A stretch of DNA of 49,629 nt from an uncultured Caryophanales bacterium (GTDB lineage: Bacteria; Bacillota_I; Bacilli_A; Acholeplasmatales; Anaeroplasmataceae): positions 1-49,629 of the forward strand of contig CAMOUK010000008.1 of assembly GCA_946626535.1 (NCBI GenBank), read 5' to 3'. Both the position numbers and the translations under genes were made by a program. The notes under the pieces are model-generated. The model did no database searches. It was not told where the DNA came from and saw nothing but the letters and a program-made list of their open reading frames with translations. The number at the start of each line of letters is the position of its first letter. Position 1 is the stretch's first letter. Below, in pieces: positions 1 to 49,629 of this stretch.

Positions 1-43
1 GACTGGACTTTCACCAGCGAGATTAGTGTCATGCCCGGCACAC
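1..43 (-). mobile_element. 5' end of a group IIC intron (partial)
   Basis: Read on the minus strand from 43 leftwards, the sequence begins GTGTGCCGGGCATG and continues to GGTGAAAGTCC. This closely follows the 5' end of the Oceanobacillus iheyensis group IIC intron (GUGUGCCCGGCAUG, then GGUGAGAGUCC), the start of ribozyme domain I. It lies two bases past the T-tract of an intrinsic terminator, and insertion just after terminator hairpins is the known target preference of group IIC introns. The stretch is also more G+C-rich than its surroundings. The rest of the ribozyme and any maturase gene lie outside the window. Confidence 0.82.
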
Positions 44-45
44 TT

Positions 46-79
46 AAAAAAAGAGGTAAAAGCTTTATGCTTCTACCTC
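46..79 (-). terminator. Terminator of the polysaccharide operon
   Basis: On the minus strand GAGGTAGAAGC pairs with GCTTTTACCTC (one mismatch) across a short A+T loop, followed by seven T. It starts seven bases after the galactanase stop codon and directly precedes the group IIC intron. Confidence 0.9.
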
Positions 80-86
80 AAATATA

Positions 87-2156
87 TTATTCAACAATCA
101 TATTGAATAAAGCATCATCAATTTTACCCCAAGCACCTGCACCTGAGCCTTGGCATTTAACATAAATACCAATAACAATTTCATCTGTACCATTGTACTC
201 AAAATTATCAATAGTCATCTTATGCCAATCATTATACTCGGTTATTTCACCATCAGCCTTTTTAACGATTGTTCCATTAATTTTAATATAAGCATAGATT
301 TCAGTTGTTCCTCCATCTCCGCCCATAATAGAAATAGAATATTTAAATTTACCTTCAGGTACATTAGTAAGCTTTTGTTCTAGAGTAAATTCAACATTAT
401 CTGTTCCTTCTGCCCAGAAATGATAATGCTTCTTACCAGTTACTGAATCAGTAGACTTATCTTCTACATACAATTGATCTGAATTCTTAATAGCATTTAC
501 TGTCCAGCCTGTAGGATTCTTCTCAAATGCTGCACCATCTTCAAAGCTATAATTTGTTACATAATTATAATCAACCATTGCAATATAACAAACAGCATTT
601 AAATTATCAGCCTTACCCTCTAACTTATATTTATGAGCACCATGAGTCTTTAAATAGCTTACAACTGAAGCATAATCAGAAGCACCAGAAATAGTTTGAA
701 TTTGTTCTACAGTAGTATCCTCATTTACAACAGATAGCTTATTCCAAGTAACATCAACTTGTTGCTTAGAATCATCTGTCATAACAGCATTAACTTTTGC
801 AGGAAGTTCAAATGTATCAGTGAAATTATAGATAAATGATAATTCTTCTGTTGAATCAACCTTTAAAGCTAATTCATTTCCCTTTTTCATTAAACCGAAT
901 ACTTTTAATGATTCTAATGCTTTACCATGAGCATCAAAGAATGCTTGGTTATCAACAGCACATCCACCATAATATTTTCCTGCATCCTTTGCATCATATG
1001 AGCCAGCATAGCTTGAAGCCCAGCCTGAGCCATATTTTTCCCATTTTTCTGAATTTTCTTCCCAAGATGTTGTACCTACAGAAATCCAAGTACCCTCCCA
1101 GTAGAATACGCCACATCCATTAGTTGTTTTATTTTTAATAGTATCTACAACATTTCTAACAGAATTAGCTTGTCCTTGAAGTGTAAATGGATATGATTTT
1201 GTAAATGCACCACCATCAGAAATAGTATTACCAGAAAAATCTGTATCTACTGATGTATTAGCATATGAAGTTTCCATAACCATTACTTTTTTATTGTATG
1301 TTGTTGCAATCTCAGATAATAATGAAGATAGGTTTTCTAATGTTCCATGCCAATATGGATAATAAGATGAACCAAATACATCATAATCAACTTCATTATC
1401 CTTTAGCTTCTTAGCATAATCCTTATAATTTGTAACCTTTTCTGGATTAGCAAAATGAAGAGCTACTAAAGCATCTGGGTATACTTCTCTTACAGCTTTT
1501 GAACCAGCTGACATTAAACCAGAAATATATGACCAAGTCTTAGTACCACATAAATAACCATTAGTTTCATTACCAACTTGAACCATACCTACAGGTATTT
1601 GATTATCTTTTAACTTTTGTAATGATTCCTTGGTATATTTGTATAACGCATCTGGCATCTCATTCATTAAATCCATACCCTGCCAAGCCTTTGGAGCCAT
1701 TTGTTTTGCTGGATCTGCCCAGAAATCTGAATAATGGAAATCAACACTTAGCTTCATTCCATATTGCTTAGCTCTCTTACCAATTTCTAAGGCAGTATCA
1801 ATTGTACAATTTCCTCCACCATAGCCATTACCATTCTCATCAAATGGATCATTCCAAACACGTACTCTAATATAATTGATTCCATTATCTGACAATATTT
1901 GGAAAACATCCTTTTCTTTATCATCAAAGTCGTAATATTTTACACCGCTTTTTTCTAATGATATTACCTGAGATGAATCCATACCCAAAATGAAATTATC
2001 ATCTAAATTATCAACTTTTTTTACATATAGTGAATTAGATGTAACCTCAGGTCTATCATATTTAACTGTAAAATCACTAGAATTATTACAACTCATAATT
2101 GATAAAGATAACGCTCCTGCCAATATTGCACCTGCGATAAATTTTCCTTTTTTCAT
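87..2156 (-). CDS. GH53 endo-beta-1,4-galactanase lipoprotein with C-terminal carbohydrate-binding module
   Basis: This is a secreted, lipid-anchored endo-galactanase that would cut the beta-1,4-galactan side chains of pectin (rhamnogalacturonan I). A signal peptide ends in a lipobox with Cys23. Residues about 54-425 are the GH53 barrel: FILGMDSS, YIRVRVWNDP, the acid/base Glu197 in VGNET and the nucleophile Glu295 in VMET. Residues about 430-480 look like a bacterial Ig-like (Big_4-type) spacer. The C-terminal 150 residues, beginning NYSFEDG, look like the galactan-binding CBM61-type modules found on GH53 enzymes; that assignment is less certain. It is the last gene of the malE-led operon, 10 bases after the pullulanase, with the start set by an AGGGGAAA ribosome site. 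GH53 catalysis is well supported. Confidence 0.92.
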   Translation of the reverse strand: MKKGKFIAGAILAGALSLSIMSCNNSSDFTVKYDRPEVTSNSLYVKKVDNLDDNFILGMDSSQVISLEKSGVKYYDFDDKEKDVFQILSDNGINYIRVRVWNDPFDENGNGYGGGNCTIDTALEIGKRAKQYGMKLSVDFHYSDFWADPAKQMAPKAWQGMDLMNEMPDALYKYTKESLQKLKDNQIPVGMVQVGNETNGYLCGTKTWSYISGLMSAGSKAVREVYPDALVALHFANPEKVTNYKDYAKKLKDNEVDYDVFGSSYYPYWHGTLENLSSLLSEIATTYNKKVMVMETSYANTSVDTDFSGNTISDGGAFTKSYPFTLQGQANSVRNVVDTIKNKTTNGCGVFYWEGTWISVGTTSWEENSEKWEKYGSGWASSYAGSYDAKDAGKYYGGCAVDNQAFFDAHGKALESLKVFGLMKKGNELALKVDSTEELSFIYNFTDTFELPAKVNAVMTDDSKQQVDVTWNKLSVVNEDTTVEQIQTISGASDYASVVSYLKTHGAHKYKLEGKADNLNAVCYIAMVDYNYVTNYSFEDGAAFEKNPTGWTVNAIKNSDQLYVEDKSTDSVTGKKHYHFWAEGTDNVEFTLEQKLTNVPEGKFKYSISIMGGDGGTTEIYAYIKINGTIVKKADGEITEYNDWHKMTIDNFEYNGTDEIVIGIYVKCQGSGAGAWGKIDDALFNMIVE

Positions 2157-2166
2157 TTAATTTCCC

Positions 2167-4797
2167 CTATTCTATCGTTTTATAAGCAATAATAGTTTCA
2201 AAACGATCAAGTGAAATTTCACCTAAAGCTTCATCTGCATACTTGCCTAATGTATCTAGATATAATGTATATCCAGTTAAATCAACACCTTCAGTATTTT
2301 TCTTTGCTAGACCATTTTGATGAATAATAACATATTCAATGTGATTAACATTATCAATTAATGTATACTTAATTGTATTTTTTGAATTCAATAATTCTAC
2401 ATTAATTGTTAATGCTGCTTCCTTATCCATATGAAGAGCAGGACATGTAATCTTTAACTGAATAAGCTTTTGATACATTTCAAACATATCATAATTTTTA
2501 ATCTTTAAAGAATAATCTAGCTCATTTACCTGATATGAAGCATTATATGAATTATTATTACCTTGTTTAGTTCTTAAGAATTCTTCACCTGATAGCATAA
2601 ATGCAGTACCTTGTGATGTTAAAACCATACTTTGAGCAAGTATAGCCATTGGCTTGCAATCACTAAATGTAATGCCTGCCGCTCTAAATCTATCATATAA
2701 TGTGTAATTATCGTGGCAAGTTGCATAATTTATAGACATATCAGGTCCTGGTAATGTGGTTGCATTAACCTTTGTTATACCTCTGATGCCAGCTACCATC
2801 TTATCCTCATCAATCTTTGTTTGATATGTACAAGAAATCCATGATAATGTGTTTTTAGCATTTAATCCACCCTTAACTAATTCATCACGGAATACATCGT
2901 TAAATGCACCATAGCCTTCATATTGGTTAGCATTCTTTTGAACTGCTCTTAAATTTTCTTTTAATGTAGATGATCCACCAGTCCAAGGCTCACCATAAAT
3001 AACTGCACCTGGATTAATTGCTTCACATGTATCAACTATTTGTTCCATAGTTTCTAAATCATGTAGGCCCATTAAATCAAATCTAAATCCACCAAGCTTA
3101 TATTCTTTCATCCAGAAATTAGTAGAATCTACCATAAATTTTCTAAACATCCGACGTTCACTTGCAGTTTCATTTCCACAGCCAGAGCCATTTGATAATG
3201 AACCATCATTATTATATCTAAAATAATAACCTGGCATTAATACATCAAAATTAGTTCCTACTACAGAATTTGTATGATTATATACAACATCCATAATAAT
3301 ATTAATTCCAGCCTCATTATAAGCTTGGACTACTTGCTTAAATTCTCTAATTCTTGCATATCCATCATATGGATTTGAAGAATAACAACCTTCAAGGCAG
3401 TTGTAATTTAGAGGGTTATAACCCCAGTTAAATTCAACATTAACCTCATCATTTGCTTGATCAAATATAGGTAATAATTGAACAGCATTAACACCTAATT
3501 CCTTAATATGGTCAAAGCCAGTCTTAACTGTCTTACCATTTTCAGTATAAGTTGTTCCTGTTTCTGCTAAGCCTAAGAATTTCTTAGCATTTGCAGCTGT
3601 GCCACCCCAAGTAGAAGATGATGTTAAATCAGCTACATGTAGCTCATAAACGGTTAAAGCCTTTCTATCAATTTGAAGTGCATTTACGCTATTCCATCCA
3701 TCTGGGTTAGTCTTAGAAAAATCAACAATCATACCACGTTGACCATTAACACCTGCAGATTTTGCATATGGGTCAACGATTTCTTTACCATTCTTATTTT
3801 GAGAATTATATACCTTATAAGTATAATATTTTCCTTCTAAATCGCCTGTTACAGTTAATTCAAATACGCCCTTAGCACCCTTAGTCATTTCTTGCTTCTT
3901 AAATACCTCATCAGAGCCCTTAGAAGCATCTAAAGCCTTAGGTGTACCGTTATTATAAATAATTAATTCAATCTTCTTAGATACTGGTGACCAAACCTTA
4001 AATGTAGTTTGTTCCTTAGTATAAATAGCACCTAGTGTTCCATCATAAGCATATTCAGCATCAAATGCATCATTATATAGCTTATTAACAGCTATACTTG
4101 ATGATAGCTTTGTCTTTGTTGTAGCAAATTCAACCTTAATGCTATATTCATCACCAATATTAATATCTTGATCTAATGCTACGTTAAATTCTGTAACATT
4201 ATCTAATGTTCCAGATTTAACTACTGTAGTATCATTTAATAGTTCATATGATGAAGCTGGATTAGATACTACAACATAAGCATTCTTAGTTGTTGTAAAG
4301 TAAGCCTTTGAAATATTATCAGCCTTTGCCTTTGTTGCGTTTGAATACATTTCCTCTTCTCCTTGGAATAGATAAATGTTATAGCAATTGTTAGAATCCT
4401 TTTCGTATAATGAAAAATCTACGAATCTATCGTTATTGCCATCCTTAGCATCCCATGTAGAGCCAGGATTTTTAGCAACGATTAATCCCATTTGATCATC
4501 TTCAGTTACACCAATTTCAGATAATTTATATTTTGCATATACACCAAAATCATCTGTTCCGTTAAAATCAAATTTATGACCATCAGTTTTCCATAGCCAT
4601 AAAGACCATCCAGTATAATCGTTATCTGTTCTCTTATAGTGGATGTTAATTGAAACCTCTTCTGTTGATGGTGGATTTGTTCCGCCGCCACCTTGGCCGC
4701 CTCCTCCACCTTCACCAGTATTTTGGTTGGAGTTATTACAAGCAAATAAAGTAAAGGATAATAAAAATAATAAAATAAAGCTTAATATTTTCTTCAT
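2167..4797 (-). CDS. pulA: Type I pullulanase lipoprotein (GH13 with N-terminal CBM41-like module)
   Basis: This enzyme hydrolyses alpha-1,6 branch points in pullulan, amylopectin and glycogen outside the cell. The lipobox cysteine is Cys20, followed by a very Gly-rich linker (about residues 28-40). Residues about 48-150 resemble a CBM41 alpha-glucan module (WSLWLW, then WDAKDGNNDRFVDF). A second beta module and a CBM48-like domain (about 245-360) precede the GH13 barrel. The type I pullulanase signature appears as FNWGYNP (about 456-462). Catalytic residues are Asp574 in GFRFDLMG, Glu603 in YGEPW and Asp696 in CHDN. Length, 876 residues, suits the family. It sits between the alpha-amylase and the galactanase with gaps of about 10 bases, so one transcript with shared starch use is expected. 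Confidence 0.95.
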   Translation of the reverse strand: MKKILSFILLFLLSFTLFACNNSNQNTGEGGGGGQGGGGTNPPSTEEVSINIHYKRTDNDYTGWSLWLWKTDGHKFDFNGTDDFGVYAKYKLSEIGVTEDDQMGLIVAKNPGSTWDAKDGNNDRFVDFSLYEKDSNNCYNIYLFQGEEEMYSNATKAKADNISKAYFTTTKNAYVVVSNPASSYELLNDTTVVKSGTLDNVTEFNVALDQDINIGDEYSIKVEFATTKTKLSSSIAVNKLYNDAFDAEYAYDGTLGAIYTKEQTTFKVWSPVSKKIELIIYNNGTPKALDASKGSDEVFKKQEMTKGAKGVFELTVTGDLEGKYYTYKVYNSQNKNGKEIVDPYAKSAGVNGQRGMIVDFSKTNPDGWNSVNALQIDRKALTVYELHVADLTSSSTWGGTAANAKKFLGLAETGTTYTENGKTVKTGFDHIKELGVNAVQLLPIFDQANDEVNVEFNWGYNPLNYNCLEGCYSSNPYDGYARIREFKQVVQAYNEAGINIIMDVVYNHTNSVVGTNFDVLMPGYYFRYNNDGSLSNGSGCGNETASERRMFRKFMVDSTNFWMKEYKLGGFRFDLMGLHDLETMEQIVDTCEAINPGAVIYGEPWTGGSSTLKENLRAVQKNANQYEGYGAFNDVFRDELVKGGLNAKNTLSWISCTYQTKIDEDKMVAGIRGITKVNATTLPGPDMSINYATCHDNYTLYDRFRAAGITFSDCKPMAILAQSMVLTSQGTAFMLSGEEFLRTKQGNNNSYNASYQVNELDYSLKIKNYDMFEMYQKLIQLKITCPALHMDKEAALTINVELLNSKNTIKYTLIDNVNHIEYVIIHQNGLAKKNTEGVDLTGYTLYLDTLGKYADEALGEISLDRFETIIAYKTIE

Positions 4798-4806
4798 AAT
4801 TTCCTC

Positions 4807-6396
4807 CTATTTTAAAATTGCATATGAATATGCGGGTAATGTAATTACATCACCATTTAGTTTTACATCATCAGAATATTTAGCACATAAATATTGAGTC
4901 ATCTTTTCAAACTTTAGAGTTTCTTTATCTAATTTTAAAGTTACAGGAGTATCATAGCTTAAATTAACTACGATAGTTACTGTTGAATCATTATAAGTTC
5001 TTTGGAATACTGAAACCTGATTAGATAATTCAGAATAATCATATGTAGTTGTTTTACCTCTTGCGATTTCAGGATTTGCATTTCTAATGTAATTTGCATA
5101 CTTATAATAATTTGTAATACTATCTGGGTCTTCTAATTGCTTCTTTGAAGAACCAAAATAATAATAAGTGTCTGTAACATATTTAGATTCAGGCTGTTTA
5201 GTTACATAACCTTCAGATTCCCTTGTATCCCATAAGAAAGCAACTCTCTTACATGGATCATTATCTTCTGGAGATGACATACCTATTTCTTCACCATAAT
5301 ATACAAATGTACATCCCTTCATTAAAGAGATTAATCCTTGAGCGAACTTAATTTTCTCAAAATTATCTCTACCTAAAAATGAAGCTGCACGCTTTGTATC
5401 ATGATTAGATAAGAATGGAGCTAAAATACCAACATCATATATTTCTTCTTGTTGTTCAATTAATTTAGTAAATAATTCACCAGGATTAGCTTTACTAGTT
5501 CTTAAGCAATTTGAAACAGCGCCTGAACCTTGTGATACTGGGAAACAGAAAAAGCTATCAACACCACTATCGTAATATTTTCTTACGTTATTATCAGCTG
5601 TTACCCAGGCCTCACCAACCATATATACATCTTCTTTAATTTCTTTTGCTGAATCATAAAGCCATTTTAAGAATTGGACATTTTGATTTGTCATATTAGT
5701 ATAAAAAGATGTACATGCATCAAGTCTAAAGCCATCAACACCCTTATCTAGCCAAAATTTCATAATATTTTTAATTTCTTTTCTAACATTTTGACTATCT
5801 AAATTTAAATCTGGCATACCACTCCAGAATTGACATTCATAATGATAATTAGTTCCTGGAACTGATGAATATCCATTACCACCAGTAGAATTAAAATTAT
5901 AAAAATCTGTATATTGGGCTGTCGTTTTGCCAGCTTTTAAATTATTACAAGCCGCAGTAAACCAAGGATGTCTATTAGATGTATGGTTAACAACTAAATC
6001 CATGATAATAGTAATATCTTTTTCATGAGCTTTAGTAATTAGTTCTTCCATATCAGCTAAAGTACCAAAATCTTTATCGATATCATAATAATCTTCAACA
6101 TCATATTTATGATAACTTGTGCCCGTATTAACTGGCATTAACCAAATTCCATTAAAACCTAAATCTTTAACATAATCTAGTTTTTCAGTAACACCCTTTA
6201 AATCACCTAAGCCATCACCATCAGTATCATAAAATGATCTAACAAATATTTCATAATAATTTCTATATTTGTCATTAGTGATAGTTATATCTTCATATTT
6301 TCTCTTTTCTGAAGTATTGTTATTAGAACATGATGAAACTATAACAATTAAAACAATTGAAAATAGTAACATTATGATTTTTTTCATATTTTTCAT
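4807..6396 (-). CDS. Extracellular alpha-amylase lipoprotein (GH13, subfamily 36-like)
   Basis: This GH13 enzyme would cut internal alpha-1,4 bonds of starch or maltodextrin. The ATG at 6396 is chosen over an in-frame ATG at 6423 because GGAGGT lies 4-5 bases upstream and because it leaves a clean signal peptide ending SSC (Cys23). The four GH13 regions are present: DLVVNH, GFRLDA with nucleophile Asp226, GEAW with Glu262, and NHD with Asp333. An early DTDGDGLGDL loop (about 57-66) is the calcium-type loop seen in GH13_36 amylases such as Halothermothrix AmyA. At 529 residues it is a single-domain enzyme. It follows msmK after about 60 bases that contain a hairpin. Exact specificity, amylase or neopullulanase, cannot be read from sequence alone. 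Confidence 0.9.
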   Translation of the reverse strand: MKNMKKIIMLLFSIVLIVIVSSCSNNNTSEKRKYEDITITNDKYRNYYEIFVRSFYDTDGDGLGDLKGVTEKLDYVKDLGFNGIWLMPVNTGTSYHKYDVEDYYDIDKDFGTLADMEELITKAHEKDITIIMDLVVNHTSNRHPWFTAACNNLKAGKTTAQYTDFYNFNSTGGNGYSSVPGTNYHYECQFWSGMPDLNLDSQNVRKEIKNIMKFWLDKGVDGFRLDACTSFYTNMTNQNVQFLKWLYDSAKEIKEDVYMVGEAWVTADNNVRKYYDSGVDSFFCFPVSQGSGAVSNCLRTSKANPGELFTKLIEQQEEIYDVGILAPFLSNHDTKRAASFLGRDNFEKIKFAQGLISLMKGCTFVYYGEEIGMSSPEDNDPCKRVAFLWDTRESEGYVTKQPESKYVTDTYYYFGSSKKQLEDPDSITNYYKYANYIRNANPEIARGKTTTYDYSELSNQVSVFQRTYNDSTVTIVVNLSYDTPVTLKLDKETLKFEKMTQYLCAKYSDDVKLNGDVITLPAYSYAILK

Positions 6397-6417
6397 AAAT
6401 ACCTCCACGCACAATAA

Positions 6418-6444
6418 GGACATGTATTTTTCAACATGTCCTAT
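6418..6444. other. Intercistronic hairpin between msmK and the amylase gene
   Basis: AGGACATGT and ACATGTCCT form a perfect nine-base stem around an eight-base A+T loop. On the coding strand it is followed by TATTGTGCG rather than a T-tract, so it is not a good terminator there. It could stabilise or process the operon mRNA between the transporter and enzyme genes. Confidence 0.55.
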
Positions 6445-6457
6445 TTTTCTTAAAAAA

Positions 6458-7678
6458 TTATTCTTGTGCTTGTTTAACAGTAGGCTCTAATTTAGCATTT
6501 TCAGCTTCTTTAGCGTCTACCTCTTCCCAATTAACTGGTTCATATAAATCAAATAATAAATTATTTCCTTCTTTGTCGAATAAATGTAAAACCTTAGAAT
6601 CAAATTTTACAGATATATCTTTTCCAGCATGGAAATGATCAAGATAATTTGAGAAATCTAGTGAAACTGTAGGTATTCTAATAATTACATTATCGTTTCC
6701 TTCAACAGATGCGTGTACGTGGATTTCAGAACCCATCATTTCGTTTACTTTAACCTTCATATCTAATGTTTGATCTGAAGATTTTTCAGTATAAACAAAG
6801 TGTTCTGGTCTAATACCTACTGTAACATCTTGTTCAGCAACTTCTCTAGTTCTTAATAATTCAAGCTTTTCGCCTTCAACCTTTATTTTCTTACCACATA
6901 ATTCAACATAATAATCATTTCCTGATTTTGATAAATGAGCATCAAATAAATTCATTTGAGGCGCACCAATAAATGTAGCTACGAATAGGTTTGTTGGCTC
7001 ATCAAACAATTGTTGAGGGGTGCCAACCTGTTGAATAAAGCCGTCCTTCATAATAACGATTCTATCACCTAAAGTCATAGCCTCTGTTTGGTCATGTGTT
7101 ACATATACGAAAGTTGAATCAATTTTTTCTCTAAGTAAAATAATTTCAGCTCTCATTTGGTTACGTAATTTAGCATCTAGGTTTGATAAAGGCTCATCCA
7201 TTAAGAATACCTTTGAATCTCTTACCATAGCTCTACCGATAGCAACTCTTTGACGTTGACCACCTGATAAAGCTCTAGGCTTACGAGTTAAAAATTCAGT
7301 AATACCTAAAATTTCAGCTGCTTCAGTAACCTTTTTATAAATTTCATCTTGTGTTAGCTTTGGTCTTTTTAATCTAAGACTAAAAGCCATATTTTCAAAT
7401 ACTGTCATATGAGGATATAAAGCATAGTTTTGGAAAACCATTGCTATACCTCTATCTTTTGGTTGTAGGTCGTTTACTACCTCACCATCAATTCTTACTT
7501 CGCCTTCAGAAATATCTTCTAGACCAGCAATCATTCTTAGTGTTGTTGACTTACCACATCCTGATGGTCCAACGAATACAATAAATTCTTTATCTTTAAC
7601 ATCTAGATTGAATTCTTGAACGGCTACAACCTTATTATCATATACCTTTTTAACATTTCTTAATTGTAATGTTGCCAT
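6458..7678 (-). CDS. msmK: Carbohydrate ABC transporter ATPase (MsmK/MalK/UgpC family)
   Basis: This is the cytoplasmic ATPase that powers the MalE-MalF-MalG importer. It has Walker A GPSGCGKS (37-44), the Q-loop QNYALYPH, the signature LSGGQ (137-141), Walker B with MDEP (Glu162) and the H-loop THDQTEA. Residues from about 235 form the TOBE/regulatory domain of sugar importers. At 406 residues it is longer than the usual 360-375; the extra residues are a charged tail (WEEVDAKEAENAKLE and onward). It starts 14 bases after malG. MsmK-type ATPases often serve several sugar importers, so sharing is possible. Confidence 0.95.
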   Translation of the reverse strand: MATLQLRNVKKVYDNKVVAVQEFNLDVKDKEFIVFVGPSGCGKSTTLRMIAGLEDISEGEVRIDGEVVNDLQPKDRGIAMVFQNYALYPHMTVFENMAFSLRLKRPKLTQDEIYKKVTEAAEILGITEFLTRKPRALSGGQRQRVAIGRAMVRDSKVFLMDEPLSNLDAKLRNQMRAEIILLREKIDSTFVYVTHDQTEAMTLGDRIVIMKDGFIQQVGTPQQLFDEPTNLFVATFIGAPQMNLFDAHLSKSGNDYYVELCGKKIKVEGEKLELLRTREVAEQDVTVGIRPEHFVYTEKSSDQTLDMKVKVNEMMGSEIHVHASVEGNDNVIIRIPTVSLDFSNYLDHFHAGKDISVKFDSKVLHLFDKEGNNLLFDLYEPVNWEEVDAKEAENAKLEPTVKQAQE

Positions 7679-7692
7679 AATTCATTCTCCTT

Positions 7693-8568
7693 CTATCCCT
7701 TAACTGCGCCGCCAACTACGCCTTCAACATAATATCTTTGTAATGCCATAAATAATATTGTAATAGGTATGGCAATAATAACACCACCGGCACAGAATAC
7801 TGTGTAATATTGGCTTATTTGTGTATCAGTTTCAATTAACCAGTTTAAACCTACTGCAACGTTAAAGCCAGATGGATCATGGTGTGCAATTGTAGCTGCA
7901 AAGACGAAGTCACCCCAAGGGCCCATGAATGCAGTTAAAATTGTATAAATGACAATTGGCTTAGCAAGTGGCATAATTATCTTATAAAATACTTGGAAAC
8001 GGTTAGCTCCGTCAACTCTTGCTGCTTCATCAAGTGATCTTGGAATTGTATCAAAGAAACCCTTTGAAATATAATATCCCATACCTGATGATGCACAGTA
8101 TACTAAAATTAATCCAGGAATTGAATTAGAACCAATCATACCTAAATCCTTAAGTACTGTATATAAAACAATCATAGTTAAGAATCCAGGGAACATACCT
8201 AATACTAATATAATATTCATTAAGGCTTTTCTTCCCTTGAATCTAAATCTAGATAATACGTAGCTGACTGATAATATAAATAACGTTTGAACGATAGAAC
8301 AAACTAAAGCAATTATGAATGTTCTTCCAAACCAATCCCAGAATTTTGTTTCATTAAACAACTTATTATAATTATCAAAGCCCCATTGTTTTGGTAAAAT
8401 GTAAGGCACAATATTTGTATCTTCTACTCTAAATGATTGAATTACGATACAAACAAATGGAACTAACCAAATAATACTCATAAGTATTAAAACTACATAA
8501 ATAATAGCATTAGAAATTCTTCTAGAGGCTTTTCTACCAAATAATGATCTTTTTGCTTGTTTTTCCAT
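7693..8568 (-). CDS. malG: Maltodextrin-type ABC transporter permease MalG
   Basis: This is the second inner-membrane permease of the importer. It has six predicted membrane spans and the conserved cytoplasmic EAA loop, here EAARVDGANRFQVF followed by IIMPLAKP, which docks onto the ATPase. The start codon overlaps the last base of the malF stop codon (TAATG), so translation is probably coupled. Its size (291 residues) is normal for MalG. The family transports maltodextrins or similar oligosaccharides. Because a galactanase is in the same operon, galacto-oligosaccharide uptake cannot be excluded. Confidence 0.93.
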   Translation of the reverse strand: MEKQAKRSLFGRKASRRISNAIIYVVLILMSIIWLVPFVCIVIQSFRVEDTNIVPYILPKQWGFDNYNKLFNETKFWDWFGRTFIIALVCSIVQTLFILSVSYVLSRFRFKGRKALMNIILVLGMFPGFLTMIVLYTVLKDLGMIGSNSIPGLILVYCASSGMGYYISKGFFDTIPRSLDEAARVDGANRFQVFYKIIMPLAKPIVIYTILTAFMGPWGDFVFAATIAHHDPSGFNVAVGLNWLIETDTQISQYYTVFCAGGVIIAIPITILFMALQRYYVEGVVGGAVKG

Positions 8569-10100
8569 TATGAGAAGTCCTCCTCGTTTCTAGTTGATGG
8601 CATTAAGTTATAAACTATTAATGAAATAACTGATACAACGATAAATACCATAATACCGATAACGGCAGCTAGCTTATAGTTGGAATCTTGAGTAGTTAGC
8701 TTAAATAACCATGTAATCAACAAATCTGTATAGCCTGCTGGGGCACCAGATGACATTGAACCTGGGTTCTTTGGTCCACCACCAGTAAGCAAGTAAATAA
8801 CATTAAAGTTATTAATGTTTCCAATGAAACTTGTCAACAAGTAAGGTGCAGTAACAAATAATACATAAGGTAATGTAATCTTTGTATATTGTTGGAATGG
8901 ATTTGCACCATCAATTCTTGCAGACTCATATAAATCTTGAGGAATGTTCATTAAAATACCCGTTGTAATTAGCATTAGATATGGAATACCAATCCAAATA
9001 TTAATTAAAATAACTGTCCATCTTGCTGACCATTTATCTCCCCAAAATCTAATTGGTTGATCTATCCAGCCCCACTTTTGCAAAATACCATTGATGATAC
9101 CCTTATCAGCAAACATCTTTGATACATACATTAATGAAATAAATTGTGGAATAGCTATAGTTAATACTAAAATAGTACGCCATAGTTTTTTCATCTTAAT
9201 ACCTTTTTTATTAATCATCATTGCTACAAACATACCTAAGAAATAGTTAGAGAATGTAGCTATAAATGCCCATAACAATGTCCAGGTTAATATTTCACCA
9301 AATGTTGCATTAAATGAAGTCTCACCATTATCCCAGCCAAGCAATTGATTGAAGTTATCCATACCTATCCATGTAAATAGATTATTATTTACACCATCAT
9401 GCTGTGCATCAAAGTTAGTAAACGCAATCAAAATCATGAACAATATTGGCAACATTGTAAAGATAATTATACCTAAAGTAGGTAGAGCAAGTAATGTTTT
9501 ATGGAATTGATCATCTAAAGCAGATTTTAAATCATCCTTATTAGATTTAATCTTCTTACCACTCTTTATAATTTGTTCTGCTATCTTATTTTGTTTAATA
9601 TTCAATCTCCATGTATAGATTAAACAAATCATGAAGATGATTGATAATGTACCATAAAGTAAAATTTTGAATGAGCTATCTGGAGCAGGTATATTTGTAT
9701 ATGCATCCAATACTGGATCATATACATCAACCTGTGGTGGAACAGTTCCTAATGTAGGAAGTAAGGATAGCCAGTGTGCACCAGCAAAAATCATATAAAC
9801 TATAAATGCTACTTCAAATAACAAGAATAACAAACCTCTTAAAATTTGGCCTCTAGCTAAATTACCAAAGCCCATAATAAAGTAGGACATTCTTGTTTTC
9901 CAGTCACCATTTTTAAATGTTCTTCCAATATCAATAATATTATCTTTAATACCGATACCAATTTTTTTGAAGAATCTACCAATTCTCTTAAACAAATTTA
10001 AGAATTTAGTTGGAATAGCCACAAAAAAGCATTTAAGTTTATATAAAAGTTTTTTAAATTTATTTAACTTTAAATATTCTAAGTTAGTTAATTTATTCAT
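8568..10100 (-). CDS. malF: Maltodextrin-type ABC transporter permease MalF with N-terminal extension
   Basis: This is the first permease of the importer, partner of MalG. The EAA loop reads YESARIDGANPFQQY followed by ITLPYVL. Eight membrane spans are likely. The first about 70 residues are very basic and amphipathic (many Lys, Phe, Ile). They are followed by two extra spans around a block beginning SYFIMGFGNLARGQ, an extension also seen in Gram-positive MalF/MalC proteins. At 510 residues it is long for a Gram-positive MalF (about 430). The basic N-terminal part probably lies on the cytoplasmic face of the membrane. It is separated from malE by a strong hairpin terminator. Confidence 0.92.
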   Translation of the reverse strand: MNKLTNLEYLKLNKFKKLLYKLKCFFVAIPTKFLNLFKRIGRFFKKIGIGIKDNIIDIGRTFKNGDWKTRMSYFIMGFGNLARGQILRGLLFLLFEVAFIVYMIFAGAHWLSLLPTLGTVPPQVDVYDPVLDAYTNIPAPDSSFKILLYGTLSIIFMICLIYTWRLNIKQNKIAEQIIKSGKKIKSNKDDLKSALDDQFHKTLLALPTLGIIIFTMLPILFMILIAFTNFDAQHDGVNNNLFTWIGMDNFNQLLGWDNGETSFNATFGEILTWTLLWAFIATFSNYFLGMFVAMMINKKGIKMKKLWRTILVLTIAIPQFISLMYVSKMFADKGIINGILQKWGWIDQPIRFWGDKWSARWTVILINIWIGIPYLMLITTGILMNIPQDLYESARIDGANPFQQYTKITLPYVLFVTAPYLLTSFIGNINNFNVIYLLTGGGPKNPGSMSSGAPAGYTDLLITWLFKLTTQDSNYKLAAVIGIMVFIVVSVISLIVYNLMPSTRNEEDFS

Positions 10101-10125
10101 ATAAACCCTCGCTATATTTTTTAAG

Positions 10126-10153
10126 AAAAAGGGGCAAATTTTATTTTGCCCCT
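10126..10153 (-). terminator. Intercistronic attenuating terminator between malE and malF
   Basis: On the minus strand GGGGCAAA pairs with TTTGCCCC over a six-base A+T loop, followed by TTTTTCTT. It lies 26 bases past the malE stop and before the malF ribosome site. Partial termination here would leave more binding protein mRNA than permease mRNA, as is known for other sugar importer operons. Confidence 0.85.
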
Positions 10154-10179
10154 AAATTGTTTTAATAAAGGTAAATCTA

Positions 10180-12075
10180 TTAAGCAGTTTTTACAGCACA
10201 AGAAATTGTGTATGTACCATCTGTTCCAACTACTAAAGTTACGATATAAGTACCAGCAGGTAATACAAAATTATCACCATCTTGAACTGGATTATTACAT
10301 GTTAAATTACCATCTAATACTCCACCTAGGTTTTGAGCCCAGCTATTGTTGAATACAATCTTCCAACCTTGACCATCTGCTGTAAATTCAGCTGTAAATG
10401 TGCCTGGAGTTTCAGTTTCTACGAAATAAGTACCTTGCTTTTCGTTCCAACCATTGAAGTTACCAACTAAACTGTAAACTACTTTATCAACTATTTCAGT
10501 AACTTTAATAACAGCGTTATTATTATCGTCGATTTCTAATTCTACTTTATAATTTCCGCCTTTAGCTACAACGATAGGTAAAATAGCATGTTGAGAAGTT
10601 TGAATATCACCCTTCTTACCAATCATAACTGTAGTACCATCAGTCTTTTCAGCTTTAATTCTAATCTTAGCATTATCAGCTAATGTAATTGAATCAGTAG
10701 CAAACTTCTTACCAGTATCGCCTACTGCTGCTAGAGGAGCAGAAATATCACCATCATCAGTAACAACTGTTAATGCATAATCAGCCCATTTTAAATCAGT
10801 ATGTCTCTTACCATCAGTTGAAGCGATTGCGTTAATTGATCTATTATAATCTTCAAGAATTGCTTTATATTGTGCATCAGTTGCATCATCTGCTAATTCT
10901 TTTACAGATGGTCCTAATGTACCAGCGATATCCCACCATAAATCAGGATATTGTCCTTGAGGAACTGCATAAGCACTTTGCTTAGCTAATGCTGCTAATG
11001 GCTTATTTGCCTTAACTGCATCTAAAGCTTGATCAACCTTATTAGATGGACCCCATTGAACTGCATTAAATCTTTCTTTTTGACAAGCTTCACCAGATAG
11101 ATATTGAGCTAATTTATGTAATTCAGCAGCCTTAACAGCATCCTTTTGAGGCTTAACACCCATTAACTTATAACCAGCAAATGAACCTAATTGATAAGAT
11201 CTATCACCAACTGTAAATTTAGGAAGTGGTGCAACACCCATATTATCGCCTAAAGTTTTTTGAACAGCATCAGAAATCCAAGTACCAGATACTACTACTG
11301 CTGATGAAGTTTCGCCTTCAGCTACAGTAAAGTCATTAGCTGCTGAACTAATGAATCTTGGATTCTTTAATAATTTTCTTAAACCTTTTAATGCGATTAC
11401 ACCATTGTCTGAATTGAATGTATCAGTTGCAGCTGCAAATGTACCATCAGCATTTGTAGTCCATGTAGATTCGCAATCAATATTTTCTGCGAAGAAGAAT
11501 GCTGCTGTATACCATGCATTTTCTTCACATTCGAATGAGAAGTTCTTACCAGCTGCTTGGCAGTCAGCAAGCAATAAATCTAAGCTTTGTAAGTGAGATT
11601 CATCAGTAATGACTCTCTTATCGTAGAACATAAAGTATCCATTATCTGAAGAGATAGGATATGCATAAGTCTTTCCACCAACTTTTGAAGCTGCTACAGA
11701 ACCAGCATCGTTGTTATCCTCAACGAACTTTGATGCAGCTTGACCTAATTGTGCAACACCAGTAGCTTCTACTAATCTTGCAAGTTGGTCTTGTGCAAAG
11801 CAGTAAATATCTGCTGCTTGGTCAACGTCTTCGATAACTGTTGAACCTGCTTTTGACTCAGAAACAGCATCTACAGTAGCATTAATCTTGTACTCTGTTG
11901 TTTCTAGCTTGTTGTAGTTATCAATTTGTGTCTTAGTTAAATCAACAACTGATTCACCAACCCACACCTTGATATCAAACTTTTTTTCGCCTTGGTCGCC
12001 ACCCTTATTACATGCAGCTAAAGAGCCTAGTGCGGCAACACCTAAAAATAATGACAAAAACTTTTTAAATTTCAT
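10180..12075 (-). CDS. malE: Sugar-binding lipoprotein (MalE family) fused to a C-terminal starch-binding-type domain
   Basis: This is the substrate-capturing lipoprotein of the importer. A signal peptide ends LAAC with Cys22. Residues about 32-425 are a family 1 solute-binding protein (for example SGTWISDAVQKTLGDNMGVAPLPKF). Residues about 430-530 form a beta-rich linker or module. The last 99 residues (533-631), starting VYSLVGNFNGWNE and containing WKIVFNNSWAQNLGG, look like a SusE/SusF- or X25-type alpha-glucan-binding module. Typical MalE proteins are about 400-420 residues and have no such tail. It is the first gene of the operon, behind a strong promoter and a G-rich ribosome site. Fused starch capture is inferred from the fold-like motifs. 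Confidence 0.88.
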   Translation of the reverse strand: MKFKKFLSLFLGVAALGSLAACNKGGDQGEKKFDIKVWVGESVVDLTKTQIDNYNKLETTEYKINATVDAVSESKAGSTVIEDVDQAADIYCFAQDQLARLVEATGVAQLGQAASKFVEDNNDAGSVAASKVGGKTYAYPISSDNGYFMFYDKRVITDESHLQSLDLLLADCQAAGKNFSFECEENAWYTAAFFFAENIDCESTWTTNADGTFAAATDTFNSDNGVIALKGLRKLLKNPRFISSAANDFTVAEGETSSAVVVSGTWISDAVQKTLGDNMGVAPLPKFTVGDRSYQLGSFAGYKLMGVKPQKDAVKAAELHKLAQYLSGEACQKERFNAVQWGPSNKVDQALDAVKANKPLAALAKQSAYAVPQGQYPDLWWDIAGTLGPSVKELADDATDAQYKAILEDYNRSINAIASTDGKRHTDLKWADYALTVVTDDGDISAPLAAVGDTGKKFATDSITLADNAKIRIKAEKTDGTTVMIGKKGDIQTSQHAILPIVVAKGGNYKVELEIDDNNNAVIKVTEIVDKVVYSLVGNFNGWNEKQGTYFVETETPGTFTAEFTADGQGWKIVFNNSWAQNLGGVLDGNLTCNNPVQDGDNFVLPAGTYIVTLVVGTDGTYTISCAVKTA

Positions 12076-12136
12076 TTTTTTAAATACCCCTTTCGTTTTT
12101 TTCTTGCCATTTACGTTTATTAAATTTTTGTGTTAT

Positions 12137-12146
12137 AAAACGTTTT
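12137..12146. promoter_or_regulatory. LacI/CcpA-type operator at the malE transcription start
   Basis: The perfect palindrome AAAACGTTTT, with the central CG of LacI-family and cre sites, covers about +5 to +14 of the predicted malE transcript. It deviates from the cre consensus at its outer positions, so a dedicated MalR-like repressor is as likely as CcpA. Confidence 0.6.
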
Positions 12147-12157
12147 CTCTAAACTAT

Positions 12158-12186
12158 ATTCTACAACCACAGGTTTTAAATGTCAA
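12158..12186 (-). promoter_or_regulatory. Sigma-A promoter of malE operon
   Basis: On the minus strand a consensus TTGACA (plus 12181-12186) and TAGAAT (12158-12163) are separated by exactly 17 bases. Transcription would begin near 12151, about 75 bases before the malE start codon. Confidence 0.88.
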
Positions 12187-12232
12187 CAACCTAAAATGGC
12201 TATTTCTCAACATTTTTTCGTTTTTTTAGAAA

Positions 12233-12242
12233 TTTTCGAAAA
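12233..12242. promoter_or_regulatory. Second CG-centred dyad upstream of the malE promoter
   Basis: TTTTCGAAAA is a perfect palindrome about 50 bases upstream of the malE -35 box, between the uxaA terminator and the promoter. A pair of CG-centred sites flanking a promoter would suit a LacI-family regulator. The A+T-rich context makes chance occurrence possible. Confidence 0.35.
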
Positions 12243-12250
12243 CATTTACG

Positions 12251-12293
12251 AAAAAAAGGTGTTAATCAGAATACAAATTCTAACTAACACCTC
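12251..12293 (-). terminator. Terminator of uxaB-uxaA
   Basis: On the minus strand GGTGTTAGTTAGAAT pairs with ATTCTGATTAACACC (with wobble), followed by seven T. It begins 15 bases after the uxaA stop codon. Confidence 0.92.
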
Positions 12294-12308
12294 ATTTAAA
12301 TTATTTTA

Positions 12309-13787
12309 TTATAAGAATACTCCATCTTTGAAAATAGAAATTTCTCTAAATTCATTAACTTCATTCTTCGCTTGTTTTTTACCTGATGCCACATCACAAA
12401 TTAAATCGATGAAGCCTTCAAGTAATTCATCCATATCCTTCTTATCTACTAAGTCACCTGCATTATAATCAATCCAGTTATCCTTCTTAGTAGCTAAAGC
12501 TGTATTTGTTGCTATCTTAAGTGTTGGAACAAATCCACCAAATGGTGTTCCTCTACCTGTTGTAAATAAAACAATTTGACAACCAGAACAAGCAAGTAAA
12601 GTTACGGCAGCTAAATCATTACCTGGAGTACAAAGTAGGCTTAAGCCTTTTTCTTTTAATCTATCGCCCATACCTAAAACATCATTAACCTTAGATGCTC
12701 CACCCTTTTGAACACAGCCTAATGATTTATCTTCAAGTGTAGTAATACCACCCTTTTTATTGCCTGGAGATGGATTATCATAAATAACTTGATTATGCTT
12801 TTTAAAATAGCCTTTAAAGTTATTAATTAAAGTAACAATCTTATTATAAGTTGCTTCATCTTTAGCTCTAGCCATTAATAATTGCTCAGCACCAAACATT
12901 TCAGGTACTTCACCTAATACTGTATAAGCATCATTAAGTGATAAGAAATCAGATAGACGTCCTAAAAGTGGATTTGCAGTAATACCACTCATACCATCTG
13001 AGCCACCACATTTTAAACCAATTCTTAAAACAGAAAGTGGTCTAGTAACTCTCTTATCATTTTTCATTTGATCATATAATTCTTTTAATAATTTAGTACC
13101 TTCTTCTACTTCATCTTCAACATCTTGTGAAGTTAAAAATCTAGTACGAGAAGCATCATAATTACCTAAAGTCTCCTTAAATGGCTCTGGTAGGTTTTCT
13201 TCACAGCCTAAGCTTAATACTAAAACACCACCTGCATTTGGATGCTTAACCATATCCTGTAATAGCTTTCTTGTTAAAGATAAGTCATCACCCATTTGTG
13301 AGCATCCAAAAGGATGAGAGAATGTATAGATACCATCAATAGCTGATGTATCATATTTTTCTTTAAAGTTCTTAATAATTTTATCAGCCATGCCTGAAAC
13401 ACAGCCAACTGTTTGAATAATCCAAAGCTCATTTCTAACGCCATATTCGCCAGTAGCTCTTTCATAAACTTCAACAGTTCTATCTGACTTATAGCCTAAA
13501 ACATCTGGATAATTTGGCTTATATTCATATGTTATAACATCATCTAGATTTGTTGCTACATTATGAGTATGAACCCACATACCTGGGGTAATATCAGAAG
13601 TTGCATGGCCAATTGGGTTACCATATTTAATAACATTTTCACCCTTCTTAATTGGCTTTAAAGCAACCTTATGAGCTTGTGGAATATCTTCAAGTAAGGT
13701 TACATCAAATACCTTTTCGCCTTTAGTAAAAGGTCTTAAGCATACTGCAACATTATCAATAGGATTAATTAAGATATAATCTTTCAT
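12309..13787 (-). CDS. uxaA: Altronate dehydratase (UxaA)
   Basis: This enzyme dehydrates D-altronate to 2-keto-3-deoxygluconate in the hexuronate pathway, in the cytoplasm. It is a full-length 492-residue member of the altronate/galactarate dehydratase family: an N-terminal SAF-type domain (about 1-95, with KKGENVIKYGNPIGHAT and VHTHNV), then the catalytic region with TVGCVSGMADKI, FSHPFGCSQMGDD, GLKCGGSDGMSGI and GRGTPFGGFVPTLKI. The Cys-rich motifs fit the iron-dependent family. It follows uxaB after 17 bases. Its substrate comes from pectin-derived galacturonate, which agrees with the galactanase next door. The uxaC, kdgK and kdgA genes needed to finish the pathway are not in the window. 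Confidence 0.94.
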   Translation of the reverse strand: MKDYILINPIDNVAVCLRPFTKGEKVFDVTLLEDIPQAHKVALKPIKKGENVIKYGNPIGHATSDITPGMWVHTHNVATNLDDVITYEYKPNYPDVLGYKSDRTVEVYERATGEYGVRNELWIIQTVGCVSGMADKIIKNFKEKYDTSAIDGIYTFSHPFGCSQMGDDLSLTRKLLQDMVKHPNAGGVLVLSLGCEENLPEPFKETLGNYDASRTRFLTSQDVEDEVEEGTKLLKELYDQMKNDKRVTRPLSVLRIGLKCGGSDGMSGITANPLLGRLSDFLSLNDAYTVLGEVPEMFGAEQLLMARAKDEATYNKIVTLINNFKGYFKKHNQVIYDNPSPGNKKGGITTLEDKSLGCVQKGGASKVNDVLGMGDRLKEKGLSLLCTPGNDLAAVTLLACSGCQIVLFTTGRGTPFGGFVPTLKIATNTALATKKDNWIDYNAGDLVDKKDMDELLEGFIDLICDVASGKKQAKNEVNEFREISIFKDGVFL

Positions 13788-13804
13788 AAATTACTCCTTT
13801 TCAA

Positions 13805-15295
13805 TTAAAATAATTTTTTGATAGCCTCTCTAACACCGAAAGTTAAGATAGCCTCTAATGACTTAGTAACGAATTCAGTTACACCTTCAAATTCATTAAG
13901 GTTAACACCCCAATGAGCTTCATAGCCTAAAACAGCTGAAACTAAAGTCTTAGCATCCTTATTATTAGCATAATCTGCCCATAGCTTAGCAAGTAATTCT
14001 AACCATGCTGTATTTGTATCTTGAATATCAATCTTGTTACCATCAGATAATCTAACACCTCTATAGAATACCATTAAAGCAGCTAGTGAGAATAAAGCAT
14101 GCTTAGGTAGCTTATTTAAATTCTTGATATTTTGTAGTACTGATGGTAATACTCTTTCCTTATATTTAGTAGAAGAGTTTAAAGCAATACTCATTAATAG
14201 GTGATGAACATATGGGTTCATATATCTTTCTAATACTGAATTAGAATAATCAACCATTTGGTTATGAGGAATATCAATTGTTGGAATAACTTCATCAAAG
14301 ATAAATTCCTTTACCCACTTACCTAACTGTTCATCTTCAATTGTTTCTCTAACTGCATCGATACCAGCTAAATATGAAACTGGAACTAATGTAGTATGAG
14401 AACCATTTAAGATTTTAACCTTTCTTTGCTTATAAGGAACGATTGAATCAACGAATAATACATTTAATCCAGCCTTTTCAGTTCCTAATAAATTCTTTAA
14501 TTCTTCTAGATTCTTCTTTTGAACGTTCTTATCCTCAACTGTTTGAGCATCAATGCACCATAGGTGGAAGATTTCACCAACTACCATATTTTGATCTTGA
14601 TAGCCTAAATCTTGTTGGAACTGGGCTGCGTTATCTCTTGGATAGCCTGGAACGATTCTATCAACTAATGTGTTGAAGTATTTATTTTCTTCAGCAACCC
14701 ACTTAACAAACTTAGCATCCATATTTAAATGGTTAGCAAGCTTAACTAATACTTCCTTTAAAGTTGCACCATTGTGGTCAATTAATTCACAAGGAATAAT
14801 ATATAAGCCCTTCTTACCAGCATCATATCTTCTCTTTAAGAATGCTAATAATTTACCAGGGTAGCTATTTGGACACTTAGAGAAATCTGTATCGTTTGGA
14901 TCAAAAGCGATACCAGCTTCTGTAGTGTTAGAAATAACTACTTGTAAGTCATCTGACTCAGCATATTTTAAATATTTATCATATTCTTCAAATGGATTTA
15001 AAGCGTCTTGAATTGTTTTAATAACCTCATGAACTCTTACAGCTTTTCCATCTTGAAGACCTTGTAAATATAAAGTATATAAGTCATCAGCTTCATTTAA
15101 TTCCTTTACTCTACCAAATGGCATTGGTTGAACTACTACTACACCGCCATCAAATGAACCAGCTTTATTAACTGAGTTAATAATCCAATCAACAAATGCG
15201 CGAAGGAAGTTACCTTCACCAAATTGCATAACCTTAACAGGTCTTACTACTTTTTTTTCTACCTCATTAATTTTAGGTAAGCTTTGAATATCCAT
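13805..15295 (-). CDS. uxaB: Tagaturonate reductase / altronate oxidoreductase (UxaB)
   Basis: This NADH-dependent enzyme reduces D-tagaturonate to D-altronate, the step before UxaA. It belongs to the mannitol dehydrogenase superfamily. The N-terminal nucleotide-binding part contains VMQFGEGNFLRAFVDW, and the C-terminal part contains the catalytic KxxxxNxxH region, here KILNGSHTTLVPVSYLAG. Length (496 residues) matches UxaB. GGAGGT lies 8 bases before the start. It has its own promoter and is first in a two-gene operon with uxaA. Confidence 0.94.
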   Translation of the reverse strand: MDIQSLPKINEVEKKVVRPVKVMQFGEGNFLRAFVDWIINSVNKAGSFDGGVVVVQPMPFGRVKELNEADDLYTLYLQGLQDGKAVRVHEVIKTIQDALNPFEEYDKYLKYAESDDLQVVISNTTEAGIAFDPNDTDFSKCPNSYPGKLLAFLKRRYDAGKKGLYIIPCELIDHNGATLKEVLVKLANHLNMDAKFVKWVAEENKYFNTLVDRIVPGYPRDNAAQFQQDLGYQDQNMVVGEIFHLWCIDAQTVEDKNVQKKNLEELKNLLGTEKAGLNVLFVDSIVPYKQRKVKILNGSHTTLVPVSYLAGIDAVRETIEDEQLGKWVKEFIFDEVIPTIDIPHNQMVDYSNSVLERYMNPYVHHLLMSIALNSSTKYKERVLPSVLQNIKNLNKLPKHALFSLAALMVFYRGVRLSDGNKIDIQDTNTAWLELLAKLWADYANNKDAKTLVSAVLGYEAHWGVNLNEFEGVTEFVTKSLEAILTFGVREAIKKLF

Positions 15296-15345
15296 TATTT
15301 TACCTCCAAAAAACGCACAAATTAAATGTGCAAATATTCTTTAAT

Positions 15346-15375
15346 ATTATAACACTATTGCCACACGATAGTCAA
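15346..15375 (-). promoter_or_regulatory. Sigma-A promoter of uxaB
   Basis: On the minus strand TTGACT (plus 15370-15375) and TATAAT (15346-15351) are 18 bases apart, and TG one base before the -10 box makes it an extended -10. The leader contains a short GCACA/TGTGC stem just before the ribosome site. Confidence 0.85.
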
Positions 15376-15409
15376 TTTTTTGTTAGCTATGAAAACACTT
15401 TAAAAAAAT

Positions 15410-15454
15410 AAAAAAATCCATCACTTTAATATTTAAATATTATTTGTGATAGAT
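15410..15454 (-). terminator. Terminator overlapping the end of rlmH
   Basis: On the minus strand ATCTATCAC pairs with GTGATGGAT, with further A+T pairing inside, followed by seven T. The 5' arm is formed by the last rlmH codons and the TAA stop lies inside the stem. Confidence 0.8.
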
Positions 15455-15919
15455 TTCATTGTTGTTAATCTTAAAAGCTCTATAAATTTGTTCGAGTAAT
15501 ATCACCTGCATAAGCTGATGAGGAAATGTCATTTTAGAAAAGCATAAATGATAATCTGCTGCATCTAAAATCTCTTTTCCAAGACCTAATGATCCTCCTA
15601 TAATAAAACATATATTAGAATTACTATAAGCAAAAATATTATCTATTTTTTTAGCTAATTCAGGGCTTGTAAGCATCTCACCTTTCAAGTCTAAAACAAC
15701 CTTATATGAGTTATTTGGAATAGCCTTTAAAAGAGATGCTGCTTCTTTATTTTTTATCATTTCTTCTTCCTTTAAAGATGCGTTATCTTTAATAGGCTCA
15801 TCACTTACATTTACAAATGAAACATTTGCATATTTAGATATTCTTTTAGAATATTCTAAAATTGCATCTTTTAAGTATTTTTCTTTAATATTTCCAACGC
15901 TTGCGATTATAATTTTCAT
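15440..15919 (-). CDS. rlmH: 23S rRNA pseudouridine-1915 N3-methyltransferase RlmH
   Basis: This SPOUT-class methyltransferase modifies pseudouridine 1915 in helix 69 of 23S rRNA. The 159-residue protein has the family length, the N-terminal strand MKIIIASVGNIKEKY, the SAM-binding FIIGGSLGLGKEIL and the conserved C-terminal block FSKMTFPHQLMQVILLEQIYRAFKI ending in YHK. It overlaps the upstream walJ gene by four bases (ATGA). The same walJ-rlmH neighbourhood is common in Firmicutes. Confidence 0.97.
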   Translation of the reverse strand: MKIIIASVGNIKEKYLKDAILEYSKRISKYANVSFVNVSDEPIKDNASLKEEEMIKNKEAASLLKAIPNNSYKVVLDLKGEMLTSPELAKKIDNIFAYSNSNICFIIGGSLGLGKEILDAADYHLCFSKMTFPHQLMQVILLEQIYRAFKINNNEIYHK

Positions 15920-16749
15920 ATACTAAAATCCTCTGATGGAGTCTCACCTAAAACAACAAATTTAATGCCATCTGTAATGATGCCATATTCATTAAAAATG
16001 TTCTTTCTAGTAAGCTCAATTATCTTAGTTAAATTACATTCCTGAGATACGTGAGCATGCATGACAAGCTTAGTATTTGGTCCCATTATTTTAGCAAGCA
16101 CAATCATCGAATCCTGATTAGATAAATGACCATGATCTGATAAAATTCTTTGTTTTAAATAATAAGGTCTTTCAGAATTCATCAATATCTGTGGGTCGTG
16201 ATTACTCTCTAAAATATAGCAGGTAGCATCAGCTATCAAATCAAATATCTTATTATGTACGTAGCCAGTATCAGTTAAATTAACGAGCTTATTTTGAGAA
16301 TCTTCTATTATATAGCCAACACATTCAGCTGCATCATGGTAAGCTGGAATTGGTGTAATAGTTAAATCTAAAACCTTAATTGGTACATAATGGATATAAT
16401 CCTGCTCTCTATCAAGTAAAATAATATCCCCATTATCTTTCTTAAATCTAATTAAATCATAAGCTTTTTCTTTTGATTTATTAGCTTTTAATATTTCATT
16501 ATACGTTCCAATGCTCATTAAAATCTTAATATTATCATATTTAAGTAAACTTAAAAAGGCTCTAACATGGTCAGCATGTTCATGCGTAATTAAGACATAA
16601 TTTATATCATTTAAGGTTAAATTATGATTGATTAAATTCTCATCAATTGCCTTTTTAGTAATACCAGCATCTATTAAAATATTTAAATTTTTAGTTTGTA
16701 CCAATGTGCAATTGCCACATGATCCACTAGAAAAAACACAAATTTCCAT
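15916..16749 (-). CDS. walJ: Metallo-beta-lactamase-fold hydrolase (WalJ/YycJ family)
   Basis: This is a cytoplasmic metal-dependent hydrolase of the YycJ/WalJ family, which has nuclease activity in Bacillus and is linked to DNA repair and cell-wall homeostasis. The motif THEHADH is the metal-binding HxHxDH, and further ligands appear in ILESNHD and VMHAHVSQECN. The start region FSSGSCGNC is typical of the family. In Bacilli walJ usually follows walRKHI; those genes are not next to it here. It is first in a two-gene unit with rlmH, and its stop is TGA. Confidence 0.92.
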   Translation of the reverse strand: MEICVFSSGSCGNCTLVQTKNLNILIDAGITKKAIDENLINHNLTLNDINYVLITHEHADHVRAFLSLLKYDNIKILMSIGTYNEILKANKSKEKAYDLIRFKKDNGDIILLDREQDYIHYVPIKVLDLTITPIPAYHDAAECVGYIIEDSQNKLVNLTDTGYVHNKIFDLIADATCYILESNHDPQILMNSERPYYLKQRILSDHGHLSNQDSMIVLAKIMGPNTKLVMHAHVSQECNLTKIIELTRKNIFNEYGIITDGIKFVVLGETPSEDFSI

Positions 16750-16769
16750 AATAAATCTCCAACACTAAA

Positions 16770-16799
16770 ATTATACCATAGATTGCCCTATTATACCAA
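16770..16799 (-). promoter_or_regulatory. Promoter of walJ-rlmH
   Basis: On the minus strand TATAAT (plus 16770-16775) with an upstream TG forms an extended -10; TTGGTA (16794-16799) lies 18 bases before it. A second TATAAT at 16790-16795 could serve an additional start. Confidence 0.6.
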
Positions 16800-16868
16800 A
16801 AATAAAAAACATATAATTTATAAATTATATTATCGTTAAATTTAATCGTTATAATTATAAAAATTTCA

Positions 16869-16897
16869 TTGATTATGCCAATGAGTTATGGTATCAT
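16869..16897 (+). promoter_or_regulatory. Promoter of the twin parvulin-like lipoprotein genes
   Basis: TTGATT (16869-16874) and TATCAT (16892-16897) are 17 bases apart, with TG one base before the -10 box. It is divergent from the walJ promoter and lies about 45 bases upstream of the start codon. AAAGGAG precedes the ATG. Confidence 0.75.
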
Positions 16898-16940
16898 ATT
16901 TAATGCTATGATTTAAAAAAGTAAAGGAGTAAGGATTTAG

Positions 16941-19900
16941 ATGAAAAACAAAAAAATGTCGCGTCGTCTAATGGGTGTCGCATTATCTGGCGCGTTACTA
17001 ATATCACTAAGTTCATGCGGTGGTAACAAGACTACTACTGGGAATCTAGACTGGGAATCTGTTTACCTTTCTAGCGGTAGCTATAATGTTACAACAGGTG
17101 AGCTTTGGGATACTCTTCAATGGAGTGCCTCAACTAATCTAACTAACCAAAAGAACACTGTAGTTTTAGATAAGTATGTTAACAAAATCACAGCAGCGAT
17201 GAAAAATGATATCAGTGCATTAACAGAGGATGAAAAGAAATTATTTGCTGAAGGCGAATATGGTCCATTCTCTAATCATGCAAATCAAAGACTTGCTGAC
17301 TATGTAGTTCAAGACATCTTAAACTTATCTTATAGCACACAAGACTATTGGGAAGAGGTAGACAAGGTTTCCGATAAACTAAAGAAAGAATTAATAGTTA
17401 AATATGTTGATGAAATGTTTACTAGCTATGGTTATTCTCTTGATGCTGATGAGATAACTAATAACCTAGCAAACAAGAATAACTCATATTTTACTGATTT
17501 AGCAAAAAAAATGAGTGAGGTTTATTTCATCAACTATGCAAAAGAATTACTTGCAGAGGCAAAAATAACTAAAGATGTTACAGAGGCAGATAACAACGAC
17601 ACAAATGCCGATGATGATAAGATTGGATATTTCTCAAAATCTGATTTCAAATCAAAATTTAAAGCTAAATATGAAAAGGAATACAATGTAAATGCTATTT
17701 TAATGCGTTTTGCAGATAGCGATGAATTTAATGAAACATTTAGAGCATTCGGCTTAAAGGTTTCAAATTCAAAGATTTACTTTGTAGGAGATTCAGAAGA
17801 AACTGGAAAGATGACTTACAATGAGTATTGTGATTATTATGATGATTTAACAACTACTCAAACAAGAACTAAGTTAAATGTTTCTGAAAGCTTCTCTCCT
17901 GCCATTTTAGGTATCTATGTTGAAATGTATAACTATATTTACGGTGGCTATAGAAAAACATTAAGCACAGCTCTTGAGACTTCTGCTGATCCAACAGTAA
18001 TCGATAGTGTTACTAAGGTAAATGAGCTTAACGATTTAAGAAAGCTTACTGAATATGTATTACACAATTTCAATCAAACAGTATATGATCAAACAGTTAC
18101 ATTATTAAATACTAATAATCAAACTCAAACATTATATTCTTCAAAGGATATCGAAAAGATTGGCACTGGTTTCAAAACTTATATTTATGAAACATTAGAT
18201 TTAAAGGGTACAAATTATTCAACTTCTTCTCAAAGCTATAACAGCAGCCAATATATCGCATTTAAGTTTGGTGAAGAAGCTCATGATGAAAGCTTTGATG
18301 ATTATACAGATGATGATATCATTACATACATTTTAGATGATGCTCAAAAGGATCTATTCAATGAATTACATTATCAATTAATTCGTTCAAAGATTACTGA
18401 TTCAAATATCACTAATTATCTAAAAGAAGAAACTGATAACTGTAAGGTCAAGATTTTCAACGATCCTGTAGAAATTTCTTATTCAGTTTCTAACTCTAAC
18501 TATTCTAAGACAGTTGATAAGGCTCCATCTTCTAACACATTAGCTACTATCGAATACGATGGTAAGACATGGAATGTAAATGTAACAGCAAATCCAGAGG
18601 ATTCTTCTTCTGTTAAGGTTGCAGGTAAAACTGCTGACCAAGCTTACTATGGCTTATTTGATGAATTAGAAAAGGCTAGTGGTAAGACAACAGCTATCGA
18701 TTTATTATGTAAAAAGATGGTTAAGAATTCTGAAGCTTATAAGAAACTATTAGATGATAAGGATAGATATGATTTATATGTTAAATATATTGAAAATCTA
18801 TTATATAACTTCTCAAATGGTCAAGCAGGTTATGATTCATCTATTGGTAAATATAATTATTTAATGTTAAACTTCCATAATGCTAACATCGATGAGATCG
18901 TTAAGGATGTTTACCTTGTTCAAGCAGCTGAGGTTCAAGTATTAATTGATTATTCTTCAGATGATATCGTTAACTTTATTAAGCATTATTCAGACATTGC
19001 ATATAACAACTACTTCTCATTAAGTGGTAAGAGAGTATTAGTATACTTAGATTGTGATGATGATGGTGAGGCTGATGAAATTCCAGCTGATACTACAAAT
19101 TACGAATATAAGACTTGGTCAGATAAGCCAAATGTAGCAATCGACTTAGATGGCGATGGCGTATATGATGATGTTACTTATGAAGAAATTGCTAAGTATC
19201 TAATATATACAATATATAATGAAGTATCAGCTTCTACTGAAACTCACTCAACTTATCTATCAACATTAGTTGATGAAATTAAAGGTAGTGCTAAGGTAGA
19301 ATATGATTCAAACCCAATTTTAGAAGAAAATAAATGGGCTAAATATCGTAAGGTTGGTTTAAATGTTTCATTAACAGATGTTAGTGCAACTAATACATCA
19401 ACTGATATCGACTTCAACCTAAAGCAAAGATTATACGATTATTCTCGTGGTTATTCTGAAGATGATTTAGGAAACGAAACAGCTCATTATCAATATTTCA
19501 TCGGTGATACTACTCCTACTGAATATATTGAACCACTTTCTACTACAGCAATTAATACTAATGATAGCCAAATCGTTAAGACTAAGGATGGCTTCAACCT
19601 ATTATTAGTTTCAAAAGGTGAAAAGCAACCATCTGCTTTATATTCTGTTGATGATCATGACAATGATTTATTAAAGAATATCGTATTTAAGTATAATGAT
19701 GAATTCATCGTAGTTCCAAATGTATTTAATGAAAAGTCAGATAACGATATGCTTAACTTCAACCAAATTAAGACTTATTTATTAGAATCTGTTACTAAGG
19801 GTACAGCTACTCTTCTTCCAAGTGATGTTTCAGATGCAGTTTCTAAATTCTTAAATCCTGTAGTAACAAGATTAACATCTGATGAAACACAATTAGTTCT

Positions 19901-20108
19901 AATTCTTGAATTCATCAAATCAACTGGTACAAATTATACATTTGGTTCGACTGACAAGGATAAGGATTTTGGAAAGCTTGTTGATATCAATAAGAACAAA
20001 GCTGATAGCTATCTATATCTAGTTGAAGATGAAGATACAACAGGTACATGCAATAGCTTCCCTGAATGGTGGACTAAATTAAATGAATTAATTGGAGGTA
20101 ATAACTAA
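16941..20108 (+). CDS. Giant lipoprotein, PrsA/parvulin-like with EF-hand-like insertion
   Basis: No close named homologue is recognised. The signal peptide ends LSSC at about Cys27. The long middle is highly charged and helical, like the SurA/PrsA chaperone part; the N-terminus (YNVTTGELWDTL) echoes the VTKxxLYxxL segment of PrsA foldases. Around residues 670-705 the order helix, SSDDIVNFIKHY, then KRVLVYLD matches the entry into a parvulin domain. It is broken immediately by two acidic calcium-loop-like motifs, DCDDDGEADE at about 704 and DLDGDGVYDD at about 735. KDGFNLLLVSKGE at about 880 corresponds to the usual parvulin end (GYHIIkv). The domain spans about 190 instead of about 95 residues. 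It is translationally coupled to the next, similar gene. A secretion foldase role is inferred. Confidence 0.7.
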   Translation: MKNKKMSRRLMGVALSGALLISLSSCGGNKTTTGNLDWESVYLSSGSYNVTTGELWDTLQWSASTNLTNQKNTVVLDKYVNKITAAMKNDISALTEDEKKLFAEGEYGPFSNHANQRLADYVVQDILNLSYSTQDYWEEVDKVSDKLKKELIVKYVDEMFTSYGYSLDADEITNNLANKNNSYFTDLAKKMSEVYFINYAKELLAEAKITKDVTEADNNDTNADDDKIGYFSKSDFKSKFKAKYEKEYNVNAILMRFADSDEFNETFRAFGLKVSNSKIYFVGDSEETGKMTYNEYCDYYDDLTTTQTRTKLNVSESFSPAILGIYVEMYNYIYGGYRKTLSTALETSADPTVIDSVTKVNELNDLRKLTEYVLHNFNQTVYDQTVTLLNTNNQTQTLYSSKDIEKIGTGFKTYIYETLDLKGTNYSTSSQSYNSSQYIAFKFGEEAHDESFDDYTDDDIITYILDDAQKDLFNELHYQLIRSKITDSNITNYLKEETDNCKVKIFNDPVEISYSVSNSNYSKTVDKAPSSNTLATIEYDGKTWNVNVTANPEDSSSVKVAGKTADQAYYGLFDELEKASGKTTAIDLLCKKMVKNSEAYKKLLDDKDRYDLYVKYIENLLYNFSNGQAGYDSSIGKYNYLMLNFHNANIDEIVKDVYLVQAAEVQVLIDYSSDDIVNFIKHYSDIAYNNYFSLSGKRVLVYLDCDDDGEADEIPADTTNYEYKTWSDKPNVAIDLDGDGVYDDVTYEEIAKYLIYTIYNEVSASTETHSTYLSTLVDEIKGSAKVEYDSNPILEENKWAKYRKVGLNVSLTDVSATNTSTDIDFNLKQRLYDYSRGYSEDDLGNETAHYQYFIGDTTPTEYIEPLSTTAINTNDSQIVKTKDGFNLLLVSKGEKQPSALYSVDDHDNDLLKNIVFKYNDEFIVVPNVFNEKSDNDMLNFNQIKTYLLESVTKGTATLLPSDVSDAVSKFLNPVVTRLTSDETQLVLILEFIKSTGTNYTFGSTDKDKDFGKLVDINKNKADSYLYLVEDEDTTGTCNSFPEWWTKLNELIGGNN

Positions 20109-23011
20109 TGAAAAAAGCTAAAAAAGTTTTATTACCTGCACTTCTAATTACTACTACTCTTACATTAGCTTCTTGTGGATTTTCAAGAAACACTACAGTT
20201 CCATATGGTAGCTTAAACCTAAATGATACAATCGCTACAAGCTCTAAGGATATTAGCTTATCCTTAGATGCTTACTATGCAAAACTAAGAAATGGCGGAT
20301 ATGATTTAGTATTTAACAAAATCAAATCTGCACTATATGCTGACGAAATTGATGCTGTTAAGGCTTTACTTGCATCAAATTCAATCAATGATTTAACTGA
20401 TAAGCAAAAGAAAGCTTTAAGCTATAAGGCTGATGAAGCTATTACAGCTGAAAGATATGAAGATTTAAAGGATAAATATATTGAATCAATTTCTAGTTCA
20501 GTATGTTCTTCTATCGTTGGTAATAGTAAATATTCAAAATATAAGAGTATGATTGCTGATGATGGCAAGGATTACGAAACTGCAGTTTATAAATACGTAG
20601 AAACACAAAACATGGCTGGATATAATATCACAGCTGATGATATTAAAATTTCACAAGATGCTGATGACAAGGAAAAAATTGTTGTTGACTTCAAGAAAAT
20701 CTATACTGCATGCCCTGATTTATTCGAATCATATGTTCTAACAGATGCTGAAAGAATTCATGCATCTAAGGGCTTATATGAAATAGCTGACTTAGAATAT
20801 ATCGAAAATGAAGAATCTGGTCAAAAGGAAAAGAACTCAAATTATTTATTTAAAGATTCTAGATATGAAACTAAATATGAATCATCATATAAGAACTATG
20901 GTGAATATAAGGCAATTGTTATCTCATTTGATTCTCGTAGAGAAGCAATGAATACAATTTCTACAGTACTTGGTTCTGCAAATACTTCAATTGAAGATTT
21001 AGATGATTATCTAAATATCTACAATTACTACTACAAAGCACGTCAAGAAAACAATCAACCATTTACAGCTGATTCTGAAGTATTCAAATACACAGTTGAT
21101 GAAAATGGTGATAAGCTAAGTGATGTTTCTTCTTCTATCGCAACATTAATTGAAGAAACATTAGAAGATGGCGAATTCTTAACTGAACCAAGATACATCA
21201 ATGGTAAATATGTTTTAGCTTATAGAATTAGCACAGTATATGAGGTTAGCAATTCTGCTACTCAATATGATTTTGAAGATTTAAAGGTTGAATTATCAGA
21301 AGATAAATATAACGAATTAATCAACAAGATTAAGGTTGATTTATTAGATGATAACACTCCTGGTTATGTTACTACTTCATTCCAAAAATTATTAAAGGAT
21401 GCAAAAATTGAAATCTATGATCCAATTTTTGAAACAAAGTTTAATAACTCTTATACTAACTACTATGATTTAATCTCTTCTGACAATCAAAATGTTGGTA
21501 AGAATTTAATCTTTAAAGTTAATGATATTACTTATACAGTTGAAGACTTCTATGCTTTAGCTTCTGCTAGACTTGGAACTTCAATTATCAACAACTACTT
21601 CTTAAATGCTTATGCTAGTAAGTATGTTGATGACCTATTAGACGATGATACAAAGAATTCTAATAGTGATACTATAAAGAATGCTGTGTCTTCATTCAAA
21701 TCAAATTCTAACTCAACATATCCAAGTGATATGGGCTTAGAAAACTTCTTAGTTGCAAGCTATGGTTTTAAGACTGAAGATGAAGCTTTAAGAAACTTAA
21801 ATGCTTCTACAGCACTTTCTAAGTATCGTTCACAATCTTACTTTAAGGAGTGGGCTGTTAAGGACGAAGAAAAGTCAACTAGCGAAAAGACAGTTTATAA
21901 GATGAGCGAAGATTGTGAAAAGGTTATGAATAAGCTTTTAGCTACTGGTAACTCTACATATGATGATATCTTTAGCATTACAATCAATCATATCCTAATC
22001 TATATCGACACTAATGGTGATGGTAGTCCTGATAATCCTCAAGAATTCTTAAGTAAGTATCCTGATCAAGAACAAAATCTAAAGGATGCAGTTCAAGCAT
22101 TAGCTCAAGCAATCTATGCTGAAGCTATCAATGCTGATTATAAGGGTAATACAAAAAATAAGATTTTATCTTACATTGTTAACCAATATAATAAAGGTGC
22201 TAAGCTAAGAGCTGGCGATGTTAATGGTGATGGTGTTGCTGATACTTGGGATGATTACAAATCTGACTTCCACTTCATTATCAAGGCAGAAGATTTAGGT
22301 GAATCTACTCAAGAATCAATTTCAAATTATGTAAAGCCATTCCAAGAATATGTTAAGGATATGTATGCTAAGGCTGTTGAAACAGATGTTGATTCAAATG
22401 AAAATTGGGATTCAACAAATGGTGTATTCTTCACTCCAACTGATGGTATATTAACTACAGCTGATGATAAGGCTAAAGTAACTTATGATTCATTATGTGC
22501 TACAGAATATGGTTATCACCTAATCGTTTTAACTAAGTATTCTGGTGCTGATTCATTAGTTTATAATGCTACTGAAGATCCAAACGGATATCAATCAGCT
22601 ATCGAATTATTAGTATATGAAGATGAAAATGACAGCAATAACAATATCTATATTACTACAAATTCTTATAATGAAACATCTGCTAAGGCAGCTACATTAA
22701 ATCAATTATTAATTTATTACATTGAATCAAAGAATGGTTCTAATACTTCATTAGATTCAGATATCACTTCAATGCTAAAGACATTATTTAGTGACGTTAT
22801 TTCAATGTATAATTCTTCTAATTTCCAAAACTTAGTATTATTAGATGAAATTAACATTACTTCTACTGATGCTGATATTACAAAGAAGGTTTCATTACAA
22901 CGTCAAAACTATGTTAACCTAGTTACTAACTATGGTGAAGATGATAAGCTATATGGCACATGGGTTGATGTAGCAAATCATTCAACTTGGGTTAGACCTA
23001 ACCAAAAGTAA
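20108..23011 (+). CDS. Giant lipoprotein, second PrsA/parvulin-like protein with EF-hand-like insertion
   Basis: This is the partner of the preceding gene, overlapping it by one base (TAATG) with GGAGG inside the upstream gene. The signal peptide ends LASC (Cys22). A long charged helical region is followed by INHILIYID at about 627-634, a good match to the first parvulin strand (HILV). Directly after it come the acidic loops DTNGDGSPDN (about 634) and DVNGDGVADT (about 704). EYGYHLIVLTK at about 799 matches the parvulin C-terminal strand. The architecture is the same as in the upstream protein, so the two are probably paralogues. If active, it would be an extracellular prolyl isomerase or chaperone stabilised by calcium; neither activity nor calcium binding is shown by sequence alone. 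Confidence 0.72.
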   Translation: MKKAKKVLLPALLITTTLTLASCGFSRNTTVPYGSLNLNDTIATSSKDISLSLDAYYAKLRNGGYDLVFNKIKSALYADEIDAVKALLASNSINDLTDKQKKALSYKADEAITAERYEDLKDKYIESISSSVCSSIVGNSKYSKYKSMIADDGKDYETAVYKYVETQNMAGYNITADDIKISQDADDKEKIVVDFKKIYTACPDLFESYVLTDAERIHASKGLYEIADLEYIENEESGQKEKNSNYLFKDSRYETKYESSYKNYGEYKAIVISFDSRREAMNTISTVLGSANTSIEDLDDYLNIYNYYYKARQENNQPFTADSEVFKYTVDENGDKLSDVSSSIATLIEETLEDGEFLTEPRYINGKYVLAYRISTVYEVSNSATQYDFEDLKVELSEDKYNELINKIKVDLLDDNTPGYVTTSFQKLLKDAKIEIYDPIFETKFNNSYTNYYDLISSDNQNVGKNLIFKVNDITYTVEDFYALASARLGTSIINNYFLNAYASKYVDDLLDDDTKNSNSDTIKNAVSSFKSNSNSTYPSDMGLENFLVASYGFKTEDEALRNLNASTALSKYRSQSYFKEWAVKDEEKSTSEKTVYKMSEDCEKVMNKLLATGNSTYDDIFSITINHILIYIDTNGDGSPDNPQEFLSKYPDQEQNLKDAVQALAQAIYAEAINADYKGNTKNKILSYIVNQYNKGAKLRAGDVNGDGVADTWDDYKSDFHFIIKAEDLGESTQESISNYVKPFQEYVKDMYAKAVETDVDSNENWDSTNGVFFTPTDGILTTADDKAKVTYDSLCATEYGYHLIVLTKYSGADSLVYNATEDPNGYQSAIELLVYEDENDSNNNIYITTNSYNETSAKAATLNQLLIYYIESKNGSNTSLDSDITSMLKTLFSDVISMYNSSNFQNLVLLDEINITSTDADITKKVSLQRQNYVNLVTNYGEDDKLYGTWVDVANHSTWVRPNQK

Positions 23012-23020
23012 AAAAAATAA

Positions 23021-23050
23021 AGGCTTGATTTAAAAATCAAGTCTTTTTAT
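23021..23050 (+). terminator. Terminator of the twin lipoprotein operon
   Basis: GGCTTGATT pairs with AATCAAGTC around TAAA, followed by TTTTTATTTT, ten bases after the TAA stop codon. Confidence 0.92.
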
Positions 23051-23056
23051 TTTGCC

Positions 23057-23083
23057 AAAAAAAAGAAACTCAAATGAGTTTCT
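23057..23083 (-). terminator. Terminator of the transglutaminase-like gene, containing its stop codon
   Basis: On the minus strand AGAAACTCA pairs with TGAGTTTCT, followed by eight T. The first two stem bases are the AG of the gene's TAG stop codon. Confidence 0.92.
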
Positions 23084-24197
23084 ATTTTGAATAATTATTT
23101 TCTGAAAGCTGTGGAATACCAACCTGATAATCTGAACCATAGGTATTAGGATTTATTGTATGTGAACTATTAAAATCTTGACCAAGTAGGAAAAAGCTAT
23201 CTGATGTTGTATCATTCCATGTAACATCTATACCATACCAACTAGTATCGATTCTAACGATGTTCCATGCGTGAGCTCCACCATTACCAACACCAACGAT
23301 AAACATAGAATCAACCTTTAATAAATCGCATAATAACTTAAAGTTTTTAGCGTAGCATTCACATACGCCTTTTTTATTTGTGTATAAACCTACAACTGAA
23401 TGAGCCCAGGTTTGATCTTCAGGTGTACGACCATCAGCCTTAAATGCATAGCTTAAATTCGCCTTCAAGTTTTCATTTAGCATTTCAATTATCTGATAAT
23501 CAGTTTTATTATTAACATCCTTATTTTCTATTAAGGCTGTTGCGTAATTAATTATCTTAGTATTCATTTGGCTTCTAGCCTCAGGAGTTGCATATGTACC
23601 ATCACAAACAAGTGATACGCTCCATACCTTTGAATTTAAGCCTTGTTGAGTCCAACCAATTGAATAGCTAGGAGCTAGGAAATAAAATACTGGATTTTCT
23701 CTTATTACCTGTAATACTACAGAAACTATTTGAGCCTTAATTAAATCCTCATTATTAGATTCATATTTACCAATCTCAAATCTAGTTTCGCCATCTTCTG
23801 TTGTTGTAGTATATGTTGAATTTCCTTTTAATACTTCAAGGGCAGCATCGTAAAATGTCTTATAGGCAGCTGTCATTTCAGCAGCATATGTTTCATCCTT
23901 TTCAAATTCCTTGTAGCTATATTGATTTCTATAATCAACAATAAAGTTATCGATAGTTATAGTTGAATAATCAATTTCACTTCTTACCTGATTAACTACT
24001 GGAGTTGGAGTTGGGGTAGGTGTTGGAGTTGGAGTAGGTGTTGGAGTAGTTCCATTTCCTCCAGAATCATCCTTACTACTCTTCTCATAGGCATTACCAG
24101 TTTGATCAAATAAAACATTGATAAAGTCACAGCCTGTTAAGGAAAGTGATAATAAGAAAACGAATAATACAAATATCGACTTAAAAATCTTTTTCAT
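23082..24197 (-). CDS. Transglutaminase-like (papain-fold) lipoprotein
   Basis: The lipobox cysteine is Cys23. Residues 51-66 are eight Thr-Pro units, a rigid extended linker holding the domain off the membrane. The C-terminal part has the transglutaminase-core triad: Cys279 in KKGVCECYAKNF, His309 in GAHAWNIV and Asp324 in WYGIDVTWND. The family includes cross-linking enzymes, proteases and amidases; which reaction applies here is unknown. Residues about 100-240 are helical and may be a prodomain or substrate-binding region. It is transcribed alone, toward the twin parvulin-like genes and away from tex. Confidence 0.88.
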   Translation of the reverse strand: MKKIFKSIFVLFVFLLSLSLTGCDFINVLFDQTGNAYEKSSKDDSGGNGTTPTPTPTPTPTPTPTPVVNQVRSEIDYSTITIDNFIVDYRNQYSYKEFEKDETYAAEMTAAYKTFYDAALEVLKGNSTYTTTTEDGETRFEIGKYESNNEDLIKAQIVSVVLQVIRENPVFYFLAPSYSIGWTQQGLNSKVWSVSLVCDGTYATPEARSQMNTKIINYATALIENKDVNNKTDYQIIEMLNENLKANLSYAFKADGRTPEDQTWAHSVVGLYTNKKGVCECYAKNFKLLCDLLKVDSMFIVGVGNGGAHAWNIVRIDTSWYGIDVTWNDTTSDSFFLLGQDFNSSHTINPNTYGSDYQVGIPQLSENNYSK

Positions 24198-24232
24198 AAT
24201 CTAAAGCCTCCTTTGTAAAGTAAGTATATTAA

Positions 24233-24261
24233 ATTATAACATACTTTTATTTAATATGTAA
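24233..24261 (-). promoter_or_regulatory. Promoter of the transglutaminase-like gene
   Basis: On the minus strand TTACAT (plus 24256-24261) and TATAAT (24233-24238) are 17 bases apart, with TG before the -10 box. AAAGGAGG precedes the ATG at 24197. Confidence 0.72.
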
Positions 24262-24262
24262 A

Positions 24263-26443
24263 TTATTGTTTGTTTTTAACCATTGATAAGCCCATCTTAT
24301 GTCTTTGATAATCTATATCAATTACATAGACATGAACATTATCTCCAACAGATACTACATCAGTTGGATGGTTAACCTTAGCCTCGCTCATCTTTGAAAT
24401 ATGAACTAAGCCATCATATTTAACACCACAATCTACAAAGGCACCAAAGTCGACAACATTTCTTACTATTCCATCAAGCTCATCGCCTACTTTTATGTCT
24501 TCAAAGTGCATTATATCGCTTCTAAGCTTAAGACCCTCATAATCATCTCTTATGTCTCTTAAAGGCGCTTTAAAGGCCTCTATGATATCATTTAGAGTAT
24601 ACATATCGATATCTAATTCCTTAGAAACTTCTGTCTTATCTAATTTATCTAAAGCTTCCTTTATTTCTTCACTACCTAAATTATCAGTAGTCATGTTAAT
24701 CTTCTTTAATAAAGCTAAAGCCTTCTTATAGCTTTCTGGATGGATAGGTGTCATATCTAGCTTATTCTTACCATCTATAATTCTTAAGAAGCCTACACAT
24801 TGTTCATATGTTTTAGGTCCTAGCTTAGCAACCTTCTTAAGTTCCTCTCTAGAATTAAATCTACCATTTTCTTCTCTATAATTAATGATATTTTTAGAGA
24901 TAGTTTTAGATAGACCTGATACATATGATAAAAGTGATGATGAGGCTGTGTTTAGATTTACACCTACACTATTTACCGCATCAGATACAACTATATCTAA
25001 AGATTTAGATAATTCATTTTGTTTAACATCGTGCTGATACTGTCCAACACCGATAGATTTTGGATCAATTTTAACAAGCTCAGCAAGTGGGTCTTGAATA
25101 CGTCTTGCAATAGATATAGCAGAACGTTGTTCAACAGATAAATCAGGGAATTCTTCAATCGCAAGCTCAGATGCAGAATATACTGAAGCACCTGCCTCAC
25201 TTACTACTGCATATTTAGTATTAAGCTTATTTTCCTTAATAACCTCAGCTATAAAGCTTTCAGTTTCACGTGAAGCTGTACCATTACCAATTACGATAAT
25301 TTCAACATTATATTTTTTAATTAAATCAACAATTGTCTTTTTAGATTTAGCAAGTAGCTCAGGCTTTACCTCAGCACCCTTAGATTTTTCATTTGGATAA
25401 ATTACACCAATTTCTAAAACCTTAGATTCCTTAGATATTACGGCAAGCTTACAGCCAGTTCTAAAGGCTGGGTCAACACCAAGCACTACATGACCCTTCA
25501 TAGGAGCCTGTAATAATAAATTCTTTAAATTTAGTGAGAAAATCTTAATAGCTTGTTCCTCTGCCTCATCTGATTTAATCGCTCTTATTTCTCTTGAAAT
25601 AGATGGGGCAATTAATCTTTTATATGAATCATTAATAGAATCAATTAATTCCTGTTTAAATAAAGATTCTCTTCCCTTTACAATATGATATTTTAAATAA
25701 TCTATATCACGCTCAGGCTGTAAGGTTACATTTACTGTAACAATCTTTTCATCCTCAGCTCTATTTAAGGCTAAAATTCTATGAGGCTTAATACGACCGA
25801 TATTTTCACTATAATCATAATAATTTTTATATTTTTCTTCCTCATCTAGGTCATTATCCTTTTTCTTAGATGAGATAGTTCCATATATTAAAGCCTTATC
25901 TCTTATATATTTTCTATATTCAGCATCATCTGAAATTCTTTCAGCTACAATATATTTTGCTTGTTCAATGGCAAATTCAGGTGTAGGAACCTTATCAGTT
26001 ACAAACTGTGAAGCAATTTCCATCTTATCGCCCTTTTGCCATAGCTTAAGCATAATATCAGCTAAAGGATCTAAGCCTAAGGCAATAGCTTCTGTAGCCT
26101 TTGTCTTTTTCTTTTCCTTATATGGTCTATAAAGGTCTTCTACATCTATAAGCTTTGTGCATGAATTAATCTTATCCTTTAATTCAGCATTTAAAAGGCC
26201 CTTTTCTTCTATTAATCTAATTACATCTTCTTTTCTTTTTTCTAAATTAACACCATAGTTATATTCATCAGATATTAATCTAATTTGTTCCTCATCAAGA
26301 CCACCTGTAGCTTCCTTACGATATCTTGCGATAAAAGCAACTGTCTTTTCATCAGCAAGCATATCTAAAACTACCTTACATTGATCCTCTTTAATTTTTA
26401 GCTCTTGGCATATTCTTTCTATAACATTTTGATTTAATTCCAT
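24263..26443 (-). CDS. tex: Tex family RNA-binding transcription accessory protein
   Basis: Tex is a conserved nucleic-acid-binding protein related to eukaryotic Spt6. The 726-residue protein has the expected order: an N-terminal helical region (ARYRKEATGGLDEEQ), a YqgF/RNase H-like domain starting near GVDPAFRTGCKLAVI, helix-hairpin-helix repeats (VGVNLNTASSSLLSYVSGL, then FNSREELKKVAKLGPKTYEQCVGFLRI) and a C-terminal S1 domain (VGDELDGIVRNVVDFGAFVDCGVKYDGLVHIS, described here as about residues 650-720). It starts 36 bases after the stop codon of the upstream gene, and that gap is filled by a terminator, so expression needs read-through or a promoter inside the upstream gene. Confidence 0.96.
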   Translation of the reverse strand: MELNQNVIERICQELKIKEDQCKVVLDMLADEKTVAFIARYRKEATGGLDEEQIRLISDEYNYGVNLEKRKEDVIRLIEEKGLLNAELKDKINSCTKLIDVEDLYRPYKEKKKTKATEAIALGLDPLADIMLKLWQKGDKMEIASQFVTDKVPTPEFAIEQAKYIVAERISDDAEYRKYIRDKALIYGTISSKKKDNDLDEEEKYKNYYDYSENIGRIKPHRILALNRAEDEKIVTVNVTLQPERDIDYLKYHIVKGRESLFKQELIDSINDSYKRLIAPSISREIRAIKSDEAEEQAIKIFSLNLKNLLLQAPMKGHVVLGVDPAFRTGCKLAVISKESKVLEIGVIYPNEKSKGAEVKPELLAKSKKTIVDLIKKYNVEIIVIGNGTASRETESFIAEVIKENKLNTKYAVVSEAGASVYSASELAIEEFPDLSVEQRSAISIARRIQDPLAELVKIDPKSIGVGQYQHDVKQNELSKSLDIVVSDAVNSVGVNLNTASSSLLSYVSGLSKTISKNIINYREENGRFNSREELKKVAKLGPKTYEQCVGFLRIIDGKNKLDMTPIHPESYKKALALLKKINMTTDNLGSEEIKEALDKLDKTEVSKELDIDMYTLNDIIEAFKAPLRDIRDDYEGLKLRSDIMHFEDIKVGDELDGIVRNVVDFGAFVDCGVKYDGLVHISKMSEAKVNHPTDVVSVGDNVHVYVIDIDYQRHKMGLSMVKNKQ

Positions 26444-26454
26444 AATCCACCTTT

Positions 26455-26481
26455 AAAAAAAAGGTCTAATGACTAGACCTT
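26455..26481 (-). terminator. Terminator abutting the upstream gene's stop codon, before tex
   Basis: On the minus strand AAGGTCTAG pairs with TTAGACCTT (one wobble) around a short loop, then eight T. The AA of the TAA stop codon (26480-26482) is the base of the stem. The tex start codon is 12 bases beyond the T-tract. Confidence 0.9.
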
Positions 26482-27232
26482 AAATTTTATCCTTACCTAA
26501 ATATTCATTAATATAGATTGTTATTCTATTAATTAATGTATTAGTAATATAAGCTGAAGTTGTTCCATCTGATACATCATTATTTGAAGCAATGTAATAT
26601 TCCTTATCTTCTTTTGTATCATCATAGTCAACAGCGTTATATTTATTAACATATTCACCTTCGTTAATATAGATTAAGAAAGGACTAATAATAGTATCTT
26701 CAGATGTATATAAACCGCCAAATAATTCTGATGTAAAAGCATTAATATTGAATGAATATTTAGCATCAATGATAAATAATTCTACATCCTTACCATTTTC
26801 CTTTGCTTGATCTACTGTTTTTTGAAGGTCAATCATTCTCTTTAATAATGTTTCATCTTGCTTATTATAGTTTTTAGAATCATCTGATTCACTTGGATAG
26901 AACCTAGATGAATCATATACTAATACAAAGATATTATTGATAGATAAATTTCCTTTACCAGGTTGAGGACTTACATAATCTGGGTTAGCATAATTAGTTA
27001 CTGCCTCATAGCTAGTTTGGTTAAATTCAACCTCTTTAGTCTCTTTAAAATAGTTATGATTTGTTGTACTACTTGATTGATTTACTAGCACTATAATTAA
27101 TACGACTACACCGATAACAACTGCTAAAGATGCACTCATAATTATCCAAAATTTTTTAGTCCATAAAAACTTATGTTGCTTTTTTTGATGAGCTACGTTT
27201 TTATTGGATACTTTTCTTTTAATTCTTGCCAA
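26480..27232 (-). CDS. Membrane-anchored protein with thioredoxin-like fold, no CXXC (hypothetical)
   Basis: Not recognised as a named family. It has a basic cytoplasmic N-terminus, one membrane span (about residues 29-50) and an extracellular domain. The pattern NIFVLVYDSS, a helix (LLKRMIDLQKTVDQAKE), VELFIIDAKY and SPFLIYINEGEYV resembles the strand-helix-strand and cis-Pro strand of a thioredoxin fold, but no catalytic cysteines are present. The start is TTG at 27232: the AGGAG site lies ten bases upstream, while the ATG next to AGGAG opens an out-of-frame mini-reading frame of seven codons. It has its own promoter, and precedes tex on the same strand with a terminator between. Confidence 0.7.
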   Translation of the reverse strand: MARIKRKVSNKNVAHQKKQHKFLWTKKFWIIMSASLAVVIGVVVLIIVLVNQSSSTTNHNYFKETKEVEFNQTSYEAVTNYANPDYVSPQPGKGNLSINNIFVLVYDSSRFYPSESDDSKNYNKQDETLLKRMIDLQKTVDQAKENGKDVELFIIDAKYSFNINAFTSELFGGLYTSEDTIISPFLIYINEGEYVNKYNAVDYDDTKEDKEYYIASNNDVSDGTTSAYITNTLINRITIYINEYLGKDKI

Positions 27233-27266
27233 AATACGTCATCTCCTAATTTTTGCGATACAACCT

Positions 27267-27295
27267 ATTTTATCATAATAAAGCGCTTGTATCAA
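27267..27295 (-). promoter_or_regulatory. Promoter with flanking GATACAA/TTGTATC dyad
   Basis: On the minus strand TTGATA (plus 27290-27295) and TAAAAT (27267-27272) are 17 bases apart. An inverted repeat GATACAA (27287-27293 read on the minus strand) and TTGTATC (27257-27263) embraces the -10 region, so it may be a regulator site. Confidence 0.75.
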
Positions 27296-27302
27296 TAAAT
27301 TT

Positions 27303-28241
27303 TTACTTCAATTTATTAGAATTCATATGCTCTAAAGCTATTTCTTTTAGCTTTCTTAATCTATGGTTTAAGCCTGACTTAGTTAGCTTATCATCATATT
27401 CATCATGAATGACATCAAGAAGCTGAGAAAGTGAGTGCTCAGGATAATCCTTTCTAACCTTCATAACCATTAAAAGCTTTTGATCAATGAATGCTAAATC
27501 CATATTATATTCGATATATTTAATATATTTTAATTGATCTTTAGAAGCACTATTTGTCTTATCCTGATTTGCAATATCTAAATTGATAGTTCTTTTAGCA
27601 TTAGTAGCTATCTCTTTAGTAATTAAAACATCCTGATAATAATTCATTGTAGCCTTAGCACCTAATCTATATAATAAATCTCCAATTGCCTCTTGAGATT
27701 TAATATAGGTTACATAATAATGCTTTCTTTTGGTAATTCTTGCATTTAAATCAAAGCTATTTATTAGCTTTTGAATAAAGATAATTTCATTTTGATTTGA
27801 TGAAGAAATCTCAAAATGGCTGTTTTTCTTCTTAGGATCATTAACACTACCTCTTACTAAAAAAGAGCCCTTTAAATAGCTTGCTACATAGTTTTCATCA
27901 TTAAATACATTAACTCTATAATCAGATTCTAAGCTACTTAGTTTCAAATCATCTATTATTTCATTTGCATTATAGATAATAGCACTATATGATGTATCAT
28001 TGTTGAATCTTTCGATTTTTCTTTGTTCAATCTCATATTCAAAATTATACATTTTTTTCATCTGCTTAATTAAATATGTAACAGTTGATAAATTAGCTGA
28101 TGAAAAAACAAGCTTTAAAGGCTTTGAAATGACTATTTCACTTCCAAGCCTAAGCATTGCCTCAATCTCAAGCTTTAAGGCTATATTATCAATTGCTCCA
28201 CCATTTAATAGATCATTTTTTACATCATTTGCAAAGCTCAT
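27303..28241 (-). CDS. whiA: WhiA family DNA-binding protein
   Basis: WhiA proteins combine a degenerate LAGLIDADG homing-endonuclease-like domain with a C-terminal helix-turn-helix. In actinomycetes they control sporulation division genes; in Bacillus they affect division and chromosome segregation. The 312-residue length fits. The middle has LKGSFLVRGSVNDPKKKNSHFEI, and the C-terminal DNA-binding part reads ADIANQDK-like, then VRKDYPEHSLSQLLDV followed by KSGLNHRLRKLKEIA. It is the last gene of the hprK-lgt operon, starting four bases after lgt::ppaX. No clear terminator follows it. Confidence 0.95.
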   Translation of the reverse strand: MSFANDVKNDLLNGGAIDNIALKLEIEAMLRLGSEIVISKPLKLVFSSANLSTVTYLIKQMKKMYNFEYEIEQRKIERFNNDTSYSAIIYNANEIIDDLKLSSLESDYRVNVFNDENYVASYLKGSFLVRGSVNDPKKKNSHFEISSSNQNEIIFIQKLINSFDLNARITKRKHYYVTYIKSQEAIGDLLYRLGAKATMNYYQDVLITKEIATNAKRTINLDIANQDKTNSASKDQLKYIKYIEYNMDLAFIDQKLLMVMKVRKDYPEHSLSQLLDVIHDEYDDKLTKSGLNHRLRKLKEIALEHMNSNKLK

Positions 28242-28244
28242 GTT

Positions 28245-29744
28245 CTACTCCACACAAATTTGTAAAATATTATCTAAATTCTTAATTACATAATCAGGCT
28301 TTTCTTCTAAAAGCTTATCTACTGATTCAGAATATAATACCGCAACAGTTTTAACATTGGCATTCTTACCTGCAATAATATCATTTGGATGATCTCCAAC
28401 ATATATTGCGTTTTTAGCATGTAATTTTTCTACTGCCATAAGTATTCCATCTGGAGCTGGCTTATGATTTTTAACATCATCACAGCCAATAACTAAATCA
28501 ACGTAATCGATAAGACCACAAACCTCTAAGCCTCTTATTACTAAATCATCCTTCTTTGATGAAACAATACCTACTGCATATCCGCTATTATGTAGCTTCT
28601 TTAAAGTAGCCTTTGCATTAGACATTGGGCTTATCATCTCATCATGATTTGCCTTATTATAGGTTCTATAATAATCAATCATATCATTAATTTCTTTTTC
28701 ATCATTTGAATATTTAGAAAATGTTTGAACAAGTGTAGGTCCAAAAAATGATTTTAATTCCTCATCAGAAAGCTTATAGCCAGGTCTAAATTTTTCAAAT
28801 GTATAGACGAAGCTCGAATAAATTAATTCCTTAGAATCTATTAAAGTACCATCTAGGTCAAATAGGACTGTATCAATCTTATTCTCCTTATAATAATTTA
28901 ATAAATCAAGATAGCTTTCCTTTGGTCCAACAAATCTTTTTATAACTAAGAATGCAATACCACATAAGATAAATATGATACTCCACATTAAAGATACTAA
29001 TATATTCATGCCAAAGATATTAATTGTTAAAACCTCTTCAGCACCACTTTGATTTCTAAGTAGCTCTGTAAATATTCTAACTGTGCCATACCATACTAAA
29101 TAAAAGCCCATTAAATCGCCACTATTTAGCTTTTTAAACTTTCTTCTTGCTACAAGCATTAATACTAAGCCAACTAAATTTAATAATGATTCATATAAGA
29201 ATGTAGGATGACGATATGCTCCATTGATATACATATTTTCAGCAAGCCATGGGAACCATGTTATTGCTGAAGGATTTTGAATAATTGGACCATATAATTC
29301 GTGGTTACAGAAGTTTCCCCATCTACCACAAATTTGACCAATTAAGAAGCCTGGAGCGACTAAATCTAATATCTTATATAATTTAATCTTTCTAACTCTA
29401 CAGTAGATATAAACAGCTATTAAAGCAAATATTACACCACCCTGGATAGCTAAACCTGCAAGGCCATTATCATCTACACCTATTATTTTAGTAAATGTCC
29501 AATTAATTTGGCCTATAGTATTTATGACATACCAAAGTCTAGCACCAACAATAGCACAAGGTAAAACAATGATAACACCAGTTAAAACATGATCTGATGG
29601 TACACCTAATTTTTTACCTTCTTTAATTCCTACTAATACTGCAATAACAATACCAATAAGAATACAGATTGCGTACCAAGCTATTGATATATTACCAATT
29701 TGAAAAGTTGATTTAATCCATAAACCAGATGAACTACCGTGCAT
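28245..29744 (-). CDS. lgt-ppaX: Fusion of prolipoprotein diacylglyceryl transferase (Lgt) and pyrophosphatase PpaX
   Basis: Residues about 1-280 are Lgt, the membrane enzyme that attaches diacylglycerol to the lipobox cysteine. Several spans are visible, with GQICGRWGNFCNHELYG (signature, Arg141) and VRIFTELLR near the end. The position of the family's functional His (His103 in E. coli) is Gln101 here (GLAIQGGV). Residues 291-499 are a HAD phosphatase closely resembling Bacillus PpaX: FDLDGT (nucleophile Asp296), ELIYSSF, FFGPTL, YRTYN, GIVSSK, DDVKNHKPAP and GDHPNDIIAGKNA. The two are separate genes in the Bacillus hprK-lgt-ppaX cluster. The HAD part would face the cytosol. The reading frame is continuous through the junction. 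It overlaps hprK by one base. Confidence 0.93.
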   Translation of the reverse strand: MHGSSSGLWIKSTFQIGNISIAWYAICILIGIVIAVLVGIKEGKKLGVPSDHVLTGVIIVLPCAIVGARLWYVINTIGQINWTFTKIIGVDDNGLAGLAIQGGVIFALIAVYIYCRVRKIKLYKILDLVAPGFLIGQICGRWGNFCNHELYGPIIQNPSAITWFPWLAENMYINGAYRHPTFLYESLLNLVGLVLMLVARRKFKKLNSGDLMGFYLVWYGTVRIFTELLRNQSGAEEVLTINIFGMNILVSLMWSIIFILCGIAFLVIKRFVGPKESYLDLLNYYKENKIDTVLFDLDGTLIDSKELIYSSFVYTFEKFRPGYKLSDEELKSFFGPTLVQTFSKYSNDEKEINDMIDYYRTYNKANHDEMISPMSNAKATLKKLHNSGYAVGIVSSKKDDLVIRGLEVCGLIDYVDLVIGCDDVKNHKPAPDGILMAVEKLHAKNAIYVGDHPNDIIAGKNANVKTVAVLYSESVDKLLEEKPDYVIKNLDNILQICVE

Positions 29745-30676
29745 TATTCCACATCCTTACTAGAAGCCTTTTTATCGACCTTCGCAATAAATTCCTTAGC
29801 TGCAAAATGACCCATATATTTTAATTTTTCATTCATAGCTGCAGATTCAACAAGTAGTGATACACTTCTACCTGCAAGTACTGGAATAGTAACCTTAGTA
29901 ATCTCAGTGTTGAAAAATTTCATAGTCATTGTCTCTAAACCTAATCTGTCATAATTTTTAGTTTCATCCCAATTTTCAAGCTCAACTACTAATCTGATAG
30001 ATTTTTTATCTCTATATGATGCCGCACCAAACATTGTAACAACATCTACGATACCGATACCTCTAATTTCCATATATCTTTTTAAGATATCTGGGGCAGA
30101 GCCTAATAAGTTACCAGGCTCATGTTCCATAATTTCAACTAAATCGTCAGCAATTAGCTGATGTCCTCTTTTAATTAAATCAAGGGCAGTTTCTGATTTA
30201 CCGATACCACTCTTACCCATAATTAGAGTACCCATACCATTAATATCCATTAATGTAGCATGTACGCTAATTCTTTCAGCAAGCTTTTCCTGTAAATAAG
30301 TAAATAGCTTTGATGAGGTTGGTGTAGTTCTTAATTCTGATTGGAATACACAAATTTTATATTTTTCTGCCATCTCCTTAAAAATATCAGAAACAACTAC
30401 ATTTTTAGAAAATACTAAACATGGAGGATTTAGTGAGAAAATCTTTTCTACATTCTTCTTTTGAACATTTTGATCAAGTGTCTCAAAGAAGCTAAAATCC
30501 TTTGAGCCAATAAGAATTACTCTTCCACTATCAAAAAAGTCGAAGAAGCCTGCAAATTCAAGACCAGGTCTTGAAATTTCATCAGAGCTAATCTTAACAT
30601 TTAATCCTTCTTTTCCGGCTATAAGCTTTAAATTATTATCTATTTTTAGCTGTTCAACTGTAATAAATTTTTCCAT
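29744..30676 (-). CDS. hprK: HPr kinase/phosphorylase
   Basis: HprK phosphorylates Ser46 of HPr with ATP or pyrophosphate and dephosphorylates it by phosphorolysis, setting CcpA-dependent catabolite repression. The N-terminal domain is followed by the kinase core: VHATLMDINGMGTLI with His140, Walker A GKSGIGKS (154-161), the Asp pair in IADDLVE (177-178) and the signature MEIRGIGIVDV. Length (310) is normal. It sits five bases after a small membrane protein and directly before lgt::ppaX, whose HAD domain would remove the pyrophosphate formed. The repressor-type sites at malE are plausible targets of the same control circuit. Confidence 0.97.
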   Translation of the reverse strand: MEKFITVEQLKIDNNLKLIAGKEGLNVKISSDEISRPGLEFAGFFDFFDSGRVILIGSKDFSFFETLDQNVQKKNVEKIFSLNPPCLVFSKNVVVSDIFKEMAEKYKICVFQSELRTTPTSSKLFTYLQEKLAERISVHATLMDINGMGTLIMGKSGIGKSETALDLIKRGHQLIADDLVEIMEHEPGNLLGSAPDILKRYMEIRGIGIVDVVTMFGAASYRDKKSIRLVVELENWDETKNYDRLGLETMTMKFFNTEITKVTIPVLAGRSVSLLVESAAMNEKLKYMGHFAAKEFIAKVDKKASSKDVE

Positions 30677-30681
30677 GTTTT

Positions 30682-31191
30682 TTACCTCATCTTTTCTAAT
30701 GCTCTTCTAGCAATGCTAAATCTAAATAAATTATAAATTACTTCAATAAATATGATATAGACAATCCACATTGATGAAAATCTAAATATAGGAACTATAT
30801 CATTTACTAATACTCCAATTAATATTGAAAGTAATAGTAAGATGAAAAATACCATATTGATTCCTTTTTTAGTTATAAATGGAACAAAATCTATGAGCGC
30901 TAGTACACCACTAACTACTAAGCATACGTAAAACACGTTATATTTGTTTTCTAAGGCAATTTCATTAAACAATACACCAATTATAACAAGTGATGTTATA
31001 AAGAGTATTATAAGCCTAATTACATAGACAAATATATTTGAAAATAGTCTTTCTAGCTTAGTTCCATTTACTGCCTTATCTATTAGATTAGATAGCTCAT
31101 CTACATCGCCATCTGTAATATCCTTTTTAGATTCTAAATTAGCTATATAATTTTTTATATCTTCTAATTTCTTTTTATCTTTTTTCTTCAT
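30682..31191 (-). CDS. Small four-span membrane protein of the hprK operon (hypothetical)
   Basis: Not recognised. It has a charged, probably coiled N-terminus of about 45 residues (KKKDKKKLEDIKNYI, then DGDVDELSNLIDKA), followed by four hydrophobic spans and a short basic tail (ARRALEKMR). The ATG at 31191 is preferred to the in-frame GTG at 31206, because the predicted transcription start near 31215 would leave the GTG with a nine-base leader and no ribosome site. It is first in the operon with hprK, lgt::ppaX and whiA. A link to envelope or sugar signalling is only suggested by that position. Confidence 0.72.
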   Translation of the reverse strand: MKKKDKKKLEDIKNYIANLESKKDITDGDVDELSNLIDKAVNGTKLERLFSNIFVYVIRLIILFITSLVIIGVLFNEIALENKYNVFYVCLVVSGVLALIDFVPFITKKGINMVFFILLLLSILIGVLVNDIVPIFRFSSMWIVYIIFIEVIYNLFRFSIARRALEKMR

Positions 31192-31221
31192 AAGAAAATG
31201 TACCACTTTCTTCGGTGTATT

Positions 31222-31250
31222 ATTATATAATACAAAATACTAATTTACAA
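31222..31250 (-). promoter_or_regulatory. Promoter of the hprK-lgt::ppaX-whiA operon
   Basis: On the minus strand TTGTAA (plus 31245-31250) and TATAAT (31222-31227) are 17 bases apart, directly downstream of the ohrR terminator. Confidence 0.75.
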
Positions 31251-31251
31251 G

Positions 31252-31276
31252 AAAAAATAGGACTTAAGTCCTATTT
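31252..31276 (-). terminator. Terminator of ohrR, containing its stop codon
   Basis: On the minus strand the palindrome AATAGGACTTAAGTCCTATT is followed by further T. The TAG stop codon (31271-31273) is part of the 5' arm. Confidence 0.88.
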
Positions 31277-31702
31277 CAATTCATCTAAAATCTTATTTAA
31301 TGTCTTATATAAGACGAATGCCTCTTCCTTAGATAGCTTTATACAGCCTGAAATATGTGAAGGAATTGATAAGGCCTGGTCTCTAAGCTTTAAACCTTCT
31401 TCTGTAAGCTTAACATCTAAAGTTCTTTCATCATCCTTTGATCTTTGTCTTGTGATATAGCCCTTCTTTTCAAGCTTCTTTAAAAGAGGAGTTAGGGTAC
31501 CAGAATCTAAAAATAACTTTTCACCTAGGTGAGTTACGTTAATTTCTTCTTCCTCCCACATTACCATCATAGTAATATATTGTGTATATGTTAAGTCAAT
31601 TTCTTCCAAAAATGGCTTATATTTTCTAACTATTTCTTTAGCCGCAGCATAAAGAGGAAAACATAGTTGATTTTCCAATTTTAACGAATCATATTTGTCC
31701 AT
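31271..31702 (-). CDS. ohrR: Organic-peroxide-sensing MarR repressor, OhrR type
   Basis: This is a winged-helix MarR-family dimer that would repress peroxide-defence genes until its cysteine is oxidised. The OhrR features are present: the sensing cysteine Cys14 in ENQLCFPLYAA, Tyr28 and Tyr39 in positions that contact it in Bacillus OhrR, and the wing region LFLDSGTLTPLLKKLEKKGYITRQRSKDDERT. A second cysteine, Cys120, near the C-terminus suggests the two-cysteine type that forms a disulphide. It follows gpx on the same strand after 61 bases that contain a promoter. The perfect palindrome upstream of gpx fits the OhrR operator. Confidence 0.9.
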   Translation of the reverse strand: MDKYDSLKLENQLCFPLYAAAKEIVRKYKPFLEEIDLTYTQYITMMVMWEEEEINVTHLGEKLFLDSGTLTPLLKKLEKKGYITRQRSKDDERTLDVKLTEEGLKLRDQALSIPSHISGCIKLSKEEAFVLYKTLNKILDELK

Positions 31703-31727
31703 AATATAATTAAACCTCGCAAAATTA

Positions 31728-31756
31728 AGTTTAACACAATATATTTAATTTTTCAA
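31728..31756 (-). promoter_or_regulatory. Promoter of ohrR
   Basis: On the minus strand TTGAAA (plus 31751-31756) and TAAACT (31728-31733) are 17 bases apart. An imperfect A+T-rich inverted repeat (AAATTAA and TTAATTT) covers this region and may be a weaker repressor site for autoregulation. Confidence 0.6.
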
Positions 31757-31763
31757 TGTGTTT

Positions 31764-32312
31764 TTAAGCTTTTAATGCTTCTTCTATAGCTTTTTTTAAA
31801 TTCTTCATAGGCGCAGTTGGTTCAAAACGCTCAATTGGCTTTCCATCCTTACCTACTAAGAACTTAGTAAAGTTCCATCTAATATCATTCTTTTCTTTAG
31901 TACTCTTACTAAATCTACCAATCATTCTAATAACACATGACTTTAAAGGATGACCCTTTACGCCCTTAAATGCTAATTCACTCTTTAAATACTTAAATAC
32001 TGGATTTGCATTTTCGCCATTTACTTCTGTCTTGGCAAAAATAGGGAAACTTACATTATATCTAGATGTACAGAAAGTTTGAATTTCATCATCTGTACCA
32101 GGTGCTTGGTTAGCAAATTGGTTACAAGGAAAATCTAAAATAACAAATCCTTGATCCTTATATGTTTCATACATTGCTTGTAATTCTTCATATTGTGGTG
32201 TAAAGCCACAGCCTGTAGCTGAATTAATTACTAAACAAACCTTTCCTTCATATTCCTTTAAGCTTACTGTTTCTTTTTTCTTATTTAATACTTCAAAATC
32301 AAATAGTGACAT
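31764..32312 (-). CDS. gpx: Glutathione peroxidase-family thiol peroxidase
   Basis: This peroxidase reduces organic hydroperoxides; bacterial cysteine forms usually take electrons from thioredoxin. The catalytic set is Cys35 in ATGCGFTPQY, Gln65 in FPCNQF and Trp146 in RWNFTKFLV; Cys81 (TFCTSR) could be the resolving cysteine. Length is 182 residues. The start is the ATG at 32312, five bases after GGAGG; the in-frame TTG at 32324 lies inside the ribosome site. It is controlled by a TTGACA promoter with an OhrR-type palindrome just downstream of the start point, and is followed by ohrR. Confidence 0.93.
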   Translation of the reverse strand: MSLFDFEVLNKKKETVSLKEYEGKVCLVINSATGCGFTPQYEELQAMYETYKDQGFVILDFPCNQFANQAPGTDDEIQTFCTSRYNVSFPIFAKTEVNGENANPVFKYLKSELAFKGVKGHPLKSCVIRMIGRFSKSTKEKNDIRWNFTKFLVGKDGKPIERFEPTAPMKNLKKAIEEALKA

Positions 32313-32327
32313 AACATCCTCCAAATT

Positions 32328-32343
32328 AGATTGTATACAATCT
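32328..32343. promoter_or_regulatory. OhrR-type operator upstream of gpx
   Basis: AGATTGTATACAATCT is a perfect 16-base palindrome with the TTGTATACAA core found in the Bacillus ohrA operator. It lies at about +8 to +23 of the predicted gpx transcript, where a bound repressor would block transcription. Confidence 0.8.
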
Positions 32344-32357
32344 TTTTTTACAATTAC

Positions 32358-32385
32358 ATTTTACTATTAAAAAATTATTTGTCAA
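32358..32385 (-). promoter_or_regulatory. Promoter of gpx
   Basis: On the minus strand TTGACA (plus 32380-32385) and TAAAAT (32358-32363) are 16 bases apart. Confidence 0.75.
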
Positions 32386-32421
32386 TAGTTTTTTGCAATT
32401 TAATTTTATAAAATCTATAAT

Positions 32422-32453
32422 TTGATTTTTTTATATATTTATAATAATATAAT
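32422..32453 (+). promoter_or_regulatory. Probable promoter of the esterase gene
   Basis: TTGATT (32422-32427) is followed after 17 bases by TAATAT (32445-32450), overlapping a TATAAT at 32448-32453. It is divergent from gpx. AGAGGTG precedes the ATG. Confidence 0.5.
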
Positions 32454-32467
32454 AGAGGTGATTTTTT

Positions 32468-33199
32468 ATGTACGACTACCATAATTTAACTCTACCAAAA
32501 TCTAATATTGAAATTAAATTAGAAATATATGTGCCAAAGAATAAAAAGAATGAAAAAATGTCTACCATTTATTATCTTGATGGACAAAATACATTCTTTG
32601 ATTCTCATGCGACATATGGTAGATCTTTAAGAGCTTATAAAAAATTAAATAAATATAATATGCTAGGTGTAGCTATTACAGGCTATTATAATGAGGTAGA
32701 TAGAGATTCTACCTACTGTCCATTTAAGCTTTATGATGAGCATAAGCCTGAAATATGCGATTTATTTATAGATGATATAGAATCTACTATAATTCCTTTT
32801 ATAAATAATAATTATAATGTATATGATGATATTGACCATAGATTAATATATGGCTCATCACTTGCAGGTGTAACAGCTTTATACATCGGATTTAAGAAGG
32901 ACCTATTTAAATATATCGCAGCCTTTTCTACTGCGACATTCGTAGATGAAAGAAAGCTATTTGATGTTATAAGTAAAAATAAAAAGGAAAGAAATGTCTA
33001 TCTATATGTTGGAACTAATGAATCATCAGATAATAAATTTAAGCCAATGGATTTTCTTTTAGGCTCATATAAGCTTTATGACCTACTTAGACTTGTTGAG
33101 GTTAATACTGAATTAAAAATAAAAAAGAACGCTATCCACAACGAAAAATATTGGGGTAAATATATTAAAAAATTTTATAAATTTTATAAAAAAATGTAG
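32468..33199 (+). CDS. Putative alpha/beta-hydrolase esterase (PF00756-like)
   Basis: A cytoplasmic protein without signal peptide, resembling the esterase-D/enterochelin-esterase-like hydrolases. Visible features are the strand TIYYLDGQNTFFD, the nucleophile elbow YGSSLAG with Ser131 as likely nucleophile, and a late IHNEKYW that may hold the catalytic His. The acid residue is not clear. The 243-residue length fits a minimal hydrolase. It stands alone on the plus strand between gpx and the aromatic amino acid operon. Its stop codon lies in a palindrome shared with the convergent gene. The substrate is unknown. Confidence 0.75.
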   Translation: MYDYHNLTLPKSNIEIKLEIYVPKNKKNEKMSTIYYLDGQNTFFDSHATYGRSLRAYKKLNKYNMLGVAITGYYNEVDRDSTYCPFKLYDEHKPEICDLFIDDIESTIIPFINNNYNVYDDIDHRLIYGSSLAGVTALYIGFKKDLFKYIAAFSTATFVDERKLFDVISKNKKERNVYLYVGTNESSDNKFKPMDFLLGSYKLYDLLRLVEVNTELKIKKNAIHNEKYWGKYIKKFYKFYKKM

Positions 33200-33219
33200 G
33201 CACGTGCCTACATATTTTT
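33188..33219. terminator. Bidirectional terminator palindrome holding two stop codons
   Basis: TGTAGGCACGTGCCTACA (33195-33212) is a perfect palindrome, flanked by seven A on the left and ATATTTTTA on the right, so it can terminate transcription in both directions. It contains the TAG stop of the esterase gene (33197-33199) and the TAG stop of the oxidoreductase gene on the other strand (33208-33210). Confidence 0.92.
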
Positions 33220-34158
33220 ATTTATAACATATTTTGCAAAATCTTTTCCACACTTTAAGGCAACGCCAATTGTCTTAGCTCCCTTAACGATATCTCCACC
33301 TGTAAATATATTATCAACAGATGTTTGGAAGGCTTCATCATAATTAGCCTTAGCCTTTAAATAGCCATGGTCTGTTTCAAGCTTACCAACATTATAAATG
33401 CTCATATCTGGTGCTTGACCAATTGCTGATAAGACATAATCACAATCGATAATCTTATACTCACCAGTACCTACTGGTCTTCTTCTTCCAGATTCATCAG
33501 GCTCACCAAGCTTCATAATTTCGCATTTAACCTTTTCTACCTTACCATCTCCAATTACTTCAACTGGATTTGTTAAGAATTCTAATGCTACACCATCATC
33601 TTCAGCTTGTTTAAGCTCGATAGCAGAGCAAGGTGCTTCTTCCCTAGATCTTCTATAAGCAATAATTACCTTATCAGCACCACATCTTACAGCAACTCTA
33701 GCTCCATCCATCGCAACATTACCGGCACCAACAACTACTACTGTACCATGAAGCTCTGGCTTTTTAGAGCCATCTTTAATCTTTTCTGCAAAATTATATT
33801 TTCTTAAGAAATCTAGGGCATCTAAATTGCCTTCTAATTCCTCACCTGGAATACCAAGCTTTTTAACCTTAGTTAAACCATAAGCTAAATATACATAATC
33901 ATATTTAGTAGCTAAATCTAAGAAATCAGATTCCTTTAGCTCCTTACCGAATATGAAATTTCCACCTAGCTCTTTAACTGGATCAACCTGTTTAGCTATT
34001 GCCTCCATTTTAAATCTAAATGGAGGAATACCAAAGGCCATTACGCCTCCGCCAAATTGTTCCTTTTCATAAATATCTACCTTATAACCATTTGCAAGTA
34101 ATTCCTTTGCGGCAGCTAAGCCAGCAGGACCTGCACCTACTATCCGAACCTTTTTCAT
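33208..34158 (-). CDS. Short GltD-like FAD/NAD(P) oxidoreductase lacking the iron-sulphur domain
   Basis: The protein resembles the flavin part of glutamate synthase small subunit and NfnB/SudA-type enzymes. It begins directly with the FAD-binding VRIVGAGPAGLAAAKELL, then FGGGVMAFGIPPFRF, a second Rossmann motif VVVVGAGNVAMDGARVAVR, YRRSREEAP and the closing GGDIVKGAKTIGVALKCGK. At 316 residues it lacks the roughly 130-residue N-terminal domain that carries two [4Fe-4S] clusters. No upstream sequence in frame could supply it, because aroC ends ten bases before. It is last in the aromatic amino acid operon. The electron donor and acceptor are unknown; glutamate synthase activity is not implied. 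Confidence 0.85.
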   Translation of the reverse strand: MKKVRIVGAGPAGLAAAKELLANGYKVDIYEKEQFGGGVMAFGIPPFRFKMEAIAKQVDPVKELGGNFIFGKELKESDFLDLATKYDYVYLAYGLTKVKKLGIPGEELEGNLDALDFLRKYNFAEKIKDGSKKPELHGTVVVVGAGNVAMDGARVAVRCGADKVIIAYRRSREEAPCSAIELKQAEDDGVALEFLTNPVEVIGDGKVEKVKCEIMKLGEPDESGRRRPVGTGEYKIIDCDYVLSAIGQAPDMSIYNVGKLETDHGYLKAKANYDEAFQTSVDNIFTGGDIVKGAKTIGVALKCGKDFAKYVINKNM

Positions 34159-34168
34159 TTTTAATAAC

Positions 34169-35161
34169 CTATCCCTTATAACTATTTTTAATTAAATTAA
34201 AATCACATAGCGCAATAGCTAGACAAGCCTCTAAAACTACCATAGCTCTAAGTACTATTGCTGTATCATGTCTTCCCTCAATAACAAGCTCTTCTACCTT
34301 TTCATCCTTAAAATTATAGGTTTCTTGAGGCAAAGATATTGATGGTGTTGGTTTAACAAATACCTTTATTTCAATGTCGTTACCATTTGAAATACCGCCA
34401 TTTATTCCACCATTATTATTTGTCAAAGTCTTACCATTTTTATCTACTATTAAATCATTAAACTTAGAGCCTGTTAAATTAACTCCATCAAAGCCAATTC
34501 CAAACTCAACTCCCTTAACTCCTCCAACAGAAAATAAAAGATGACTAATATTAGATTCTAAAGAATCAAAATATGGTTCTCCTAAGCCTTTTAAGACATT
34601 TTTAGCAGTAAGCTTAACAATTCCACCAACTGAATCGGCTGACTCTTTTGCCTTTGTTAAAATATCATTAAATTTAGTTGTGTCAGTCTCACCTGCTAAA
34701 TTAATTAGCTTAGTTTCAAATTTGACATCTTTTAGCATCTTTTTAGCAACAACGCCTGCGGCAACAAGAGCTAGTGTTAATCTGCCAGAAAAATGTCCTC
34801 CACCTCTATAATCATTAAAACCATCATATTTATAATTAGCTACATAATCTGCATGGCTTGGACGTGGATGATTTACCAAATTAGAATAATCCTTAGATTT
34901 AGTATTTGTATTTAAAAATCTAATTAACATTGGTGCCCCTGTAGTATAGCCATTAAATACACCAGATTCAATTATTGGCTCATCAGCTTCAATTCTTGGT
35001 GTTGTACCAATACCACCTGATTTTCTTCTTAATAAATCAGCCTTAAAATCTTCTAGAGTTAGCTTAATTCCTGGCTTAACACCATCAATTAAAACGCCAA
35101 CTGAAGCTCCATGAGATTCACCAAAAATATTTATTTGAAAAAGTCTTCCAAAGTGGTTCAT
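34169..35161 (-). CDS. aroC: Chorismate synthase
   Basis: AroC converts 5-enolpyruvylshikimate-3-phosphate to chorismate using reduced FMN. Signatures are GESHGASVGVLIDGVKPG near the start, RRKSGGIGTTPRIEADEPIIESGVFNG reduced here to its key RRKSGG, the HADYV region and RGGGHFSGR. At 330 residues it is slightly shorter than many AroC proteins (about 360) but complete. It overlaps aroE by four bases (ATGA). Confidence 0.97.
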   Translation of the reverse strand: MNHFGRLFQINIFGESHGASVGVLIDGVKPGIKLTLEDFKADLLRRKSGGIGTTPRIEADEPIIESGVFNGYTTGAPMLIRFLNTNTKSKDYSNLVNHPRPSHADYVANYKYDGFNDYRGGGHFSGRLTLALVAAGVVAKKMLKDVKFETKLINLAGETDTTKFNDILTKAKESADSVGGIVKLTAKNVLKGLGEPYFDSLESNISHLLFSVGGVKGVEFGIGFDGVNLTGSKFNDLIVDKNGKTLTNNNGGINGGISNGNDIEIKVFVKPTPSISLPQETYNFKDEKVEELVIEGRHDTAIVLRAMVVLEACLAIALCDFNLIKNSYKG

Positions 35162-35925
35162 ATCATCATCTCAATTCTTTTTAATAAAGTAATTATATCT
35201 TTATCATATTTTTTATCCTGCCAAATTTCTTCAGCCTTTATAGCCTGCCCAACAAGCATAAATAAACCATTCATATTAGAATTAGCATATTCTAATAGCT
35301 TTGTTGTTTTAGGATTGAATATAATATCAATAACATATTTTGAATTACTAATAACTTCCTTATCTACTGGACAATCAAGCACATTTGGATACATTCCTAC
35401 AGGTGTTGAATTAACAAGTAAATAAGGCTTTTTATTTTTTAATTCATCATATGAAATAATATTATTACCATTTTTATTTCTAGAAACAAAATAGGTTTTA
35501 GCACCTAAATCAAGAAGAGCTTGATTTAAGGCTAAGCTTGCTCCACCTGTACCTAAAATATAGCATTCCTTATTTTTTACATCTATATTATTAAATATTA
35601 CCTCTTCCTTAAAGCCATAATAATCTGTGTTATAGCCAATAAGCTTACCATCCTTATAGGCTATAGTATTTACAGCACCTATTATCTTAGACTCATCAGA
35701 TAGCTCATCTAAATATTTAATAACTTCCTTCTTATAAGGAATAGTTACATTAAAGCCACTATAGATTCCTTTTTTTAATAAATCTATTGTATCTTTTAAT
35801 TCTTCTATTTTTATTTCTAGCTTTTCATATGTAGCATCAACATTTAAATCCTTAAATATTTCATTATGTAATAGTGGTGAATGGCTATGTGATAGCTTTT
35901 CACCTATTAGTGCGTACTTTTTCAT
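35158..35925 (-). CDS. aroE: Shikimate dehydrogenase
   Basis: AroE reduces 3-dehydroshikimate to shikimate with NADPH. The shikimate-binding N-terminus reads GEKLSHSHSPLLHN (Ser-x-Ser motif), followed by FNVTIPYK with the catalytic Lys, and VNTIAYKDGKLIGYNTDYYGF. The Rossmann motif is ILGTGGASLALNQAL; NSTPVGMYP follows. Length is 255. Its start lies inside the chorismate mutase gene (26-base overlap) and its TGA stop overlaps the aroC start. Confidence 0.96.
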   Translation of the reverse strand: MKKYALIGEKLSHSHSPLLHNEIFKDLNVDATYEKLEIKIEELKDTIDLLKKGIYSGFNVTIPYKKEVIKYLDELSDESKIIGAVNTIAYKDGKLIGYNTDYYGFKEEVIFNNIDVKNKECYILGTGGASLALNQALLDLGAKTYFVSRNKNGNNIISYDELKNKKPYLLVNSTPVGMYPNVLDCPVDKEVISNSKYVIDIIFNPKTTKLLEYANSNMNGLFMLVGQAIKAEEIWQDKKYDKDIITLLKRIEMMI

Positions 35926-36190
35926 TTATTATATCCTTTTGATATTCCTTTGAAGAATTTAAAACACCATCTAAAAACATTAAATAATATTTTTCTAAGG
36001 CTTTATCATTTAAAAGATTTAAATCTTTTTCCTTTAATAATTCTTCTCTTTTTTCATCTAAGATAGGTAAATTATTTTCAAATTTATATAAACCAATTTC
36101 TTTAGATAATTCCATTCTTCTTTTAAATAAATCAATTAGCTCTTTATCTATTTCATTTATTTTAACTCTAGCTTCATCTAAATTATTCAT
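35900..36190 (-). CDS. aroQ: Chorismate mutase, AroQ type (monofunctional)
   Basis: This small helical enzyme converts chorismate to prephenate. The AroQ pattern is visible: ARVKINEIDKELIDLFKRRMELSKEIGLYK with the active-site Arg and Lys residues, then REELL. At 96 residues it is a single AroQ domain. It overlaps aroA upstream by eight bases and aroE downstream by 26, so it is tightly coupled. With TyrA in the same operon it gives the chorismate-to-tyrosine branch. Confidence 0.9.
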   Translation of the reverse strand: MNNLDEARVKINEIDKELIDLFKRRMELSKEIGLYKFENNLPILDEKREELLKEKDLNLLNDKALEKYYLMFLDGVLNSSKEYQKDIINEKVRTNR

Positions 36191-37448
36191 AAATAACCTT
36201 ACCTCCTATAGATTCTAAATCCTTAAAGAAATGAGGATAAGATTTTTTAACGCACTCAGCGTTAATAATCTTAATATCACCTGTTGCTATCTGACATAGC
36301 ATTGAAAAGGCCATCCGTAGTCTATGATCATTATGAGGATCAAGTGTTCCACCTATAATATCATTTGGCCCTAAAATTGTCATACCATCTGGATTTTCAA
36401 CAATTTCAACGCCTAGCTTTTCTAATTCCTCTTTAACAGATGATATTCTATCACTTTCTTTTATTCTTAATCTTCCAGCATTAATAAATTCTGTATCACC
36501 TTTAGAATTTAAAGCTAAAACTGATAGGGCAGGACCTAAATCTGGAGTTTGTTTAAAGTCTAAAATAGCACCCTTAGTTTTAGAAGGAAGGGCCTTTAGC
36601 TTACCATCCTTATATTCGATTTTTCCACCCATAGATTTTATATCTTCTAAAATCTTTTTATCACCTTGATGAGAATTGATATTCATAGCCTTTAGACTAA
36701 CATTTGCACCCATAGTATCAGCTACTAAAAAGAATGCTGCCTGTGAAAAATCACCTTCAATTTCATAATCACATGGCTTATATTCTTGATTACCTTCAAT
36801 TATAAATTCCTCATAATTATTATTGATAATTTTGACACCAAACATATTTAATATATCGATAGTTAAATCGATATAGCCAAGTGATTCAAGTGGTGTTGTT
36901 AAAATTATCTTACTTGTTCCATCAAGTAAAGGAAGTGAAAATAAAAGGCCTGTAATAAATTGAGATGAAATATCACCTCTAATTTTATATTCACCCGCCT
37001 TTAATGAACCACTACACTTTAAAGGTAGGTAAGTATCGTTTGGCTTTTCATATTTAATATTTTGTTCATCAAAAATCTCAAAGAAGGTGTCTAGAGGTCT
37101 ATTAACTAAATTATTATGACCTATAAATGTTATAGCCTCACTAATAGTTAAAGCAATTGGAATTAAAAAGCGTAGAGTTGAGCCAGATTCATTAGCATCA
37201 ATTTCGCTATTTTTTCTAATTACATTTGAGCCTTCAATTTCTAAATAATTATCATATTTAGTAATTTTTGCACCCATAGCCTCCATACCAGAGATAGTTG
37301 CTAAAATATCGTTTGAAAACATCACATTTGATATTTTACTTTTACCTTTAGCAAGTGAAGCTGCAATAATAGCTCTATGCGATAAGCTTTTTGATGGTGG
37401 TATAACTACCTCACCAGAAAGCTTAGAAGGCTTTATAATAACATCCAT
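36183..37448 (-). CDS. aroA: 5-Enolpyruvylshikimate-3-phosphate synthase
   Basis: AroA transfers enolpyruvate from PEP to shikimate-3-phosphate. Motifs include IPPSKSLSHRAIIAASLAKG, GNAGTALR-equivalent ANESGSTLRFL, RPLDTF, RGDISSQFITGLLF and the C-terminal RIKESDRI and DHRLRMAFS. The ESGSTLRF form of the second motif, instead of GNxGTxxR, is the arrangement seen in class II, less glyphosate-sensitive enzymes; sensitivity itself cannot be read safely. It is 421 residues and overlaps aroB by one base. Confidence 0.96.
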   Translation of the reverse strand: MDVIIKPSKLSGEVVIPPSKSLSHRAIIAASLAKGKSKISNVMFSNDILATISGMEAMGAKITKYDNYLEIEGSNVIRKNSEIDANESGSTLRFLIPIALTISEAITFIGHNNLVNRPLDTFFEIFDEQNIKYEKPNDTYLPLKCSGSLKAGEYKIRGDISSQFITGLLFSLPLLDGTSKIILTTPLESLGYIDLTIDILNMFGVKIINNNYEEFIIEGNQEYKPCDYEIEGDFSQAAFFLVADTMGANVSLKAMNINSHQGDKKILEDIKSMGGKIEYKDGKLKALPSKTKGAILDFKQTPDLGPALSVLALNSKGDTEFINAGRLRIKESDRISSVKEELEKLGVEIVENPDGMTILGPNDIIGGTLDPHNDHRLRMAFSMLCQIATGDIKIINAECVKKSYPHFFKDLESIGGKVIYE

Positions 37449-38470
37449 TATAATACCTCCTTTATTTTAGCTTCATCAATTTTATAGATGACACATTCAC
37501 CTAATTTAGTTATAAAAATAAAATTGATAACACCAGCTAAATTCTTCTTATCAAATAAGATATCATCTAAGAAATCCTTATAACAATAATATGTTGTAGG
37601 AAGTCCATATAGCTTAATAATCTTTTCTAATTTAGGTAAAGCCTCTTTTTCTGTTACACCAAGCTTTATTCCAAGTCTTAGTGCCATCAGCATTCCGATT
37701 GCTACTGCCTCACCATGCTTATAATTATATTTTAATTCGATAGCGTGACCGAAGGTATGACCAAAATTTAGTGTCATTCTTTCCTTTTGGTCAAATGGAT
37801 CTAATTCTACTACCCTCTTTTTAACAAGTAGGCTTTCATAAATGATATCTTCATTTATTTCAGGCTTAGATTCAAGCTTTTCTAATAATTTTAAATTACC
37901 AATAGCACCATGCTTAATTAATTCACCCATGCCATTATTAAATTCTCTTTTATCTAATGTCTTTAAGGTTTCTGGGTCTATTAATACAAGCTTAGGCTGT
38001 TTAAAGCATCCTAAGATATTTTTCATATTGTTAAAATCAATACCAGTCTTGCCACCAATAGATGAATCCATTTGGGCAAGTAGTGATGTAGGTATTCCAA
38101 CATATGGAAGTCCTCTATATAAAGTTGATGCCACAAAGCCTGTTAAATCACCAATTACTCCACCACCTAAGGCTATAAGTAAATTATTTCTTTTAATCTT
38201 TTTATTAATTAATTCCTCACATACCTTAGCGTAAGTAGTAAGTGATTTTGAAGCCTCGCCATGAGGTACAACTACATAATCAACCTTATAGCCATCTAAG
38301 GAATTAATTACTTTATTTAAATATAGCTTTTCTACATTATCATCTGTAATAATAAAGATTTTATCGTTATTATAAACTTCCTTAATATAATTTTTTAGAT
38401 TAGAAAAAAGATTATTTTCGATGATAATATCATATGAATTATCCTTTAATTCAATTCTTAATTTTCTCAT
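37448..38470 (-). CDS. aroB: 3-Dehydroquinate synthase
   Basis: AroB cyclises DAHP to 3-dehydroquinate, using NAD and a divalent metal. The signatures GGGVIGDLTGFVASTLYRGLPYVGIPTSLLAQMDSS (key: GGGVIGD, PTSLLAQ), GGKTGID and NFGHTFGHAIE with the metal-binding histidines are present. Length is 340. It overlaps tyrA by four bases (ATGA). Confidence 0.97.
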   Translation of the reverse strand: MRKLRIELKDNSYDIIIENNLFSNLKNYIKEVYNNDKIFIITDDNVEKLYLNKVINSLDGYKVDYVVVPHGEASKSLTTYAKVCEELINKKIKRNNLLIALGGGVIGDLTGFVASTLYRGLPYVGIPTSLLAQMDSSIGGKTGIDFNNMKNILGCFKQPKLVLIDPETLKTLDKREFNNGMGELIKHGAIGNLKLLEKLESKPEINEDIIYESLLVKKRVVELDPFDQKERMTLNFGHTFGHAIELKYNYKHGEAVAIGMLMALRLGIKLGVTEKEALPKLEKIIKLYGLPTTYYCYKDFLDDILFDKKNLAGVINFIFITKLGECVIYKIDEAKIKEVL

Positions 38471-39300
38471 TTTTCCATCTCTTTTCTAGTCTTAGTTGAT
38501 GACTTAAATAGCTTCTTTAAAGTTTCCTTATCATCATTTGCTAAGGCTTGTTTTAATATATCAAGCTCAAATTCAAATCTTTTGATATGCTCGAATAAAA
38601 AGTCCTTATTTTCTAAAAATAATTCACACCATAAATTATCATTAATCATAGCGATTCTTGTTAAATCACGATATGAATCACCTATAAATTTCTTAGTTTC
38701 ATTTGGATTATCATCACTATTTACTAAGGATACCGCAATAGCGTGAGCTAGCTGTGATGTAAATCCAATTAATCTATCGTGGTTTTTAGGATCTATAACT
38801 GTAATTCTTTTAAAGCCTAAATCCTCTCCCATTTTCTTTAATATATCTATCGCAACACTATTTGTATCATCTAGGGCTGTAATGATAAAATTAGCCTCTT
38901 CAAATTTAACCTCATTTGAATACTCTACACCTGATTTTTCTCTACCAGCCATCGGATGGTGAGAAACATATGTTGCAGGTAGGGCAAGCTTTGTAGCCTC
39001 TTCAACAAAAGATGATTTAACGCCACAAATATCAGTAATAATTTGCGTAGGCTTAAAATATTTAGCATTTTCCTTTAAGAATTCTATAATCATTTGAGGA
39101 TAAATACATAAAATGATCATATCAGCCTTTTCGATATAATCTAAAATATTAGTACTTCCATCATCTATATAATTCTTTTCTTTAGCAATCTTAATGGCAT
39201 CTTCATTGATATCGTAGGCATAAACATTATAGCCTTTATTTTTAAGTCTATATGCATATGCGCCACCCATTAAGCCTAAGCCTACAATTAATACTTTCAT
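38467..39300 (-). CDS. tyrA: Prephenate dehydrogenase
   Basis: TyrA oxidises and decarboxylates prephenate to 4-hydroxyphenylpyruvate, the tyrosine precursor. The N-terminal Rossmann motif is VGLGLMGGAYAYRL, followed by the DICGVKSSF and SHHPMAGREKSGVEYS motifs with the catalytic His. It has no ACT regulatory domain (277 residues). The start is the ATG at 39300, after AGGGA; an in-frame TTG at 39315 lies at the ribosome site. It opens the operon aroB-aroA-aroQ-aroE-aroC. No DAHP synthase, 3-dehydroquinate dehydratase or shikimate kinase gene is present here. Confidence 0.94.
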   Translation of the reverse strand: MKVLIVGLGLMGGAYAYRLKNKGYNVYAYDINEDAIKIAKEKNYIDDGSTNILDYIEKADMIILCIYPQMIIEFLKENAKYFKPTQIITDICGVKSSFVEEATKLALPATYVSHHPMAGREKSGVEYSNEVKFEEANFIITALDDTNSVAIDILKKMGEDLGFKRITVIDPKNHDRLIGFTSQLAHAIAVSLVNSDDNPNETKKFIGDSYRDLTRIAMINDNLWCELFLENKDFLFEHIKRFEFELDILKQALANDDKETLKKLFKSSTKTRKEMEK

Positions 39301-39333
39301 AATACTTTCCCTCAAAAAATAAAATTTATTAAA

Positions 39334-39362
39334 ATTTTATCAAATAATCCTTCTTAATTCAA
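39334..39362 (-). promoter_or_regulatory. Probable promoter of the tyrA-aro operon
   Basis: On the minus strand TTGAAT (plus 39357-39362, inside the last degV codons) and TAAAAT (39334-39339) are 17 bases apart. An A+T-only stem (TAAAATTT and AAATTTTA, then T6) follows and may weakly end degV transcription. The leader is too short for a T-box or other riboswitch. Confidence 0.55.
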
Positions 39363-40208
39363 CAAATTATCATCAATAACATAGCCTATACCAACTAAAT
39401 TATCTCCAAGCTCCATACCAACTGTTGGTGGTATAAAGCATACAGGAATCTTCTTATAATTTTTAGTATTAGCCTTTGATGGATCTATATCTAAAATACC
39501 ATTAATTAAAATATTGACATATCTTGAATTTAAATCTGTCGTTAATACGAAAGGACATACCTCAATTCCATCAATTTGTCTTGAATATTCTCCAAATATT
39601 TTAACTAAGGAATCCTTAGTTGGAACCTTCATTCTAACAACTCTACCATTTAATATTTGGTAGCACCTTCCATATCTAAAGCACTTTTCAAAGTTTTTAG
39701 AGAAGTCATCATTTTTAGTAGGTTCAAAAATATAAATATTTTGATTCTTCTTTAATATTTCTAATCTATCTAATACTTCATTTAAGCTAACCTGATTTTC
39801 AAATAGTTCATTAGCCTTCATAGCCATATAGGCTAAAGGATATGCGAATAGATTTGAGTCATAAATAGCTGATTTAACTTCCTTATTTTCAGCAAGAACT
39901 ATTGAAGCTGTAACGAATAAATTAGAATAGTGCTTAGATGAAAGTAAGAATAATATTTGATCATAGCCTTCAGCAATTGCAGATTTTACCTTCTCATTAA
40001 CATAATGGTATTGGGCAGATGCATAATCTACAGATATTAAATTATCAAATCTTTTTCTATTATAGAAAGCATCAGCTGTTAAATTAACATAATCGATATA
40101 TTCCTCACCATTGTTAAAGACATAAATAATTGGAATAGAATCTATGTTTGGACTATGCTTAATATAATCAATTCCTGAATTTGAACATACAAAAATCTTA
40201 GTTTTCAT
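39354..40208 (-). CDS. DegV family fatty-acid-binding protein (divergent)
   Basis: DegV-family proteins bind a fatty acid, and some, as FakB, present it to the kinase FakA. The pattern is present: an early strand with NSGIDY, IPIIYVFNNGEEYID, ASAQYHY, LFLLSSKHYSNLFVTASIV with the Ser pair near the lipid head group, SAIYDSNLF and a late VCFIPPTVGMELGDNLVGIGYV. Sequence is rather divergent from named FakB proteins. No fakA is in the window. It lies alone between the ABC exporter and the aro operon. Confidence 0.85.
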   Translation of the reverse strand: MKTKIFVCSNSGIDYIKHSPNIDSIPIIYVFNNGEEYIDYVNLTADAFYNRKRFDNLISVDYASAQYHYVNEKVKSAIAEGYDQILFLLSSKHYSNLFVTASIVLAENKEVKSAIYDSNLFAYPLAYMAMKANELFENQVSLNEVLDRLEILKKNQNIYIFEPTKNDDFSKNFEKCFRYGRCYQILNGRVVRMKVPTKDSLVKIFGEYSRQIDGIEVCPFVLTTDLNSRYVNILINGILDIDPSKANTKNYKKIPVCFIPPTVGMELGDNLVGIGYVIDDNLLN

Positions 40209-40229
40209 ACAAACACCTTCAATTTAAAA

Positions 40230-40247
40230 CTTTATACTAGTATATCA
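40230..40247 (-). promoter_or_regulatory. Probable extended -10 promoter of degV
   Basis: On the minus strand TG-A-TATACT forms an extended -10, without a good -35 box. The perfect palindrome TATACTAGTATA (40233-40244) overlaps it and could be a regulator site or a chance A+T pattern. Confidence 0.4.
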
Positions 40248-40289
40248 TATTTTTATTAATATAAAAATAAAACAAAAATTTTTTTATAT

Positions 40290-40320
40290 AAAAAAGATTC
40301 CTATCTTTCGATAAGAATCT
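40290..40320 (-). terminator. Terminator of the ABC exporter, containing the stop codon
   Basis: On the minus strand AGATTCTTATC pairs with GATAGGAATCT (11 pairs, one wobble) closing a GAAA tetraloop, followed by six T. The AG of the TAG stop codon is the base of the stem. Confidence 0.93.
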
Positions 40321-42070
40321 ATTTTTGACTATCATATATCTTTTTATATTCCATACAATTCTCATATAGATATTCATGACTACCCTTACCAACTAAATTA
40401 CCCTTATCAAGTACGATAATTTCATCAGCATTCTTTATAGTTGATAGTCTATGGGCAATAATAAAGGTTGTTCTTCCTTTTGCGATAATATCCATTGCCT
40501 CTTTTATCTTCTTTTCAGTTTTGGTATCGATATTAGCTGTTGCCTCATCAAGTACTAAAATTTTTGGATTTCTAAGTAGAATTCTCGCAAAGGAAATTAA
40601 TTGCTTTTCACCTAAAGATAGGTTTTCACCACGATAATTAATAACCTGATTTAAGCCCTCTGGTGTTTTTTCTACCATGTATTTAGCACCTACAGCCTCT
40701 AATACCTTTAGTACCTCTTCATCTGAATAATCTCTTTCTAATGTAATATTAGATTTTAAGGTACCTGCAAATAGTGCTGGGGTTTGAAGTACTATACCCA
40801 TATTTTTTCTTAATGATGCCTTATTATAGGTTGTCATATCGACACCATCAATTAAAATTTGACCCTTTTGAGCATCATTATAGCCTAAAATTAAATTCAT
40901 CATAGATGATTTACCAGAACCAGTATGACCAACTATACCTACTGTCTTTCCTGCTTCTACATGAAGATTAATATCATTTAAAACATATTTATCATCAACA
41001 TAGGCAAATGAAACATTTTTAAATTCTATATCACCATTTACCTCTGGAGCTTCTTCTCCATCAAATATCTTAGTATCATCTGCTTCATCTATTAAAGCGT
41101 AAGCACGAGTCGCACCAACAAGTGAATCTTCAAGCTCATTTAGGTTATTGAAGATTGCGTTAACTGGGTTAATCATCTTATCTAGATTTTCTGATAAAGC
41201 TGCAATTAAACCAATACCAATTGCCGCACCTGCAATATTTATTGATGAGAAGCCTAAATATATTAATAATAATATTTCGGCAGTTCTTTTAATTAAAGAT
41301 AATAATTCCCAGCCTAAGAAGTTATTGATGTTAGATGTTATTCTATCATTTCTAACATATCTTCTAACTAAGGTATTATAATCTTCTAGCATATAGTTTT
41401 CTTGGTTGAAATCTTGAATAATTAAAGTACCAGTAATAAGCTCATTTAGCTTACCTGTAATTTTAGAACCTGTTTCTCTTAAATCAACATAGAATTTATG
41501 GACAAATCTTCTATATACTGTAACCCAAAGTAATAATATTGGTACTAATACTAGTACTAATAAGCCAAGCACTGGCTCAATTAAAAGTACACCAACATAT
41601 ACAATTGTTATATTAAGTAGCGCATTAATAATTGTAAATAAAGTAGTGTAGAAGGCTCTAACACCTGCTGTATCAGATGTTATTTTAGCAACTATTTTTC
41701 CATCTGGCTCTAAAGAAAAATAATCTACTGGAAGGTGATCTATCTTTCTTATCGCATCTTCTCTAACAAGCTTTTCAATCTTCATACCTGTTAGGGTATT
41801 AATATAGTTAAATAAATATCTAAATACAAATGTTAAGATAATTATTACACCATAAAGTATCAACATCTTTATAATTGTATCATAATCACTTTTTGGTAGA
41901 TATTCATCTAAGATATTTTTAGTGATAAATGGAGTTAAGGCAGATAAAACTGAAACTATAATACTTAATAATAATGTTAAAAAGACAAAGCCCTTATATT
42001 TTTTAATATATGGCATACTTCTTTTAAAAAGACCCTTTTTAGACATTAATTCTAATTTCTTTTTAGTCAT
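40319..42070 (-). CDS. Heterodimeric ABC exporter subunit with degenerate signature (LmrD/BmrD-like)
   Basis: A half-transporter of six membrane spans fused to an ATPase. Walker A is GHTGSGKS, Walker B is ILVLDEA with the catalytic Glu kept, and the H-loop is IIAHRLSTI. The ABC signature is degenerate, LSLGEKQ in place of LSGGQ. This matches one half of heterodimeric exporters such as BmrCD, LmrCD or TM287/288, where one of the two ATP sites is inactive. The gene begins one base after the stop codon of its partner. Substrates of the family include drugs, lipids and peptides; none can be assigned here. Confidence 0.92.
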   Translation of the reverse strand: MTKKKLELMSKKGLFKRSMPYIKKYKGFVFLTLLLSIIVSVLSALTPFITKNILDEYLPKSDYDTIIKMLILYGVIIILTFVFRYLFNYINTLTGMKIEKLVREDAIRKIDHLPVDYFSLEPDGKIVAKITSDTAGVRAFYTTLFTIINALLNITIVYVGVLLIEPVLGLLVLVLVPILLLWVTVYRRFVHKFYVDLRETGSKITGKLNELITGTLIIQDFNQENYMLEDYNTLVRRYVRNDRITSNINNFLGWELLSLIKRTAEILLLIYLGFSSINIAGAAIGIGLIAALSENLDKMINPVNAIFNNLNELEDSLVGATRAYALIDEADDTKIFDGEEAPEVNGDIEFKNVSFAYVDDKYVLNDINLHVEAGKTVGIVGHTGSGKSSMMNLILGYNDAQKGQILIDGVDMTTYNKASLRKNMGIVLQTPALFAGTLKSNITLERDYSDEEVLKVLEAVGAKYMVEKTPEGLNQVINYRGENLSLGEKQLISFARILLRNPKILVLDEATANIDTKTEKKIKEAMDIIAKGRTTFIIAHRLSTIKNADEIIVLDKGNLVGKGSHEYLYENCMEYKKIYDSQK

Positions 42071-42071
42071 A

Positions 42072-43817
42072 TTACATAGCCTCCTTACTTGTCATTTTTT
42101 GGAAGCTATATTGTTCATAATACCAGCCCTTTTGCTTCATAAGCTCCTCATGTGTACCACGCTCGATGATTTGTCCTCTATTTAAAACAATTATCTCATC
42201 AGCAAATACTACGGCAGATAGCCTATGGGCAATAATGATATTAGTCTTATTCTTTCTAAAATTCTTTATTGATTTAATAATATTAGCCTCTGTTTGACCA
42301 TCAACGGCAGACAGTGAATCATCTAATATCATTAAATCAGAATTTCTTAAGAACGCTCTTGCGATAGCTAATCTTTGTTTTTGTCCACCAGAAAGTGTAA
42401 CACCATATTCACCAACTATAGTGTCTAAACCCTCTGGAAGCTGTGGAATATCCTTTTCAAAATCAGCTAGCTTGATAGCTTGATTTATTTCATCCATACT
42501 AGCCTTTTCATTTCCAAGCCTTACATTATCTAAAACACTTCTAGAGAATAAGACATGTTCTTGTGGAACATAGCTTATTTTTCTTCTTATATCTTCCTTC
42601 TTATAATCCTCAACAGGATTATCATTTATAAATAATTTATTATCATCAATTGGATTTTGTCTTAATAATTGCTTAATTAATGATGATTTACCAGATGCTG
42701 TATAACCAACAACACCTAAGGTCTTGCCTTTTTCTAATCTAACATTAATATCGCTTAAGGCATTAAAATCATCACCTAAATACTTATAAGAAAAATTCTT
42801 AAATTCTAATGAATCTATCTCATTTAATTCAAGTGGATTTGTCTTATTAATAACAAGGCTTGATGAATCATAAATTTCATTTAATCTATCAACTGAAATA
42901 AGTGATTGATAGAAGTTATTAATTAAGTTACCAATAGTTACAAGTGGCATTCTAAACATATTGATATAGTAAATAAATCTTATTAATTCTGCAATTGTAA
43001 TTTCATTTTTATAATAGAAATAAGCACCTAAGCCATAACAAACTATCTTTGATATTTCAACAATTAATTGGAAAAGTGGATTAAAGATAATATTAATCTT
43101 TAAATTCTTCTTTTCAACCTCATATACCTCAGTTGAATAATTAAGTAGCTTCTTATAGTTTTCCTCCTCCTTTGAGAAGGCTCTAATAGTTCTTACATTT
43201 GTAATACTTTCAAGCACTACATTACTTAGTTCTGAATGCTTATCTCTAACCTTCTTCCAATTTCTTTTAACAATTGGTCTAAGTAGCATGTTAGAAATAA
43301 ATATTAAAGAAAGTGGTAAGAAGCACGCAATAGCAAGCTTATAATTAATTAAGCACATTGCGATAAAGGTAACAACGACACTCATTGATTCAACAAATAT
43401 CTTAGGTATTCTATTACCACCACTAAATTTAACCTGGTTTACATCACCTAAAGCTCTAGATAATAAATCTCCGTATTGGAACCTTTCAAAAAATGATGCA
43501 TCCTGGATTAATATATTATTCATATATTTAACCTGCAAAGCATAATAAAGCTCTGTAGTTAATCTATTTTGGAAGAACCTTAAAAATGCTGATGTTAAAT
43601 AAATCATCAGTGCGAAAAATAAATATGGAATTAGTATTTGGTATATTAAAAAATCTGATGTAATATCATTCTTTTCAATTGCTTCAGCTAGATTACCAGT
43701 AATATAAGCCGGAATTAGATTTAATACAGTTAAAGCCAAACCAAAGAAGATAACTAAAATATATCTATACCAGTTTTTCTTAATAAACCATTTCATACTC
43801 TTAATGATTTTAAACAT
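42072..43817 (-). CDS. Heterodimeric ABC exporter subunit with degenerate Walker B (LmrC/BmrC-like)
   Basis: Partner of the following gene, with six membrane spans and an ATPase domain. Walker A is GYTASGKSS, the signature is the canonical LSGGQKQR, and Walker B reads LMILDDS, with Asp replacing the catalytic Glu. Combined with the partner's altered signature, both defects fall in the same composite ATP site, leaving one consensus site from the partner's Walker motifs and this LSGGQ. That is the expected asymmetric design. It is first in the two-gene operon, with a TATAAT at 43842-43847 upstream but no clear -35 box. Confidence 0.92.
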   Translation of the reverse strand: MFKIIKSMKWFIKKNWYRYILVIFFGLALTVLNLIPAYITGNLAEAIEKNDITSDFLIYQILIPYLFFALMIYLTSAFLRFFQNRLTTELYYALQVKYMNNILIQDASFFERFQYGDLLSRALGDVNQVKFSGGNRIPKIFVESMSVVVTFIAMCLINYKLAIACFLPLSLIFISNMLLRPIVKRNWKKVRDKHSELSNVVLESITNVRTIRAFSKEEENYKKLLNYSTEVYEVEKKNLKINIIFNPLFQLIVEISKIVCYGLGAYFYYKNEITIAELIRFIYYINMFRMPLVTIGNLINNFYQSLISVDRLNEIYDSSSLVINKTNPLELNEIDSLEFKNFSYKYLGDDFNALSDINVRLEKGKTLGVVGYTASGKSSLIKQLLRQNPIDDNKLFINDNPVEDYKKEDIRRKISYVPQEHVLFSRSVLDNVRLGNEKASMDEINQAIKLADFEKDIPQLPEGLDTIVGEYGVTLSGGQKQRLAIARAFLRNSDLMILDDSLSAVDGQTEANIIKSIKNFRKNKTNIIIAHRLSAVVFADEIIVLNRGQIIERGTHEELMKQKGWYYEQYSFQKMTSKEAM

Positions 43818-43908
43818 GGTCCTACCTTCTTTCTTTTTTAAATTATAATTCTATTAGTATATTTTTAAAAGGAAAAAGTAACACAAATCTTTTTGAATAA
43901 TAAAGGTC

Positions 43909-43928
43909 AAGCTTTCAACTTGACCTAA
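43909..43928 (-). terminator. Terminator of rfbB
   Basis: On the minus strand GGTCAAG pairs with CTTGACC around a six-base loop, followed by an interrupted T-tract (TTTATTATT). It begins six bases past the rfbB TAG stop. Confidence 0.75.
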
Positions 43929-43932
43929 TAAT

Positions 43933-44961
43933 CTATCTATTACCGTACATTTCCTTATAGTATTCCTGATATGCGCCAGATGTACATTCTTCCATCCAGT
44001 CCATATGATTCTTATACCAATCGATAGTTAATTTAATACCATCCTTAAACATTGTAGTTGGAGCCCAACCTAATTCCTTCATCGCCTTAGATGGATCAAT
44101 TGCATATCTTTGGTCATGACCCTTTCTATCTGCAACATATGTAATTAAGCTTTCTGGCTTATTTAATTCCTTTAGGATAATTTTAACAATTTCAATATTA
44201 GCCTTTTCGTTATGACCACCTAAATTATATACTTCTCCAACCTTACCCTTTTCAAGTACGGCTAAAATTCCATAACAATGATCCTTAACATATAACCAGT
44301 CTCTTACATTTAGGCCTTCACCATATACTGGAAGTGGCTTATCATGAGAGGCATTATTAATCATTAAAGGAATTAGCTTTTCAGGGAATTGATATGGTCC
44401 ATAGTTATTTGAGCATCTTGAAATACTAACTGGTAAGCCATATGTTCTATGATATGCTAAAACAAGTAAATCTGCAGATGCCTTAGATGTTGAATATGGG
44501 CTTGATGTATGAATTGGTGTATCCTCATGGAAGAATAAATCAGGTCTATCAAGTGGAAGATCACCATAAACCTCATCTGTTCCAACCTGATGGAATCTTT
44601 CAACACCAAATTTTCTTGATGCGTCCATCATAACTTGAGTACCTAAGATATTTGTTTCTAGGAAGATACCAGGATTTTCAATTGATCTATCAACGTGAGA
44701 TTCAGCTGCGAAATTAACAACGATATCTGGTCTTTCCTTTTCAAAAATCTTAAATATACCATCCCTATTTCTAATATCTTCCTTATAGAAGACAAAATTA
44801 GGATTTTCTAATGCTTTATTTAATGTATGGAAATTTGCAGCGTAAGTAAGAGAATCTACGCATACAACCTTCCAGTCTTTTCTTTCATCTAATAATAAAT
44901 ATACAAAGTTAGAGCCAATAAAACCTGCTCCACCAGTAACTAAAACTGTCTTTTTTGCCAT
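43933..44961 (-). CDS. rfbB: dTDP-glucose 4,6-dehydratase
   Basis: RfbB (RmlB) makes dTDP-4-keto-6-deoxyglucose, the branch point to dTDP-rhamnose and other deoxysugars. It is an extended SDR enzyme: NAD motif GGAGFIGSNF, NFAAESHVDRS, the dehydratase signature TDEVYGDL, and the catalytic YSTSKAS (YxxxK), then NNYGPYQFPEKLIP. Length is 342. The usual rfbA, rfbC and rfbD partners are not next to it, so it is either an orphan or its partners are elsewhere. It is monocistronic. Confidence 0.95.
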   Translation of the reverse strand: MAKKTVLVTGGAGFIGSNFVYLLLDERKDWKVVCVDSLTYAANFHTLNKALENPNFVFYKEDIRNRDGIFKIFEKERPDIVVNFAAESHVDRSIENPGIFLETNILGTQVMMDASRKFGVERFHQVGTDEVYGDLPLDRPDLFFHEDTPIHTSSPYSTSKASADLLVLAYHRTYGLPVSISRCSNNYGPYQFPEKLIPLMINNASHDKPLPVYGEGLNVRDWLYVKDHCYGILAVLEKGKVGEVYNLGGHNEKANIEIVKIILKELNKPESLITYVADRKGHDQRYAIDPSKAMKELGWAPTTMFKDGIKLTIDWYKNHMDWMEECTSGAYQEYYKEMYGNR

Positions 44962-44993
44962 AATAAAAAAACTCCTTTTTATATTGTCACTAG

Positions 44994-44999
44994 ATTATA
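44994..44999 (-). promoter_or_regulatory. Extended -10 promoter of rfbB
   Basis: On the minus strand TG-G-TATAAT forms an extended -10 element with no strong -35 box. AAAGGAG precedes the rfbB start. Confidence 0.6.
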
Positions 45000-45082
45000 C
45001 CATATTTCAACATATTTTTGGTATCTTTTTATATAAAAAAGAGATTTTATTTTTATAATATTTGAGGAAAAGATTACTAATT

Positions 45083-45110
45083 AAAAAAAGCCACATTCAT
45101 TTGAATGTGG
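45083..45110 (-). terminator. Terminator of the barnase-domain lipoprotein gene
   Basis: On the minus strand CCACATTCA pairs with TGAATGTGG around a short loop, followed by C and seven T, nine bases after the stop codon. Confidence 0.92.
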
Positions 45111-45119
45111 TTTTTATTT

Positions 45120-48100
45120 TTAATCAGTTGCAGGAACTGCAAAAATTGCAAATTGTGCTGATAACCATTCAGTAGTTAAAATAAATCTTTCATTTGTTGA
45201 ATCATAGCCTAAAACAGCAGTAACTCCATCTATACCAAATGTACTATAATAATTTCCAATTTGTTCACAAGCCATGAAGGATATGTTATCAATCATGCTT
45301 GCATCTAGACTGAAGCATAATGCTTCAGTTGTTGAATAGCATATTTCATAAGTTTCTTTATTATAAGAAATATAATATTTTACATCTTCTCTTAATACAT
45401 ATAATTTGTAATATATATTTGTACATGCTTCTGAAAATTCTGTTGCAGGAATTACTTCAATTACTTTTTCAAAATGTAGCTTTTCAAAAACTGCATTTTC
45501 GCCAGTCTTTAAATAAGTTCCATTAGTTGAAGTATATGAATCATAAGCTCCGTTTGCTACATCTGTTAAGCATAAATTATTCTTTAAATCAACAATTAAG
45601 AACTCTCCAGTTTCAGTAATGTCATCTAAAGATTCAACTTGCTTTACAGTTGTTTCAGTCATTTTAACTGGTTTTACATATTTATATAGAGGTAATGGAG
45701 TTATATTTGAAGTGCTAGGTGGAATAATCTTATGATTATTGCTATCATATCCCAAGTATACCCACACACCATCAATAGAAAGAGGTGACATTAAAGTATA
45801 TTCTACGTCAGGGTTTTGGTCTACCACATATAAATATGCCTTTCTTCCACTATTTATATATCCCATAAAATATGATGATGTTGTTGAGCTATAGATAAAT
45901 TCATTATTTACCTTATCATATACTAAATAATATTTTACATCATCTCTTAATACATAGATTTCATAATAATCATCATTATTTTTTTGTGAATGTCTTACAA
46001 AATGTAGCGCTTCATATTCTCCACCCTTACTGATAGATAAGACATTAGTTTCGCTATCAATTTTATAAATTGCTTCATTCTTATCTGTTAAGCATGAATT
46101 TGAATTAGGATCTAACAGTAAGCATGAATCTTCTTCTGTAATTTTTTCTAAATCACCCACAAGCTTATAAGGTGCTTCTTCCATTTCAATTTGAATTTCA
46201 AGCTTATATAGAAATTGGAATGAAGCTCTCTTATTATCAATCATAACAAATTTAGAAGCTTGTGAATCATAAGCTAAATACCACCATGTTTCATTAGTAT
46301 AAAGAGATGTTGGATTTCCTTCATCATTTAAATAACCAAATTTAATGTAGGTAGTTCCATCAGATTCTACTTCAACAAAATAATAACAATCAAGGCTAGT
46401 TGTAAATGTTATACTATAATCTTCACTTGAATAAGACATATAATATTTTACATTATCTATTAATACATATATTTCGTAATAATCTCCTAAAACACTTGTA
46501 TGCTTAGCAAAATACATTGGTTCAAATGAAGCATCCGCGCTAATTTGTAAATCATATAACCATAATTCAGCTTCTTCATATTTACCACCATTTAAATCAG
46601 TTAAGCATTTCTTATTATCAAGATTAACTAATATATATGTATGGTATTTATCAATTTGGTCAATACCATATACCTTTTGATATTCACTTGGAATCATTTG
46701 AACTTCAGTATTTCCACCTTCATCAGGTGTAGCACCTTCAATATCACAGAATCTATATAAAACTATTGGTTGTTGACTGCCTATTGAATAAGTACGCCAG
46801 TTACCAGAATTATATTGTAATGCATTATTATCGTAAGTTAATATGATATTTCCTTGGCTAAATTGAACAGTCCATAATGTTTTAGTATTACGAGCTAAAT
46901 CCTTCTTAGCACCACCATAGCCATAATAAACCTTTTCATCAGATTGTAACTTATACATATAATATCCATTACCTGATTTTTCAAAATAGAATGAATCTAT
47001 TTGATATTCTCCCACTTGAGATGATGGAGTGCTTTCATCAAATTCTAAAACGCCGTTAACAGCTCTTAAATAGCCACTACCAGAATATGTTCTAGTTGAT
47101 GTACCAGTTCCATAAACTAACTCATATTGATTACCTTCAACAATTCCGCTATATGTAGTTACTTGTTGCCACTTTGCAGTTTTTGAATTAATCATGTCAG
47201 CAGGTGCATAGTTAGCATAATAATCTTGATGATTAAAATTATCAACAACTGGATCTACTACATCTCCTCCAGTGCCACCTTGACCTTCGACGATATTAGC
47301 ATCAAAGCCATCAAATGTTACAGTTGGAGCTGTTGAATAAGAAATTGAAGCTATTCTTCCTTCAGCATTAAATCTATTAGACCATGTACCGTTATTTAAA
47401 TATTCAATAAATGTATTATAGTGGTCATCTGTATAAATACATACAGGTGAGCTGTCATAGCCTGTAGCTGTCCAGCCTCTTTCCCATACAACAACACGAC
47501 CAACTCCACGTGATGACGTAGAATATGAACCATCTACATCTATATCTAATTCATAATAAACACCATTGCCATACCATGGAATAGCTCTACAATATCCATC
47601 GGTTCTATCATATTCTGAAACCTTTCTAGTACTTGAACCAAATGTAGATTGAATACCATTTACATTCTTAGAATAATTTGCAGGCCATCTTTTGAATAAT
47701 GTGTAATAGATACATACTTCTAAAGGATCTGTAATAGTCGCATCATCTTTTACTTCTGAATGCTTTTTAACATAATCAGCTGTATAATATGTAAATTCTT
47801 TTGTTTGAGTTACTTTATATTTATGTGTTGCCTCATCATATTCATAAGCGATAGGAGCTGTAATCTTAGACTCTCCAGCTACTAAGCTCTTATTATATGT
47901 TATAGGATTAATTCTTGTTTTACCTTCTCCTGAAGTTTGTTCGTAAACAGGATTTGTTGTTGAACTATTATCATAATCAATACTAAATGATGTAACATAA
48001 CAAGTATAGTCGCCCGAATTAATACTAAAATATTGATACATTGATAAATTAACATCAATTGTTTCAGTTGCCTTGGTTGATGTAGGCTCTAAGAAATATA

Positions 48101-48842
48101 CATAATCTAAACAGTTATCATCCTTACCAAATCTAATATTTGGCTTAGTTGGAGTTGCAGTTTCAGGTGAAGTAGCAGTATATGTAATTTCAAACTTATT
48201 AATTCCACCAAATGGAGTTACATTGAATAAGCCGCCTTCTCTTCCATGATATAATGTCTCATTATAATGTGAATTATCAGGCCTAATAATTACTGAGTCA
48301 CTATTCTTACCATATCTATAGCAAGAATATTTAATACCATCAATAGTTGTACCTTCACTTGAATTATTGAAGTTAGTTTCATATTTACCAGTTGCAAAGC
48401 TACTAGCATTAGCTGTTGTATGCTTAGCACTTGTATGAGAATCCTTACTAAATTCTAAATTAGTAGGAATATATAAGCCATTTTCAACAACACCATATTC
48501 AACATTTGGGTCTAAATTATTCTCTTCCCACTTAGCATAAATAGATATATTAGAAGTTATCTTAGTATCAAAATTAAACTTAGTTGTTAATGCCCGGTCA
48601 CTATACCAGCCCATAAAATTATAGCCAGCTCTAGTAGGATTATTTACATTGCTTAACTTATTTCCTTCCTTAACTTCTATTTCTTGATTGTTTGAGCCAT
48701 TGTTTAAAACAAGTGTTACCTTATAGGTTGTATCAACAACACCACTTGGATCTCCACCATCTGGAGTTTTCTTATCACAGGCTACAAAGCTAAATGATAA
48801 TATTAATAATACTATTATTAATAACTTTTTAAATTTCTTCAT
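45120..48842 (-). CDS. Giant lipoprotein: InlB-type repeat, barnase-like RNase domain, tandem C-terminal modules
   Basis: The lipobox is FVAC with Cys22. Residues about 39-106 are an InlB B-repeat (Listeria-Bacteroides repeat: AGYNFMGWYSD, then ISIYAKWEE). A beta-rich module (about 120-290) follows. Residues about 375-482 match barnase-type RNases: VCIYYTLFKRWPANY, YYELDI with Glu431, RGVGR with Arg445 and Arg449, and TDDHYNTF with His474. These correspond to barnase Glu73, Arg83, Arg87 and His102, so the active site looks intact. A Gly-rich linker (about 519-528) leads to a diverged module (about 560-698) and three tandem modules (about 725-882, 896-1056, 1070-1236) sharing YYxxYVLxDxVKYY and a late YLGYDS. 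No barstar-like inhibitor gene is adjacent. An extracellular RNase or toxin role is inferred. Confidence 0.82.
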   Translation of the reverse strand: MKKFKKLLIIVLLILSFSFVACDKKTPDGGDPSGVVDTTYKVTLVLNNGSNNQEIEVKEGNKLSNVNNPTRAGYNFMGWYSDRALTTKFNFDTKITSNISIYAKWEENNLDPNVEYGVVENGLYIPTNLEFSKDSHTSAKHTTANASSFATGKYETNFNNSSEGTTIDGIKYSCYRYGKNSDSVIIRPDNSHYNETLYHGREGGLFNVTPFGGINKFEITYTATSPETATPTKPNIRFGKDDNCLDYVYFLEPTSTKATETIDVNLSMYQYFSINSGDYTCYVTSFSIDYDNSSTTNPVYEQTSGEGKTRINPITYNKSLVAGESKITAPIAYEYDEATHKYKVTQTKEFTYYTADYVKKHSEVKDDATITDPLEVCIYYTLFKRWPANYSKNVNGIQSTFGSSTRKVSEYDRTDGYCRAIPWYGNGVYYELDIDVDGSYSTSSRGVGRVVVWERGWTATGYDSSPVCIYTDDHYNTFIEYLNNGTWSNRFNAEGRIASISYSTAPTVTFDGFDANIVEGQGGTGGDVVDPVVDNFNHQDYYANYAPADMINSKTAKWQQVTTYSGIVEGNQYELVYGTGTSTRTYSGSGYLRAVNGVLEFDESTPSSQVGEYQIDSFYFEKSGNGYYMYKLQSDEKVYYGYGGAKKDLARNTKTLWTVQFSQGNIILTYDNNALQYNSGNWRTYSIGSQQPIVLYRFCDIEGATPDEGGNTEVQMIPSEYQKVYGIDQIDKYHTYILVNLDNKKCLTDLNGGKYEEAELWLYDLQISADASFEPMYFAKHTSVLGDYYEIYVLIDNVKYYMSYSSEDYSITFTTSLDCYYFVEVESDGTTYIKFGYLNDEGNPTSLYTNETWWYLAYDSQASKFVMIDNKRASFQFLYKLEIQIEMEEAPYKLVGDLEKITEEDSCLLLDPNSNSCLTDKNEAIYKIDSETNVLSISKGGEYEALHFVRHSQKNNDDYYEIYVLRDDVKYYLVYDKVNNEFIYSSTTSSYFMGYINSGRKAYLYVVDQNPDVEYTLMSPLSIDGVWVYLGYDSNNHKIIPPSTSNITPLPLYKYVKPVKMTETTVKQVESLDDITETGEFLIVDLKNNLCLTDVANGAYDSYTSTNGTYLKTGENAVFEKLHFEKVIEVIPATEFSEACTNIYYKLYVLREDVKYYISYNKETYEICYSTTEALCFSLDASMIDNISFMACEQIGNYYSTFGIDGVTAVLGYDSTNERFILTTEWLSAQFAIFAVPATD

Positions 48843-48873
48843 ATAGAGTACCCCTTTTTTACCACTATAAGAA

Positions 48874-48902
48874 ATTATATCAATTTATGAAAACAATTTC
48901 AA
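48874..48902 (-). promoter_or_regulatory. Promoter of the barnase-domain lipoprotein gene
   Basis: On the minus strand TTGAAA (plus 48897-48902) and TATAAT (48874-48879) are 17 bases apart, with TG before the -10 box. The ribosome site AAAAGGGGTA resembles that of malE. Confidence 0.82.
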
Positions 48903-48904
48903 AT

Positions 48905-48932
48905 AAAAAAGATGCTGAATAAATTCAGCATC
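48905..48932 (-). terminator. Terminator of nifJ
   Basis: On the minus strand GATGCTGAAT pairs with ATTCAGCATC around a short loop, then six T, 14 bases past the nifJ stop. Confidence 0.93.
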
Positions 48933-48946
48933 GATTTTTATATTAA

Positions 48947-49629
48947 TTACTTATTAGGATATTCCTTATTAGCCATTTCTACATAATGGTTGTATCTCTT
49001 TTGAGCATCCTTAATATTTAATTCAAGAAGCTCTTGAGCCTTTGTAGGGTTAACAGCTACTAATTGGCTGTAACGACCTTCGTTCATTAAGAAGTCGTTG
49101 TACTTAGACCAATCTGGTTCCTTAGAATCCATTTGGAATGGGTTCTTGCCTTCCTTAGCTAGATCAGGGTTGAATCTGAATGTTGGGAAGTATCCGCATT
49201 CAGTAGCCTTCTTAGCTTCCATTTGGCTCATGAATAAGCCCTTCTTAATGTTATGAGCGATACAAGGAGCATAGCAGATTACGATAGATGGACCATTATA
49301 AGCTTCAGCTTCCTTTAATGCCTTAATAACTTGGTTTTGGTTATAACCATGAGATACTGTAGCAACATAAACATGACCATAAGACATAGCGATTGAAGCT
49401 AAATCCTTCTTGAATGTTGGCTTACCAGCAGCAGCGAACTTAGCAATAGCACCAGTTCTTGAAGACTTAGATGCTTGTCCACCTGTATTTGAGTAAACCT
49501 CAGTATCTACAACTAAGATATTAACATCTTGGTTATTTGCTATAACATGGTCAAGTCCACCATAACCGATATCATAAGCCCAACCATCACCACCGATGAT
49601 CCATTGAGAAACCTTAACTAGGTAATCCT
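48947..49629 (-). CDS. nifJ: Pyruvate:ferredoxin (flavodoxin) oxidoreductase, C-terminal part (runs off window)
   Basis: The reading frame continues to the right edge without a start, so only the last 226 residues are present. They form the thiamine-pyrophosphate-binding domain: GGDGWAYDIGYGGLDHVIANN, described by its key GDGWAYDIG, then DTEVYSNTGGQASKS, AKFAAAGK, MSYGHVYVA, YNGPSIVICYAPCIAHN and GKNPFQMDSKEPDW. The enzyme oxidises pyruvate to acetyl-CoA and CO2 and reduces ferredoxin or flavodoxin, typical of anaerobic fermentation. The ATG at 49387 is an internal Met, not the gene start. Confidence 0.96.
   Translation of the reverse strand, partial: DYLVKVSQWIIGGDGWAYDIGYGGLDHVIANNQDVNILVVDTEVYSNTGGQASKSSRTGAIAKFAAAGKPTFKKDLASIAMSYGHVYVATVSHGYNQNQVIKALKEAEAYNGPSIVICYAPCIAHNIKKGLFMSQMEAKKATECGYFPTFRFNPDLAKEGKNPFQMDSKEPDWSKYNDFLMNEGRYSQLVAVNPTKAQELLELNIKDAQKRYNHYVEMANKEYPNK

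Follow-up and report, generated by a model that had tools for sequence, protein, structure and literature searches.

Barnase and barstar are a textbook pair, and Glu60 of barnase itself reads guanine. Barnase residues 57-60 form the guanine-binding loop, which also contacts Asp35 of barstar, and barnase changed at E60 still holds the inhibitor through its backbone (PMC11408511). Enzymes of the N1/T1 superfamily, which includes barnase and binase (PF00545), yield 2′,3′-cyclic phosphates and then 3′-phosphates (PMC5021464, PMC8837141). Bacillus pumilus, the producer of binase, is reported to be without barstar (PMC8837141). The same source also lists B. licheniformis as barstar-less, contrary to PMC5021464, which reports that in this species a barstar orthologue shares an operon with the RNase. 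The Izemoplasmatales, nucleic-acid feeders within or near the Bacilli, have exported nucleases and 5′-nucleotidases and in this resemble the proteins described here (PMC10470597, PMC8289736); a cultured strain grew better with DNA and RNA (PMC10470597). The H. nucleasis locus encodes a ribonuclease that is extracellular, and also a nucleoid-associated protein; the word “barnase” is absent from the text of PMC10470597.

We analyzed a stretch of 49,629 nucleotides from an uncultured Caryophanales bacterium (the “window”). An ORF with an ATG start at 45120..48842, on the minus strand like all features of the protein given below, encodes a putative exported lipoprotein of 1,240 residues. Its residues 1-22 (48777..48842), read by eye in the translation, comprise a signal peptide and a lipobox-like FVAC at residues 19-22. 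Thus, the protein has the signal peptide and lipobox cysteine of a bacterial lipoprotein by pattern only, and the first position of the motif is weak; LAAC, LGAC, LASC, and ISAC occur near the N-termini of close homologues. An InlB-type repeat follows at residues 40-104 (PF09479, 61.6 bits, cut-off 27; 48531..48725), and in combination these features bear out a preliminary description of the gene as a 1,240-residue lipoprotein with such a repeat. Next are a predicted beta-sandwich resembling carbohydrate-binding modules (residues ~136-292, 47967..48437), an extension at residues 305-372 (47727..47930) with conserved R310, P313, G323, K348, Y352, and Y353, and the barnase-type RNase core at residues 373-483 (47394..47726). 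The RNase domain is internal, with about 750 residues behind it. These include an all-beta module of predicted strands (residues ~565-700, 46743..47150), a beta-trefoil-like module (~724-882, 46197..46673), an all-beta module that is possibly trefoil-like (~893-1059, 45666..46166), and a further beta-trefoil-like module (~1064-1238, 45129..45653). No clear equivalent of the extension ahead of the core was seen among the 15 small barnase-type enzymes compared; a built-in regulator is conceivable.

Upstream of the lipoprotein gene is the C-terminal piece of a TPP enzyme, and downstream of it a sugar-nucleotide dehydratase gene. The intergenic gaps of 104 and 158 bases are too small to hold a barstar gene, in agreement with the earlier statement that no inhibitor gene is adjacent. 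Elsewhere in the window, one ORF at 28245-29744 (minus strand) encodes a prolipoprotein diacylglyceryl transferase, the kind of enzyme that would lipidate the RNase lipoprotein, fused to a HAD-type hydrolase. At 16941-20108 and 20108-23011 (plus strand), two very long ORFs (1,055 and 967 aa) abut each other; neither had a Pfam match at E 1e-10.

The preliminary description placed a barnase-like domain at about residues 375-482 and proposed a profile search as a check. PF00545 matched residues 413-480, scoring 25.8 bits for the whole protein and 26.7 bits for the cut-out piece (curated Pfam cut-off 24), and the motifs that had been quoted are located as claimed. A profile of the window domain and its relatives, hereafter the branch (34 rows), matched a profile of small barnase-type enzymes (15 rows) at 99.1% (E 1.7e-18, hhalign). 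In this alignment Glu431 (47550..47552), Arg445 (47508..47510), Arg449 (47496..47498), and His474 (47421..47423) fall on the catalytic columns of the small enzymes, corresponding to barnase Glu73, Arg83, Arg87, and His102. Searched on its own, the branch profile ranked barnase/binase first, but weakly (E 0.0081, two short stretches), and the single cut-out piece had no match to PDB sequences at E up to 10. The catalytic quartet is invariant in 72 of 72 rows, as are Thr471, Asp472, Asp473, and Tyr475. It is also kept in all 162 de-duplicated rows (130 close relatives including the window protein, four intermediate, 16 small, and 12 distant), among which loci L001-L063 are not independent evidence for this conservation because they were located with patterns covering parts of the catalytic motifs, and the 12 distant rows (L068-L079) come from profile matches instead.

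Pfam recognizes the domain in part of the branch only. PF00545 was matched by 24 of the 41 rows of set A1 at E 0.001, and among ten relatives searched against Pfam it was over the cut-off in two and below it in three, with no row in five. A structure model of residues 100-520 had a pLDDT of 85.1 and a pTM of 0.83, and the helix and strand order fits that of barnase. Foldseek and VIA-align searches with the two-domain model returned lists filled by sandwich and other unrelated folds. Barnase was not among the best 50 matches listed in either search; as the sandwich filled those listings, this does not indicate a differing fold. We conclude that the window domain is a real member of the barnase family.

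A search with the whole protein recovered 71 relatives of 693-1,890 residues, a range that does not show the true spread since the search rule limits lengths to 0.55-1.75 times the query (~680-2,170). With the domain alone as query we found 19 proteins of 110-335 residues (bounded by the same rule), many of which lie on short contigs and may be fragments. Scanning species genomes, we located 63 loci: 47 belong to the branch (four of these, L044-L047, are intermediate or partial) and 16 carry small secreted barnases. By record title the loci are mostly from Bacilli, Erysipelotrichaceae, Bacillales, and Clostridia, many from ruminants. The record of L008 is titled Gammaproteobacteria among relatives from Bacilli and is perhaps a misbinned contig. 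In the order of genome G001, the branch profile matched 83 of 196 genomes, many of these matches being distant; L068-L079 are 12 places taken from the 83 genomes and are mostly more distant proteins. The setting had been called unusual for a barnase relative. The long context is real, but within its own lineage it is not unusual, given the 71 long relatives and the 83 genomes with a match, and further long exported proteins contain the domain, mainly in Bacilli and Clostridia of the rumen and gut. Among the papers listed by searches of one open-access library, none dealt with barnase-type domains in lipoproteins of this kind or with their fusion to phosphoesterases.

The branch separates from the small barnases in a tree with an SH-aLRT of 99. 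The 99 tree rows were binase, 25 proteins chosen from 91, and 73 of 77 locus rows, the other four having domain letters identical to a retained row. The branch row set drew on 33 of the 47 branch loci, and 15 of the 16 small barnases were used (L054 was left out). Of 133 close relatives (not de-duplicated), 62 have an N-terminal lipobox as judged by a loose pattern, 57 have a hydrophobic N-terminus lacking one, nine have neither, and five lack a start. One of the nine is masked by X and the other eight, of 180-335 aa, come from the search with the domain alone.

Branch domains resemble barnase and binase in the profile match, the catalytic Glu, Arg, Arg, and His, the Tyr after the His, and export. 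They differ in being embedded in a long lipoprotein, in the extension before the core, in longer loops, and in the lack of Glu60 and the Ile-Gly-Gly-Asp stretch preceding it. The small secreted barnases of Clostridia and Coriobacteriales (L048-L063) have the same catalytic columns as the branch, but their ORFs are 138-260 aa long (one is cut by a contig end), and all 16 have an acidic residue (Glu or Asp) at the Glu60 place and a barstar in the genome.

In the window protein, hhalign placed Cys418 (47589..47591) at barnase Glu60, and a joint MAFFT alignment with binase agrees; a Glu60-type glutamate, as in guanyl-specific RNases, is therefore not present. The distance from Gly416-Tyr417 to Glu431 equals in length the Asn-Tyr-Glu-Gly-x-Leu-Pro stretch of L049 up to its Glu. 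None of the 130 close relatives is acidic at this place, which is Ala, Val, Met, Cys, Ile, or Gly (MAFFT with binase). One scan pattern spans the Glu60 stretch, so 41 locus rows are biased at this column, but 69 and 19 database rows found without that pattern agree. The four intermediate rows have Thr or a gap (acidic in 0/4), and binase, unlike the branch, keeps the glutamate. Two other candidate marks of the branch were rejected: Lys27 is kept in 58 of the 128 rows with the Pro anchor, and at Arg59 the small, barstar-bearing forms mostly have Tyr (13/16).

We searched for barstar (PF01337) in 61 genomes for the 63 loci, omitting L006 and L025 (contig names share the prefix of L002 and L004). 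No barstar was detected in the 45 branch genomes at E 0.01 (genome completeness not stated), whereas it was over the cut-off in all 16 genomes with small barnases. The missing inhibitor is thus not peculiar to the window locus. However, the tree needs a single change between the two groups, and the contrast counts as one event rather than 61 independent ones. Within the order of G001, barstar was over the cut-off in one of 196 genomes, and this one is outside the 83 with the domain. Two further genomes matched below the cut-off, one of them (G158) domain-bearing, where the match has 16.6 bits and lies within a 562-aa frame. One recurrent family of small neighboring ORFs was found, at six loci that all have a small barnase; these ORFs coincide by position with the barstar matches and serve as an internal control. 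Across branch loci L001-L047 there was no recurrent small neighbor family. Ten small ORFs (60-130 aa) are within 300 bases of the RNase gene at 9 of the 47 loci, belong to no recurrent family, and could in principle include an inhibitor. Export alone may protect the cytoplasm, and binase of B. pumilus is a reported precedent for secretion without barstar.

Given that barstar is missing and Glu60 replaced, the branch enzymes probably cut with a different or broader base preference. That they would bind barstar more poorly is a guess. Because the guanine-binding loop is also a docking site of barstar (PMC11408511), the loss of specificity and that of the inhibitor are possibly linked. Against such a link, barnase with an altered E60 retains barstar (PMC11408511), binase has the glutamate without a known barstar, and 7 of the 12 distant rows retain a Glu60-type Glu in an order almost devoid of barstar. 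Where the residue is kept with barstar nearly absent, the inhibitor may have gone before the loop changed. A broader version, in which a whole barnase-type branch gave up guanine specificity and barstar to become the RNA cutter of modular surface machines, some perhaps running from RNA to nucleoside in one chain, is one we regard as doubtful.

Six relatives carry Metallophos (PF00149) and the 5′-nucleotidase C-terminal domain 5_nucleotid_C (PF02872) in the same chain as the RNase. Three (P0022, P0024, and L012) were found in our own scan, with 5_nucleotid_C of L012 below the cut-off, and three (P0021, P0026, and P0027) in precomputed domain annotation. In all six the best NCBIfam match is a 2′,3′-cyclic phosphodiesterase/3′-/5′-nucleotidase subfamily, far under its cut-off. 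Metallophos was matched by only 4 of the 41 rows of set A1, and neither family was detected in the window protein by the Pfam scan. The fused phosphoesterases could take the RNase products further. Among 20 neighbor genes scanned, an Endonuclease I gene is immediately before the RNase gene of L014. At L010 (1160-3879) and L018 (3873-6534), tandem pairs of branch RNase genes directly follow a PF04245 (NA37) gene, to be compared with the nucleoid-associated protein of the H. nucleasis locus (PMC10470597). Other scanned neighbors (such as RuvB, a lipid acyltransferase, and an SNF2 helicase) suggest no function.

Nucleotide synthesis genes are scarce in branch genomes, which fits scavenging: purM was over the cut-off in 6 of 45 (and split into two pieces in one more) vs. 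12 of 16 among the genomes with small barnases, whereas for pyrB the counts were 6 of 45 and 13 of 16. RF39, an order of Bacilli, is known for genome reduction and auxotrophy (PMC6784871). Within the order of G001, 3 of the 83 genomes with the domain and 6 of the 113 without it have purM, taking the genome samples of the two counts as the same (the listed handles agree). As purM is about equally rare in both, we rejected purine auxotrophy as specific support for RNA feeding; the lack of purine synthesis runs through the lineage, with or without the domain. Bmp-type (nucleoside-binding) proteins are rarer in branch genomes (21/45) than in the others (15/16) and were not informative as support.

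Three roles had been offered for a surface RNase: feeding on RNA, acting on neighbors, or serving a biofilm. RNA feeding is the best supported, by the six phosphoesterase fusions and the quartet kept in every row, and we assign a probability of about 0.62 to a surface-tethered RNase that scavenges external RNA as a nutrient. The lipoprotein would be exported and lipid-anchored, and its beta-sandwich and trefoil-like modules may keep it on glycans or debris. The core would cut RNA in two steps, to a 2′,3′-cyclic phosphate and then a 3′-phosphate, with Glu431 as the base and His474 as the acid. Phosphoesterases at the surface, which in some relatives belong to the same polypeptide, would go on to free nucleosides and phosphate that the cell can take up. 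No barstar was detected in the 45 branch genomes, and the guanine-binding Glu60 is replaced. The CBM-like and trefoil-like modules, and the Big and InlB-type domains that occur among the relatives of set A1, would also suit a biofilm or matrix enzyme that trims or binds extracellular RNA for structural rather than nutritional ends. We consider this rather unlikely, as the nucleotidase-type fusions point to full RNA breakdown and the invariant quartet argues against a pure binder.

Barnase-type domains are known toxin tips, and in 105 of the 133 relatives no more than 40 residues separate the RNase from the C-terminus; the proteins are long, modular, and probably surface-exposed. An antagonistic or defensive RNase, aimed at neighboring cells or phages by lectin-like modules, would account for this arrangement, but it is an unlikely reading of the window protein, in which the domain is internal. 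Action on neighbors also finds little support in the branch genomes, all 45 lacking a detected barstar. The 12 Pfam families in the 41 rows of set A1 include no recognized toxin-delivery domain, though Invasin_D4 occurs in two and a pilus-formation domain in one. Thus, of the marks of a polymorphic toxin, we found no Pfam delivery domain, no room for an adjacent immunity gene in the window, and no recurrent small neighbor at L001-L047. The rewritten base-reading loop, never acidic at the Glu60 place in close relatives, and the conserved extension added before the core raise a further alternative, that the core acts on a different substrate, for example modified RNA or nucleotide-linked polymers. 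This too is unlikely, as all catalytic residues are kept and fit ordinary RNA.

The lack of a detected barstar across the branch genomes, the rewritten guanine-binding loop, and the phosphoesterase fusions go beyond the preliminary description. A large natural branch with a kept catalytic site, a replaced loop, and no detected inhibitor would open two questions to experiment, namely what determines base preference in the fold and under which conditions a secreted RNase requires an inhibitor inside the cell. Such a branch could likewise serve as a molecular handle on the use of RNA by uncultured, genome-reduced Bacilli of the gut and rumen.
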